Below, piece after piece: positions 1 to 64,000 of a stretch of 64,000 bases of DNA. The notes beneath the pieces were generated by a model, which was not told where the DNA came from, searched no databases, and saw only the letters and a list, made by a program, of their open reading frames with translations. Numbering within the stretch: the first letter of the stretch is position 1; each line of letters opens with the position of its first letter. Source of the stretch: Megalonaias nervosa (Eukaryota > Mollusca > Bivalvia > Unionida > Unionidae); NCBI GenBank assembly GCA_016617855.1, contig JAECUM010003234.1, positions 1 to 64,000 of the forward strand, in the 5' to 3' direction. The translations under genes were made by a program, and so were the position numbers.

Positions 1-1716
1 GCTCCAGATGATCAGATGAAGTTCTGGGTTCTTTATGTTTTTCAGCAATTTGAACGAAAAAGTCGTTATAAATATTTCAGATGTCAGTTGGATTATTGGT
101 ATAAATGCCCTCATAATTGATGGTCAAAATTTCAGTTTTACTCTTACATTTGCCTGCACCAAACTCTGTAAACACTTTCCAGATAGCTTTCGGGTTATTT
201 TGGTTTTCATCCAGCACTTTTTTGTAGTGCACTTGTTTGGCTTGATATATCATTTTATTAACTTTATTCCTCCAAACTCTGCATTCAGTTTGATTTCCTA
301 CTGATTTTAGTTGGTCTCTTTGCTTTATTGCTTCTAAACTTTCTGGGGAGATCCAGCCTGGCTGGTGGTCTTTCTTTATCCTATGTGCTTTTAAAGGGAC
401 ATGTTTGTTCACTATACTGATGAACAGATCTGTCCAAGTATCTAAAATATCATCAATCTCTTCAAACATGTGGACTGTATTCCATGGAATCTGTTGCAGT
501 TCGACCAGGAATTTAACAGTATCAAAGTTTTGAAAAGATATATAAGTAATCGATTTATGGATATTATTATTTTTTGCCCTTGACTTTACATGTTAGAAAA
601 ATTGCAAAGTGGCCACTTATACCAATCTTTGGAACCATCACTTACAAAACATTTTCTTTTGTTTGGTATAAATATGACCTATAAGCGTTTTAGAGGTATA
701 TGTTACTAAGGTGGGTTCATTTACTAGTTGCTCCATACCTAACGAAGCAATAAAATTCATCCAATTCACTTTTATTTGATCATTGAGAAGGTCTCTATAT
801 CGCCTAGAATGTAAAATTATTTCTCTTCATTTGAAATTGTATCTACTTGCAGTTCAAAATATTCACACTAAACAGTATGTGATGATGTTGGTCTGTACAC
901 AAAACCTACTAATTAGGGCTTAGCTTTTTCTGAAGTGATCTGTAGCCAAATGGAATCTATTTCCTGTATTTCTAGGGCATCAAGTCTTTTCGAAATAGTA
1001 CCAGTTCTAACATACACAAGGAGCCCACCATCACCTGCTTTCCTATCCCTTCAATAAAGTTTGTCATAGCCATTGATATACAAGAAATTTTCACTCTGAT
1101 TTTCTGTTAATATTTTTTCCGAAAGTCCAAATAAATAGATATTATTTGGAGAGGTTAGCACTAACTTCACTTGATCGATCTTTCCACGAAAACCCCGAAT
1201 ATTCAAATTACCTATGTGTAAACCCTTAATAGAAACTACTAAATTCATGAGATTAACATCAATGCTATTAGAGGCACTCAAGGAGACATTAAAAGTATTA
1301 AAACTATGTTCATAATGGTCATCGTTACAACTGTCATTACTGTATAAAAGATTAGTTTTTCTACAACTGCAGTTTCTACTCTTATAATCATTGTATAAAT
1401 CTGAACTATCAGTTATATTTGAATATGTACAAGTGGCTGGTACGTTTCCACATTCAGAACATCCATCAGCAAGGGGATCAAATCTGTTTAGACAAGGGAT
1501 GCATGGTGTATATGACAGTCCTTGATAGACAGATTGGTCCTCCTGCTGAATAGTGTCTTCCTCTGGAGTTGAGATGGCCTCATTGCCCTTTACCTTTTTA
1601 AATAAATCTAGTGTGAGTTTTGGCTTTGTGTCCAAAGCTACTACACTGATGACATTGTATTGGGTGTCTGTGCCTGCATTCCTGTGCTGTATGCTTGGTC
1701 TCACCACCGTAATCAC
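1..1716 (-). mobile_element. Non-LTR retrotransposon (LINE) ORF2 fragment: endonuclease and linker
   Basis: Read on the minus strand, 1716-1051 begins with a Cys-rich segment (CIPCLNRF, CSECG) and enters an apurinic-type endonuclease domain. The start of that domain reads GLHIGNLNIRGFRGKIDQVK. Decayed frames from about 1050 to 550 keep endonuclease pieces such as GDGGLLVYVRT and FVYRPTSS. The block at 469-77 (VPLKAHRIKK, PGWISPESLEAIKQRD, WRNKVNKMIYQAK) matches the endonuclease-to-RT linker of Jockey/CR1/L2-type LINEs. The reverse transcriptase would lie beyond base 1 and is not in the window. Several frameshifts and stops mark it as dead. The LINE assignment is firm; the clade is uncertain. 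Confidence 0.8.
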
Positions 1717-1960
1717 ATCCCGAAGTGTAAAGACTGTGTTGATGTGGCTGACAATATTATCTGATGCTGTTTTGACCTACACTGGGTTTATAGGGACGGA
1801 TGAAATTTGTAATGTGGCTGTAAGAACAGACTACACGAATGACTGCATTTATATTTTTTGCCAGCTTTTCCACCCCTTTGGTAGACTGGTGGATATTATC
1901 TCATTTTCCAAATAAATGTGAGATGATACATATGTTAGATCATTACATCCCCTTTTAACA

Positions 1961-2690
1961 GTTTTGACATGGACCTTTATTTGGTATTTAATCTCTAGGG
2001 GATAGAGCCCATCCATAAAGAGAGTCCTGACGAATTAGTCAAGACATAGGAACGAAATAAAGAGCAAACGGTAAGTACCGGGTATGAAAAACACGTAAAT
2101 GTTAATAGATTGTATGACTAGTTTGTACTGACTGTGCTTCACCTTAGAGGAGTTTGATTTCAACGTCTCTTGGACAGTATTAAATTAAAGACCCGTTCTA
2201 ACAGTTGGAAAGTTTTGAAGAAGATTCGTCGAACCGATTTCGAGACATTTGCGGCTAGATAAAAGAAGTCGAGCAGAACACATACTTTAAGATTATATCT
2301 TGCGCTTACTATTGGGTCTTTACGTCACCTCTTTGTATTGTTTTGACATGGACCCTTCTTTGATATTCTATCTGTAGGTGATAGAGTCCACCTACGAAGG
2401 ATATCTTGACGAATTTTTTCGAGAGGAAACAGCGAAAGAAATGGTGCCTTATATGTCCCGGGTATGAAGAACAAGCAAATATTAATAGATAGTATCTATA
2501 CCTTTTACTAATTGTACTCCAACTTAGTGGACGTTGTTTTCAACTTCTCAACTTTTAGTGATCCGTTCTAAAAGTAGTAAAAATTAGAAGAAATTTCGTC
2601 GAGCCAATTTCGAGAAGAGGTAATGTCCCAACATTATACTTAGATATAATCTTCTTATGGCATGTATTCGACCCTAACCCCTTTATCTAG
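1961..2690. repeat. Two tandem units of a ~379-bp satellite-like repeat
   Basis: The phrase GTTTTGACATGGACC starts at 1961 and again at 2340, a period of 379 bases. Matching landmarks follow in order in both units: a TAG..GATAGAGTCCACC-like block, an ACCGGGTATGAAAAACACG-like block and a TTCGTCGAACCGATTTCGAGA-like block. The same unit recurs at 5016 and 5386. No coding potential is visible. The bases from 1721 to 1960 hold nothing I recognise. Confidence 0.75.
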
Positions 2691-3500
2691 CCGATAATTT
2701 CTCGAAATCGGATAGCCGAATAGTTTTTGAAAATGTTGCTATTGCTAGGACAGGTTCCTCATTAGATACTGTCCAAGAGATGTCGAAATCCGTCTTATGA
2801 TCAGAAGTACAATTAGTACAATAAAAAGTCCTAAGTGTATCATAGTTCGAATCCCGATGAAGTTCCAAGATGGAAGGCGATGACGTACTCTATAACGTTT
2901 GTGTTGACGTGTCAACAGTTCTTTGTTGAATCACCAAGAATAATAATCCGGCTTTAGAATTCCGAATAATTTCCAATAAATTTCTTTGTCCAAGAATTCG
3001 AAAGAGCACAAGTGGTTTCCAGGGAAAATAAGTTATTAATTCCGAAAAGTGGAAAAATTCAAATCAAACTGGCAACAACACAAAAATACCTTTCAGTTCC
3101 GAAGTTATTGATTACGGCTGACTAAAACTATAATAACATGTATTAATAAGCCCAACTGTTACGCAAAAGTCCCGGATGAGGGTCAATCCTCTGGGAAACT
3201 CTAATTGACACATGTTATTTCACAAGTAGGCAATACATTACCTTGACTGAAATTAGTGATTTCTTCACTAAGAATGAATTTTAAAAAAGTTGTTTACCAG
3301 AAACTGAATCTAGTTCACGGATTGATACAATGTAAACAAGCTGCTGGCTTGTTTACAGTCAAACAGAACTGAACTGAATTTTCTGGAAAAATGTAAAATC
3401 CAGTGAATAAAGTTATCATTACAATAACATGTAATGGAATAAAATAAAATAAAAATAATTTAAAACTAACAAACAAGTAATTAAATTACATATACGTAAC
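2691..3500. other. No recognised feature
   Basis: AT-rich sequence without a credible reading frame. A short imperfect palindrome (CGATAATTTCTCGAAATCG) sits near 2692-2710, at the end of the satellite pair. Confidence 0.5.
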
Positions 3501-3503
3501 AAT

Positions 3504-3504
<1 letters not shown>

Positions 3505-3545
<41 letters not shown>

Positions 3546-3582
3546 TATATATATATATATATACTTATATATATACTTATAT

Positions 3583-3629
<47 letters not shown>

Positions 3630-3645
3630 GTAGCAACTGTTGCTG

Positions 3646-3681
<36 letters not shown>

Positions 3682-3710
3682 GTAGCAACTGTTGCTGCGA
3701 TAGTGGTGTG
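3505..3710. repeat. TA microsatellite with two embedded copies of a unique motif
   Basis: Long TA tracts are interrupted twice by the same string, ACACGTAGCAACTGTTGCTGCG (about 3626 and 3679), itself containing the inverted pair GCAACTGTTGC. Open frames here translate to Ile-Tyr repeats and are not genes. Confidence 0.85.
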
Positions 3711-3964
3711 TTATGAAGTGGTATTGTGTAAAGGTGTCCCGTTGCAAGTGAGACCTTATAACCACCCGCCGGAGCAAGCACATTTGGTCGTAGTTCGCCG
3801 AACAGGAAAAGGCCAGCCGGGTAAATTTAAAAGTGTGGGGACAAGGACTTTCGTCCACCAGGATACAGGCACTACAAGGTTCGTCCACGAAACGCGGTGG
3901 AAATCTTACGGCAATACACATTTAAGTGATGATATCTATTGTCTCATCATTTCGCACTGTTAGT

Positions 3965-4660
3965 CTCTCTGTGTCTCGATTTTGATCGAGTAACGACGCG
4001 CGACCACGACGTTGTCAGCGACACAGTCAGTTTCACAGTCGACAACTCTGCGACTCACTCGGGGACCCGGACGGCGACTCGGCGACCAAGTCAGCGACAC
4101 AATCGTCGACTATGCGACCCAGTTGGCAACTCTGCGAGCAAGTCTTTAGACCTAGTCGGCGACACTGCGACCTAGCTGGCGAACCTGTCGGTGATTCTGC
4201 GACATAAGTCATCGACACAGTCGGCGACTCTGCGACTCAGCTAGCGACTCTAAGCCAGTCAGCAACATAGTCGATGACTCTGTGACCCAGGCGGTTCTCT
4301 GAGACCAGTCGGCGACCCGAGGACCACAGGACACCCAGTCGTCGACTCTAGGACTCACAGACGACCAATCGGCGACTCTGCGACTCACTCAGCGACCCAG
4401 TCGGCGACTCTGCGGCACAGTCAGCAACTCAGTCGACGGTTCTGCGACTCACTCGGAGACCCAATCGGCGACTCTGCGACCAAGGCTGCGACTCAGCGAC
4501 CAAATAGGTGACTCAGCAACCAAGTCGACGACTCCACGACCCAGTCGATGCTCTGCTAGCAATTGAGCAACCTGGCGATAAGGAAGACGATTCAGCAACT
4601 CAGTTGACGACGAAGTCAGCGACAATAAGCCAGAAATAAGACGGTATCCCGCTGGGGTAG
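3965..4660. repeat. GC-rich CGAC minisatellite
   Basis: About 700 bases of degenerate short units built on CGACTCAGTCGGCGACTCTG and variants (GCGACCCAGTCG, GCGACTCACTCG). The units vary in length, so frames on either strand give low-complexity peptides only. It contrasts sharply in base composition with the AT-rich surroundings. Confidence 0.85.
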
Positions 4661-4789
4661 AAATCCGTCGCACTCTGGAGCACCAATCCTCAAAGAGATG
4701 CAGCTGGGTATCACTCCAAATACAAAGACCTATCCTAAAGAACCCGAGATAGCAAGACTCGGAATAGTGTAGCCGAGCGAGGTCCTGCT

Positions 4790-5765
4790 ACAACAATTTG
4801 ACCCAATAAGTATCTACTTAGAGGATTTTTATGTCAACGCCTCTTCGGCGGTTTCTAGGTAGGTATGTGTTCAACAGTAGGAAAAAGTTTGGAGAAAATT
4901 CAATGAGCTAAGATAGAGACATTTTCGGCTATATAAAGGGGTGGGGTAAAACACATGCTGAAAGACGATTTTACATTACGTATACAGTTGGTAAATTACG
5001 TACCCGTTTTAAAGAGTTTTGACATGGACCCTTCATTGCTATTTTGTTTCTAGGAGATAGAGTCCACCTACGAAGGAAGTCCTGCTGAATTTCGTGGAGA
5101 CGAAACAAAGAAGTAAGGGATGCCTTATGGGGTACCGATTATGAAAAACACGCAGATGTTCATCAACTGTATCAATAGTCTGTTCTCGTGGATACCTAAC
5201 TTAGAAGACTTTAATTTCAACACCTCTTATACAGTAACGAAATAATTCCTCTTTCTAACAGCAGAGGAATTTTAAATAAAATTCGTCATGCCGATTTCGA
5301 GAAACTTGCGACTAAATAAAGCAAGTCGAGCAGAACACATGCCGTAAGATTATATCTTACGTTTACATTTGGGCCATTACGTCCGGTTTTTATACATGAA
5401 CCCTTCATTGATATTTTATCTCTAGGAGATAGAGTTCACTGACGAAGGAAGTCCTGCCGAATTTCGTGGAGACGAAACAGCGAAATAAGGGGCGCCTCAG
5501 GGATACCGGCTATGAAAAACACGCAAATGCTAATCAACTGTATCAATAGTTTGTACTCCCGGAACCCTTACTTAGAGGATTTTGATTTCAACGCCTTTTA
5601 TACAGTATTGAAATAAGGCCCCTGGATAACAGCAGAAAAAGTTTAAAGAAAATTGATCGAGCAGAGAGAAACTCTCGACTAAATAAAGCAATTCGAGCAG
5701 AGTACATCTTGTACGATTATATTTTATGTTTACATTTGGGCCGTTACTTCTATTCTTTATACAGT
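4790..5765. repeat. Second pair of the ~370-bp satellite-like repeat
   Basis: Units begin at 5016 (GTTTTGACATGGACCC) and 5386 (a diverged form), period about 370, and a partial unit precedes them from about 4790. They share ordered landmarks with 1961-2690. Within each unit a CTATATAAAG- or CTAAATAAAGCAA-like phrase recurs next to a GAGCAGAACACAT phrase. Confidence 0.75.
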
Positions 5766-6720
5766 CTTGACTAAACCACTACGCCAGACATCAGTAGGAG
5801 TGAAAATATCTACGTCAGAGAATTTTGGTCTACTGGCGATCTCAGTGGACAATACGGTCATTCATATCTAAGGCGTCGTAAAGATTTGTGCAATTCAATA
5901 GCACAACATTTCTCACGTACTGGGTGAGGTTCGCCAGACCATATAAGATGGTGTCGTCTGTATCTCTGCGTGCGTCTGAAGCTGTCCACGGACATGGCCT
6001 ACATGCTGTGATCCGATCTGTTTCAATTAACAGCTGCGTAGAAATAACGCCGTCTACATCAGCAGACCAGACTTCAGGTCGTTGTCGAGAGCAATTAGCA
6101 TTTCAATCCGCCCGTCAGACATTTTCTGAACAGATAGTAGTAGCCGACGTCACGGGCAAGGCGGAAGCAGACGACCATCCCCAGGAGCCCAAACTATTTA
6201 ATGGGTCACGCAGTTTTGCGAGTTGCCGAGGTTGACAATGCCGACCTTTGTACACCTCGCCATGGCAGACGCAACAGCTCGTCACGCATGCAGACACCGG
6301 AGAAGTGTTTTCGGTTGCGCGAGCCGTAACCGGTCAAAGTTGGAGATGGTGCTCGCCGTCGCCGTCGCCCCAGGCCCTTGCCTCCAACGCGGCAGTTGAT
6401 GAAAGTTAGGGCCAGCCCAGCTAAGGCGCCTAGTGGCGACCTTGAAGGTAAATAACTGCACCGTTGTCACCGCCGCACTGGCAACAATAACCAAGGATCT
6501 GAGACGAGTAAATAGGGGAATCGAAAAAGATACCAGACTTCTTTGCCATCGAAGACTGCACGGAAAATTGCTTTGTAGGCCACCCGAATGCGCTTGTCCA
6601 GGGTGGCCCTCTGCATTATTGGATCGCAGCCTGTCACCCCGGCCAATCTTCCAGGCTGCGAGTTTCTCCAGTTGTTTCGAGGGTGAGGACTTCAATCGGG
6701 AATAAGGAATAAGAAACCAA
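5766..6720. other. Unresolved higher-GC segment beside Polinton copy 1
   Basis: Both strands carry open frames of 90-150 codons (for example minus 6731-6282) but I see no recognisable domain, conserved motif or start context. It abuts the point near 6725 where similarity to the second Polinton copy stops. It could be host flank, a diverged continuation of the element or a gene fragment. Confidence 0.4.
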
Positions 6721-6784
6721 CTTGACGTCAATCTGAAGGGATGTCATGTTGAAGATGTGTGAGACAGACCAAAAGTGTCCGAGG

Positions 6785-6793
6785 TTTTTATAG
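6785..6793 (-). promoter_or_regulatory. TATA box, conserved with copy 2
   Basis: Minus-strand CTATAAAAACCTCGG about 60 bases ahead of the start codon at 6723-6725. It matches, with its flanks, the box at 33378-33387 in copy 2. The gene it would drive is lost within a few codons of its start. Confidence 0.6.
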
Positions 6794-6875
6794 ATATTTT
6801 TTAATTTGACAGGGACGTGTACAAGACAGGCTCTCCGTCTTGGCACCAGTGTTGCAACAAATGGGTACGAAATCA

Positions 6876-7500
6876 CTAATAATCGGAGGTAGTGGGTTTT
6901 AAACTCACGAATAAATAGCCGTGAGGAGTTTGAGTGGTATCGTCGTAAGCATGAGTCAGCCAAGGAGGTCCTAACTGTTTGGCTAACACTTGCACTTGCA
7001 GTTTATCTCTAGGGCTTTTAAACAAGACCACGTAATGAGCAATGAGACTAAAGGTGCGATGGGCTTTACTTTGTTGAAACACATATTGGGTAATGTAAAT
7101 GACACTAGCATTACGGCCATGCCCTTTGCGAGTAAGCCACAGTTTAATTTCTTCTTCGTCTTCTCCTAAAATGTCGTAGAAGATGATCAGATGGGTGTGA
7201 CTGGGGTCAACACGATCCCGTCGTCTTTCCGAGGAATTCCTTCCACAAACACGATGGATTCTCCTTGGCTTTCTCGTAGGAGACTGTACGCCGATTGCCA
7301 CTCGTTGTAACACCACTCATCAGGTTGAGTTGGACGATCGATCAAATGATTTTTATGTTCGATTAAACGTTTGACAAATTCGGTTTTGCCTGAACCGCTT
7401 GGTCCAACAATTAACATGTTAAAGGGATGGCGAAGATGCAAGGCCTCCCAACTGGAACAATCTAAGTTTTCGTCGATGACTTGAAAGTCGAGGAAGAGGT
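6876..7500 (-). pseudogene. Packaging ATPase (FtsK/HerA type), copy 1
   Basis: The Walker A motif GPSGSGKT follows HPFNMLIV, and the downstream part keeps YVVLFKSPRDK and QVQVLAKQLG. This family pumps viral DNA into capsids. The gene is split by at least one frameshift near 7187-7316. It has also lost its own start and TATA box, so its frame is now fused in phase to the membrane-spanning tail of the upstream gene. It keeps a Trp codon (TGG) and the following tail (TPHGYLFVSLKP) where copy 2 has a TGA stop. It therefore preserves C-terminal sequence that copy 2 has cut off. Confidence 0.8.
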
Positions 7501-7544
7501 AGCAGAGACTTTTTTTCAAGACACGTTTATTCCAATATTTTGTG

Positions 7545-8322
7545 TATTGAACACGAATGACAAAAATGCATAAAAGCCAAATGTTTAAGTATATTGATAA
7601 AATACAAATCAAAACGATCAAAGTGGAATATAAACAAGTGACTGTACAACAGTTTTTGTGACGACGTGCGTTGTCTTACGGACGCTTGTTATTCTTCTTA
7701 AAGTCTCTATTACACTTAACAGTCTCACAGGTGTCCTCCCGGAATGGTTTTTCGGGGATGTCCAACGACAGTACTGTCCTGAATATAGTGACTTTTTATC
7801 GGTGTCGAGTTATTCTGGCCCTGTGGCAAACACATGTTTAAAAGTTACTTTATTTACTGGACGTTTAATGTCATTAACACAAATATTTGGTATAATGAGC
7901 CACTTCTTTCGTCCAAGCCTCGAAACCAAGACGTTTATGGTCAAGTACATCTTGCCAGTGAGGGTGTAAGTCACAAGCTATACACACATCTTCGTAAACA
8001 TCCTCAGTGACTTAAAGTGGACGAATATTTTCTCCCGTAGAGATAGAGAAGTATCGAGATGAAAGAGCAAAGCTTTTACCAGAATGTGTCTCTCGCGTAC
8101 ATTCAAAGGTACCACCCTCATGTTTTGGTGATAGATACTGTTCGTAAAGAGTTCACAAGGAATCGGTTGGTAAACGAAATCCCAAAAAGTAAGTCACTAA
8201 GACACACGCAGCACGTCGTCCCCAGTTCTTGTAATAAGTGTTGGTAATCCTCCACAGTCTAAATAGTATCATTGACTTCCTTCCATGAAATCTATTGTAT
8301 CACGACTGATAAAGGTCGTGAC
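7545..8322 (-). pseudogene. Membrane-anchored Polinton protein, copy 1
   Basis: Degenerate counterpart of the 270-residue protein at 34226-35038. The C-terminal membrane segment survives (MIVLICILSIYLNIWLLCIF near 7621-7560) and other pieces align along its length at DNA level. The ATG of copy 2 is ACG here and several frameshifts follow. A small deletion removed its stop codon, the intergenic TATA box and the next start, so it reads into the ATPase. Confidence 0.65.
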
Positions 8323-8384
8323 GTTGTATCAAGTTTTTATACGTCTTTTTGTCAGAGGATATAAATGTACTTTCTGCACAGTGC

Positions 8385-8780
8385 TGATCGTACTCCAATA
8401 GCGAATCTAAATTGTTTAGTCACTAACTTGCACGCTACACACCGCACAGAAGTCTCCTTTCAAACCAAGATTAGACTGTATAAATGATTTATGTAACCCT
8501 GTAAGTTTTCCTCTGAAATTCGTTGCAGTAAGGTTACCTTGTAGCAAATAGAATCGGTAGCATCCTTCTTGTCCTTGGGTAGTTTATCAATGTCTAACCA
8601 CTGGATCTCTTTCATCATAATCAGTCCTCTTATATCATTCACGCACCAGTGATTCAAACATCGGTGACGTAAAGGATGTTATTGTTCTTTGTGTTTCACT
8701 TATATTTTGACAAACTCTTGGTAAATGCGTTCTCTCAACTCCACAGGCAAACCACGAATGTTCTCTTTTAACGTATCCAT
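8385..8780 (-). pseudogene. Small F-box-like protein b, copy 1
   Basis: Starts at an ATG at 8780 with an LPVELRERIYQEFV motif near the N-terminus and is interrupted soon after by a stop. A later frame (8657-8460) continues the similarity to 35100-35499. LP-x-EL-x3-I is the pattern of an F-box start, but too little is left to be sure. Function unknown. Confidence 0.45.
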
Positions 8781-8799
8781 TACAATGTCAGTCAGTGTT

Positions 8800-9217
8800 T
8801 ATACGCACGTAGGGGTCACTTCTAAACGTCCTTACTGTTGTTCAAAATCTTCTTCCAGAGCGAAAGTAATAAACGTAGTAATTTCTGACCACTGCCATTC
8901 CAGGAAATGGTCAAGAATGTCAATAAAATCTTCTAATGTAAATGGTCTAAAGCGGAATACTCGGAAGAACGCAGCCTTGATCCAGAAAAATCTGGCGCGT
9001 TTGTTGACTTTTTTCACTTTCATCTTGTGAATTTCTCTGCACAAAGTTCTACAGTCACAAATTGAGATTTTGCCCTGGCAAGTTCCCGTTATACTTCCTT
9101 GTAGATCTTCTCTTGCAATTCATTTTAATAATCCATGAATATTACTTTTCAAAAGGGGTTTAAATACTTCTCTCGGTGTTATCCAACGTTTGAATCCTAG
9201 CCAAGCTGGTTTCTTAA
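8800..9217 (-). pseudogene. Small F-box-like protein a, copy 1
   Basis: Counterpart of 35511-35900. The frame at 9044-8832 keeps FFWIKAAFFRVFRFRPFTLE and DILDHFLEWQWSEI. The ATG used in copy 2 has become ATT (about 9217), and frameshifts separate the N-terminal third. Confidence 0.5.
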
Positions 9218-9266
9218 ACAAAATGCTATTCCACTTGCTGTAGTCACTTCAATTACTGGGGTCCCA

Positions 9267-9866
9267 CTAAATATATGTAGTGACAGTGCGGAGACCAACG
9301 AGACTGTTCTAGGTAAGCGGAATCGTTCTGCTCCCACTCGTGAAGTGACACACTACAACTGAAGCACTTGATTTCATTACCTTCTCCCAAGTAGACCAAT
9401 CCGGCTGTGGCTAATTCCTCGAGGGGTAGGTCTTCCCAGATATTTAGGCCACTTTCCTTAAAAGGTTTGAAAAACGATTTTCAAAGTTGCAGTATTCAGA
9501 TAAACACACAGGGAACGAATATTCGTCTTTCACAGGTTCATTCAAAGGAGGGTACGGTGAAACCCGAAGTAGTTTGCCCAGGCATGGATGACATCCGTCG
9601 GGTGGTAGCCGCATGGTCTCACGTTGTGGATAAACACCAGTAAAGAGTCCACGATAACGACTGGCATAGCTTTCGCATCCGTCAGGTTTGATACGCACAG
9701 CATCACCTTCCATGGTAGATGTTGCTGAAGTAGTCATAGCGACGTTTCCATGATGTGCTGAATCGCTGAGGTCACAGCGTACGGCATTCCTGAAATCGCA
9801 AGGCATAGTATCGCACTCAGCTTGCAAATGATTGAACTTGAACTGTGTCTGTCTGAAAGGATTCAT
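9267..9866 (-). pseudogene. BIR-domain (IAP-type) protein, copy 1
   Basis: Opens at ATG 9866 (MNPFRQTQF) with about 100 residues of low-complexity N-terminal region, then enters a BIR domain in the same frame (VKDEYSFPVCLSEYC). This shows that the two parts are one gene. A frameshift follows near 9444. Past it the sequence still reads CFSCSVSLHEWE. The zinc-ligand histidine present in copy 2 (EHARWSPGC) is glutamine here (EQSRWSPHC). The BIR would not fold normally, so this copy is dead. Confidence 0.75.
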
Positions 9867-9898
9867 CTTTCTCGCTTAGCGTTGGTAGTCCCAATGAA

Positions 9899-12800
9899 CT
9901 ATCAGTCTTGGACGTTTTTCCTTTTTATATTGCTGACCTATATCGGCATGTCCGTACGGTAAAGTGAAGTGATTGGAAAGCCGCATTCGCTTCTGGTACA
10001 CGATTTGATACAGTTTTTCTAAAGGTCTACTGATAGTTTGGTACGTGGGTAAACGTACAATCTTGTGAGGTTCCTAGGTGGTCACTTTAAAGTCTTGATC
10101 CTCTCTAGCTTGCAAGGCGTCTTTCAACATGCCAAAGTTCAACACTTGATTGGTACGATGATTTATAGTCAATTCGTTCACTTTACACTCGGTTTGCACT
10201 TCTCTTTGTTGGTCCCGGTATTCATAACCGTAATGTTTAGCAAAACTAAGAATCTTCTCGTCGGCGTGCGCGTTTGACCAGGCTCCTAAACGATCTCTTT
10301 CGATTTCAGGGTGACGGAGACCAAGACGATCGATGTAGATGCAACTGTCCGTGTCAAAATACAGCACAGGATCTCCTAACTGGTGTAAAGCTTCGTACAA
10401 TTTTAAGCGACCATGGGCTGTCACGTAAGCGGCAATGGTGACATTTCCAAATTCGAGGGCCTGTACAAACTCAAGTTCTTATTCGTAATTGACCAGAATC
10501 AAGTCCTGTCGAATGACTTCCATGTGTTTCATGTATTTGTTTTGTCGTCAATCATCTTGAAGTATCGGGGAGGTTCTTTCAAATACTCCGTCTTGGGTAA
10601 ACACAGTCGTTGTGCCATTTTTCTCCACAAGCAATTCAACATCACTTTTCGGCAAACGATCGCCTTCCTTCGTTGTTCTCGATGTGATCTAAAGTGATGC
10701 CTTCCTGCTCAAAGTATTTCTCTTTGAATTTCTTTTGGTCTTCTGGGTTTTGGCAACAGGAAGGAAAACCGCTGGCTTCTTGTTTCATTTTCACAAAGGC
10801 ATCAATGAAATCTGCAAAAATGCCTATCTAAGTCCCGTCACACTTAAGGTAATGTTCTGTCTTGGGAAAGTGGTAAATTTCGTACACTTCTAACAACTGG
10901 TACCCCAGGTCCAGAGCTTTAAACAATTCCACGCTGACATCCGTGAAACAAGCAACCGTTAAACTCGTACACGATCTAAGGGTTTCCTAAGTCCAAGCCA
11001 TCCATCAAATAATTTCCAATGATCTTTTGGCCTCCTCCGTTTCGGACATGTTGGATCCATTTGTCTTCCTTGGTGCACAAGTAATGTAGCCAGCGTAGGG
11101 CTCTGACCGAGTATCGACGTTTGACAAAGTTCGTCGTTTGAGGGCGGATGGCAGCCAGGGTATTCTCGGGCATGAAACGTTTGCGGTACACTAAGGAACA
11201 CGCTTTGGCAATGTTGCAAGCTTTTGTCAAGGGGTCGATCCCTCCGTGCTCCATGAAGAATTCTCGATATTTTCACAGCAACTCCGTAAAATGTCCATTT
11301 CGGATCGATAATACTGTACTATTTCTTCCTGAAAGTCGAAGGGATCCGAGGGATGAGCTTGGTACCAAGCGTAGAAAAGCTTATTGTTGTTTGGTGCGCA
11401 TGTTGTCGGTGTCATGGTAGTGAACATCAGGCAAACATGGCAGGACAGCGTGTTGATTGGCTTCAGTATTGAAAAAGGGTGCAAAATAGCCTTTGGCCAT
11501 TTCTGGTATTACAAAAGTTTTAGGCATTCGACTCAAAGGCATAGCCAAGTAACTCATCGAATCTTGCATGGAAATGATTTTGGCTTTGTTCAGAGTGACT
11601 TAAGGACTTTCGGTGCTTTGTTCAGTATAGTACTTGAGAAGAAATTGGCCATCCTATCCCGAGAAATTGTGAGCCATCAGCGTGACATACCGATGGCAAT
11701 CTCCGTAACCTTCGATGTCCTCTTGACTCCATATCTCATCCATAGGATCTAAGATCCATTCGGTGATATCGGTCAGTGTGGTTGGTCCTCGAAAGATTTT
11801 TACACGTCCTCCAGGAATCTTGCTACAGGGAGGGTAATGACTAAAGATAGGTTCTTGGATGCGCTTCTCGTACGATCGATGAGTTACGCAGAAATTAGGA
11901 ATGTGAATGCCAGTCTCTTGCATGCATTCGAAATCGAAAAAGATGAAATTGCCTTTCTTTATGTCATCTTCCTCCTTCTTCACCTCCTCCTGTTGTGGTT
12001 GGTATTTTTGAATTTAACATTCTTGTTCCAAGTCAATGATTTGGTGACAAATGTGACATCGTTTCTGTCCTGGACAAACGTGCGCCTTGGCATTATTGGC
12101 ACGTATGACTTGTCCACAAGTAGGACACAATTTCATGAGTTGACAAGCACTTTTCTTCTGTGAACCTTTCATCATGAGATGTTGTTGGTAACACGTAGGG
12201 CTAACAAAAGCGCCCTGACAAGCCGGGCAATGCACTCGATTTTGTCCTTCATCAAGACTGGGTTTAGAGGCCAAACATCCTCGGCATTTTGATCCACAAT
12301 GCTTGTGTTGCTCTCGATTGTTATACCCATAGTTACATTTCTCACAGTAATAACCATATCCGAGGAATCCGGAGATACTAGCAATGGCATCGTGATGATA
12401 GACGTGAATATATGTTCCGTCTTTGAAATCTTTGCCTTGAAACACCATAGGTCCACGCACTTCCTGAGGATGAACTTTCAATGTGTAGCGTGGAGCCAAG
12501 ACGTCTTGCAATTTTTGCATTTAAGGAATGCCACAAGTGATGTCTTTGGATATCCCAGCTTGTTTTAACAGGAGTTCTGCTTCCCTTCGTTGTTTGGATC
12601 CGTCCGATTGTTGAATATTTTTCCAGGCTCTTTTCCATTCTGTCGTGTCGTTCTTGTCGGCATACGTTCGTGCCACCATTATGGCACGGGTTAAACACAT
12701 CTTGTCTTGAGGGTTGTTAATTTGGACGAGGCTGTGCTCGATGCTGCGAAGTTCGTCTATCAATAACACCTTTTTGCGTCCTGTCCCTTGGGGAAGAGAA

Positions 12801-13362
12801 ACGGGGGTAATGGTACAGTGTCAATTTTCATCAGTGATGTGAAACTTGTCGTTGGACTGCTGAGAGTGTTGAATCTTGTAGATGACTTTGGAAGGAGTCA
12901 TTTCTGCTGGCCTGCTAAACTCGATCCAAACGGGGAACTTCAGAGGAGTGTCCAGCGATCGTCTTCGTTGGCTCGACATTCTCGTTTCAATGTGGTTAAC
13001 AAAGAATCCCACAAATCGGTGATGAACCCCTTTGTTTTCTCCAATGGTACTTCTAACTTGAAATCTTTAAATTTCACCGTTTACGTGTAGGCCGTGGTTC
13101 TAAATTTTCTAGAGGAAAGTTTATCCGTCTCTCGAATGTGGTAATACTTTTCAGGTCATGGTGGTGGTGGACTTTGGTTTGGTAAAGACTCCCTTGGCCT
13201 GGATGCAGTCGTAGCAGGTGTGGATTCTGGTTCACTCATGTCATCTTCAAAATCGCTTGCATGGATTTGAGCCAAGACTTCAGCTACTGTGCGAGGCCAT
13301 AGGTCACGTTTCTGCCTCTTATTTTCGTCTCCTTTCTCCACGAAATGGTGCGATCGTTTCAT
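9899..13362 (-). pseudogene. polB: Protein-primed-type DNA polymerase B, copy 1
   Basis: Starts at MKRSHHFVEK (13362). Recognisable parts in order: an N-terminal region with zinc-finger-like CxxC pairs (CEKCNYGY, CRGC, CPAC, CPTCG, CHIC; 12520-12014); Exo I (FFDFECMQETG, near 11920); Exo II (AHNFSG); an Exo III-type YYRSEMDILRSC; and motif C (YFDTDSCIYIDR, near 10345). Frameshifts and stops break it into many frames. Polintons use this polymerase to copy their own genome. About 3.46 kb remains against about 4.05 kb in copy 2, so internal deletions are present. Confidence 0.85.
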
Positions 13363-13410
13363 CTTGATTCCAAAATATAAAATTGCTACATTTTAAACGC
13401 CCAGAGTCCC

Positions 13411-13422
13411 CTGTATATAACT
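13411..13422. promoter_or_regulatory. Shared TATA between polB and the CCHC gene, copy 1
   Basis: CTGTATATAACT lies between divergent start codons at 13362 (minus) and 13479 (plus) and could serve either direction. In copy 2 the same interval has two separate TATA boxes. Confidence 0.5.
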
Positions 13423-13478
13423 GTAAGGTCAGTGTCTTCCTTCCAAGTATTCATTTCACTCACAATCCTAACAGAAAG

Positions 13479-13900
13479 ATGAAAGAGCCAACACAGATCG
13501 AACTTCTGATCAAAGCTTCGTGAGGTGTCATACGAAGGTTTTCTTCAGAGAAGCCGACGGACTACTCCCCCTCCTTTCGAGATAAAAGTCGAGACACATG
13601 CTGTATCTGTCAAAAGAAAGGTCATTGTTCTTCCGAATGTCCACAACTTCAAATCAAGACAGGCGTTAAGAGAGATAAAGGTCACGACACCTGTTATCAT
13701 TGTCAAGAGAAAGGACATTGATCTTCAGACTGCCCTAAAAAAAGAGTACCGATCCAAGAAACAAGAGGAACATGAGGAGAGGGTTCCGAACAGGAAGAGG
13801 TACACTCCGAAAAGGAAGAATAATCCATACCCGTGAAGAAAGAGATAAAAGAAGACGAGAGATAAGTGAGGAAGTAGAGGAGGAGAAAGAAAACCTGTGA
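13479..13900 (+). pseudogene. CCHC zinc-knuckle protein, copy 1
   Basis: The DNA aligns end to end with 40754-41146. The first codons (MKEPTQIELLIKAS) run into TGA where copy 2 has CGA. Frameshifts follow, and the second knuckle contains a TGA in place of its Trp codon. A basic Arg/Lys/Glu-rich tail follows. Dead. Confidence 0.7.
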
Positions 13901-14139
13901 CAATAAAGAATTTCAAAAAGGAGAGTGAAAAGAAAAGAAAAATCTAATGTACTTTTTAAAGTGATGTTTTGTGAAATTGGATTATCACTTTAACGAGAAT
14001 ATACCAGAAAGAAAAGCGAAAGTGTATCTTGGTTTTGATTTCTATCATCATAATAAGGACCTACACTCACGCACTCACACACGTACATCAAGGGCCAAAG
14101 GGATTTGAGTTTTATTTCCTTTTGGCAAACATTGAGTAG

Positions 14140-14181
14140 TCTCTTTTCGAGAGAAGTGGGTGGCCCTGAAAAGGACCTTTG
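14140..14181 (-). terminator. Histone-type 3' stem-loop and purine-rich element, copy 1
   Basis: Minus-strand CCAAA then GGTCCTTTTCAGGGCC (14177-14162): a 6-bp stem (one G-T pair), loop TTTC, then ACCCA. About 10 bases on is CTCGAAAAGAGAC, like the histone downstream element. It lies 48 bases after the stop codon at 14226. Known histone mRNAs carry GGYYCT-TTTC-ARRRCC flanked by CCAAA and ACC, so the match covers stem, loop and flanks. Confidence 0.75.
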
Positions 14182-14225
14182 GGTGTTTTTTGTTTTGTTT
14201 GTTTTTTGTTTGTTTTACAACAAAG

Positions 14226-14867
14226 TTAGGAACGGGAGGTAATGTGCTTTAAATGCCTAACCCCTTTGCCAGGGCCAAAGTCTACTCCTGGATCTGCTAC
14301 TGTCAATGATTTGGTGAAAATCACTAGTGTCGGTATCTCAGACGTAGTGGGAGTGTGGATGGGGTTGAACTTTACGGCTCGGGAAGGTCTTGTTCTCTTA
14401 GGTCGTATTAAAGAAGTCTGATACCTTTGTTTCAGACTCTTTAACTCAGCCAAAATGCCTAAGAGTACCGTGACCATTTGACTTTCACCATCCATCTTCT
14501 ATCCTAGACTTTGTTTCTTCTCTGCTTCTTCTTCTTCCTGTCGTTTTCTTCTTGCCTTTTCTTGTCGCTGTTGCTGTTGAATGAGAAAGGCTTGTTCTGC
14601 TTCTTTCTGCTGTTGCAAATATTTTTCCAATTCTTCTTTCTGTCTCTGTTTAAAATTCTCGACGTACGGAAAGGAAGGAGAAGGTGGCGAGGGTGCTGAT
14701 ACCGGAATAAATTCTTGTGAAAAAGAGAGAAAGTCCACTAAATCCCAGTTAAATCGTCATCTTCTGGAAGTAGGACTTTCTTTGCTTTGGCAGCCGCTGC
14801 TATGTCATCTCCTCTCGTCTCAATAGACGGTGCACCACAATTCATCGTCTTCTTAGGTTTCCGTCAT
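14226..14867 (-). pseudogene. Right-end coiled-coil protein, copy 1
   Basis: Aligns with 41482-42111. The start codon is at 14867. A readable frame (14738-14499) carries a Pro/Ser linker and a long Gln/Glu/Lys coiled coil (FKQRQKEELEKYLQQQKEAE). The next part (14495-14226) carries LLGILAELKSLKQRYQTSLI followed by a basic RPKRTRPSR patch. A stop separates the two blocks and frameshifts lie at the N-terminus. It keeps a Gln codon where copy 2 has an in-frame TAG. Function unknown. Confidence 0.65.
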
Positions 14868-15085
14868 GTTCTAACACTGTCAAATCGATTCACTGCGCAC
14901 AGACGCTAGCGAACCTATATAGGGATCGTGACGTCACGGGTAGCTCTCTTCCGATTGGAAGACAGACCCCGCACTTTGAATTTTATAACGCGTGTTAGGA
15001 TTGGTGAAAGAATCCTTTTCGCTCCGCTCTTCCAATATAAATAACCTCGGTTCATCTCATTCCATTCACCTGTTCTCGTCACAAG
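14868..15085. promoter_or_regulatory. Bidirectional CRE/CCAAT/TATA promoter, copy 1
   Basis: Between divergent genes: minus TATA CTATATAG (14914-14921), a perfect CRE palindrome GTGACGTCAC (14928-14937), inverted CCAAT boxes at 14953-14958 and 15000-15004, and plus TATA TATAAATA (15036-15043) about 43 bases before the plus ATG at 15086. Every element is conserved in order and spacing at 42112-42344. Confidence 0.75.
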
Positions 15086-15319
15086 ATGTCAACTAAAGCA
15101 GACTCGTCTACCCTCCTATCGTCGATAATGCTCAACCCAAATTATCCCATGTATGTCAGATGATCAAGTTATCACCAAGATCGCGCATACGGCTCTTTCG
15201 AAACGAAGAATCTATTTGGAGAGGCAAAAGGCTGTCAGAAGCGAGTCTTAATATACGGTCCAGATGTCATACAAAGTTTGAGGAAGAGAATAAGACCCGT
15301 GCGATGCGCTCTATGTTAA
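15086..15319 (+). pseudogene. Right-end small basic protein, copy 1
   Basis: The ATG at 15086 and the stop at 15317 correspond to 42345-42578 in copy 2, and the DNA aligns throughout. Small indels and stops break the frame after about 20 codons. The promoter upstream and the stem-loop downstream are intact. Confidence 0.6.
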
Positions 15320-15340
15320 CTCATTGGTGTTAGCAAAACA

Positions 15341-15385
15341 AACCAAAGGCCCTATTCAGGGCCGCTCATATGTCTCGACAAGATA
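15341..15385 (+). terminator. Histone-type 3' stem-loop and purine-rich element, copy 1 right end
   Basis: AACCAAA then GGCCCTATTCAGGGCC (15348-15363): a perfect 6-bp stem with loop ATTC, then GCTCA, then CTCGACAAGAT. It begins 29 bases after the TAA at 15317-15319. This is the best-preserved version of the right-end element; copy 2 has lost its 5' arm. Confidence 0.75.
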
Positions 15386-15399
15386 TCTATTCTCTCTTG

Positions 15400-15830
15400 C
15401 TTAAAAAAAAAAAATTGTTGATGTATAGCATAGTTATTTGTTTGTATATGTCTATGTCTCTATACATGTCTCTTAGCATGTCTCTATGTCTATGTTTGTA
15501 TTGTATTTGTCCCTTGTCCCTAGAGTAACGCGTATTCAGGTCAGCCACTTGCAACACTATTCTTCACTGCTCCGTCCGATTTAGGTCAGTTTTTGCATTA
15601 TTGTTCCCATTGTTTCCCCAGTTTCCAGGACCGTGACGTCACCCCTCTCCAATTCCTTGTCCCTAGACACTCCAAATACATTCTCGCTATACATCCCTAT
15701 GTTATATTCCCATTGTCCCTAGACAATCCCACAATGATAAACTTGCCTTTGTCCCCAGGGTACAATCCCCCGTTTTGACGTTAAGTCTCCCATTGCCCCT
15801 AATGTATCCGCCACTACAACTTACACATGT
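15400..15830. repeat. Right terminal region of copy 1, short TGTCCCTAG repeats
   Basis: Repeats of TATGTCTC (15445-15500) are followed by recurrent TTGTCCCTAGA-type words near 15508, 15658, 15713, 15750 and 15795, plus a CRE palindrome (GTGACGTCAC) near 15635. Copy 2 has TGTCCGTAGACGT repeats and CRE palindromes in the same place (42860-43095). No terminal inverted repeat could be delimited. Confidence 0.5.
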
Positions 15831-18200
15831 TTTTGCATAGAATGTAAATACTACGTCGTCTGCTTCCGATAGTTACATTGTCGAATCAAGCAAAGGAAAG
15901 GAACGACAACTACAAATTTGCCTTTCACGTGGATTTAACAACCGGTGTAATTTATGTGTACATGTGTGTAAAAGGGCAATAACTCTCAACTCTAAACCTT
16001 ATTGTAATTTACGGAATTATCCGGCAGATACCGAATAGGATGAACTACATCACTCTGTTATCTGAGGAAAATAGACTCGCCCATAGTGTACGCAATATGG
16101 CGCCTTGTTAGTATGGAACGTATGTTAAGCATGAAATGCGCAGACGATGACAGTGTTATTGCCACTTGGTCACAGTAAAGTTAGAAATTATCAAACAATG
16201 AAAGAAATGACTAAGTTTTGTGCATTTTGTTTTACATTAAAGATTTTCGTTAATGAAATGGGGGGGGGTTGAAACAAACGGGAATTTATGCAAAAACTGT
16301 ATAACATTTGTGCATGGCTGTTTCCAGGATATTTGTGTTTGAAGGTCGAACACAATGAATTGTGTAAGGGTCAATGCTACCCTCATCTGTAATACAGGAA
16401 TGATAAATATGTCACTACACCCAAATCTCAGAGACCGACATGACTTTGGCCTGAATAAAATCTGCGAGACTTAATTGTCTTGACGGGCAGAACCTAAATA
16501 GCGTCGTACTCTCAACAGAAAGTACACGCACACATTACATGTAGTTGATGGCTCCTACAGCAGACTAACGGCTATGTCTCTGGGGATTGATGTGGCAGGG
16601 ATTGGGAAAAGATCAGCAGTCATTTCCGATTGCCAATAAATATAAAATCTCTCCTTTAAGCAAATAATTTCCGTTCCAGTAAATTTTAATAACCGACGAC
16701 TATCCCTGTAAGCCTAAAAGCAAAATTAAATATGCGTCTTGGCCAAAGCAGAGCACAACACAGCCTCGAATCATATATCGAAGGAGCTACACAAAAACGC
16801 CATCTTTTATAAAGAGTTCAAGCTTTACCACAATGAAGTCTATCAATACATAACCATAGAAAACGAACTTCGATATAACTCTTGTTACGCTTCTATCGTC
16901 TTAAACTAAGTGGTAGTAAAGATCAGCAAAACACACACAAGTTTTGTAAAATTCAACAAATCTTTTATAAACAATATTAGTGAATAGTTACAAATTAATG
17001 TGAATTAAAATCCCAAAATAACGACTACAGTCTTACACATTGATTTTAATTGACATAGTAGAAAAAATGAATACTTGTCGGCGAAGGAGCTGAAGGTCTT
17101 GAAAGATTTTGCTGGAAATTCATAATAAGCCTTGTGCTATCTATCGACAGAACATAGATCATAAAAGTAAAAAAAAAATCCACATACACTGGATAAACAG
17201 CTTTCTAACTTTTGACGCCTCTACCATACAATGATGTCTTTTGATAACGAGAGCAATACATGCGAAGCCAAGAGTCATATGCTTGTACTTGGCTTGTGCT
17301 TGAGGGAAGAAGGTTGCCTGACAAATCATCTCCCTTACTCTGTATGGCGCGCATGTCTACAGGATAAAATGGTACACTACTAAATCAACTGTTAATATTT
17401 CTGTTCTGGCGGGTTGGCTTTGATAGGAACATACCTAAGTCAACGACAAAGGTTATCATTGCCAAAGTAGCCTAAGGTACGAAGGCATCAATAGGAAAGC
17501 AGCCGGTGCACATTTTAACTAATGAGCATTCTTTTGCATCTCCAAATTGTCTTTATTAAACTAACAAATGTTTCTGAATTTGCTCACTGGCTCAGAGGAT
17601 TCAGACGAAGTCTCATTTTACTTCAATGTCATCTGAAATTAACTCACGTTTTGGCGTGCCTCACATATTTATCATACCTAAGTGAATAACCATCTGGCTG
17701 ATGTATTCTGCACTGTATATCGTTGCGCTGGCCCTACCACTATCATAGAAAGCATTGTATTAAATCATGATCTTGACCGTTTTGTCACAGGTATGACCAT
17801 ATCGTCAACGTATAACACCTTTTCTTGTATATTTCAGACCTAAAAAGCTAGAAGCATTGTGTCAATTTTAGAGCCTTGGGGACTTTAAGGTGTGTGAAAT
17901 TCTTTCTATAAAACTGATTTCAGACGTGTAACGTTCTATCCACCGGTGGATTGGAGGTCTGTCAGAAAATAGCCTGTCAAATGTATTCATTTCTAATTTG
18001 TTTTTTCTTCTCATACTCTTGCAACATGTATATTAGTCAAGGCTATTCCTGTCATCACTTATGACCAGGAGCAAGACCCTCCGCATGGTCTGTACTATAC
18101 ATCTACGATTTCGTGCCCTGTCCTTCAAACCAATGCATGGTTATTGGGTTATGACCCAGGGGCAAGTTCTACCCAGGGGCATTATCCTTTGTCTGCACTG
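15831..18200. other. No recognised feature
   Basis: AT-rich, without reading frames of note, RNA genes or recognisable transposon parts. A G9 run is at 16260. Confidence 0.5.
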
Positions 18201-20320
18201 ATGATATGTCTAATGTAGTCTCCTGTTGCTAATTTAACTTGTGGGTGCCTGATGGTGATATCAACAATTTCCAGCTTGTGACACATCAGATCGTTTGAAA
18301 TAATGTAAGAAAAAAAATCTTAGATATAGATCTCGCACCAGCACGCTGTTCATGTCCATGTGGGAACTCTGGTTTTCTAAAAGGAAAATCCGTGGCTACA
18401 GTCAATTTTGTTATATAAAATATAAACGACCATACTGAACTTGAGTACATAAAGTCATAGTTAGATGGTATGCAGCCATGGAATCGGTCATGCATGGGGC
18501 ATGTCTATGGAAGAAATCAGGTTTCGAGAAAATTATGTCAGTGTCAAAACTCGGCGTAACTATATAGATAGCTTGAATAAAACGGATTGAATAATGTCTT
18601 GAAAAGCATGTATCACTAACGATGGCAATAGAGGTGTTGGAAAGGACAGGGATCTACACCAGTAAACAGTGCGTCCACAACCAATCGGTTTTCAAGAAAC
18701 AGAGATTGATATCAGAAGTCAGGCTCACTGTATTAATATATTGCATTATAACCCTTTGGATGGATTTATTAGGTCATTAAAAGCCTAAACGTCCGATCAT
18801 CACCATTGAGCCATCGAGATTAGGGAATCTAAAAATAGAAGAAACACCCTCATGGAATCTTCCAAACTCGATACCCACAATTTTCAAAGCATCAATTACA
18901 ACGAAAACGATCACACCCAAGTAATCCAAACAATAACATCCCAGATGTAAAGGGATAAATTTGCTAGGAACAAATAAAAAATTTGACGTGAATGCAAAGA
19001 CCTAAATTAGTTACGTTTACAAATAAAATATTCATTTAAGGTGTTGATATAATTGCTTATAAAGTTCATCTCATTAACATTTACCAGTAATAATCTGAGC
19101 TATAATGAGCAGAGAATATTTGCTTTTCCTAAGTTAATACATGATACATATCGTCATATGGTACCAAATACGTGACATTGTAACTAGTAGCGAAGCCACG
19201 AGTTGAAATATATCGTTTTTCTTTTACCACAAAATGAAATATATTCCGTATTAACGTCGACAATTATATTTTTATTATGTACCAAACAAGTTCCAAAATT
19301 TAAGTTTACATGATTGAACTGACTATTCGGCATACACGCTCACCCCCACCCCTTTTGGTAAATTCACCTAACTTTCGAAGGCTAATGATATACAAATACG
19401 TGACCTGAGATAGTCGAAGTATTGGGTTGGCCTAATCTGAAGCAGTAAAATACCTCTTTGTCATTTTGTAAACTATTTGACCCTAACTATGTACAACCCA
19501 AATCTGATTCAGCAATGCTTGACAGGTTTGTCGTTGCCAAGAAAGTAAGGGAAAATAACTTCATAGACGAGAACTGCGTCAGGTCATATTTCTTTAAAGA
19601 TGATTAATTTCGATATCTGTAATGTTGTTGCTGTTGTTGTTGTAGGGTTTAACACTATTTTTCAGTGCAAGATAGGCTATACATGGCGACCAGGATAAAT
19701 GGTGGAGGAAGAATCCGGGAAAACCTGGAAAGAACCACTGACCCACGAGAAGCTACTGGAAAGCTTTCTCACGTACCTACAATGGCCGAGCACGAGCCTC
19801 GAACCCACGCAGATAGAGGTGAGACGGCAGTGATCCTTAACGGTTAGCGCTTTAGACCACTCTGCGACTCGGGGCCCCTGTCTGCAATGTAATGCAGTTC
19901 CTATTTGTTTGTTCTTGTTCATAACGTAATCGTTTTTGTTGCTGCAGGTACACCTTTTGTAGGAACACACAATCAGGTCAAGGTGAGAAATGTTATATTT
20001 TTATATGTGAAAATATAAAAATATATTTTAGACATGACAGTATAAAGTGAGAAAATATGAAAATGATTTCGCCAATAAGTCTCTCTATTTTACACATAAG
20101 TATATAAGAAATAGTGTTCTTGTTTATTTGTTGTTGTTTTTCTTTTTTCCTCCCCCTTTTGTCTTAATTATACTAAAATTTTCATCTAATATTTTCCTAC
20201 CTGAAAGATATAGATAAAGATGTTAAATTAAAAAGACGATGTTCCTGTTTTGTTTTACTATAAATTTTACCATCCGTTTGCTTGTTAATAATTCCATCAG
20301 TTCCATCGCTATTATCATTT
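18200..20320 (+). repeat. Diverged segment resembling 51.7-53.25 kb
   Basis: Similarity in the same order and orientation is seen at 18340-18440 (about 51860-51960), at TTTACCAGTAATAAT near 19080 (about 53020) and at 20150-20310 (about 53080-53245). The blocks are interrupted by unrelated insertions, including SINEs in both segments. Non-coding as far as I can see. It could be an old duplication or a long non-autonomous repeat. Confidence 0.45.
19640..19876 (-). mobile_element. tRNA-derived SINE, family B
   Basis: Read on the minus strand it begins GGGCCCCGAGTCGCAGAGTG, with an A-box-like GTGGTCTAAAGCG and a B-box-like GGGTTCGAGGC. A body follows (GTGAGAAAGCTT, TTCTTCCTCCACCA) and a TTGTTG-rich 3' tail. 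A second copy lies at 60003-60262 on the plus strand. Confidence 0.7.
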
Positions 20321-20659
20321 TAAGTATGGGTCCGTTTAACAGATCAGATAAAAAAGGCAACAGTGGAACAAAGGAATATGTAAAAACATACAGCAAAATA
20401 TAGCTGATTATAAACAAGAAAGTATTCGAATAAGGATTGGAAAATATGATCATTTATACACAAAGAGGTGTTACGTATATAGAAGACAATAAATAAAGAG
20501 AGGAAATGAATGAAGCTTTACTCAGCTTCAAATAGGAAACCAACTCGTAAATGGAAAAATACAATACGACAAATACATAATTCATATAAAAATATATAAA
20601 CATCACAATACGCTTCACAGGAAGCAACACATTAACACATAAGCCAAAATGCCATGACT

Positions 20660-22110
20660 TGTTGTGAAAATCTCATAACAATAAACGACAATGAAGATGT
20701 TATGGAGAATTGCAATACAAAGCAGCAGGAATCGATGGATTAACAGCAGAACTTTATCAAGCCGCTAAAAAAGAGATAGCTAAAATTCCAGAATTAAATC
20801 CAAACATATTTCTAAAGGGTCAGATGACACTAACAATAAGAGAAAGATCTATAAAACTAATCAACAAAAGTAATCAGGCATTACTCTGAGCATCGGCAAA
20901 CCCTCAGGGTCACAAATTAATCATGCAAAAACAGATATATGTTAATAGGAAATTAAAGGGGGAACCATTTAGGACTCACCCAGAGCTAATTAAAACTACA
21001 GATATAAGTCTGGGCATTATATATGGACAAAATAGCGTAAAACTGAATTTACAAATGTAGTTTTAAAAACAGTAGAAAAGCATGTCAGTAAATGGAAAAC
21101 GAGATATTTAAATCTTCTTGACAGAGCACAAGTTGCAAAATATTTTTTATGGGTATTTGGTATGAACAAAATGCCACAGACTTCAAACCAAACCAATTTC
21201 AACTAAATCGAAATATTATATATAATTCTTGGGATGGAATACATCACTCTCCGAACAAACACTACCCACAAATTTGGAAGGAGGTATGGGGATACCCAAC
21301 CTTAGACATAATCAAGATGCAATAATCATAAATAGAATTAGACAGTTAAATAAAGACAGGTACCCTTGGACAGCACTATATATTTACTGGTTGCACTAAA
21401 CATTAAATATATTAAACATATCTACAGAAACAACCAACTTAAAAAAGATTGGATCCCCCTAGTGGACATAAGAAAATCCAAAACATAATTATGAAACATA
21501 ACCATGACCCCCAGATATGGGAAATTAGAAATAATGAAGAGATATTCAATTATGTATCCAAACGAGCAAGAAGTAAAATTAAACGTAATATAACAAAACA
21601 TTAACTTAGTCTGAACTGGAAACATATATGGAGAAATCTGAAAACTCTAAAAAGTACAACAGTCCAAGCCAGAATATTATTATATCTCCATAATGTGTGG
21701 TGGATAAATGAACTAGCTTACAAGAGGAGAATAATAACTCAAATGACGATTTGCTTAATATTTAAGAAAAGAAATGAAAATAAAAACAATAAAGTACATC
21801 TTATTTGGAGATGCCAAAATTGGGACAACCAAAGAAATCCAATACAAACACTAATAAAACAAAACTAGGGAACCTATGACCATGAACAAAAATTATACAC
21901 CAGAGGAATAAATTACAGACAAATCTACCTTAAGGTAATAGACTTTATATACAGAATAATAAGTACGAGGACACAGTAAATCACAGACTAAAAACATGGA
22001 AATAATATAATACGCTAAATACAAGCATAACTATAAAGGCAGCCATAAAATACTGGGGTCACTGTATAGCAAACTGCCCCTAACAAGAAAATCACATTTA
22101 CCACAATGTA
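20660..22110 (+). mobile_element. LINE relic (Tx1/L1-like reverse transcriptase)
   Basis: Fragments on the plus strand: AAGIDGLTAELYQAAKKEI near 20730-20790 (RT start motif), GGMGIPNLRHNQDAIIINRI near 21280-21340 (C-terminal RT-associated block) and HLIWRCQ near 21800 (C-terminal Cys motif). Frames are broken throughout by stops and indels. Clade assignment is approximate. Confidence 0.65.
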
Positions 22111-22389
22111 AAGAAGTCATACCCGAAAAGGGTGGCTGGAAGCGGACTGCAATCAAAACCATAATAATAATATAATATAATTAAAACTCATCAGAAGAGG
22201 ATTTACCATAACCCTCTCACATCCAGTACTTGGCACATTGCGGATAAAATATGATGACTTAACCAACGCCATTCAGTAGCAGATACATGGATTCAATCCG
22301 GTCTGAGATAATTAGATCGAAAGCGTCGATATCTGCAAAACCATGAACAACGTAAGGGTAACATTCACTACGACAAAACATAATTAATT

Positions 22390-22640
22390 TATTAAATTAG
22401 GATAGAATATTGACGCGGGTCAAACAACGAGACAACGTCCTGGACGGCAGAGCCCCAACACAAGGTCGTAAAACCCACATTAGCAGAATATCATGACATA
22501 AAGCATAAAATGCGTCACATCTAGTGAGACAAACGCCAATGTCGTTCTCACCGACCTGTACGAAGACAACATCTGGAATTGTATCCCAAGGCTCTAACAA
22601 TGAAGGAAGGCCCGGACGCTCAGTGAAATTAGACATCTAG
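22390..22640 (-). pseudogene. SGNH/GDSL-hydrolase-like fragment
   Basis: The minus-strand frame from 22636 contains PDVVFVQVGENDI, the pattern around block III (GxND) of SGNH hydrolases. Such domains are carried by some invertebrate retrotransposons. No block I or catalytic His block is visible, so this is a fragment, probably transposon-derived. The bases from 22650 to 23160 hold nothing recognisable. Confidence 0.4.
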
Positions 22641-23223
22641 AGAAGTGGACTTGTGAGCTCCCCATGTTGCTCCAATGATACTATCAAGCTATGGCCCAGA
22701 TCAAGCAGACGCATTACTTAATTCCAATCTACAAAAGGAATTCAAACAATAATTAACAAATCCTTCTTTTGCAGCAATGAATCATATCGTTTACATTTCA
22801 GAATTAGAATTTTCAGAGACTAACATTTTTTTCAGTGGTTGCAAAGAATTACGTTTGGAGATCAAAGCACGCTTGTGACACCCCACAGAGGATGGTTTCA
22901 TTCAAGTTAGAGCAATATACAAAAATACGTGAACGTGAGATCAGGAAACTTGATGTATCACATCTCCAAAAATAAATCTCATATAACGAGTAACCAAACA
23001 CAACATTAACACATGAAATTAAACCACTAGCTCGCTACATGCAAACATGGGGTAAATACATAACATACGCGACACTAGTACATACACAAAGGATAATGGA
23101 AAGAAAAACTCAGACCTTTATGGCAATGGTCACTATAAGATTGGGATAATACAACTAAAAGGAGAGGAAAACGGGGCAAAAGGATAATACCATATGGGTA
23201 TTGGATAATTGGTTAAATACTTC

Positions 23224-23320
23224 CATCTTGATAGGTGTTGACAAGTCAACGTGGGTAGCCAGACTGCCTAGCGCTCTGCGTTATATACGTCAAGCACGGA
23301 CGTGAACGAAAACATCCCTT
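23224..23320 (-). promoter_or_regulatory. Left-end cassette promoter 1 (gene truncated)
   Basis: Reads, minus strand, CGTCCGTGCTTGACGTATAT then CAGTCTGGCTACCCA, and an ATG at 23226 opening a frame of about 23 codons. The module matches those at 24675-24760 and 26105-26165, including the GATGTTTT block upstream. The gene behind it is apparently truncated at the element's left edge. Confidence 0.6.
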
Positions 23321-23334
23321 ACACTCACTTCACA

Positions 23335-23947
23335 TATTATCTACTATCCACACAAAAGAATGCGAATGCATAAAACATACCATATCTACTATCCTCACCA
23401 ACGAATGAGAATGCATAAAACATATCATATCTACTATCCTCACAAACGAATGAGAATGCATAAAACACACATATATACTATCCACACCAACCAACGCGAA
23501 TGCATAAAACACACACATATATACTATCCACACAAACGGACGCGAATGCATAAAACACCATATTTACTATCCACACCACGAACGAGAATGCATCAAACAT
23601 AGACACTATACTATCCTCACAAACGAATGAGAATGCATAAAACACACCATATTTACTATCCTCACCAACCAACACGAAAGCATAAAACACACCATATACT
23701 ATCCACACCAATGAACGAGAATGCATAAAACACACCACATCTACTATCCACACCAACGAATGAGAATGCAGAAAACACACCATATTTACTATCCACCCCA
23801 ACGAACGAGAATGCATAAAACACACCATACCTATTATCCACACCAACGGACGAGAATGCATAAAACACACCATACTTACTATCCACACCAACGAACGAGC
23901 ATGCATAAAACATACACACTATGCTATCCTCACAAACGAATGCGAAC

Positions 23948-24001
<54 letters not shown>
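23335..24001. repeat. 45-bp minisatellite followed by a CA tract
   Basis: About thirteen units of roughly 45 bases containing CTATCCACACCAACGAACG and AATGCATAAAACACACCAT, from 23335 to about 23945, then (CA)n to 24001. Several repeats give open frames on both strands, which I discard as repeat translation. One degenerate unit in the same orientation lies at the other end of the element (42773-42835). Confidence 0.85.
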
Positions 24002-24074
24002 CAGTAAAGAAGTGAGTGTTTATATTGACACTACTTCACATTCACACAAATTGGCAAATTAAATAGTGTCTCTT

Positions 24075-24106
24075 CTCTAGAGATCTGGTTAGTCCTGAGA
24101 AGGGCT
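24075..24106 (-). terminator. Histone-type 3' stem-loop, imperfect
   Basis: Minus-strand AGCCCTTCTCAGGACT (24106-24091): a six-position stem with one C-A mismatch, loop TCTC, then AACC and a purine-rich AGAGAAGAGACAC. It starts 28 bases after the stop codon of the gene at 24134. Weaker than the others because of the mismatch, but position and flanks agree. Confidence 0.55.
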
Positions 24107-24133
24107 GTTTTCTAGAACTCCAAATGCACCTGG

Positions 24134-24658
24134 TTAATGATGACATCTCCCAGGGCGGGCACCACACACGCATCGCCGGCACCAGTCCTGCTCCCAATTT
24201 ATGCGTGTGGTAGGGAGCGCAGAGGGAGGTTGATTTGCTTCACTATCCCACTTCTCAGTTTGAGGGATAGTGAACACCTGTTCCCTCCTTCTATTCCACA
24301 CCCTGGGATGACGCCGAGGCTTCCACTCGTGCCCCTGTCTTTCGAATTCCTCCCATGCCTCCTCCTCCCATGTTTCTCTCTGTATTGGTGGCAGAGGCTG
24401 TGGCTGTCTTTGTTGTGGAAGTGGTGGCTGTGGAGACGTTGGTGTCCTCACCTCAGGTTTGACCTCACACAGAGGTCTTAGTATGAGGTGAGGCAGGATC
24501 CCTCGCTTCTTTTCCTTCTGCTCTTCATTCTTCTTATTTTCCTCCTCTTCTTCCAACTGGGATGCTTCTGCAATGGCCTCCATAGCCAGCTCATCCAGGA
24601 GGCGCCTGGCATACTCCAGGTGCATTTGGAGTTCCAACAATTTACTTATTCTGCTCAT
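24134..24658 (-). CDS. Left-end cassette protein, 174 aa, acidic coiled coil and proline-rich
   Basis: Intact. Residues 1-30 form a Leu/Ile heptad-like helix (MSRISKLLELQMHLEYARRL). Residues 36-54 are a Glu/Lys-rich coiled coil, 65-100 a Pro/Gln-rich linker, and the C-terminal third is Trp/Arg-rich with clustered Cys (CRRCVCGARPGRC). No family recognised. The first 20 residues resemble those of the neighbouring gene at 25011 (SRxSKL). The promoter module lies 20-100 bases upstream and a histone-type stem-loop follows the stop. Being intact while the core genes are broken may reflect short length only. Function unknown; regulation is inferred to be S-phase-linked from the 3' element. Confidence 0.6.
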   Translation of the reverse strand: MSRISKLLELQMHLEYARRLLDELAMEAIAEASQLEEEEENKKNEEQKEKKRGILPHLILRPLCEVKPEVRTPTSPQPPLPQQRQPQPLPPIQRETWEEEAWEEFERQGHEWKPRRHPRVWNRRREQVFTIPQTEKWDSEANQPPSALPTTRINWEQDWCRRCVCGARPGRCHH

Positions 24659-24674
24659 TCTTTATAGTTGTCTC

Positions 24675-24760
24675 GTTGACAATGGGTAGCCAGACTGACG
24701 ATCGCGTCGCTTTATATACTTGAAGCACGGACGTGAAGGTAAACATCCCCTAACGCCAAA
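24675..24760 (-). promoter_or_regulatory. Left-end cassette promoter 2
   Basis: Minus-strand order: GATGTTTACC, CGTCCGTGCTTCA, TATA box AGTATATAAAG (24720-24711), then CAGTCTGGCTACCCA, and ATG about 55 bases after the TATA. Near-identical modules sit at 23224 and 26105. Confidence 0.65.
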
Positions 24761-24935
24761 ACTTACCATCACATCAAATGCGCGGACCTAAAAGAAGCAC
24801 TCACGTTGCCTTTTATGTACTTACAAACACAGACATACATTATCAGACAAGACAGAGAAACGAAGTGCTTATAGATACACTTCTGTTTCTTTTTAAACAT
24901 ACAAGCACACAAATTTGTTTTGGCAATTGAATCAG

Positions 24936-24976
24936 TATGTCTTTTCGAGAATATTGGGGTAGCCCTGAAAAGGGCT
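24936..24976 (-). terminator. Histone-type 3' stem-loop and purine-rich element
   Basis: Minus-strand AACAGCCCTTTTCAGGGCTACC: a perfect 6-bp stem (24976-24961), loop TTTC and ACC 3' flank. CTCGAAAAGACAT follows 11 bases later. It starts 35 bases after the stop codon at 25011. It differs from the canonical histone element only in the outermost base pair (A-T for G-C). Confidence 0.75.
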
Positions 24977-25010
24977 GTTTTTTGTTGACGGGCAGTGATG
25001 GCAATCTTTT

Positions 25011-25385
25011 TTACTGTCTAAGATTGCGTCCCCGTCTGGCAGCATGCTTTCCTATATGATACGGCCTGCTTCTGCGGAAAGAGAAGGAGAACTCTTTGGT
25101 GTCCACACGGCAGTCGACAAAACCTCTGTCTGGTTCTTGCTGATGCTGCTGTTGCTGCTGCTGTTGTTGTTGTTGTTCTCTCTGCTTCTGAAGTCTATAC
25201 TTCTCTGTCCATTCTTCTTGTTCTATCTTGATTTCCTCTCTGAAGACCTCTTCTATCAGGTTTTGGGCTATTGCTAACATCCTGACATTCTCTATCTCTC
25301 GAGGCTTAGGTATCAGGTTTAGCCTGACACGATGTAAATTAACGTAAGCCTCGTTCAGCTTGGATACTCTGGAAGGCATGTTCAC
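25011..25385 (-). CDS. Left-end cassette protein, 124 aa, helical with poly-Gln
   Basis: Intact. Residues 1-65 are predicted helical with a heptad-like pattern (SRVSKLNEAYVNLHRVRLNL; ENVRMLAIAQNLIEEVF). A run of about ten Gln follows at residues 74-84, then an Arg/Lys-rich tail ending KHAARRGRNLRQ. The N-terminus resembles the 24134 protein, which suggests tandem duplication and divergence. The promoter is a degraded version of the cassette module and the 3' end carries the best stem-loop of this end. No domain recognised. The basic tail would allow nucleic-acid binding (inference). Confidence 0.6.
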   Translation of the reverse strand: MNMPSRVSKLNEAYVNLHRVRLNLIPKPREIENVRMLAIAQNLIEEVFREEIKIEQEEWTEKYRLQKQREQQQQQQQQQQHQQEPDRGFVDCRVDTKEFSFSFRRSRPYHIGKHAARRGRNLRQ

Positions 25386-25404
25386 AGGTTGACGAGTAAA
25401 CAGT

Positions 25405-25445
25405 GGATGGCCAGACTGACTGACTGACTGACTGGATTATAGTCG
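25405..25445 (-). promoter_or_regulatory. Left-end cassette promoter 3, partly degraded
   Basis: Minus-strand GACTATAATCC followed by a GTCA run and CAGTCTGGCCATCCA ahead of the ATG at 25385. The CAGTCTGGC block is shared with the other cassettes; the upstream CGTCCGTG block is missing, replaced by the GC-rich segment to the right. Confidence 0.5.
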
Positions 25446-25800
25446 CATATGCACAATGTGCTTCGCGACTGGTTATAGCCCTAGGCTGGGCCCTCGGAGG
25501 TGTGGGTATGGTGCCACCACTGCCTGTCAGAGCCCTAGGCTGGGCCCTTCGAGGTGTGAGTATTGTGCCCTCACGTCCTCCTGGGGGTTATGAGTATGGT
25601 GCCATCATAACCCCCTAGTTTGTTTTCAGTCCGTATACCCAGCAAGCCGACATGTCCGTAACGAGGCAAAGGAGGAAAGAGACCCGGAAAGGAGGCAGCG
25701 CAGAAACGGCCCGAAAGCCCCAGGGACAGCCACACAGGGAACACCAAGACCCGCAACCATGCGCCCCGACCTAACGGCGAGGTCGGGTTTAATGTCACAT
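25446..25800. other. GC-rich non-coding segment with two perfect hairpins
   Basis: Two direct copies of GCCCTAGGCTGGGCCCT with trailing CGAGGTGTG (about 25470 and 25530). An 11-bp perfect hairpin (25583-25593 with 25605-25615, loop 11) and an 8-bp perfect hairpin (25765-25772 with 25780-25787, loop 7) follow. The composition differs from both flanks. It may be a small insertion that interrupts cassettes 3 and 4. Confidence 0.55.
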
Positions 25801-26017
25801 CTAGTCCAGTTATTCTAATGGACTTCCTTATACCAATGTTGTGTGAGCCACCCATTCAATTGGTAAAGCAATCGTTGAGTTTTAATTTTGGTGGATTGGG
25901 TATTATTGTTGAATTTGAATTTAGCGTACAGAGTGTACTTATCCGTTTTCCGAAAGTTTGTACCAATCTGGGGAAGGTTTGCCCTTCCATTTTTTTTTTT
26001 TATCTTAATTTGGTGAC

Positions 26018-26165
26018 TATGCAGGTTTTGTTTTTGACGACGAGGCGGAATCGTAAGGATCACGTTTGTTTTGGTAGCGGGCCTTCATGAACCAAATTGA
26101 AGACCCTTGGCCAGACTGGAGACCAACCCGCTTTATATAGTTCAGACGCGGACGCGATAGAAAAC
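26018..26165 (-). pseudogene. Left-end cassette 4: promoter with broken short gene
   Basis: The module at 26165-26105 reads CGTCCGCGTCTGAACTATAT, AAAGCGGG, CAGTCTGGCC. The ATG at 26088 opens only about 23 codons (MKARYQNKRDPYDSASSSK) before a stop. An overlapping frame to 25815 has no recognisable content. It is probably the remains of another small cassette gene cut by the adjacent GC-rich segment. Confidence 0.45.
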
Positions 26166-26301
26166 ATCCCTACTAGGTTTTAGTGTCGGAACGCTATGAT
26201 AGCGAATGTCATGGTGAGGGATAGAGAGAAAGTCAAAGAGCATATATTCATTCCTTTTTTGAAAACAAACGACAGACACATTTTTTCAAAACACAACATT
26301 T

Positions 26302-26307
26302 TTTATT
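26302..26307 (-). terminator. Polyadenylation signal AATAAA after the protease gene
   Basis: Minus-strand AATAAA 53 bases after the protease stop, followed by a GT-rich stretch (ATGTTGTGTTTTG), as expected for a downstream element. The capsid-side cluster thus ends in an ordinary poly(A) site, unlike the cassettes to its left. Confidence 0.6.
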
Positions 26308-26359
26308 CAACCAACAATCAACTACTAACAATTAACAATTAACAATAACATCAAACAAA

Positions 26360-27443
26360 TTATTTTTGACAAGGTTGACAACGGTGTGAAATCTTGTGAG
26401 ATTTCCATTGATGGAAGTCATGAGGCCATTGATGTACACTACGTTTCCTAGCTAAAGACAAAAGATATCCATAATGGTCACAAAACCATCGATCTACTTT
26501 CTCATCGTTTCTAGAAGAGTGACGATCAAAATAAGTCACTAAATGTTCTAAAGGATATCCAAGACTGCGTTGATGAAGCAAATACACACAATATTGTCCA
26601 CACGCCATGGAATCTGTGCCTTGTAATTTCACATTATTGTATCGTGTAGTCTGGGTATTTCTTCTCATGAAGTCAATGATATCGTCTTCCAAAGGGGGTA
26701 ATCCATACGAATCAAAATACTCAACACAATCCTCTTGAGGGAAGTAGACGGCAACCCAGTGAGTTTTTGAAGATGACTTTCGTCCGTGTTGATGACATAA
26801 ACTTGATGGTCTTCAGGTTTGCGATGAGGTAGTTCATCTTTAGCGCACACGACAGGATTCCAAGAAGCAGTATACGAACTATTGTTCAAAAGGTAATAAA
26901 GTTCCCAGGTATCTATTTTTTGTTGTGTTGGGTTTTGTTTCACAAGTTGATAAGTCATCAATTCAAATCTGACTTTTTGTTTGAAACGCTCTGTCAAGTA
27001 GCCGTTTCTTCGCCTTGTCTCCCAGTTCTGGGCTAAGAGAGCTTCGATGCGATAGATCTCTAGAGTAGTCAATGGAGGGCAGGAATGATCACGCAAGCCT
27101 TTATACCACTCATGCAACACTGCTTCTTCTGAGATTAGACTCCATGAGTCGTCCAGATACTCGTCCAATTTCTCTTCTTGACTCATCATCAGACATTTAT
27201 CTGTTGAATTTGACTGGGATGATCGTTTTGACATCCATAACAATATCTCTTGGTCAATTCCGTAATTTTATCCGCCAGGTGTTTAGCAAAACAGGACACT
27301 AAATGTTGTTCTTGTTCTGGCCATATGGATGTGACTACTACCTCGTCCTCTTTGTCTTGGTCTTGGGGTTCTGTTTTCACGCTATCCTCCCATTCCATTT
27401 CCAAAGATTCTCTATCGTTCAATGAGGTATAGGAGTCTTCCAT
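26360..27443 (-). pseudogene. Adenain-like cysteine protease (capsid maturation)
   Basis: The N-terminal frame (27443-27189) is acidic and ends in a CYGCQNDHPSQ segment typical of this Polinton gene. The middle frame (27243-26665) carries the helical region. The C-terminal frame (26692-26360) carries the catalytic end, with LQGTDSMACGQYCVYLLHQR holding the oxyanion Gln and nucleophilic Cys. The His-Trp and Tyr-Phe-Asp-Ser parts of the active site are present in the DNA around 26720-26770 in the C-terminal frame. Two frameshifts, near 27200 and near 26780, break the gene. The family cleaves capsid precursors during maturation. Total length fits a Polinton protease of about 350 residues. Confidence 0.85.
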
Positions 27444-27448
27444 TGTTT

Positions 27449-28737
27449 CTAATAGTCTAGAATGACTTCTCTCAAACTGTTGATTTCTATGGTATTATCG
27501 AATTCGGCATACAAGATGACGTTGACCGTCTCGGTGAGAGCTTCTGCAAACTGAAGTTCCACACGCAGTTGACCAGACTTTATAGGGTGGAAATGTCCCT
27601 CGTCGCTGCCTTGGTCTGGAGTGAAATCAAAGGCCCACAAAGTGTAACCTCCTACATAATCTTCGTTCGAAATACCGTTACTGGTGTTGGTTCCTAGTTG
27701 TCCGGTAGCTTCGTACAGGGACAAGTACGATCTCAAGTAATTCTTCTGGGCAAAGTTAGGTTCGAAGGGTCTGGTACACAAGGTCTTGCCAACTGGAAAG
27801 GATTTTGATCGTGGGCTCCGTTGATTGCTGCATTACTGACGATGTCAACGATTAAACGTTTGGGTAACTGTCCTTGGAACAGATGATCTTCGATCTTGGA
27901 TCGGAGTCCAGCAGCAATCGTGAATGTTTTCACTTCTACACGACGTATCGGATACTTGGCGGTCGATCTGCTCAGTGTTTGACTGATGTCGTTTCCCGCT
28001 TTAGGTAACACTTCTACGCGACGCACGTAAAGTCTGGCTTCTTGGATAATAGTTTTGTACTCGTTGGCATGAGCCATCAAATGGAATGCGGCACTGCTGC
28101 GATTGAGTCTCAGGCGAATATCCACTCCGTTTAGCAAATACTTGTCTTGCAACCACATGTCCAAATGCAAGCGATGCAAGCGATCCATCAGTTCTAAACT
28201 ACGAGCTTGCAGGATTTTCCTTCGACGGTTGTTAAAACCCACATTGTGAGGATTGTCATCGGCTGTCAGGGCTGTGTCGTTATACGTGTCTTCACCTGCG
28301 GTGTCAGGTTTCCATACCACGCAAGCATCCAGATGAGTGTTCTTGGCCTCTTGTCCGTACGTCAAGAGATTTTCTAGGTACGCTCGGTAAGGGTAAGTAT
28401 CCATACTGCTGATGACCAGTTTGTTATTCAAGTACAAATCCACTTCGCTGAACAAGGAATGCATGAAATTGTTGACGGGAGCTAATCTGGCATCGGCTCC
28501 CGGATTGGTGTTGTCGGTTTTGATCACTTTCAGTTTCAGATACAAGTAACTGCTATTCAGATCGATGTAATCTTCGGGCTGTCCTTTGATTTCAAACTCG
28601 ATGGGAGCGGAATCCGTCAAAGAGGAGACAGGATGAAATTCGACCCATTGGGATTCTTGCATCGTCGTCATGGTGGGTGGCATGGCAAACAGATCCAGTT
28701 CCGACTTGGAACAAGCACAAGACTCTTGGTGCATCAT
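27449..28737 (-). pseudogene. Major capsid protein (double jelly-roll)
   Basis: The frame at 28737-27733 (334 codons) starts MMHQESCACSKSELDLF and carries the Polinton capsid signature region (EFHPVSSLTDSAPIEFEIKG; YIDLNSSYLYLKLKV; DLYLNNKLVISSMDTYPYRA). Its last codons are out of frame. The correct C-terminus (PFEPNFAQKNYLRSYLSL to the stop at 27449) is in another frame, so there is one frameshift near 27775. This type of protein is often annotated in invertebrates as F54H12.2-like. It would build the icosahedral shell. It is flanked by the protease 5 bases downstream and the core-like protein 9 bases upstream. Confidence 0.85.
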
Positions 28738-28746
28738 TTTCTTTTT

Positions 28747-29196
28747 TTAATAATCAAAAACGTCTAACTCTCGGACAGTTTTTCTTTTCTTAGTCTTTCT
28801 AGCTCTAGGGATGTGAAGTCCTCTAAAGGGGTCTTTTCGTCGCCTTTTTCTGCCTTGTCCTTGTTGTGGCGTCAGGGAAGCAGGAATGCCTGACTTGGCA
28901 TTGCCCAGGGCATTTATAGGAGTTTCTCGCCGACCCAAAATGTCTTTACCCTTTTGAAGCAAGACATTTTTGCCTGCTCTTAAGAAAGCTTCTTTGGCAT
29001 TTTGTTTGTCAATGATGACATTTTGGAGAAATTCTTTGCTGTGCGTCAACGCGGCATCTTTTAAGGCGTGCAATCCCCGTATCAACATCGGTTTCAAAAC
29101 GGGAACCACTTTACGTAAGGCTGGTTTTAACATATGACGTAAACCATGTCCTCGCTGTCGAGCGACTCCTTGGTACACAGGACACATGACTGACAA
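28747..29196 (-). CDS. Basic core/minor virion protein, 149 aa
   Basis: Intact. The N-terminus MCPVYQGVARQRGHGLRHM is a pattern seen in the small basic protein next to the capsid gene in Polintons. Residues 20-70 contain a helix-rich Leu/Val/Lys segment, and the C-terminus is strongly basic (RKRRRKDPF; ARKTKKRKTVR), suitable for DNA binding or nuclear import. By position and composition it resembles adenovirus core/cement-type proteins; homology is inferred, not shown. It sits between penton and capsid genes with gaps of 4 and 9 bases. Confidence 0.65.
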   Translation of the reverse strand: MSVMCPVYQGVARQRGHGLRHMLKPALRKVVPVLKPMLIRGLHALKDAALTHSKEFLQNVIIDKQNAKEAFLRAGKNVLLQKGKDILGRRETPINALGNAKSGIPASLTPQQGQGRKRRRKDPFRGLHIPRARKTKKRKTVRELDVFDY

Positions 29197-29200
29197 AAAG

Positions 29201-29533
29201 TTAGAGTAATCGTTTTCGAAAATAGAGTTTCATTGTGACTTTCCCTTTGGTGAATGGAATATTTTGTCCCAGATCACCTTTTATAGTAATGTTGACAGTG
29301 TCGAAATAAGACTTACTGACGGGCAAATAGTGAGGATGTACAAATTCGCGGTGAACGTGATAGGTGTTTCCACCTTCGTCGTCAGCAGCCATGGCAGAAT
29401 CCACTTTGAAAGGAATGACACGCAGTAATCAATGGGCTTGAAGTAATCTGGCCGAGAAACAGCACGAAGTGTTATTGGGAAACACCTCCATGGAACTATC
29501 ACTGGGCAACGTTAAGTAAACTTGGTTGTTCAT
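29201..29533 (-). pseudogene. Penton-like minor capsid protein, internally deleted
   Basis: The start at 29533 (MNNQVYLTLPSDSSMEVFPN) is the usual N-terminus of Polinton minor capsid protein. The C-terminus (YLPVSKSYFDTVNITIKGD, IPFTKGKVTMKLYFRKR, stop at 29201) is also typical. Only about 110 codons separate the two ends, where the family normally has several hundred. Most of the jelly-roll is therefore missing and the junction is out of frame near 29430. The ATG overlaps the stop of the upstream membrane-protein gene (ATGA). Without this protein an element could not close capsid vertices. Confidence 0.75.
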
Positions 29534-29934
29534 AATTCCACAGTTCTAGTGTCCGAGAAGTCACTGGAAGTCAGAGGAGTGTCTAAAAGAGGATGGTTAG
29601 GGTGACTGTTGGAAGGGGGACGAACGTTGGACACAAGACTCCCGTTGTTGCTTCCGTTAGAGGAATATTTCAGAGACGGATTGGGAAGAAGGTAACCGAT
29701 GCAACTGCTGAGTAAAATGGTCCACAATTGTTTGTCTCCTTGTTGCAAACTCAAATTGGCAATGGCAGCACCGATGACACAATATACCACAAAGATTTGG
29801 CAGAAAAAGACGATTTGCGGTTTAGGCACACGTTCTCCACACCACACCCACAAGGGTTGCTTTTGTAGATCTTGCAGAGAAGAACTGGGCGACGGAGTGG
29901 TTACTGCAGTAGCTGAGGCTGTGTTGAAGGACAT
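29530..29934 (-). CDS. Conserved Polinton membrane protein, 134 aa
   Basis: Intact from ATG 29934. A Ser/Thr/Ala-rich N-terminus is followed by LQKQPLWVWCGERVPKPQ. Two hydrophobic segments follow: residues about 43-62 (IVFFCQIFVVYCVIGAAIA) and about 71-86 (LWTILLSSCIGYLLPNP). A polar tail ends the protein. I recognise this as a recurring Polinton small membrane protein of unknown function. A TATA box lies 10 bases before the ATG. The upstream integrase frame runs into this gene without a stop, so a fused product is also possible. Confidence 0.7.
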   Translation of the reverse strand: MSFNTASATAVTTPSPSSSLQDLQKQPLWVWCGERVPKPQIVFFCQIFVVYCVIGAAIANLSLQQGDKQLWTILLSSCIGYLLPNPSLKYSSNGSNNGSLVSNVRPPSNSHPNHPLLDTPLTSSDFSDTRTVEL

Positions 29935-31055
29935 GATGGTCACTTTTTTTATAGTCGATGAGTTGCGAAGCGGCAATCCAAGAGTCAAAACTGGGAGGAT
30001 ATCCTTTCTAACGTACTTTGACTTCTTTGACACGTCGTTTTCCACTTTACGAGTTCTTCGATCGAGAATGCTTTCTATCTCGTACACATCGACTTCTTTC
30101 TTGGTCACACGTTGTAACTCGGGCAAGTAAAACGTTCCTTTTAATACTTCTCCGTTCATGTCTTCTAATTTATATACAGGAGGATAACGGCCACGCACAC
30201 GTTCAGTGACACGAAACAATTCGGTGGTCCAGTTGGGTAAGTAGCCTTTGTCGAAAGTGCGTTTGGTTTTGCCAATGCGTACCCAATCTCCTGATGCCAA
30301 CACTCCACCTTTCTTGGGGACAGTCATTGTTGGGGACGTAGCAAACAGGCGCTCGAAGACGGTCACTTCGTTGTCAGGAGTCACTTCTTGGTGGGGGGGG
30401 GGGCGTGCCCAATGCTCCGATGGTAAGATTGGTTGTACGATTGAACGAGGTGTGGCAAGACGTCGATGTACTTGAGAGTGTGTTGATGAGTAAAATATTT
30501 CCACGTGCGTTCTTTCAAGGTGCGTTGAAAACGTTCCACGATGCTGGCTTTGATTTCGGGATTCTCGGTGGTGAAAAAATGAATGTCACGTTTTTTCAAT
30601 TCGTTTTGGAAAGCTTGGTTCAGAAATTCGGTGCCTTTGTCAGTTTGCCATCGAAGGGGGTGACGACCGCTTTGTTTCAACACCAGTTTGAGGGCTCGCA
30701 CTAACTCATTGCTCGATTTGGAAGTCAATAGCACGACCCAAGCAAATCTGGAAAAGACGTCGATGACATAAAACAAATATTTGTAACCACGATTATAGGT
30801 GGCCAAATGAGAGACATCAGCTAAATCGACTTGCCATTGATGATCGATGCCCTCCACTCGGGTCCGACTTCTGGAAAATTTTCGTCGAATGGGCTTGTGT
30901 AAGGTGTATGTGGCTTGTTCTTGTAACCAGCGTTGCACTTGAGGTAAAAGGATACTTTTCAGTCTAGTTTTGGCAGCACGATACAATTTCTGAACTCCTC
31001 CATAACCTGCGGGATGGGATGGATCGAAGTAAATGCTGGCTAACACCTTCTCCAT
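29935..31055 (-). pseudogene. Retroviral-type integrase (DDE)
   Basis: The frame at 31055-30381 carries an N-terminal zinc-binding-like region (FDPSHPAGYGGVQKLY) and the catalytic core: first Asp in HQWQVDLADV, second in RWQTDKGTEF, Glu in IKASIVERFQRTLKER. All three DDE residues are visible. An 11-base G/C run at 30393-30403 shifts the frame. The C-terminal domain continues in another frame (GDWVRIGKTKR, FDKGYLPNWTTELFRV, TFYLPELQRV), a small barrel-like domain as in retroviral integrases. Polintons use this enzyme to insert into host DNA, giving 6-bp duplications. The homopolymer might be a sequencing or assembly error. Confidence 0.85.
29944..29954 (-). promoter_or_regulatory. TATA box of the membrane-protein gene
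   Basis: Minus-strand GACTATAAAAAAAGTGACC, ending about 10 bases before the ATG at 29934. It lies inside the reading frame of the integrase tail. Confidence 0.55.
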
Positions 31056-31058
31056 TTT

Positions 31059-31736
31059 TTAATAAGTGATCCACTCTTCACTGATGCTACTCTGAATAGG
31101 ACGAGGGGGTGGTTTAGAAACGGATTTACGTGTTCTTTGTGCCACGGGTGTAGAAGTTGAAGGTAGTGGTGGTGGTGGTGGTGGTAATGGGATGGCTTTG
31201 GTCTTCTTTTCTTTTTACATTTCTGCTTTCCCTTCTTTCTTTTTCACTTCTGTCGAAGGAGGGGTGGACATCATCTTTTTAAACCAAGCCTTAAGTTCTT
31301 CTCGTTGGGGTATAGGGGATGGGGTCAACAAGGACACTGCAATCTTACTAGGGATGGGAGCTGCTGACGGTGTTTGAAAGACTTCTCGTGCCTCTTCTTC
31401 CTCAGGCATCCGTGGGGTTGCGTCTGTCTTGACCACTGGGGGTGGTGGTTATGGACCTTTCATCAGAGTCTTAAAATCTTTCAGAGTGGGTAGAGCTGTT
31501 TCGTCTAAAGCTCTCTGGTGAAAGAGTTGCAATCGTTGCAACAATTCACCGTACCGTTGCGATTTTTCCGTTTCTGACAAATCGCTGCGATCCATCAACG
31601 ATTACAATTCGTGTTGTAACTGGCACATTTCGGTCAAATGAGGATTGGGAGGTAAATGCGGGGTTCGTTGTTCGTGCCAACGATGGTATTCCATCCATCG
31701 TTTGTAAGGAACTAAAGCCAGTTTTCGTCCTTTCAT
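31059..31736 (-). pseudogene. Conserved Polinton protein with proline-rich tail
   Basis: Starts MKGRKLALVPYKRWMEYHR, the form in which a frequent Polinton small-protein family opens. It continues with a helical segment and a long Pro-rich, acidic linker containing a run of eight Pro codons. Three in-frame stops (about 31602, 31452 and 31216) interrupt one continuous frame that ends at TAA 31059, four bases ahead of the integrase ATG at 31055. Function unknown. Confidence 0.55.
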
Positions 31737-31808
31737 CTGATTTCAAGGATCACGTCTGAGATCTTTTGACTCCAAAGGTCCCTTTAATCTTCTTGGACCT
31801 TTTTATCT

Positions 31809-32228
31809 TCATCCTCCCAGGATGTTTCCCAATGCTCCTTTCAGCAAGGGTCCTCCTATTGTTCCCATTACTCCTTTCAGCAACATGGGCAAAAAGGGTA
31901 AAATTTCTCCGCTTTGCACCATCATCTTTTTCTTTTGACCAATAGGTATTTTCTTTTGGACCATTTGGCGAAAAACGTGTCGATGTTTGGCTAAGCATTC
32001 TTCCTGGTGTTTAGACAAAGATATTGTGCCTTTCAAGACATTCAGACAACATTCGCACACAGTATTGATGACGTCTTTGGAGGAAGATTGAATGAGTTTT
32101 TTTCGCATGGGTGGAGGAGCTTTGGACAGAATGGACAACATGTCCCAATGTTTGGCTAAACGAGGTGGCAGTCCTTTCCTTTTCTTTCCTTTGGGGGCAG
32201 AAGCGGAATGTCATTTTTGGGGTGACAT
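31809..32228 (-). pseudogene. Conserved Polinton protein (LNVLKG family)
   Basis: The readable frame (from Met at 32141) contains CECCLNVLKGTISLSKHQEE, an Arg/Lys-rich helix and QKKKMMVQSGEILPFLP, then a Gly/Leu-rich hydrophobic end. This is a recurrent Polinton protein family of unknown role. The likely original start is ATG 32228 (MSPQK), where codon 6 is TGA; translation could restart downstream. A GGATAAAAG box lies about 75 bases upstream. Confidence 0.6.
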
Positions 32229-32321
32229 CTTTCTCGGTTGGTTCGTTGGTTCCGTGGCACACAGCAGTAAATACACTAACGTCGATCACTTGTCACACGG
32301 TCTTTTATCCATTCTTGGGGA

Positions 32322-32549
32322 CTATCGCTTCATCATAAAGGTGACGATGTGTTTTCCAAAATCGCCAAAGAATCCGCCTCTTTGGTGGCTCCTCTTTTGC
32401 TTTGGACGAGTGTGTCTTTTCTGGGGGTGACGTCGATGTTTGGCTAAGCGCTTTTTAGGATGCCGTGACTGTCTTTTTCGTTTTCGTTTTCCTTTTTCGA
32501 CCGAAGAAGGAACACGATGGTAACGGTGTGCACTTCCTGGAGGGGACAT
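32322..32549 (-). CDS. Small very basic Polinton protein, 75 aa
   Basis: Intact. More than a third of residues are Arg or Lys, with His and Pro, followed by RGGFFGDFGKHIVTFMMK, a short amphipathic or hydrophobic end. It resembles in composition the small DNA-condensing peptides of adenoviruses; this is analogy only. The first residues (MSPP) and the RLAKH stretch echo the next gene, so the two may derive from one duplication. A TATA box at 32604-32614 lies 55-65 bases upstream. Confidence 0.55.
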   Translation of the reverse strand: MSPPGSAHRYHRVPSSVEKGKRKRKRQSRHPKKRLAKHRRHPQKRHTRPKQKRSHQRGGFFGDFGKHIVTFMMKR

Positions 32550-32603
32550 CTTTGGGTGTTCAGCAGCACAAAAACACTTATCCGTAATTTTTGCCTCAGG
32601 TCT

Positions 32604-32614
32604 TTTTTTTTATA
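32604..32614 (-). promoter_or_regulatory. TATA box of the small basic gene
   Basis: Minus-strand CCAGTATAAAAAAAAAGACC. One of the series of TATAAAA boxes placed 10-65 bases before start codons on the capsid side. Confidence 0.55.
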
Positions 32615-32702
32615 CTGGAATGCGTCGCCACTGATTGTCTTTACGTCGTATCAACTTGATGACAGGCAACACACGTCGTGGAGGAGTTCGCAACGGACTC
32701 AA

Positions 32703-33341
32703 TCAGGATAGTTCTTGCTTGGACAAATCCAGTAAACTCTGTAACACACCCGTTCTCTCTTGGACTTTGATTTTGGGGGCAGGTACTTTGTGAGCAGCGG
32801 CCACTGCCGCAAAAGAGGAAGAGGGTGTCATCGCTGGAGGAGAAGTTTTTGGAGACGCTCTCTTGCGGGTAGAAGATGTTTTCTGTGGACTTTCCTTTTT
32901 CTTTTTCTGAGGTTGTGACCTGGTCTTGACATCGTTAATCTTTATCTTTTTCTTCTGGGTACGTTTGGGCGTGGCTTTTTTCTTGGGGACGACTTTGGGA
33001 GCATTAGGATCCCATATTAAGAGGGAACTTATGATGACACCTCCTAGAAAACCGCTACCTCCAGGTTTCAAAATAATTTTCTTTTTGGTTTGAGGGTCGA
33101 TGCGAGGATCGGCTAGATGCGTCAAGGCGACCTTGTTTCTCTCAAAAAAACGTTTGGTTTGATGTGGAATCTGAATGATGCCTTGCAGTAATTGACGTGC
33201 TGTCATCGTAAACCATCGTAAGACTTCTCTGAGACTAGCTTCTAAGACACGAGCACGTATTTGCGGATTTTTTTTTTCGCGACTGATACCGTACAAGGCA
33301 CGAATCAATTTAATGGAAAGATGAGACTGAAGGGACGTCAT
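32703..33341 (-). CDS. Conserved Polinton protein, 212 aa, basic and Pro/Ser-rich tail
   Basis: Intact. Residues 1-100 form a helical domain (RARVLEASLREVLRWFTMTA; RQLLQGIIQIP; KKKIILKPGGSGFLGGVII) with the same overall pattern as the 31809 protein: a helix, an L-x2-LxG-type block, a Lys-rich stretch and a GGFL-type hydrophobic end. The second half is a Lys/Pro/Ser/Thr-rich disordered tail with an Ala-rich patch. It may be a paralogue of 31809. The 5' end and promoter are conserved in copy 1, where the rest is missing. Confidence 0.55.
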   Translation of the reverse strand: MTSLQSHLSIKLIRALYGISREKKNPQIRARVLEASLREVLRWFTMTARQLLQGIIQIPHQTKRFFERNKVALTHLADPRIDPQTKKKIILKPGGSGFLGGVIISSLLIWDPNAPKVVPKKKATPKRTQKKKIKINDVKTRSQPQKKKKESPQKTSSTRKRASPKTSPPAMTPSSSFAAVAAAHKVPAPKIKVQERTGVLQSLLDLSKQELS

Positions 33342-33377
33342 GTTGACGATGTGTGAGACACAGCCAAAGTGACCGAG

Positions 33378-33387
33378 GTTTTTATAG
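33378..33387 (-). promoter_or_regulatory. TATA box of the 212-aa gene
   Basis: Minus-strand GTCTATAAAAACCTCGGTC, about 40 bases before ATG 33341. The box and the 5' leader are conserved at 6785-6793 in copy 1. Confidence 0.65.
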
Positions 33388-33571
33388 ACTTTTTTTGGTG
33401 ATTGTGATTAAGTCGACGAAGCGGACGTGTACACGACAGGCCTTCCGTCTTGGCACCAGTGGTGGAACAGATGGGTACGAAATCGCAAATAATCGGGAGT
33501 GGGAGGTTTTAAATAACCAAGAGTAAATAAGAGTGTGGGATTTGAGTGGCATCGTCGTACGCATGAGTCGG

Positions 33572-34138
33572 TCAAGGCGTTCCTAATTGTTTAGCTAAGA
33601 CTTGTACTTGCGATTTATCTCTAGGGCTTTTAAACAACACCACGTAATGAGCATTGAGACTGATGGTAAGACGGGCTTTACTTTGCTGAAACAAAGTTTG
33701 GGAGATGTAAATGACACTGGCATTACGATGATGCTCTTTGCGCGTAAACCAGAGTTTAATTTCTTCTTCGTCTTCTTTTAACATGTCGTCAAAAATAACC
33801 AAATGAGTTTGACTAGGGTCAGACACGATCCCGTCGTCCTCGCCAGGAATGCCTTCCACAAATACGATGGAATCGCCTTGACTTTCTCGCAGAAGGCTGT
33901 ACGCCGATTGCCACACTTTGTAACACCAAACGATTCGTTGAGGTGGACGATCGATCAAATGATGTTTATGTTCGATCAAAAGTTTGACAAATTCAGTTTT
34001 GCCTGAACCGCTAGGTCCGGCAATGAGCATGTTAAAGGGATGGCGAAGATACAAGGCCTCGCAACTAGTCCGATCTACGTGTTCGTCAATGACTTTGACA
34101 GTGGAGGAAGACGGAGCAGAGACAGTAGTGGTAGCCAT
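33572..34138 (-). CDS. Packaging ATPase (FtsK/HerA type), C-terminally truncated
   Basis: 188 codons. Walker A GPSGSGKT at residues about 41-48 (after HPFNMLIA), Walker B-like HLVIFDDML at about 110-118, and a sensor-like ASVIYISQTLFQQSKA. The enzyme drives DNA into the capsid. The frame ends at TGA (LGTP-stop), whereas copy 1 has TGG there and continues, and family members extend by a few dozen residues (region matching HAYDDATQ is still present after the stop). This copy therefore has one nonsense mutation near the end and otherwise an intact fold. Confidence 0.85.
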   Translation of the reverse strand: MATTTVSAPSSSTVKVIDEHVDRTSCEALYLRHPFNMLIAGPSGSGKTEFVKLLIEHKHHLIDRPPQRIVWCYKVWQSAYSLLRESQGDSIVFVEGIPGEDDGIVSDPSQTHLVIFDDMLKEDEEEIKLWFTRKEHHRNASVIYISQTLFQQSKARLTISLNAHYVVLFKSPRDKSQVQVLAKQLGTP

Positions 34139-34186
34139 TGTAGTGTAAGAAATGTCACTTTTGACACGAAGGCAGACAAGACAAGA

Positions 34187-34218
34187 GTTTTTATACTTTT
34201 TTTCAGGACACGTTTATT
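34187..34218 (-). promoter_or_regulatory. Compact poly(A) signal and TATA box between two genes
   Basis: On the minus strand, the stop codon of the upstream gene (34228-34226) is followed 7 bases later by AATAAA (34218-34213). Some 16 bases on comes GTATAAAAAC (34196-34187), the promoter of the ATPase, 49 bases before its ATG at 34138. Transcript end and next start are thus packed in about 40 bases. Confidence 0.6.
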
Positions 34219-34225
34219 GTCATCT

Positions 34226-35038
34226 TTAATTATGAACAACACGAAAGACAAAAATACATAAAAGCCAAATAGTTAAGTACATGAATAAGAGACACATCAA
34301 AACGATCATAGTGGAATATAAACAAGTCTCTGTACAACATTTGTGGTGATCAAGAGGTGAAATCATAGGGGTAGTGTGTAATGTTCTTACAGTCTCTACA
34401 CTCCTTGGCACAGTCACACAAGATTCCTCCCGGAATGGCCTTTCGGGGATGTCGATAATGGTCCTGTCCTGAAGAGAGTGGTTTTCCTCGGTCACGACTT
34501 CGTCTTCTTCTGGCACTGTCACTAACACTGGTTTAAAAGTTACTTTTTTCACTGAACGTTTTAATTTTTTGGATGACAAATTTTTGGCATAGTGTGCCAC
34601 TTCTTTTGTCCAAGCCTCAAAACCCCAAATTTTCCAGTCACGTACGTCTTTCCAGTGAGGGTGTAAGTCACAAGCTACACACACGTCGTCATACACATCT
34701 TCAGTGCCTAAAAGTTGACGAATCTTGTTTTTCCGTAGAGGTTGAGAAGTATCAAGATGAAAGCGCAAAGCTTTGAGCAGAATAAGTCTCTCGTGTACGT
34801 TTAAAGGGACCACTTTCATGCTTTTTGGAGCGGTATGTACCGTTTGTAAAGAGTCCACAAGGAATCGGCTGGTAAACGAAATCCCAGAAAGCAAGTCACT
34901 AAGACACACACTACACGTCGACCAATTCAATGGACACAGTTCTCGTAATAGACGATCGTAATCCTCTACCGTTTGAACAGTGTCATTGATTTCCTTCCAC
35001 GGAATCTGTTGTATCACGAATGATAAAGGTCGTGGCAT
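34226..35038 (-). CDS. Membrane-anchored Polinton accessory protein, 270 aa
   Basis: Intact. Residues 30-60 contain a Cys/Trp-rich segment (CPLNWSTCSVCLSDLLSG). A region at about 115-150 has CVACDLHPHWKDVRDWKIWG, a lysine-rich stretch follows (SSKKLKRSVKKVTFKP), then an acidic linker. The protein ends in a hydrophobic span of about 25 residues (MIVLMCLLFMYLTIWLLCIF) with a short tail, so it is probably a tail-anchored protein. I do not recognise the family. Segments of the upstream degenerate gene (35100-35499) resemble its N-terminus. Its own TATA box lies 11 bases before the ATG. Confidence 0.6.
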   Translation of the reverse strand: MPRPLSFVIQQIPWKEINDTVQTVEDYDRLLRELCPLNWSTCSVCLSDLLSGISFTSRFLVDSLQTVHTAPKSMKVVPLNVHERLILLKALRFHLDTSQPLRKNKIRQLLGTEDVYDDVCVACDLHPHWKDVRDWKIWGFEAWTKEVAHYAKNLSSKKLKRSVKKVTFKPVLVTVPEEDEVVTEENHSLQDRTIIDIPERPFREESCVTVPRSVETVRTLHTTPMISPLDHHKCCTETCLYSTMIVLMCLLFMYLTIWLLCIFVFRVVHN

Positions 35039-35048
35039 GGTAGTTCGT

Positions 35049-35057
35049 TTTTATACC
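35049..35057 (-). promoter_or_regulatory. TATA box of the 270-aa membrane protein gene
   Basis: Minus-strand GGTATAAAAACGAACTACC placed directly before ATG 35038, leaving almost no 5' leader if the usual spacing to the start site holds. Confidence 0.55.
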
Positions 35058-35099
35058 CTCTTTGGTGTAAGGTAATAAGTGTACTTTTTGAACAGCCTC

Positions 35100-35499
35100 G
35101 ATTTTAGTTTAGTACAGTACCAAAAAAGATAAGTCACTAACTCACACACCACACGTCGCACAAAAGTTTCCTCTTGAATTAGAAAGAATTGTTCTTGTAA
35201 GATGTGTTGTAATCCTCTAACTCGTCCGTTGGAATTTGGTGTATTAGGATCACTTTGTAAGTTGAATGAGTGGCATCCAAAACTTTGTGAATTTCACGCG
35301 ATTCATCAATGTCTGACCACTGGAACACTTTCATCAGAATCAGTCCTCTTATAGCATTTAGGTACTAGTGGTTCAAACATCGGTAACGTAACGGATGCAA
35401 TGGTTCTTTGCGTTTCACTTGCCTTTTGACGAACTCGCGGTAAATGCGTTCTCTCAATTCCACAGGCAAACCAGGAATGTTCTCTTGTAAAGTATCCAT
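35100..35499 (-). pseudogene. Small F-box-like protein b
   Basis: The ATG at 35499 opens a frame with LPVELRERIYREFV close to the N-terminus, broken by stops from about codon 50 and frameshifted after. The LPxELxxxIYxE motif is shared with the next gene upstream. Its later part resembles the start of the 270-aa membrane protein, suggesting serial duplication. F-box identity is only a pattern match. Confidence 0.45.
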
Positions 35500-35510
35500 A
35501 ACCATGTCAG

Positions 35511-35900
35511 TCAAACACTTCTCCTAGAGCGAAAGTAATGGACAAAGTGAATAATTTCTGACCACCGCCATTCCAGGAATAGGTCAAGAATGTCAAAAAA
35601 ATCTTCAAATGTAAATGGTCTAAAGCGGAATATTAGGAAGAACGCACCCTTGATCCAGAGAAATCTGACTTGTTTGTTGACTTTTGTCAATTGCCTCTTG
35701 TCAATTTCTCGACATAAATGTTCTACAGTCACAAATTGAGATTTGGCTCTGGCAAGTCCCAGCCAAATTTCCTTGTAGATCTTCTCTTGCAATTCGTTTG
35801 GTAATGTTTGAAGATTATTTTTCAGATTGGGTTTAAATACTTGTCTAGGGGTTGTCCAACGTTTGACTCGTAGCCACGTAGCTGATTTCTTACACGACAT
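35511..35900 (-). CDS. Small F-box-like protein a, 129 aa
   Basis: The frame starts 29 bases after the BIR gene stop (MSCKKSATWLRVKRW). LQTLPNELQEKIYKEIW at residues about 31-47 fits the opening of an F-box (LPxEL-x3-I). The rest is a Phe/Arg-rich region (FLWIKGAFFLIFRFRPFTFE; DILDLFLEWRWSEI) without a recognised family. The last residues (YFRSRRSV) may be out of frame relative to copy 1, so the C-terminus is uncertain. If the F-box is real, it would recruit host SCF ubiquitin ligases, as poxvirus F-box proteins do; inference only. Confidence 0.5.
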   Translation of the reverse strand: MSCKKSATWLRVKRWTTPRQVFKPNLKNNLQTLPNELQEKIYKEIWLGLARAKSQFVTVEHLCREIDKRQLTKVNKQVRFLWIKGAFFLIFRFRPFTFEDFFDILDLFLEWRWSEIIHFVHYFRSRRSV

Positions 35901-35929
35901 GGTATGCCCACTTCAATGACGAGGTCCCA

Positions 35930-36536
35930 CTAAAGGTAGGTAAGACAACCCGGAGACCATCGAGCATGTTCCAGGTAAGCGCAATCTTTCTTCTCCCACT
36001 CGTGAAGTGACACACCACAACTGAAGCACTTGACTTTATCCACTTCGCCCAAGTAGATAAATCCAGCTCTAGCAAATTCTTCGGGGGTAGGTCCTCCCAG
36101 ATATTTTGGCCATTTTCCTCGGAAGGTTTGGATCCGACTTTCATAGTCGCAGTATTCAGGCAAACGCACAGGGAACGAATATTCGTCTTTCACAGGTTCG
36201 ATGAGGGTACGGTGAAATATGTAGGAGTGTGCTCAGTTTTACATGACATCCGTATGGTGGTAGCCGCATGGTTTCATAATGATGACATCCACCATGAAAA
36301 CCAGTAAAATGAAAAGGTGTACGATAAGGAGTGGCATCGCTTTCGCATCCGTCAGGTTTGACACACACAGCATCACTTTTCATGGTAGGTATGGTAGTAG
36401 TAGTTATAGCAAAGTTCCCATGATGATGTGGTACTGAATCGCTAAGGTCATAGCGTACGGCATCCCTGTCATCGCAAGGCATAGCATCGCACTTGAGTTT
36501 GCTCTTGCTTGATACTTGTTGTTTGAAAGGATTCAT
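35930..36536 (-). pseudogene. BIR-domain (IAP-type) protein
   Basis: The start at 36536 (MNPFKQQVSSKSK) leads a region of about 95 residues rich in Asp, His, Thr and Pro, in the frame 36536-36156. A frameshift near 36190 separates it from the BIR domain, read in another frame from 36193 to the stop at 35930. The BIR shows RIQTFRGKWPK, ARAGFIYLGEVDKVKCFSCG, LHEWEKKDC and LEHARWSPGC, so the CxxC...H-x6-C zinc ligands and the central Arg and Gly are present. BIR domains bind caspases or IAP antagonists and block cell death, as in baculovirus IAPs. No RING is seen. Copy 1 shows both parts in one frame. It lies 32 bases downstream of polB. Confidence 0.8.
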
Positions 36537-36568
36537 CTTTCTCGCTTGGCAATGATAGTGACAATGAA

Positions 36569-39500
36569 CTATCGGTCTTGAACGTTGTCCTTTTGTATAT
36601 TCTGACCAAAATCGTCGTGACCGTACGGTACAGTGAAGTGATTGGGAAGCCGTACTCGCTTCTGGTACACGATTTGATAGACTTTTTCCAAGGGCCGGCT
36701 AACGATTGGTGTGTGGGTAAACGTACAATCTTGTGCGGTTCGTGGGTGGTCACTTTAAAATTTCCATCCTCTCCAGACTGCAAGGCTTCTTTCAAGACGC
36801 CAAAGTTTACCAGTCGACTGGTGCGATAATTGAGAGTCAATCCTTTCACTTTACACTCCGTGTGTACTTCTCCTTGAGGGTCTCGGTATTCGTAGCCGTA
36901 ATTTTTAGGACCGCCACTAGCAAAACTTAAAATCTTGTCGTCGAGATGCTCGTCCGTCCTGGCTCCTAAACGGTCCCCTTCGATGACAGGGTGAGGTTGA
37001 CCCAGACGATCGATGTAAATGCAACTGTCCGTGTCAAAATACAGCACACGATCTCCTATCAGTTCTAAAGCTTCGTGCAGTTTTAAGTGAGCATGGGCTG
37101 TCACGTAAGCGGCAATGATGACATTTCCAAATTCGTCGGCTTCTACAAAGTCCAGTTCTTCTTCATAATTTACTAAGATCAAGTCCTCACGAACGACGTC
37201 CACGTGTTTCATGTATTTGGTTTTGTCGTGAATCATCTGGAAGTAGCGGGAAGGTTCTGTCAGATACTCCGTCTTGGGTAAACACGGTCGTTGTGTCATT
37301 TTACCCGCCCCCCCCCCCCAACCAATTTAACATCACTTTCGCAAACGATCGCCTTCCTTCGCTTTCTCGATATGGTCTAAAGTGATGCCTTCCTGCTTCC
37401 AGTATTTGTCTTTGAATTTTGTTTGGTCTTCGGAAGTGCGGCAGCAAGATGGATAGACCCTGGCTTCTTGTTTCAGTTTCAAAAAGGCATTCACGTAGTC
37501 TGCGAAAATGCCTTTCTGAGTCTCGTCGCCCTTGTGGTATTTTCTGTCTTGGGAAAGTGGTAAATTTCGTACACTTCTAACAGTTGGTATCCCAGGTCCA
37601 GAGCTTTGAACAATTCCACGCTGACCCATGTTCCCGTCAAGGCGCGTTCTTCCTGGCTGTGCTGACAAGGTCGGTCTTGGTTGCACGTTTCGGCACAAGT
37701 ACGGCACAAGGGAAACATCAGTTTTCCTTGGCAATGGTGAGGTAAAAAGGGATGGAACAAGTACGTGGGAGGCAAAATTTTACATTTGATCAATCCTTCG
37801 TATTAGCGAATGTTGTCCAAGTCGATGTGTTCCGTCAGCAATTGCGGGTGTCCTGCGAGAAAGTGACAATATTTGCACACGTACGGATACAGAGAACACA
37901 CGTCCAAGTATCTGATTTCCTCTCCTTTCTCTTCGTCGGATTGGCACAGCAAACAGTGGCATTCGCCCGTCCTCTGTACAAACTGTCCCTTGGGTTCAGT
38001 GGGTCCACCAGTTTGTAACTTTCCACGATGCGCTTAAACTCGGGATCGGTTTTCAAACGGTGATCGTACTTGTGTTCCCACATTTCTACCACTCAGTATC
38101 CTTGCTCTTCTAACTTCAAGCGTCGCTGACAAGTGGTCTGGTACAAGTCTTCCATAGTTCGTTGTAAAAACTGATTTGTCGTCTTACGTTGAGGGTAGCA
38201 GATGGGACATCCGTGAAATAAGCACCGGTTAAACTCGTACACGATCTTAGCCATCCACCGAATACCTTCCGATGGTCTTTTCGCCTCCTCCGTTGCGAGC
38301 ATGTTGAATCCATTTGTCTTCCTTGTCGCACAAGTAATGTAACCAGCGTAGGTCTTTGACCGAGTATTGACGTTTGAAAAAATTGGTCGTTTGAGGACTG
38401 ATGACAGCAAGGGTATTTTCGGGCATGAATCGTTGGCGGTACACTAAGGAACACGCTTTGGCAATGGTGCAGGCTTCTTTCAAAGGATCGATCCCTCCGT
38501 GCTCCATGAACAGTTCTCGAAATTTTCCACAGCAACGCCGTAAAATGTCCACGTCGGAACGACAATACTTTAACATTTCTTCCCGAAAGTCGAAGGGGTC
38601 CGAGGCGTGAGTCTGGTACCAAGCGTAGAAAGCTTCTCGTTGTTCGGTGCGCATGTTGTCGGGGTCGTAGTAGTGAGCCTCGGGCAAATGGGGTAGAACG
38701 GCGTGTTGATTGGCTTCGGTATTCAAAAAGTGTGGAAAATAGCCTTTGGCCATCTCTGTCATTCGAAATGTTTTAGGCATGCAACTCAAAGGCATGGCCA
38801 AGTAACTCATCGAATCTTTAAACTGCACTTGACCCACTTGCATGGAAATGATTTGGCTCCGTTCAAAATGACTTTAGGACGTTCGGTACTTTTGTTCCGT
38901 ATAGTATCTGAGGAGAAATTGTCCATCGTATCCCAAAAAATCGTGAGCCATCACCGTGGCATAGCGATGACAATCTCCATAACGTTCGATGTCTTCTTGG
39001 CTCCACGTCTCGTCGATAGGGTCTAAGATCCATTGGGCAAAATCGGTCAGCGTGTTTGGTCCCCGAAAGATTTTTATACGTCCTCCAGGAATCTTGCTAC
39101 AGTGAGGAAAATGAGTAAAGATAGGCTCTTGGATGCACTTCTCACACGCTCGGTGAGCCACGCAGAAATTAGGAATGTGAATGCCAGTCTCTTGCATGCA
39201 TTCGAAATCGAAAAAGATGAAATGGCCTTTCTTCTGGTCATTATCTTCTTCTTCTTCATGTTTGGATTGGTATTTTTAAATGTACCATTGGAGTTCCAAG
39301 TCCACGACTTGGAGACAAATGTAACATCGCCTCTTTCCTGAACAGACTTGCGCCTTGGCATTATTGGTACGTATGCCTTGTCCACAAGTAGGGCACAATC
39401 TCAGGAGCTGACAAGCACTTTTCTGCTGTGAATCTTGCGTCTTTAAATGTTGTTGATAACAAGTTGGACTGACAAACGTGCGCTGACAAGCTGGGCAATG

Positions 39501-40618
39501 CACTCGTTCTTGTCCTTGGTCCAGACAGGGCTTAGAGGCTAAACATCCCTCACATTTCGATCCGAAATGCTTGCGTTGCTCACGATTGTTATAGCCATAG
39601 TCACATTTCTCACAGTAATAACTGTATCCCAGGAATGCAGTGATGCTGGTAATGGCATCGAAATGTTCATCATGATGATAGACGTGAATGTATTTTCCGT
39701 CTTTGAAATGTTTGCCTCGAAACAACAGAGGTCCACGCACTTCTTGAGGGTGCACTTTCAAGGTGTAGCGTGGAGCCAAGACGTCTTGCAACTTTTGCAT
39801 TTCAGGAATGCCACAGGGTGTGTCTTTGGAAAGGCCAGCTTGCTGTAACAGGAGTTCTGCTTCTCTTCGTTGTTTGGCTCGGCTAGGTTTTTGAATAGTT
39901 TGCCAGGCTCTTTTCCATTCTGCCGTGTCGTTCTTGTCGGCATACGTTCGTTCCACCACGATGGCAAGGGCTAAACACATCTTGTCTTGAGGGTTGTTAA
40001 TTCGGATGAGGCTCGTTTTGGTGATGCGAAGATCGTCCACCAATAACACCTTTTTGCGTCCGGTCCATTGGGGAAGAGAAACGTGGGTGATGAACAGTGT
40101 CACTTTTCCATCAGTGATGTGAAACAATGTCGTTGGATTGCTGCACGTGTTGAATCTTGTCGATGACTTTGGAAGGCGTTAATTCTGACGGACTGCTAAA
40201 CTCGATCCAAACGGGTGACTTCAAACTGTCGTGATGAATGGAAAGTCTCAAGCGATCGTCTTCTTTGGCTTCACATTGCCGTTTCAGTGTGGTTAACAAA
40301 GAATCCCACACATTGGTGATGAACCCTTCTGCTTTCTCCAACGGTACGTCGGACTTGAAATCTTTAAACTTTACTGCGTACGTGTAGGCCGTAGTTCTAA
40401 ATTTTCTGGAGGAGCGTTTTTCAGTCTCTCGAATGTGGTAGTACTTTTCAGGGTTTACTGGTGGTGATGGATTTTGACTGTCTGGGCCTAGATTCTGGCT
40501 CTCATCTTCAAAATCGCTGGCATGAATTTGAGCCAAGACTTCAGCTACTGTGCGAGGCGATAAATCACGTTTCTGCCTCCTACTTTCTTCTCCTTACGAA
40601 ATGATGCGATCGTTTCAT
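36569..40618 (-). pseudogene. polB: Protein-primed-type DNA polymerase B
   Basis: About 1,350 codons including breaks. Start MKRSHHFV (40618). In order: an N-terminal region (40536-40111); a zinc-finger-rich segment (CEKCDYGY, CEGC, CPAC, CPTCG, CYIC; 40127-39276); Exo I (FFDFECMQETG, near 39200); Exo II (AHDFLGYDGQFLLRYY); Exo III (YCRSDVDILRRC, near 38550); a conserved HGCPICYP (38190); motif A (LDVCSLYPYV, near 37900); and motif C (YFDTDSCIYIDR, near 37035). A 12-base C run at 37308-37319 falls on motif B and disrupts it. At least five frameshifts are needed to cross the gene. The polymerase replicates the Polinton genome. Confidence 0.9.
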
Positions 40619-40664
40619 CTTGACTGCAAGAAGTCAAATGACAACATTTGAAACGCCATGGACC

Positions 40665-40702
40665 CCTATATATCCATGTCAGGCTTAGTGCATATATAAA
40701 GG
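40665..40702. promoter_or_regulatory. Divergent TATA boxes between polB and the CCHC gene
   Basis: Minus TATA GGATATATAGG (40675-40665), about 50 bases before the polB ATG. Plus TATA CATATATAAAGG (40691-40702), about 52 bases before the CCHC gene ATG at 40754, with an initiator-like TTTCACTCTT near 40730. Copy 1 has a single shared TATATA here. Confidence 0.6.
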
Positions 40703-40753
40703 GCTGGTGCCTTCCCTCTCAGTATTCATTTCACTCTTAAGCTGACCAGCACG

Positions 40754-41146
40754 ATGGAAGAACCCACACAGATCGAACTTCTGATTAGAGCTTTGCGAGG
40801 TGTCATACGAAAGTTTTCTTCAGACAAGCCTTCGGACTACTCTCCCTCCTTTCGAGATAAAAGTCAATATACTTGCTATATCTGTCAGAAGAAAGGGCAT
40901 TGGGCTACAGAATGTCCAGACCATCCAAAAAACAAGACCAGTGTCAGAAGAGACAAAAGTCAAGATATTTGTTATCATTGTCAAGAGAAAGGACATTGGT
41001 CTTCAGATTGCCCTAAGAAACAACAGGAGCAGGAGGAGGACGAGAAGAAGAGGTGCCCTAGGCAAAGGAAGAACCCCGACACATTCAGAAAGAGAAGAAA
41101 CGAAGACGAGAAAAATGTGAGGAAGAAGAGGAGGAAAAACTTGTGA
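40754..41146 (+). CDS. Two-knuckle CCHC zinc-finger protein, 130 aa
   Basis: Intact. A short helical N-terminus (MEEPTQIELLIRALRGVIRK) is followed by two CCHC knuckles, CYICQKKGHWATEC (residues about 41-54) and CYHCQEKGHWSSDC (about 76-89), separated by a basic linker. A Lys/Arg/Glu-rich tail ends RKKRRKNL, a likely nuclear signal. The knuckles are of the retroviral nucleocapsid/CNBP type that bind single-stranded nucleic acid. The gene is transcribed away from polB through a divergent promoter, so it may act in replication (inference). I see no histone-type stem-loop after it. Confidence 0.75.
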   Translation: MEEPTQIELLIRALRGVIRKFSSDKPSDYSPSFRDKSQYTCYICQKKGHWATECPDHPKNKTSVRRDKSQDICYHCQEKGHWSSDCPKKQQEQEEDEKKRCPRQRKNPDTFRKRRNEDEKNVRKKRRKNL

Positions 41147-41412
41147 AAGTGAAGATAATCAGAAAACGGAGAGAGTGAAAGAAGACAAAAGACACAGAAG
41201 AAGTCTATGAACTTTTTTAAAGTGTTGTGTTGTGTTTTGATATTGGATTGTAAATATTTGTACCAGAATAGACCAGACTAAAAGACGTGTCTCTTGGTTT
41301 TGATTGTTTAGAATAATAAGACCCACACTCACGCACTCACACACGTACATCATAGGGTTAAAAAAATTAAAGGGATTTTGAGTTTTAATTGATTTTGGCA
41401 AAATGAATACTA

Positions 41413-41450
41413 TCTCATTTCGAAAGAAATGAGTGGCCCTAAAAAGGACC
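41413..41450 (-). terminator. Histone-type 3' stem-loop and purine-rich element
   Basis: Minus-strand CCAACGGTCCTTTTTAGGGCC (stem 41450-41435, one G-T pair, loop TTTT), then ACTCA and, 8 bases on, TTTCGAAATGAGA. It begins 31 bases after the stop at 41482. It aligns with 14140-14181 in copy 1; the stem is conserved although the surrounding sequence has drifted. Confidence 0.7.
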
Positions 41451-41481
41451 GTTGGGTGTTTGTTGTTTTCAAAAACCAAAC

Positions 41482-42111
41482 TCAGGAACGAGAAGCAATC
41501 CGCTTTAACTGTCTTAAGCCGTTGCCACGGCCAAGACCTACTTCTGGACTTGCTCCTTTTAATGGTTTGGCAGAAATCACTAGAGGTGGTATCTCCGGTG
41601 TACTAACCGGATTAGACTGTTTGGCTCGGGAAGGTCTTTTTCTCTTGGGTCGTAATAAAGAGGTCTGATACATTTGTTTCAGACTTCTTAACTCGGCCAA
41701 AATGTCCAAGAGTACCGTTACCGTTTGGGGTTCACTGTTCTCCTTTTCTCCTAGCCCTTGTTTCTTCTCTACTGCTTCTTCCTGTCGTTTCCTTCTTGCC
41801 TCTTCTTCTTCTCGCTGTTGCTGTTCAAGGAGAAATGCTTGTTCTGCCTCTTTCTACTGCTGTAAAAATTTCTCCAATTCTTCTTTCTGTCTTTGTTTAA
41901 AATCCTCGACGTGTGGTAAAGAAGGAGAAGGTGGCGAAGGTACTGGTACTGGAACAAATTCTTGCGAAGAGAGAAAATCTACTAAATCCCAGTTTAAATC
42001 GACCTCTTCAGGAAGTAGTGCTGTGTTAACTTTGGCAGCCACTGCTATGCCATCGCTTTTCGTCTCCAAAGCCGGTGCACCCCAATTCATCGTCTTCTTA
42101 GTTTCCGTCAT
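41482..42111 (-). pseudogene. Right-end coiled-coil protein
   Basis: ATG 42111 (MTETKKTMNWGAPALETK). In one frame: a Leu/Val/Trp-rich stretch, a Pro/Ser linker (VPVPVPSPPSPSLPHVEDF), a Gln/Glu/Lys coiled coil, a helix DILAELRSLKQMYQTSLL and a basic patch RPKRKRPSRAK. The frame is cut by one TAG (about 41856) where copy 1 has CAG, so it is a single-base nonsense mutation. The Arg/Lys patch plus coiled coil suggests a nuclear oligomer. Family not recognised. It shares a bidirectional promoter with the gene at 42345 and ends in a histone-type stem-loop. Confidence 0.6.
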
Positions 42112-42344
42112 GTTTCACAAAACAATGCCGCATCGATTCACTGCGCACAGACACTAGCGCACCTATATAGGGAATGTGACGTCACAGGTAGCTCTCTTCG
42201 GATTGGAAGACAGACTCCGCGAAGTGACTGAATTTTGTAATGCATGTTGGGATTGGTGAACAATTTCAATCAGTTTTAATCCGGTCTTCCACTATAAATA
42301 AACGCGGTTCACTTCATTCCCTTCACCTGTTCCTCGTCACAAAG
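42112..42344. promoter_or_regulatory. Bidirectional CRE/CCAAT/TATA promoter
   Basis: Minus TATA CTATATAG (42163-42170); perfect CRE GTGACGTCAC (42176-42185); inverted CCAAT at 42202-42206 and 42252-42256; plus TATA TATAAATA (42293-42300), 45 bases before ATG 42345. All elements occur in the same order in copy 1 while intervening bases differ. CCAAT, CRE and TATA boxes are also the usual elements of divergent histone-pair promoters. Confidence 0.75.
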
Positions 42345-42578
42345 ATGTGGACCAACGTTGAATCGTCTACTCTTGTATCGTCGATGCAGTTCCGTACGGA
42401 CTTACCCATGTATGTGGGATCATCATGGAGAATCGTTAGGATCACCGAGACAAGCGTTTGGAAAAGAAGGACCTATGTGGAAAGACAAGGCTGTCTTGAG
42501 CGAGTTCTGATTTATGGACCAGAGGTTAGACGAAGTTTGAGAAAGAGAAGAAGACCTATGCGATGCCCTCTATGTTAA
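42345..42578 (+). CDS. Right-end small basic protein, 77 aa
   Basis: Intact. The N-terminal half is neutral (MWTNVESSTLVSSMQF, then LPMYVGSSWRIVRI). The second half is basic and ends RRSLRKRRRPMRCPLC. No similarity to histones or other families recognised. The conserved position and promoter in both copies support a real gene. It is transcribed outward toward the right end, followed by the remains of a histone-type stem-loop. It may be a small DNA- or RNA-binding regulator (inference from charge only). Confidence 0.6.
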   Translation: MWTNVESSTLVSSMQFRTDLPMYVGSSWRIVRITETSVWKRRTYVERQGCLERVLIYGPEVRRSLRKRRRPMRCPLC

Positions 42579-42600
42579 CGGAATGGTGTTAACATAACAA

Positions 42601-42640
42601 ACAAGGGCCACTCCACTGCCTCGAAAAAATTTATTCTTTC
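42601..42640 (+). terminator. Degraded histone-type 3' element
   Basis: Keeps the 3' arm AGGGCCACTC and the purine-rich CTCGAAAAAA but lacks the 5' arm present in copy 1 at 15348-15353. About a dozen bases appear deleted. It would not form the stem. Confidence 0.55.
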
Positions 42641-43100
42641 TTGCCTAAAAAATTTTTTATTCGATTTTATAATTTATATTTAACTCCCTAAAACATTATT
42701 CTCTTACCTAAAAAATCTTTTTAGTCGATTGTATAATTTGTGTAGGATAGATTGATGTTCATCAGTCTATGGAAAAACACGAATATATAAAACATACTCT
42801 ACTATCCACTGACACGAACGCAAATGCATAACACTTTGTACAGAAATGAAACAGGTTGCATGACGTCACGGTACATGCTACATTGTGACGTCACGGTACT
42901 TGCTACATTGTTGAAAGTGTCCAGTACCGTGAGGTCATATTGACCCATGGTGTGCTAGTCGCTATACAAAATTCAGAATGTCCGTAGACGTACCCAGGGT
43001 GATATTTTGTCCGTAGAAATCGTGTCCGTAGACGTGCCCGGGGGGGGGGGGGGGGGAGGGGGGTCTACAATGTAATTTCCCATTGTCCGTAGGGTTGCCC
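42641..43100. repeat. Right terminal region of copy 2
   Basis: Contains one degenerate unit of the 45-bp left-end minisatellite (42773-42835), two direct copies of TGACGTCACGGTAC-TGCTAC (42861-42884 and 42886-42909) with CRE palindromes, and TGTCCGTAGACGT(A/G)CCC words at about 42980, 43008, 43022 and 43083, plus a long G run (43038-43060). Copy 1 has comparable CRE and TGTCCCTAG words at its right end. Confidence 0.6.
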
Positions 43101-43139
43101 CACTATACTACTTATGAAACTGTATTGAGCTGATTGTAG

Positions 43140-44621
43140 ACCTGGCTGGGTGAGACAATGGAATGGGCTGATAGATGGGGCTTCAGATTGGAAAAACTAC
43201 CGGAGTTCTGTTCACACCCCCAAACAAAATCTATATAAGGCCTCGCAAGCTATACCTAAGGTACACATTAAGTTTGAAAAATCGGCTAAATTCCTTGGTT
43301 TGATTTTTGATGAGCAACTTATACATGGGGCAAACATATAGCGTAGCTAATGAGAAGATGTAAACAGGACCTTAACCTCTTGAGGACTCTGAAAGGGACG
43401 GGGGGGGGGGGGCTGAGCAGAACACTCTTCTCACATTATACGGGTACATTAATTCCATCAAAAACAGATTATGGATGTCAGACGTAGCCCTTGGTAAAGC
43501 CAACAATATTTGTATAAAAATCTTGGTCTAATACAGTACAGAACTCTTGCTTTCTGCACCGGCTCTCTCAAAAACACCTCAGGGGATAATTACAGATAAT
43601 AGCAGAAGAACCAACTTAAGTTTAGACAAGAAGAAATACTTTTGAAGCACAAGTCTAGGATATATATTTATGACCCATCGCATCCTACCAGAACTGTCAT
43701 CGAGAGATACAACAAGCTCTTTGGACATAAACTGGTCCCAAATTTAATTGGGGGAAAAGGAAACCATGAAGTCCAGAAATAATTAACGATAAAGGACATA
43801 CAAGCAGCTATAGTCAAATTTCCCTACTCTGTCTCATGGACCTGCAAAACTCCAAACATAATTTTTATGGTATTAGAATATGGATCCAATAGACCAATCA
43901 TTTGTTATCAGGGCAAATATTATCTCCGATATAGAAAATATTCACGCGGAATTCACAGCAGCCTATACATACGGCTCCAAATCTCAGTGGCGACACTACC
44001 TGATTACTGCTCTATAAAGTAGAATTATGGGCCATAAATAAAGCCATTAAATGTATTCAAAATATCCAGACGTCAAAAGCAGTGATAGTGAATCAGTAAC
44101 TACCCATGCAGAGAAAGTATAAAATTGTGAACTTATCATTTCAAAAATTGGAAAAAAACAAATGGATGATAGAATTTGTTGGTACCATCAGACAAAGAAT
44201 GAAAACAGAAGTTAAATGAGATTGAAGCCCTCCATATAAAATACAGTATCCAGGAAATCTACAGCAATATTGTAAACAGAATGAATCACAGATGGCAAAG
44301 GGAATGGGACCAGAATGACACTAAAGATATAACAAGACTAACTGGAAAAACCTCTCCTAACGAGTAGTCTCGGAAGACTTTTACCAAGCAGCAATGATAC
44401 AGGCATAAGCTACCCCCACTGTCCTTGACCCAGGAACAATAGAACATGTGATTAATGAATGTCCGCACTGCTTTGTGCAGTGGAAAATATTCCAAGAAAA
44501 GCAGATAAAATTCAAAGCACCAATAACCTATCTTGAATTAATAAACCTATGAACTAAAAACATTAAAAAAACATGCCAAAACTTCCTGAGTTTACTAATA
44601 CCAATCACCATCTAATTATCA
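43140..44621 (+). mobile_element. LINE relic: RT end, RNase H and C-terminal Cys motif (5' part)
   Basis: Plus-strand fragments: KFLGLIFDEQLIHGANI near 43290 (RT thumb region of Jockey-type LINEs), ALGKANNICIKILV near 43490, an RNase H-like AYTYGSKSQW near 43950 and ELWAINKAIKCIQ near 44030, then TIEHVINECPHC near 44430. Many stops and frameshifts. The relic is interrupted by the ISL2EU insertion and probably continues at 49751. Confidence 0.65.
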
Positions 44622-44722
44622 ATAGATGGTTTTCCGATGACGTCACAAAACTACCCAGAATTCCGCAGTCCGCCATGATGTATGGCCAGCTTTTGTAGTG
44701 ACAAGACGAAATCGCGTTAACA

Positions 44723-46734
44723 ATGGTGAACTCGTGTGTTGTTTGAGGTTGTACAAACCGAGCTGATAAAAAAAAAAGCGTTCAACGGCACTTCTTTGAC
44801 ATTCCAAGAGTCATTTATAATCAGGGACCAAAAACAGAACAGTTATCAACCGAGAGACGTGCACTTTGGCTAGCCCGGAACAATCGCGAAGGATATAACC
44901 CAAACCCATCTAAACGACATCATAAGGTGTACTCGGATCATTTTGTAACTGGTAGGTACTGGCAAATATATCATTGCTTGCAAACTATTATTGCACAAAT
45001 TTTTTTTTTTCATCCTAGGTTAACACAGCCCTGACTTTGACCACGGCTAATCTATCGATCGATCGATCGATCGATCGAGAGAGAGAGAGAGAGAGAGAGG
45101 TTGTGGTGAGAGAAAAAAAAATGAATGTTTGTAATCAGTAAACTCTATATGTTTTAATTGCACTAACTTGTAACTTCTTACATATTTGATTATGTACATC
45201 TGTGCTTGATTAAAATGATGCAATGACAAAGTTAATGCATATATTGATCAGTCATATTAGTTTCTTGAAATTCCGAAAAATTGTCTCGATTAATCAGCTA
45301 GTAATGAGCATGTGGCAGAACCAGATAAATAGCCAAGAAGGCCAAAGCTTTTAAATGTATTTGTTTAAGATCAGAAATACGAATTTTGTTATCAAAATGT
45401 ACATGTACTGTATGCACCATATTATTGTTTCAGGTAAGAAGGCTGACCTGTATGATTGTACAAATCCAGATTGGGCACCCTCCTTAAGACTGAGACCAGC
45501 AACAGCAGACACAGAAACCTCTCAAGCAAATGTTAAGGGGTACGCAAGAGTTAAATTGAGAAAAGAAAGAAAGGCTCAGCATGCAGCTGCTGAAGCATTA
45601 ATAGATTTGCAAAACCAACCTCAATTAAATGAATTACATTGTATACCAGGTTCAGACAAAGAAACAGATAATGCTCCTCGGTGTTCATTTCTCCTGAAAG
45701 GCTCTCTTGAAAGGCCATTTAGAGAACAGCTACAGAATGAACCTGACATCACAAGTCAGATGCGTGATGAGCTGAATCGTTTGCATTTGGAGAATATGGC
45801 ATTGAAAGAGAAGCTTAATAAAACTAGGATTTCACCGAAGTCGTTACAACATGATCCAGAGAAAGTTAAACACTTTACAGGACTAAATTACACTGTCTTG
45901 ATGGCACTTTTCCAGTTTCTGTCTCCAAGTATTTCTGAGACTTCTAAAAGTGCTCTAAGTAAGTTTGAAAAGTTTATGTTGGTAGTAATGAAGCTTGGAC
46001 TGAATCTCAGTTTGCAGGACCTTGGGTACAGATTTCACATTTCTCCCAGTTATGCAAGCAAAGCATTTTCAGACATTATTCATATAATGTACATTAAGAT
46101 GAAGTCTTTGATTCTGTGGCCGTAGAGAGAAGAGTTACAAATGTCAATGCCGATGGAATTCAGAAAACATTTTGGTGTCCGAGTATCAATAGTGATCGAC
46201 TGCTTTGAGGTATTTATTGAGAGACCATCCAATTTATTGGCAAGAGCAGAAACCTGGTCAAATTACAAACACCACAACACAGTGAAATTTCTGATTGGAA
46301 ATACACCACAGGGTGCAGTTTCTTTTCTCTCTAGTGGATGGGGTGGAAGAGTATCGGAAAAATATATAGCTGAGAACTGTGGTCTTTTAAAACAACTTGT
46401 GCCAGGAGATTTACTACTTGCCGATAGGGGATTCGATATTCAAGAAAGTGTGGGACTAATGTGTGCAGAAGTGAAAATACCCGCTTTCACAAAAGGAAAA
46501 ACTCAGCTCTCACCAGTTGAGTTAGAGACAACAAGGAAAATTGCACACAACAGAATACACGTGGAAAGAGTAACTGGTCTTGTCAGAAACAAGTACACCA
46601 TATTACAAAGTAAAATACCAGTTGACTAACTCCATTGCAGAAGTGACTCAATTCCAACAATTGATAAAATTGTGACAGTATGTTCGGCATTGACCAGTTT
46701 ATGTGAATCAGTTGTGCTTTTGACTAGTAAATAA
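44723..46734 (+). pseudogene. ISL2EU transposase: THAP zinc finger plus DDE_Tnp_4 domain
   Basis: Exon 1 (44723-44951) encodes a THAP domain: MVNSCVV, a stop where the second Cys-motif begins, GCTNRADK, then RRALWLARNN and YSDHF. A GTAGGT donor is at 44952 and a TTTCAG acceptor before 45434; phases match. Exon 2 carries a coiled-coil linker, a helix-turn-helix region (LQDLGYRFHISPSYASKAF) and the DDE core: Asp in IDCFEVF, Asp in LLADRGFD, Glu in HVERVTG. In-frame stops at 44744 (TGA), 46123 (TAG) and 46627 (TAA), all without frameshift, inactivate it. The final stop is at 46734, overlapping an AATAAA. Confidence 0.85.
45053..45100. repeat. ATCG and GA microsatellites in the transposase intron
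   Basis: (ATCG)n at about 45053-45078 followed directly by (GA)n to 45098. Confidence 0.8.
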
Positions 46735-46986
46735 AAAAATGTGAGAAATATATTGCATTTATCTTGTATATCACACTATCTCCTTCCTCCCAGTCACTAA
46801 AGGTTGCATATTGTTTACAAGTTTCCATCTTTGTCACCCTTCATTGGCCTTACTTCTAGTTTATCAACAATGCTGAAGAATACATCTTGACTGGCAGAGA
46901 GCTGCATGGAAATTTCAACCTGGGTCACTCAAATGTCAAAATGAAGCTAGTATTGAATTTTTCTGGACATAACTTTGAATGCTTTA

Positions 46987-47018
<32 letters not shown>

Positions 47019-47047
47019 TCTGGATTTTTAACATAGCTTTTAAATAA

Positions 47048-47051
<4 letters not shown>

Positions 47052-47115
<64 letters not shown>
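47052..47115. repeat. TA microsatellite
   Basis: More than 25 TA units between the two convergent ISL2EU genes, with GTGTGTG and GAGAGA tracts just before (46987-47017). Confidence 0.9.
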
Positions 47116-47116
<1 letters not shown>

Positions 47117-47379
47117 TATGTGTGGGGAGGGAGTAATGATGTCGGGAGCCTTTTCAATAAAACAGGTTTATATAATGAGACTATTTTTATTTTAATTTCA
47201 ATATGAAGATATTTTCCATTAGTGATTACACAATAATCAAAGCATGATTTATCTACTGTAACACCTTTGATATGATAATTTATCATTCCTTTGCCCTGCA
47301 GCAGCTCAAGTAACATTCTGTCCTTGTTTATACAAATCTGAAAATAATTATCTATCTATCCGCAACAAACTGGGAACAT

Positions 47380-49660
47380 TTATTTCGTCTTAAATTGTGG
47401 CAGTTTTCTGCAAACTGGGCAGTACCAATCTCCATTTGGAACTCTCTTAAGCTTCACACATTTGAAGTGTAGCCAAGCATATGGGCAGTTACTGTTGTCA
47501 CAGCCAATTACATCTTCATCTTCAACATAAACCTTTTGACATACACATATCAAGTTCTGTGCTTTAGTGGTATTCAAGTCTGTTGCTTGTTTGTTGCCCT
47601 GTACTGTATCTGATGACTCTGCATTGGCCAAGGGTCTGGAATAGGATTTTCCCACCAACTCTGGTAAAATTACTGACTGAAAAAAAGTCTTGGATTTTTC
47701 CACCATGATCTGACAGAAATCAGCATCAAATGAAATTCTTTGTAGAAAAGTGTCAACATTTGTCCATACCATAAAATCGCAATATTCCTTTTCACAAAGA
47801 AGCAATTGACTCTGAATCTGGTAATAGTAGGCATGTGTTGTCTTAAGTTTAAGTTGTCCATATACAGTCTCTAAACAATTAACAGAATCTGAAACAGGAG
47901 AATCTTTTGCACAAAATGGACACTTAATCTCTACTAACATTTCACCGCAGCAATCACATGATGCTACACCATCTGGTGTGGCTCCCATAAATGGATAAGA
48001 GGGATTAATGACGAGTCCACTCTCACGCAAACTAAAATTCTCATGGTTGTTCCTCATGGTTTCAATGTATGAGCTTTTTGCAGTCTTTTCATGGTTACAT
48101 CCCGATTCAGTCTGTTCTGAAGTGAATCCTTTCGCAGATGGGTAACAAATCGGCCTAATCAGACTTTTTGATGGATTGTCAGTTGATGTATGGCAAAGAG
48201 ATTTTATTCTTGAAGCTGTCACCCTACCAGCCCTGAAGTTAAACCACTGTTTATTACTGCTCTGACCTCTGGTGTCCTTCTCACAATTGGTACTTTCTTC
48301 TGGTGTCACACATAAAGTCTGAATTATTTCTTCACAGCATTGCATTAAATCTTCCTTTTTTGCATTAAGAAATTCTTCCTGATAAAGTTCAGTTAGGACT
48401 TTAGGATATTTTTTATCCAAGGCTTTTGGTCTATATTTTTGTGCATACCCTGGTACAAGAGACAAAAATACAGGCCTGTTACCTGTCAAATCAAGTGATG
48501 CAAAGAATTCTGACAATTCTTCACTTGTTGGTTCTGTTACAATGGGTAGCTTTTTCTTCTTATTCAAAGACAGTGTTTGAATCCCAGAGACTGCTTTGTC
48601 TAGTAGCTTTTTCTTTGTTCGAGCTGAAGTGAAGTCAATCTTCTGGATGGTCTTGAATTGAACCTGAAGACAAATTAAAATATTTGGATGTAAATTTAAG
48701 CCACATTTAAATTCAAAGATAAGAAATAAACAATCGTCATTTCAAATGGATTGTATTATATGCATGCATTTGTTTAGTATTCTTAATGAATATTATGTTC
48801 CAAGTCTGTGTAAAAATGTTGCTGATTGTTTACTTTGTCAGTATAAGCATTTCATTATACTTTATTTTTAATTATTTTGTTAGGAACGAAAATGTGTTAT
48901 GAATAGAAATGTAATGTTAGAAAGCTTGAACATGTTTATCAGTCTCTCAAGTTCATGCCAAGTAGATTGGTTAATGGGCCTTTTACGGAGTTTTGGGAAA
49001 AACTTAATTGACATAATAATATTAAGTTGTTTTTCACGTTTTAGCGTTCACAAGTACTGACCTTTTGGACAGGAGAGGGCAGCCAGTAAGATTTTTCTTC
49101 TGTTACTGTCTTAGAATTTCGTAGTTCTACAGCAGCCTCCACTGCAAAAAGAAGTGCCCCCGATGTGAGAGCAGACTTCTCCTACACCTGCCATACATGT
49201 ACAATGACCAGAAATAACTGTTCCATTCTTCTCGCAAATTACCCACGGTTGTAAACATGCGTTATTTATCCTCTGGGAGTGTTTTACCTTTCCTGCCACA
49301 ACCCACCTGGCATTGATTGTGACTTGTCCAACATCCACAACCCAGCCACAAACAAAATAATTATATGCTTCCAAAGATTTAGAAGCTCTAAGTTCTTGTA
49401 AAGTGTAGGCACTCTGCGTATATACTAAATAGTTCACTATGTCGGGATATGTGACCTCCGGCCATGATGATAAATCTTTACTCCATTCGCTTTTCTCTAT
49501 CTCGTACGGGTCCTTGTCGTCCAGTATCTGAATTTTTTCAAAATATCTGGCCTTAGAATCTTTATCCAACGTATCTCGATACATTTGTTTTCTCAACCCG
49601 AGAGTTGTTTTCCTTCTCTGTATCCATTGATGGTAATAGCAACGAGCAGGGACAAATATC
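47380..49660 (-). pseudogene. ISL2EU second protein: SWIM, YqaJ nuclease and PHD finger
   Basis: Exon 1 (about 49660-49062) carries the conserved block DPYEIEKSEW, TYPDIVNYLVY and KSLEAYNYFVCGWV, then a SWIM zinc finger (HCTCMAGVGEVCSH). One extra G in the run at about 49159-49163 shifts the frame after SHIG. The intron is 49061-48664 (GTCAGT donor, CTTCAG acceptor). Exon 2 runs to 47380 with a YqaJ-like exonuclease (FNFRAGRVTASRIKSL; NPSYPFMGATPDGV; MLVEIKCPF) and a C-terminal PHD finger (CVCQKVYVEDEDVIGC; CPYAWLHFKCV; WYCPVC). YqaJ enzymes are lambda-exonuclease-like. The role in transposition is not established. Confidence 0.85.
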
Positions 49661-49750
49661 GATGACTGTTAACTACAGGGTTTCCGCCATACAATATGAC
49701 GACTGTCGCCTGGAATGATGGGAAATTCTGCTCAACGGAAAACCATCTAT

Positions 49751-50440
49751 AGGGACAAAAACCCCGGCTTAGGCGGGGCTAAAGGGAACCAACTGCCTGA
49801 CCCCTATGGTGTGAGAGACATCGCTAGTGCGTACGGATCTAATTTCGGATAGAAAGTCTCCGATAAGTCCCTTAAATTAAAAAATGGGGGATATCCCTCA
49901 TTTAAAACTCGACCTAACACTAAATATTAAATAAGGTGGCCATAAGCCAAGACCATCAAGCCTAGCGACACAAGGTAACGAAAGAGTGAATAAATAAAAC
50001 ATGCCAATCTAGAAAAAGAGTTAAATTTGACCCCATAATATGAGTGATATAACGTGGTCCCAAGCCCAGACCGTCAGGCCCCGCCGCACAAGGTGGAACT
50101 TTTTATACAAACTATTAATTTTAATTTACATAGGGTCTAACTATTGTTACCCAAACTAAGTTTATAAGGTTTTCACACAGCCAAACCACCATAAACATCC
50201 GTATAAGGCGGTACAATAATTATTCAAAAAATAAAACCAACATAAGTACCAATATAATTTTAGAATTAAAACTCCTAAAATAAAAACGGCTAATATTAGA
50301 TGGTTAAAAAGCCTAACCATCAGGCCCAGCCGCACAAGTTCACAACTATTATCAAAGAAATTGAAAATAAATATTACAACATTATAGCAATGGATCGGTA
50401 GGATAAACAAATTTGTGTCATATATAATCTATTTCATAGA
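49751..50440 (+). mobile_element. Probable 3' continuation of the split LINE relic
   Basis: Non-coding sequence directly after the ISL2EU right end. It has three spaced copies of an AGACCGTCAGGCCCAGCCGC-like phrase with ACAAGGT (about 49955, 50067 and 50310). Position relative to 44621 suggests the same LINE's 3' untranslated region; sequence alone does not prove it. Confidence 0.45.
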
Positions 50441-50496
50441 TACAGTCTATAAATGTCTGCATCAATAGCTGTTGAAGTCATTATACACTTCACAAA

Positions 50497-50790
50497 CCGC
50501 TCCGGTGACATCATTGATTAGAGCGTCCGCATCAGATGCGGAGTTCGCGGGTTCGAACCCACGGTAAGTCATATCAAAGACGTATAAAAACTGCACTAAC
50601 AGCTGCCTCGATAGGCGCTCAGCATTAAGAGGTCTGCATGGTGTCAGGATAATGTGACTGTGTGGGACATGCTTCTATGTGTCTGCGGCATGATTCCCCA
50701 ATGCTTGACATCATTATAAACTGCCACACTGCAGTGATCGTATCTATATGACTGAAAAATTGTTAAGCCACGTGAAAAATCAAAATCACA
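50497..50790 (+). mobile_element. tRNA-derived SINE, family A, copy 1
   Basis: tRNA-like head with A-box-like GATTAGAGCGTCC and B box GGGTTCGAACCC. The body has ACAGCTGCCTCGATAGGCGC and GTGTCAGGATAATGTGACTG, and the tail TGACTGAAAAATTGTTAAGC. It is full-length relative to the four other copies here. Not counted as a functional tRNA because the cloverleaf continues into the SINE body. Confidence 0.8.
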
Positions 50791-51700
50791 CCCGCACAAA
50801 CGCATACATACGCTTTGCTACGTTCAAAAGGGATGAAACGAATTGAGCATCCAAAATGACACTAATAATTAGACTACGTTTCGTATAGTCATTGCATATG
50901 CAATCTCGAAAAGTGATCAGCTCAGCACCGCTGTCATTACAGCTTAGTTAATCTGATTGCAAGTTCAGATAGAAAGCGGCCACCACTCATACGGTGTGAG
51001 AAAGTCGGCCTTAAAAATTTATATCCATGCATACACCTTGAATAAAAAAAGAGTCTTTTTACGATTTCTTTAACAGCAGAGGTTGCATTATAATGTCTGA
51101 TGACATTCTTGAATTGGCAAGAACCCAAAAGCGTTGAAAGAATGTGTAGTCAAAGGCAATATAATCACCCACTTACTGATTGCACGTGGAACCAATGTTA
51201 GATGTATTGGTGTGACATCAGGGTTCACACGTGAATATTTGAATGCAGTAAGAATTTATTACATTGGTTACTTGCTTTGTATGTTGTTTTCTTTTATTTA
51301 TTCCGTGCTTCGATCAGAGGGTTACACCGTTTTTAATCATAAGAACTTGTATGTAGGTATTTGTCTGCACACCGAGCCACTGAAAAGAGTAAACTGTTTT
51401 AGTGTGATGTGGACGTTTTCTTTGTATCTGTTGAGTTTACAAATGTTGCTATGTTCTCTATTACATTCAGATATATTACAATTATACAAATGGCGTTTAA
51501 AATGAAAACAAATGGGTGTGTTACAGTCATGTGCCACGATTTATAATAAATTTCATGATAACATGTCACCAGTTATATCTGGATTTCCATGATTTACATC
51601 ATTCTGAAAATTCCTTTTTATAGACTCATCTACTATTCGACCTCTTTCCGTATTAGTGATTCCGTGGAGATGAATTTGCCGTTTCAAGAGCTATGACAAA
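50791..51700. other. No recognised feature
   Basis: A plus-strand open frame of 123 codons (51134-51505) has no homology I recognise and no coding signature; I treat it as chance. Confidence 0.45.
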
Positions 51701-53250
51701 CCGACGTGAGAAGCATCTGTCTGCATGCAAATGGAATGTCATAGACCGATGCACACAGTTTAATTTGTGTAAGGTAGGATCGATGGTCTTCATGAAATAT
51801 GCAATTGAACATGTACATGAAGCAAGCAGAAGCGATCGTGTGATCCATTGGTAGCAGCAAACTCACACCAGCCTACACAAGCAATGTACATGGGAAAATC
51901 GTTTTTTCTACCTAAGGGGATTCGTGGCAACAGTCGATATTGTTGCACAAGTATGAAATATCCCACGTAGCAGACTGAATATTGTCCATAAATTTCCATA
52001 ATCTGTCAGCCATTATATTGGTCATGTACGAAAAAGGGGGCCACCTCTGCTGACACCCTGAATGCCGTTTAGGAAAATAAACAGGTTTTTGAGAAAACAA
52101 GATATAAGTCACACAAGTCGGCTAATTTATCCGCACAGATTGTATCGAAAGAACTATAAGATGTCTTAAGTAGCCAACAATACTCAAGACCGTCATCCAG
52201 CTCACACAGCGCTTACTGATATGAAAACATGGGCTTTCGACAAAACGAGATCGATATCATCAGTTGGTCTCATTGCATCATTACCATAGAATGGCCTGAT
52301 TAAGTCCTTTAAAGCCTAAAACAATGACCAATACCACTTGGTCATAGAGGGGACAAGGACCAATACCAGCGCATAAAACGCGCTCCATTGCATCTCCCAA
52401 GCAAAGGACTCACATCTTTCAAAACATATATTACCAATAAAACAATCGCATGTGAGTAACTCAGATAATAGAAGCGTAGGTGTGTATGTGTGTCTCTTTG
52501 TGTTTGTGTCTGTGTATGTGTATGTGTGATTTGGATTTTTAACGTAGCTTTAACAATTTTTCAGTCATATCGCTACGATATCTGCAGTGTGGCAATTTAT
52601 AGTGATGTCTAGCACTGGGTCATGATGCCGCAGACATGTAGCATTAAGTCCTACCCAGTATCCTGACATCAGGCCGACCAGTCCTAACATTAACTTTTTA
52701 ATGCTGAGCGCCTAGCGAGGCAGCTATTAGTACCATTTTTTTTATAAGTCTTTAGTATGACTTTGCCGGGTTTCGAACCCGAGACCTCCCGCGTCCCTGG
52801 CGGACGCTCTAACACTTAGGCCGCCGGAGTGGTAGAAGCGTAAATATAACGGGTAAAGATTTGGAGAAAAACGATACTGAGAGGTCCTGGCCATGAGAAC
52901 TTGAATAAACAGAACAAAAGTAAGTATGTTTACAAAGGAATTTTGCCTTCACATATGTAAAATAAAACTGCTGATAAACACAATGTATTCTAAAATATAT
53001 TTAAAACTTTTTATTTCATTTACCAGTAATAATGTGAGCTATATTTATGGACAATATCTAGTGTTATTTATGTTTGTTTTTGTTTTCTTCACCCTCTTGT
53101 CTTTATTGAAGTTCTAATTTTCTTCTAATATCTTTTCTACATGAAATAGATAAATACAAATTTCAGAATTAAACGACGATGCTTTTTCTAGTTCCATTAA
53201 CGAGATACAATTTACATTAACTTGTCCATTAATATTACCAGACGCTTCAT
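51700..53250 (+). repeat. Diverged segment resembling 18.2-20.32 kb
   Basis: See the partner at 18200. The clearest shared strings are TTTACCAGTAATAAT-TGAGC (53019 and about 19080) and the block around ATTTTC-TCTAATAT-TTT (53115 and 20180). A family A SINE is inserted at 52527-52833. Confidence 0.45.
52527..52833 (-). mobile_element. tRNA-derived SINE, family A, copy 2
   Basis: The minus strand reads CTCCGGCGGCCTAAGTGTTA, then GTCTCGGGTTCGAAACCC and the family body. It ends in AAAAATTGTTAAAGCTACGT. Confidence 0.8.
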
Positions 53251-54240
53251 CCCCATATCTCAGTAATCAATGGATCATTTTATTGACTTTATACGGAGAT
53301 TTTGCTTTTTTAATCTTATACAGCGTTCTCTTAGTATTGCTTACGTTGAGTCACTCTACGTGGCATGTGACTACGTTTCGCATTCGTCAATTGGTTAGGT
53401 GTCCATTTCAATCTTTGTTATGTGTATTGATTGTTTGATGGGACCCTCGACAAAACGGATTACGGAATTCACACTTGTCAATGCGATCTAATTTTATCAA
53501 AGTCCTGTTTCAAAAGAATCGTGTAGTTATTGTTGTCATGCTCCATGGCCCATATACTTTATTCACGTTTGTTTGTCTAAACCTCTCAGTTCCCAACCAT
53601 ATCAACTGTATAAAGGGCAGTTTGTGTCCGACCTCGATACATGTTGGCTTAATACATATAAAAGTACTTTAGAGACGGATATAAGAAGATAGACATCTAG
53701 ACAGACAGACAGAGAGAAATGCAGCCCGATAATCCGATAGTATGCAGACTGACACCCATAACGTTATGCAGATAGATGACACTTCGACAGACTGAATATT
53801 GCAAATTCAAGGGATATTGAATGTCACAAATAGTTAAAGTCAAACCTACGAGCAAGTAGGCAATACTTAAGGTGAAATACTGTGGTATTTTGTTAGCACG
53901 GCACACACTATTAAGCTTATTGTGCATTGTTATTTGAATTAGCTCGGGGACTTGTAAGCATCACAAACCGACTGTCTCAGGAACGAAAATGGATTTTAAC
54001 AGGTAAAGTTGAATGGAACCTATAAAACCATACCTTTATCACGATCTGTCTATTTATAGAATTGTGTTCCTGGTTTGTACATGTACCTACCCGTAATCTA
54101 CTATTGGTAAATACATTTGTTCTCACACATTGATGACCAATGCCGATGACGTTACAGAATTTTTTTCTGCGCATGTAGCCGACAGACAATACGAGAAGCA
54201 TGACTATGGTTTCTTTTTTTGATTGCCCTAGTTAATTGTG
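53251..54240. other. No recognised feature
   Basis: AT-rich, with a short GACA run near 53700. Frames on both strands are short and unconvincing. Confidence 0.45.
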
Positions 54241-54248
54241 GTCAACGG

Positions 54249-54275
54249 TTATAAATACCCCGTATAAATATACCT
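54249..54275 (+). promoter_or_regulatory. Probable host promoter, two TATA-like boxes
   Basis: TTATAAATACC (54250) and CGTATAAATATACC (54261) lie about 290-300 bases before the signal-peptide ATG at 54553. Two boxes in tandem leave the start site ambiguous. Confidence 0.4.
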
Positions 54276-54552
54276 GTTGTACGCCAGAACAAAACTGAAA
54301 TACTGTCAGTGCGGTCCAGTTGAGAGGGATATTATAGTGGAAAAGACAATTTTAATCATAACATGAATCACTTGAATGGTTACGTCCCAGTATCGGAAAG
54401 ATATATTTAACATCTTATAAACGAGTAACATCCAGCTTATCCCTATCTAAATACAGTGCAAAGAGACTAAAGTATCTAAAACAACAACGGTACAAATTTG
54501 GCTATTTTTTCAGTTATAGTGTAAAAGAGACCGGCCTATTCTATAAAGACAG

Positions 54553-54649
54553 ATGATGCATTCTTTTTATTTTGTTTGTGTTCTTTGTGTGGGATTCGTG
54601 TCAATAACTAGCTTCCAGCTGCCTCCAGCAACAGATTACAGTTATCGAG
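54553..54649 (+). CDS. Probable first coding exon of a host secreted protein
   Basis: ATG at 54553 opens 32 codons plus one base, ending at a strong splice donor (CGAG|GTGAGTG at 54650). The peptide starts MMHSFYFVCVLCVGFVSITS, a good signal peptide with likely cleavage after Ser20, followed by FQLPPATDYSYR. No continuation exon is recognisable in the remaining 9 kb, so the gene may extend past the window or may be broken. The protein family cannot be told from 12 mature residues. Confidence 0.45.
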
Positions 54650-55403
54650 GTGAGTGATTGTTTGGTTTGGTTGTGGGTTTGATTTATTTGTTTATTTATT
54701 TATTTAATTATTAAATTCCTTTATTTTTTTTTGGGGGGGGGGTTGAGGGAAGGATGGGAATCGGTGGGAGAGAAGGGGAAAAGTCATGTTAAATTTAAAT
54801 TTCAAGCAATCAGAGTCGAAGAATATTCGCACTCTTCATAGGCATTGGAGTAGGACATGGAACTTACATCCAATAATCAGAATTTATGCTCTTGTCTGAC
54901 TCAGAATTCTGATTTCTCCAGGTGCACTTTTCCTATCCTATACTGATACATGAGGATAGAGTATGTCTTCACACTCCAGAAAAAAAGGAAAGTCAGAAGT
55001 CTCAAAGTCAGCAAAACACTCACATTGAAAAATTCCTCATCATAGCATGTAAAAGGTTAGGTTTACCATAAAAATACAGTATAAACTTTAGCAGATAAGT
55101 GATCGAGGCCCTTGACGTTATGGCATTTGGCTACAATCGAACCGTGTATTGAATATCGCTTGTGCAACCGGAGAAATGTGAACAGATCAAACAGTAAAGT
55201 ACATTCTTATTCGTAGACGGGGCATAAAAAAATTCTAGTGACATCGACTGAACGAAGATCTAGATTTTCCTTTCGTAAACAATGGTGAAAATTCGGATTA
55301 CAAAACGAGCAAGCAAACACACATACACACGCACACATACAACAATCACAACTATTTTCTTCTTTCGATTCGAAACCGGGCTACAGAATCTGTGTGCTGT
55401 GAT
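54650..55403. other. Putative intron, no recognised feature
   Basis: TTTA repeats and a G10 run (54724-54733) follow the donor site. Nothing else identified. Confidence 0.4.
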
Positions 55404-55713
55404 GTGATTTGGATTTTAAACTTAGCTTTAACAATTTTTCAGTCATATCGCTACGATGTCTACAGTGTGGCAGTTTATAGTGATGTCTAGCACTGGGGCA
55501 TCATGCCGCAGACATGTGGCATGATGTCCCACCCAGTCACATTATCCTGACACCAGGCCAACCAGTCCTAACACTAACCTCTTAATGCTGAGCGCCAAGC
55601 GAGGCAGCTGTTAGTACCATTTTTGTAAATCTTTGGTATGACTCGGCCGGGGATCGAACCCACGATCTCCCGCATCCGAGGCGGACGCTCTAACCACTAG
55701 GGCACCGGAGCGA
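55404..55713 (-). mobile_element. tRNA-derived SINE, family A, copy 3
   Basis: The minus strand reads CTCCGGTGCCCTAGTGGTTA, GATCGTGGGTTCGATCCCC and the full body. It is the best-preserved head of the five. Confidence 0.85.
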
Positions 55714-58680
55714 TGCTACAGAATCTGTACATGTTGCTACTTCGATTAGTCTTAAATATCCTGTTTTCCGAAAACTATTGTCAAAAACCTTTGCTCGTTT
55801 TAGGATGTAAATTTGTTGCAATTAATGTTTAAGTTTGTGATTGTGATTATTTGATTATTGTGAACGATTGCTCAAATGATAATAGAAAGCGATGAGTTTC
55901 TACCAGATTGCGCCCACTGGCAATGCTAAAGTTGAAGGTTATAAAGTTACGTGATAAAAGTTGAATGGAATCCTTTTTATGAATTGCTGTATGATGCGAT
56001 TTTTCTACAGGAAGGTCAGGATTACGAGTCAGACTCGATGCTTTGCTGAGATATTCTCCATGATACACATACAGGAAAATGAGAAATAAAATATTGTCGA
56101 TGAGTCTAACTGATGACGACACTCTAAGACGAACTCGTCTATATCATATTACATTTGCAATACCAAACATACGACTTTTTGCGCTATATAGATACAAACA
56201 AAAATACTTGTGCACATATATTTAGAAGCTCTGGCTGCCTACTTACCCAGCTATCAGCCTACATACTTTGTCATACCAACGCACCTGTCAACATATATGC
56301 AGAAGTGACAGACAGACATACAAACATAGAGTAAAACTGACTAATTTGCTGACTTACCTACATACTTTCTTTCCTACTTACGTACCTGCCTATGTATACA
56401 CAAAGGAGACAGACAGACAGACCGAGTGAAACTGACTGCATGACTGACATACCTCCATGACTTCTGCTCAGTTTCATTTAGCAAATTAAAATCAGTTATA
56501 TTGTATAAGCACGGCAATCGCGAATAATTCTCGGAAACGTTGTCAAACTTTTAGACATACCCATCAAGTTAAATGACTATCAAGGTACGTTTATTAACTA
56601 CATGCATTTCTTTCGAAAGAAAAATGTCTCTCAATTAGAGAACTATTTGAGGCCCAAAGAAAATTTTAATTTCAAAAGAAATATTTTAGTGATCGACTAT
56701 CAGCTTAAATGGTAAAATCTTTACATCTGAGATATCCAAGGGAGAAAAAAATAGCAAATGCTCTTGTTTGCCAACTAGAACACATTATTACGTATGTAAT
56801 ACTGCACATACAGGCAACAAGACACGTCACTTTTCTGAAGGGTGTCTCAACAGAAAGTCCTTGACAGTGCATTGTATTATTTTTAGAAATCAGTTAACTC
56901 GATGCAAGTTTGCTAAAAAAAAAATGTAAATGTGTGTCTATGTCAAATAATGGCAAAGATCCTCCACACAGACACAATCTCGCAACGAAAAATAAAAAAT
57001 AAAAAAATATGAAAAATTAGAAAACTAAATCAACTTTTCTCACCATAACAAATTTCTGTGCTTTGCACCAATTTTCAGATTTCAAACAATCTCACTTTAG
57101 AACCTTTCAGACATTTTGTTTCTTCACCCCGCACCATCCTATCTTCACTCTACCTGTTGTCATTCCAATGAGTCATTTAAAAACTCATTTACATTTATCT
57201 TTTGCATCGAGAAAACAAATATACAGTTAAAATGTTATTCTAAATGAGTTTTAGTACCTGCAAGTACTACTTCCGACTGGGACAGGTTAGTTGGAGGTGT
57301 GATGTGAGCTATCAGCTTAGGCGTAGATGGCTTAGCACACATGATGTCACAGAATCAGAGACTACTAAAATATCTTCATTTATATTTCAGAGACTACTAA
57401 AATATCTTCATTTATATTTCAAGTTATTTTCAAGAAACCAAAGAGGCGCGCGACTACCATGAGACGGTGCTTATTTAATATCCTTGAACTCCTCCTGCAA
57501 CTTTAAGGCTAAATACATCTAACTTGGGTCAATGATCGTCCTATGGTTATAATTTGTTCTAACATCTTTTTACAATTTTCATTTCTTCTCCGGGAATAGG
57601 GCCAGAGGGTAGGGTTGGTTGTACATACATGTGAGAAACTTCTGAGTTTCTTGCTTCAAAAGTCTGAAACTTGGCATGTGTGATTAATGACTTCAAACGT
57701 TTACATAGGTTATACTGATTTCCATGAATTTATACATACAACTAACGCCGGCTGTTAGATCCATCCTTAACTTCGGAATTGGAGTTTAGCCCTTGTGTCG
57801 TATCTTGGAAACTATTGATTCCACACCTTATAACTAAGTACCGTACATACTTGTTGGGCATGAAACAACAATGTATCTCGCCAACTGATCCTTACACTGT
57901 TTGAAAGTACCTTATCCCCAGTGTCTTACCCAACAGGCTCGATATTTTTCCAAAAGGAGACCAAAAGAATTTAGCCAGGGAGGAGGTTCGGACCCTCCCC
58001 CAACCAGGTTACAGAAAAACCGCACACACACACACACAAACGTACAGTCACCTGTCACTGATGCTTGACCATCGTTTCATACTTGCGCATGTTTATTGGT
58101 TTCTACGCACACCTTGATTAAATAGACACATATGCTTTTGCATTTGTGCCCTATCGAGGAAACTCGACCCTCTTTCTCTTATTTTGAACCTCCCACACCC
58201 AACACTTGACCTGATCCGGCCCTTGGAAGCGCGGGAATATGTTGTTTGCAAGCATATAATTATAGTTCTAAATGTGAGGATAATAATAAACAATAATGAA
58301 GATTTTGAGATCTTTCTATATAACGTTTTGTGATATCAACGACGCACCCTAAAACACGTATAAAATTTCGGGTCATGTCACGTTTAGAAGATCAAATTTC
58401 CTTTGTGAGCGCGATGTTCCTTGCATGACTGTTATCGAATACGTGATACTATGGTCGTGAATATAACTAGTTTGACAATAATTGTTCGAATCATCCCATA
58501 CTTATATGTCATCTGAAAGGCGATGCCGTGGATGACAGGTCGACAATTACAATAGAAGAAGAAAAAATTGGCAGACATGGAAGTTTATAATGACTGTCGT
58601 TACCCGTTCAGTAAAAGACACCATTACTTTATTTATGCATATAATGTTGTGATGGAGTCAGAAGGAGGGATGATAATAAA
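55714..58680. other. No recognised gene; one short tandem duplication
   Basis: A 33-bp unit containing GAGACTACTAAAATATCTTC is repeated twice at 57356-57421. The rest shows no coding or transposon signature. Confidence 0.5.
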
Positions 58681-58687
58681 TTGTTAT

Positions 58688-58688
58688 G

Positions 58689-58782
<94 letters not shown>
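58688..58782. repeat. Palindromic (AAT)n(ATT)n microsatellite
   Basis: About 15 AAT units (58688-58733) run directly into about 16 ATT units (to 58782), forming a near-perfect inverted repeat without a spacer. The Asn/Tyr-repeat frame over it is not a gene. Confidence 0.9.
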
Positions 58783-58783
<1 letters not shown>

Positions 58784-59593
58784 GTATGAAATATGGTGTC
58801 AATCACCTTCTTATACTATTTCGTTGACATCATGTAGATTTTAGCTTGAGTATAGCAATTAATTCTTGTTTTAAGTGGGCTACAGCGCACAATCAATTGA
58901 ACATACGTTTAATACCGACATATATATTGCTTATACGTTTGTATAATAAATTAGTAACTATGATGAATAACTGGAACGTTATATGTAAAATAACACTCTT
59001 ACACAAGCTTCATGTATGTATGTGTGTTCGTGTGTGTGTGTGTGTGTGTAAGACCATCAACCCCACAATACTCACACAAAAGTAGAAAAAAGGAACAGAA
59101 CAATTGTATTGATTCGTGATCACAAATTCCCATATTTTATTTCCTATTACCGACAATCCGTGACCGTAACCCAGCTGTCCTATATCAAACTCTTTAATGT
59201 ATTACATTTCCCCTAAATGCAATAATCGTCAAGTCTTCCTAGAACTGGAATGCATTTCGTAACTATCTTAACATCAACCATACATGCACTGGCCATGTTT
59301 ACTGTAAAGGTAATACAGCACATCAGTCTTAAAGGGGGAATCATTACCTTTATCACATTTACCGATGATGTGGTATTTTACAATTATTGTTGATGTTATT
59401 ACATTCGAATGAGTTAATTACATTTACAGTTGAACATTTTAATACATTTATGGTTATTTCATTTATGGGAATGCGTTACCAATCGTTTCTTATTTTTGAT
59501 AATTTTTATCTCTGTACAATGCAGTGTCATTTATTTATACATCTTATCATTGATATACTCTTGTCGTTATGTTGCCTTCTTTGTAGTCATCGT

Positions 59594-59607
59594 CGTCGTT
59601 GTCATCG

Positions 59608-59655
<48 letters not shown>

Positions 59656-59657
59656 GC
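59594..59657. repeat. ATC microsatellite
   Basis: About 18 CAT/ATC units flanked by CGTCGT variants. Open frames of poly-His, poly-Ile and poly-Met on this stretch are artefacts. A (GT)n tract lies at 59028-59050. Confidence 0.9.
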
Positions 59658-60002
59658 GTCAGTTCGGTTTCTAGAGTGTCAATCCAAGGGGTGCGTTGCC
59701 AGCCCGCCACCCAGGACGGCTGTCTCTGTGTGTCCTTGTTAAGCATGATATAATTAATCATTTATTATACTATCAATGAAATCAGTCTTAAAAAAATGAC
59801 CGTCTTCCACCAAACCCCAACTCACCACAAATTGCAAACAAAACATTAGGTAAAGCTTCTCTATAACATTCTGCATATTGAGTTTGCTAATAGTAAAGCA
59901 AAGTAAAGAATTTGTCGATCTCCTTGCTAATGTCCGCTGAAATTGGAACATATTCCTGTCGAGTGCATCACGTTTTCACCTGTGATGCAGGAGTATTTTT
60001 AT

Positions 60003-60262
60003 GGGTGCCTCATGTGGCCGAGTGTTCGAATTATGGGTGCCCCATGTGGCCGAGTGTTCGAAGGTGTCCACCTTTACAGATAACTTGGATCTCACCAATG
60101 TCTGCTTGAGATCGAGTCGGCTCGGCCAACGTGGGTATATGAGAAAGCTTGACAGTAGATCCGCGTGGGTCGGTGGTTTGTACCTGGATTTTCCAGAGTT
60201 CTTCCTCCACCAAATATTCCGGCTGTTATGTATAGCCTATCATGTGCTGCAAAATATCCTTA
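60003..60262 (+). mobile_element. tRNA-derived SINE, family B, second copy
   Basis: Matches the reverse of 19640-19876: GTATATGAGAAAGCTTGACA, GCGTGGGTCGGTGGTTTGTA, TTCTTCCTCCACCAAATATT. The tRNA head is damaged and a 30-bp stretch GGGTGCC-CATGTGGCCGAG is duplicated (60003 and 60034). Confidence 0.7.
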
Positions 60263-60574
60263 AATCCACACAGTCTAACCAAGTTTTTGGATAAAAACCA
60301 ACCATTTTGTACCAGAGCGAAAATTTTAGACTTTCTAGAAGACATATTGACAAAGTGTTAAAGTCATATTTTAAGAATGATATCTCTTTACCATTATATT
60401 TTATTTTAAATATCTTCAATAGAAGTATAACACTTTATGCTTTTTATTTATTTTTTGTTGGAGTAAATGTTTATTTATTTGGGAGTGGTTAATCGTTTAC
60501 CTAGACATGTTCAGAGCTTCCTTTTTTAAATCCCAACATATATAAACAGGAATGTGCTAACGTGCCAGCATACA

Positions 60575-60579
60575 CATAT

Positions 60580-60638
<59 letters not shown>
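60575..60638. repeat. CT microsatellite
   Basis: About 30 CT units. The surrounding 60263-60900 shows nothing else. Confidence 0.9.
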
Positions 60639-60643
<5 letters not shown>

Positions 60644-60912
60644 ACTGAAATCTACACATGTATGCATCTGTACGCATGTCATAGTGTTTGGAATCCTAAC
60701 CACGCCAGGTAATTTGATCCTTTGGATAATCCACGTTGTGTCCCAGACAATCACCGGCATATAGAGCGTTCAACTAACAGTGGAATAGAAATCCTTACGT
60801 TAGTCTACTGGGTCAAAGGAATTGACCTTACGCGAGATGATGGATCGCCCCTCCTGCCGAATCACGAAACATGGCGACCTGTGAATCTTCGACAAACATT
60901 CAGTGAGTGAGT

Positions 60913-61190
60913 GAGTGATTTAGATTTTTAACGTAGCTTTAACAATTTTTCAGTCATATCGCGACGATGTCTGCAGTGTGACAGATTATAGTGATGTCTA
61001 GCACTGGGCCATCATGCCGCAGACATGTGGCATGATGTCCCACCCAGTCACATTATCCTGACACCAGGCCGACCAGTCCTAACACTAACCTCTTAATGCT
61101 GAGCGCCAAGCGAGGCAGCTGTTAGATCCAATTTTAAAGTCTTTGGTATGACTCGGCCGGGGTTCGAACCCACTAGGCCACCGGAGCGGT
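60913..61190 (-). mobile_element. tRNA-derived SINE, family A, copy 4
   Basis: Same body as 55404-55713. The head is shortened: GGGTTCGAACCC is joined directly to the CTAGGCCACCGGAGCG end, deleting about 30 bases between the A and B boxes. Confidence 0.8.
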
Positions 61191-61572
61191 CGACAAACAT
61201 TCAGTATTTGGCAAATAAATATGTCCTTAATTTCTCGGTGTGAAACGTTCAGTCACACTTTTGTTAAGGCAAAAACCACTGTTTCGACTTTATAATGCAG
61301 TTCGAAAAACAAAATGCAACCTGTTTTTGACGGTCACAGTTTGACCCCGAGCAGTTGATATCGTACATGCCCTGCCTAAAACCGCATCGTTCCGATGCAT
61401 TTTATTTACACTGCTCTTCAATAACAACGGAAAGGCCAACAACCAGTCCTTGACAGAAACTAGTAATCTAAGGAAAGCGCAGCCTCAAATAACAATTATC
61501 AACTAACACGAACAACGAATATTGGTGTTCGATCTTTTCTAAATAAGATGTACGTTTACCCAGAGAGTTCTA

Positions 61573-61772
61573 CTGCTTCGCTTGGCGCTCAGAATTAAGA
61601 GGTTAGTGTTAGGACTGGTTGGCCTGATGTCAGGATAATGTGACTGGCTGGGACATCATGCTACATGTCTGCGGTATGATGCCCCAGTGCTAAACACCAC
61701 TATAAACTGTCACACTGCATACATCGTAGCGATATGACTGAAAAATTGTTAAAGCTACGTTAAAAATCTAAA

Positions 61773-61815
<43 letters not shown>
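61573..61815 (+). mobile_element. tRNA-derived SINE, family A, copy 5, 5'-truncated, with CA tail
   Basis: Begins within the body (CGCTTGGCGCTCAGAATTAA) and ends TGACTGAAAAATTGTTAAAG, then ACGTTAAAAATCTAAAT and (CA)n to 61815. The tRNA head is absent. Confidence 0.75.
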
Positions 61816-61819
<4 letters not shown>

Positions 61820-62315
61820 TCTATCGATTAGATACATTACAGTATAGCTGGGTGTGTTTTGTTTTTCTGAATAGTCGCGGAATCGTATTATTTGGGGAAA
61901 CCTAAAGAAGAAATTCAGTTATTTAGCAAAAACAGGAAAATTCTTAGATGGATGAAAATTATTAAACTTTTTGAAAGACCAAACCCGACTGAATGGGTGG
62001 GAAGCATGCAGTGACAGATTTAAATACTAAATCAAATAAAATCTTAGACTGCAAGTTGATAGGTCGTTCAGAAAGTAGCAAACAAATGCTGCTACAGAAA
62101 ATAGATCTTTGCATATAAATGTTTTCCTGCCAAACAAAATTGCAATTAAAATTTTAAGATGCCGCTTTTTGCGGCCACTATGTTTTGCCTGCATGCTGTA
62201 ATTTTAGAGGGAAGAATATTTGCTGGCCCACTTGTAGTTCAGACTGAATGTCTCACAGATAATGGAAGGGCTAAAATTTATACAACAAAATATGTACAGT
62301 TACCGCGGCTACGAT

Positions 62316-62318
<3 letters not shown>

Positions 62319-62381
<63 letters not shown>
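62319..62381. repeat. TA microsatellite
   Basis: About 30 TA units. Confidence 0.9.
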
Positions 62382-62383
<2 letters not shown>

Positions 62384-64000
62384 TATCCAGAATCGGCACT
62401 AGAGAGTCTATTATTATATTCATTATTTTTTATTGATTTCATTTATAGTTTAAACCAATAAATAAATCTATATTTCTTTATCAATAGATTCATTCCTTGG
62501 TATTTATTCACAGCAGCTCCACTTATTCAGTAACAAAAATGGTGCTACAACTCTGATTTTCTATTAGAAGACAGACGCATAAATTTTCCCCATGATTTTA
62601 TTAGCTTTGGGAGCAAAGATTTAATTTTCGGGGAATGGGGTGACAGTAGGATTTAGATTTTAAAACAAACGTTCTGGTGCACAACAAATAGTCTTGTTCT
62701 CATTTGAACATATTAGAAGCACAATAGAAAATAATAATTATATCCTTTAGTTGAAACAAAATATTTTTTTGCAACAAATAACCTGGTTTCGAGCGAAAGC
62801 CTTTCACCGCCATTCCCACTAAAATGGCATGGCCCTTAATGGCGTCTTGCTAGAAAGGCGTAGGTTGTATATACTATGAATTATTAACTTAATTACGTAA
62901 CTTTATCCAACAGAGGGTATTAGTAATGAAACATATTGGTCAATATCGTGGAGTACTGCACAGTTCGCTAATTAGCATCGTTCTGCAGCCAATTATCTCA
63001 AAAATGTGATCAATCAGTTGCTACATTTTACCTGTCAATCAGGTAGTGTATTTTGCCTAGCAGCCAGTCAGGTCAAAGAAAGGAACATAACTTCTCCGTG
63101 CCAGCCAAATTCAGATAGAAGAAAAGGGGCATTCCGTTTCTTTTTATTTTGCAGATTCGGTTTTTAAATTCACTATGCTAGAAAATAATTAACAATTTTA
63201 CACAGGATGGTGGACAATTTTACACAAGATGGTGGATAAGGTCCAAATTAAACTAAAGTCTTTCTGCTTCCTAAAACGGGACTTTAAGGACTGGCCGTAC
63301 TAATGACATAATGTGAACCAGCCTAGAAATGGATGTACGTAAGACAGAGTATATACGAGTTTGGATGGCCAGGCCATGATGACAATGAAAGTAACGTTTA
63401 GTGAAAAGAATCTTTTGAAAGTTTATTCTTAAGTGTAATTGAAAAAATAGAAACGGTGTTTTCTTGATGACATTTCAGTCCTTTTACAGACATGAAAATT
63501 GGACAATTCATATCTAAAATTAGAACCCTGGTGAGGAATTGAAGACATGTTTCAAACACTTGTAGATCCAGAAAATTCTGTGGCTGATTTTCTGGTTCCC
63601 TCTTCAAGGAAGCTTGCATCAATGATATGTCTATACTGATAGATATAGGTTTGATCCTGCGCATTTAGAAATTTAAAGTTTTGAATTTTTAATATGATGT
63701 TCCATAGGTTGAGCTTAATTAGTATCATGAGTCCTTAATGATATTGTCAAATTATAGACAAGCAATAAGCGAAATGTTTGGAATGCTTTCAATTTGCGAT
63801 GAAACCGCTAACCTATACCCACTGAATCATACCTGTTTAACAATTTATTATTAAATGTCTTGTACTTAACATAGTAGCTGTCACAATTTAATTCAGTCGT
63901 ATGCATGACATAGTAGCTGTCACTGTTCTTACAATGTCACTAACATTTTTGTTAAGTTTATGTGTACAAAACTCCATTTAGCGAGAGATAACCATTCATT
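62382..64000. other. No recognised feature
   Basis: AT-rich; a minus-strand frame at 63664-63398 shows no recognisable domain. No exon with a convincing continuation of the 54553 exon was found. Confidence 0.45.

Follow-up and report, generated by a model that had tools for sequence, protein, structure and literature searches.

In the published account of replication-dependent histone mRNAs, SLBP binds a 3' stem-loop, U7 uses its CUCUUU sequence to pair with a purine core, AAAGAG, and the RNA is cut between the two by CPSF73 (PMC7026596). These mRNAs are described as the only ones known in metazoans to be without poly(A) tails (PMC10388802). A set of small genes in the window, by which we mean the whole 64,000-nucleotide stretch of Megalonaias nervosa DNA analysed here, ends in closely similar signals: a 6-bp stem, a 4-nt loop that is mostly UUUC or UCUC, an A-rich 5' flank, an ACCCA-type 3' flank and, about 14 nt 3' of the stem, a purine core, all at a short distance from the stop codon. 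By our own reading some of the genes are also preceded by TATA-like elements, a further likeness. The differences are that these genes are not histones and that their carrier is a virus-like mobile element; moreover, in the P0122 and P0123 gene classes the first base pair of the stem is A-U, and the use of the signals in RNA is a prediction.

The carrier compares with the adintoviruses and Polintons (Mavericks), with which it shares PolB, A32-like ATPase, rve integrase, penton, hexon and protease genes, in the order of a relative, L001. It differs from them in the histone-type ends of its terminal genes, none of which was found in the ten distant relatives searched, most of them fragments, and in the literature, judged mainly from titles and the beginnings of abstracts, we found no description of such ends on Polintons or adintoviruses. 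A link to histones is also known from other animal viruses, the adomaviruses, whose 'Histoid' genes are described as encoding a histone-like protein (PMC11071296); in contrast, the present element has a histone-type mRNA end on genes that are not histone-like. What appears to be new here, and we regard it as both real and surprising, is the presence of a known signal, the histone-type 3' end, on the genes of a mobile element.

The element and its terminal genes

The window contains two elements that are related, lie about 27 kb apart, have the same orientation and are 76–84% identical in long shared blocks (Table 1). Element A occupies about 6.7–15.4 kb and has no match to the left part of element B, which extends over about 24–42.7 kb. 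The minus strand of element B encodes a PolB piece, an A32-like ATPase, an rve integrase, penton, hexon and protease, and by this gene layout element B is an adintovirus-like Polinton. Its core is flanked by stem-loop genes, P0122 and P0123 on the left and a divergent MTET-type/P0121-type pair on the right, and no other intact module was found in the rest of the element with the Rfam model RF00032 (E ≤ 10) or with our own model, R1. Terminal inverted repeats were not found: element B scored at best 25 against a shuffled maximum of 30, and the 29 of element A, against 28, lies in AT-repeat; both copies are decayed. Direct linkage between terminal and core genes rests mainly on element B of the window, with integrase pieces near the terminal genes in locus L033 and weak ATPase matches in L027 and L038.

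P0123 represents a real protein family, with eight metagenomic homologues that are 41–56% identical and an invariant RCVCGARPGRC near the end, and P0122 has one more copy, in L048, with the same stem-loop. The P0121, P0122, P0123 and MTET products show no significant similarity to each other (best E 0.29), implying that their shared 3' ends were not simply inherited with one duplicated gene. On our reading, the terminal-gene products may be short coiled-coil or basic proteins.

Several further features lie nearby. A 45-bp tandem repeat of 14 copies (window 23338–23959) lies immediately beyond the left terminal gene of element B, on its outer side, and a zinc-knuckle (CCHC) gene (40754–41146, plus strand) adjoins the right terminal genes; no histone-type stem-loop was found after this gene with RF00032 or R1. 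Beside the element, at 45355–46629 (+), an HTH_Tnp_4 ORF is followed by a DDE_Tnp_4 transposase ORF, and the region 47380–48345 (−) has a YqaJ-type exonuclease domain together with a weak PHD-finger match below the Pfam cut-off.

Table 1. Features of the two elements in the window, with RF00032 matches at the stem-loops
Feature	Position	Strand	Details
Histone-type stem-loop AGCCCT TTTC AGGGCT	24961..24976	-	34 nt past P0122 stop; -9 kcal/mol; RF00032 24936-24981, 27.4 bits, E 1.4e-3
Purine-rich element (TTCTCGAAAAGA), U7-site-like, downstream of 24961 stem	24940..24951	-	
Small terminal gene P0122	25011..25379	-	122 aa, not histone-like
Histone-type stem-loop, one C-A mismatch, decayed copy	24091..24106	-	27 nt past stop
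Purine-rich element (TCTCTAGAGAAGAGA) downstream of 24091 stem	24069..24083	-	
Small terminal gene P0123	24134..24658	-	174 aa; conserved family ending RCVCGARPGRC plus two residues
Histone-type stem-loop GGTCCT TTTT AGGGCC	41435..41450	-	about 30 nt past stop; RF00032 41410-41455, 27.3 bits, E 1.5e-3
Purine-rich element (TTTCGAAATGAGA) downstream of 41435 stem	41413..41425	-	
MTET-type terminal gene, element B	41481..42111	-	one in-frame stop in window copy
Histone-type stem-loop GGTCCT TTTC AGGGCC, element A counterpart of 41435	14162..14177	-	48 nt past stop; RF00032 14138-14182, 29.4 bits, E 2.5e-4
Purine-rich element (TCTCGAAAAGAGA) downstream of 14162 stem	14140..14152	-	
MTET-type terminal gene, element A	14226..14854	-	broken in window copy
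Histone-type stem-loop GGCCCT ATTC AGGGCC	15348..15363	+	28 nt past stop; RF00032 15343-15388, 29.2 bits, E 3.1e-4
Purine-rich element (CTCGACAAGA) downstream of 15348 stem	15374..15383	+	
P0121-type terminal gene, element A	15086..15319	+	early in-frame stop
P0121 terminal gene, element B	42345..42578	+	77 aa, ends RCPLC
Decayed stem-loop module, element B	42601..42635	+	without 5' arm and loop; 12.9 bits with model R1
DNA polymerase B piece, element B	38247..38843	-	PF03175 1.3e-11
A32-like packaging ATPase	33518..34138	-	
rve integrase with C-terminal part	29957..31055	-	
Hexon-like major capsid protein	27452..28737	-	E 2.75e-98 to L001 protein
Virion protease	26483..26800	-	

Stem-loops in the window

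All five stem-loops proposed in the first-pass annotation are present at the positions given there. The pattern RGCYCTWTTCAGRGCY, allowing up to two mismatches, has five matches in the window against 0.48 expected, and five or more were obtained in none of 100 shuffles. At the Rfam gathering score, which is 34 bits for RF00032 (Histone3), the window gives no match. When an E-value threshold is used instead, computed over all 4227 Rfam families, RF00032 is matched end to end, over all 46 positions, at four sites, its sole competitors by E-value in the window being miRNA models that match an AT repeat at about 3.6 kb. These four stem-loops have fold z values of −2.2 to −4.2. The remaining site, 24091–24106, has a C-A mismatch, folds with only −1.8 kcal/mol (z −0.46) and has no Rfam match at E ≤ 10. 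The description of a 6-bp stem with a 4-base loop and histone-type flanks stands for the four RF00032 sites, the fifth being decayed; two of the loops, at 15348 and 41435, also depart from the UUUC form. For 24091–24106, the sequence AGCCCTTCTCAGGGCT is found in 34 of 52 sampled relatives. Covariation over the five window sites alone does not exceed that of shuffles (176/500).

Each stem is preceded by a same-strand stop just upstream, although the distance, first given as 28–48 nt, reads 27–48 nt. The ORFs before 41435 and 15348 are interrupted by an in-frame stop in the window copy, so that a plain ORF test flags only three of the five sites. A purine-rich element is likewise found 3' of every stem, as had been claimed, but at 24091 and 41435 it differs from CTCGAAAAGA. 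A sixth site, the decayed module at about 42601, is the counterpart of 15348.

Beyond each purine element, at an almost constant distance, comes a TTGCC(A/T)A-type motif, at 14128, 24057, 24926 and 41401 (all minus strand), with variant forms after 15348 and 42601 (both plus strand). It lies farther downstream than expected for a U7 site.

Recurrence in the host genome

A search of the host assembly (2.19 Gb, 54,709 contigs) with RF00032 scored 75 sites among 423,121 first-look candidates; 66 are above the cut-off, and the best reaches 44.1 bits. Matches also occur in 14 prokaryote control genomes, none of which has one exceeding the cut-off. The covariance-model scan suggested at first pass therefore gives a divided answer, negative in the window, where the four matches score 27.3–29.4 bits and none reaches 34, and positive in the genome, where 66 of the 75 scored sites do.

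Surroundings were obtained for all 75 sites, and upstream proteins were assigned by tblastn within 260 nt: 23 are MTET, 23 P0121 and 6 of a fifth type, G5, with 23 unassigned. Terminal genes of the window's Polinton family precede 52 of the 75 sites by this test and about 17 more by eye. Among the unassigned sites, read by eye, 15 share one tryptophan-rich basic C-terminus, one looks G5-like, one has an MTET-type 3' UTR and six received no call. No histone-like protein was found upstream of any of the 75 sites (tblastn E ≤ 0.01), with just about 500 nt upstream covered for 27 of them. A fifth stem-loop gene type, seen in L055, L057 and other loci and not recognised in the window, is coiled-coil-like and ends in a basic WW motif. 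In four loci (L015, L019, L028 and L039) a G5-like or unassigned module shares its strand with a P0123 gene and lies 1.1–1.4 kb beyond that gene, and is thus probably part of the element. The element family has at least five hairpin-bearing gene types, none of them a histone.

Because the 75 loci were themselves found by the hairpin, two other counts were made. At partner sites, which are genes in the same loci whose own hairpin was not the match, a hairpin is present in 19 of 20 cases (MTET 7/8, P0121 7/7, P0123 4/4, P0122 1/1), compared with 267 of 5000 random 100-nt windows of the same loci at the partner-site score, true hairpins included. A protein search for P0123 gave at least 150 scored copies, the window's own included, of 8,798 candidates in the genome, and by our count 104 of the 150 have no internal stop. 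For 52 copies, picked without sight of their 3' ends, the stem-loop lies just after the stop in 48, at 29–37 nt past the last sense codon with the stop counted; it is present in 38 of 39 open copies and 10 of 13 with internal stops, and in the four copies without it (L072, L099, L111, L114) the stem is damaged or was not recognised. Recurrence after stop codons, which the first-pass annotation had named among the tests of its reading, is thus borne out within one genome by both counts.

Eleven P0123 copies share a score of 263.2 bits. The copy number and these equal scores suggest a recent large expansion of the Polinton family, with near-identity of the copies judged from scores only.

Structure and conservation of the module

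Alignment A7 comprises 32 modules (31 distinct) of about 70, hand-chosen to cover variants, so that its pair counts do not come from random sampling; two regular-expression false positives (L041:148 and L050:279) were removed beforehand. Over the 31 distinct rows, 96.2% of stem cells are paired. Pair 1 is G-C in 24 rows and A-U in 7, changing on both sides, pair 3 is C-G, U-G or, once, U-A, and pair 4 is C-A in 5 of the 31 rows. The covariation score is reached by one of 500 shuffles, the true register is far the best of seven, and RNAalifold predicts five of the six pairs. The module therefore has the structure that RF00032 describes, a 6-bp stem and 4-nt loop with pair-preserving variation.

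The downstream element is held at a fixed spacing. In 121 distinct modules, selected by a stem pattern that limits the choice of loop, the loop is UUUC in 88 and UCUC in 30, and the purine core begins 14 nt after the stem in 92. The core is AAAAGA in 97 of these modules, AAAGA in 112 and AAAGAG in 62; the commonest flanks are CCAAA, CCAAC and AAAAC on the 5' side and AACCA, ACTCA and ACCCA on the 3' side. In the P0121 class (19 copies, 12 of them found by their own hairpin) identity is 0.98 in the stem-loop against 0.555 farther downstream. The contrast is small in the MTET class (26 copies; 0.95 against 0.873 beyond), and in the young P0123 copies the flanks are also highly conserved.

Host machinery and distant relatives

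Host U7 was not found, the genome giving five matches, none over the cut-off and the best at E 1.84; 12 of 14 prokaryote control genomes also match below the cut-off. Nor was a replicative histone gene found in the host by a genome-wide search for H4, which gave three matches with no recognised stem-loop in their loci. The assembly may lack both U7 and the replicative histone cluster.

IMG/VR yielded no relatives for the integrase, ATPase or P0123 families. Stem-loop plus purine patterns gave 0, 0 and 4 matches there, and we judge the four sites, which were examined by themselves, to be due to chance; three are nearly identical, and none has histone flanks with a spaced core. Contigs of prokaryote genomes gave no relatives by ATPase and ten by integrase; the latter are MAG records, some of them Escarpia- and Bathymodiolus-associated, and are taken as eukaryotic contaminants. 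In these ten distant relatives RF00032 matched nothing at E ≤ 5 and R1 reached no better than E 0.58, most of the sequences being fragments without element ends. An ATPase homologue was found in a record of Candidatus Thiodiazotropha, a clam symbiont, and an integrase homologue comes from Patella. The Bathymodiolus-associated Polinton contig L010 has a sub-threshold match to a twister-P1 ribozyme at 14146–14210.

Alternative explanations

Hexamers of the ordinary poly(A)-signal type also occur in the window. AATAAA is found at 26307 (−), 53 nt after an ORF that ends at 26360, following the protease region, and again a few nucleotides after an ORF ending at 34226, in both cases as a hexamer match only. 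MTET-type copies keep an ATTAAA some 45 nt past the stem, which also appears in the majority line of that class and makes alternative polyadenylation possible. Dual-mode 3' ends have been reported for some histone genes, and the terminal genes could similarly use the stem-loop in cycling cells and the downstream signal to give tailed transcripts in other cells. We hold this only as a tentative possibility. AATAAA or ATTAAA does follow the stem within 134 nt at 20 of 61 sites of the G-C class and 2 of 37 of the A-U class, and 19 of these 22 hexamers are at 43–46 nt, but at 76 of the 98 sites there is no hexamer, whereas every gene type has the stem-loop and the purine element.

Could the hairpins act not in mRNA but as DNA at the ends of the element, serving its replication, packaging or integration? 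The modules do lie near both ends, and both of the divergent right-end genes carry one. Their placement nevertheless follows the genes, in sense orientation and 29–53 nt past the last sense codon in 48 of 50 rows (of the two exceptions, one is at 75 nt and the other, L054, was not recognised within 80 nt), and the P0123 copies repeat this orientation at 29–37 nt in 48 of 52. The loop, flanks and spaced purine core, moreover, match the histone RNA signal, and no terminal inverted repeat was found; a DNA function is thus very unlikely. The close resemblance to histone ends would also be expected of a passive remnant, the old 3' end of a histone gene that came in with host DNA and has fallen out of use. 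This we reject as highly improbable, given the spread over five or more gene types, the recurrence in 48 of 52 sampled P0123 copies, the change of pair 1 on both sides, and the far higher conservation of the P0121 stem-loop than of sequence downstream. Chance hairpins, finally, might seem compatible with window scores below the Rfam cut-off, but are contradicted by the genome-wide recurrence. The five matches where 0.48 were expected, the RF00032 matches, the 66 genome sites above the cut-off and the counts of 19/20 and 48/52 leave this explanation a negligible probability, and it too is rejected.

Biological implications

We conclude that histone-type signals are present just after the stop codon, with a pair-preserving stem, and that copies of five or more gene types have them repeatedly. 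From the published SLBP/U7/CPSF73 scheme, together with the AAAGAG and AAAGA cores, we infer histone-type processing and S-phase-linked expression. We estimate a probability of about 80% that the terminal genes at both ends of the element carry histone-type 3' signals that would confer S-phase-linked, non-polyadenylated expression. Host SLBP would bind the stem-loop of the terminal-gene transcripts and host U7 snRNP would pair with the purine element, and SLBP, U7 snRNP and CPSF73 would cleave just after the stem-loop, with no polyadenylation. The transcripts would be produced and translated chiefly during S phase, when host replication is usable by the element, and ordinary poly(A) signals may serve the core genes, such as the AATAAA after the protease region and that after one other ORF. 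As judged from sequence, the first-pass reading of these ends as histone-type is supported, with S-phase timing and the label 'early' as what we infer from it. We lean, with moderate confidence, towards a stronger form of this reading, in which the element would have taken over the whole histone 3'-end pathway, with five or more gene types expressed in S phase only and tail-less, and the capsid module polyadenylated.

We know of no other non-histone gene set, and no viral one, that uses the histone 3'-end system, and the terminal genes, if read correctly, would be the first of either kind as far as is known. They would break the rule that histone mRNAs alone lack poly(A) tails in metazoans, and would provide natural non-histone substrates for SLBP and U7. 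RNA-seq based on poly(A) selection would underestimate their expression. An integrating DNA element would, in this way, time its gene expression to the DNA replication of its host.
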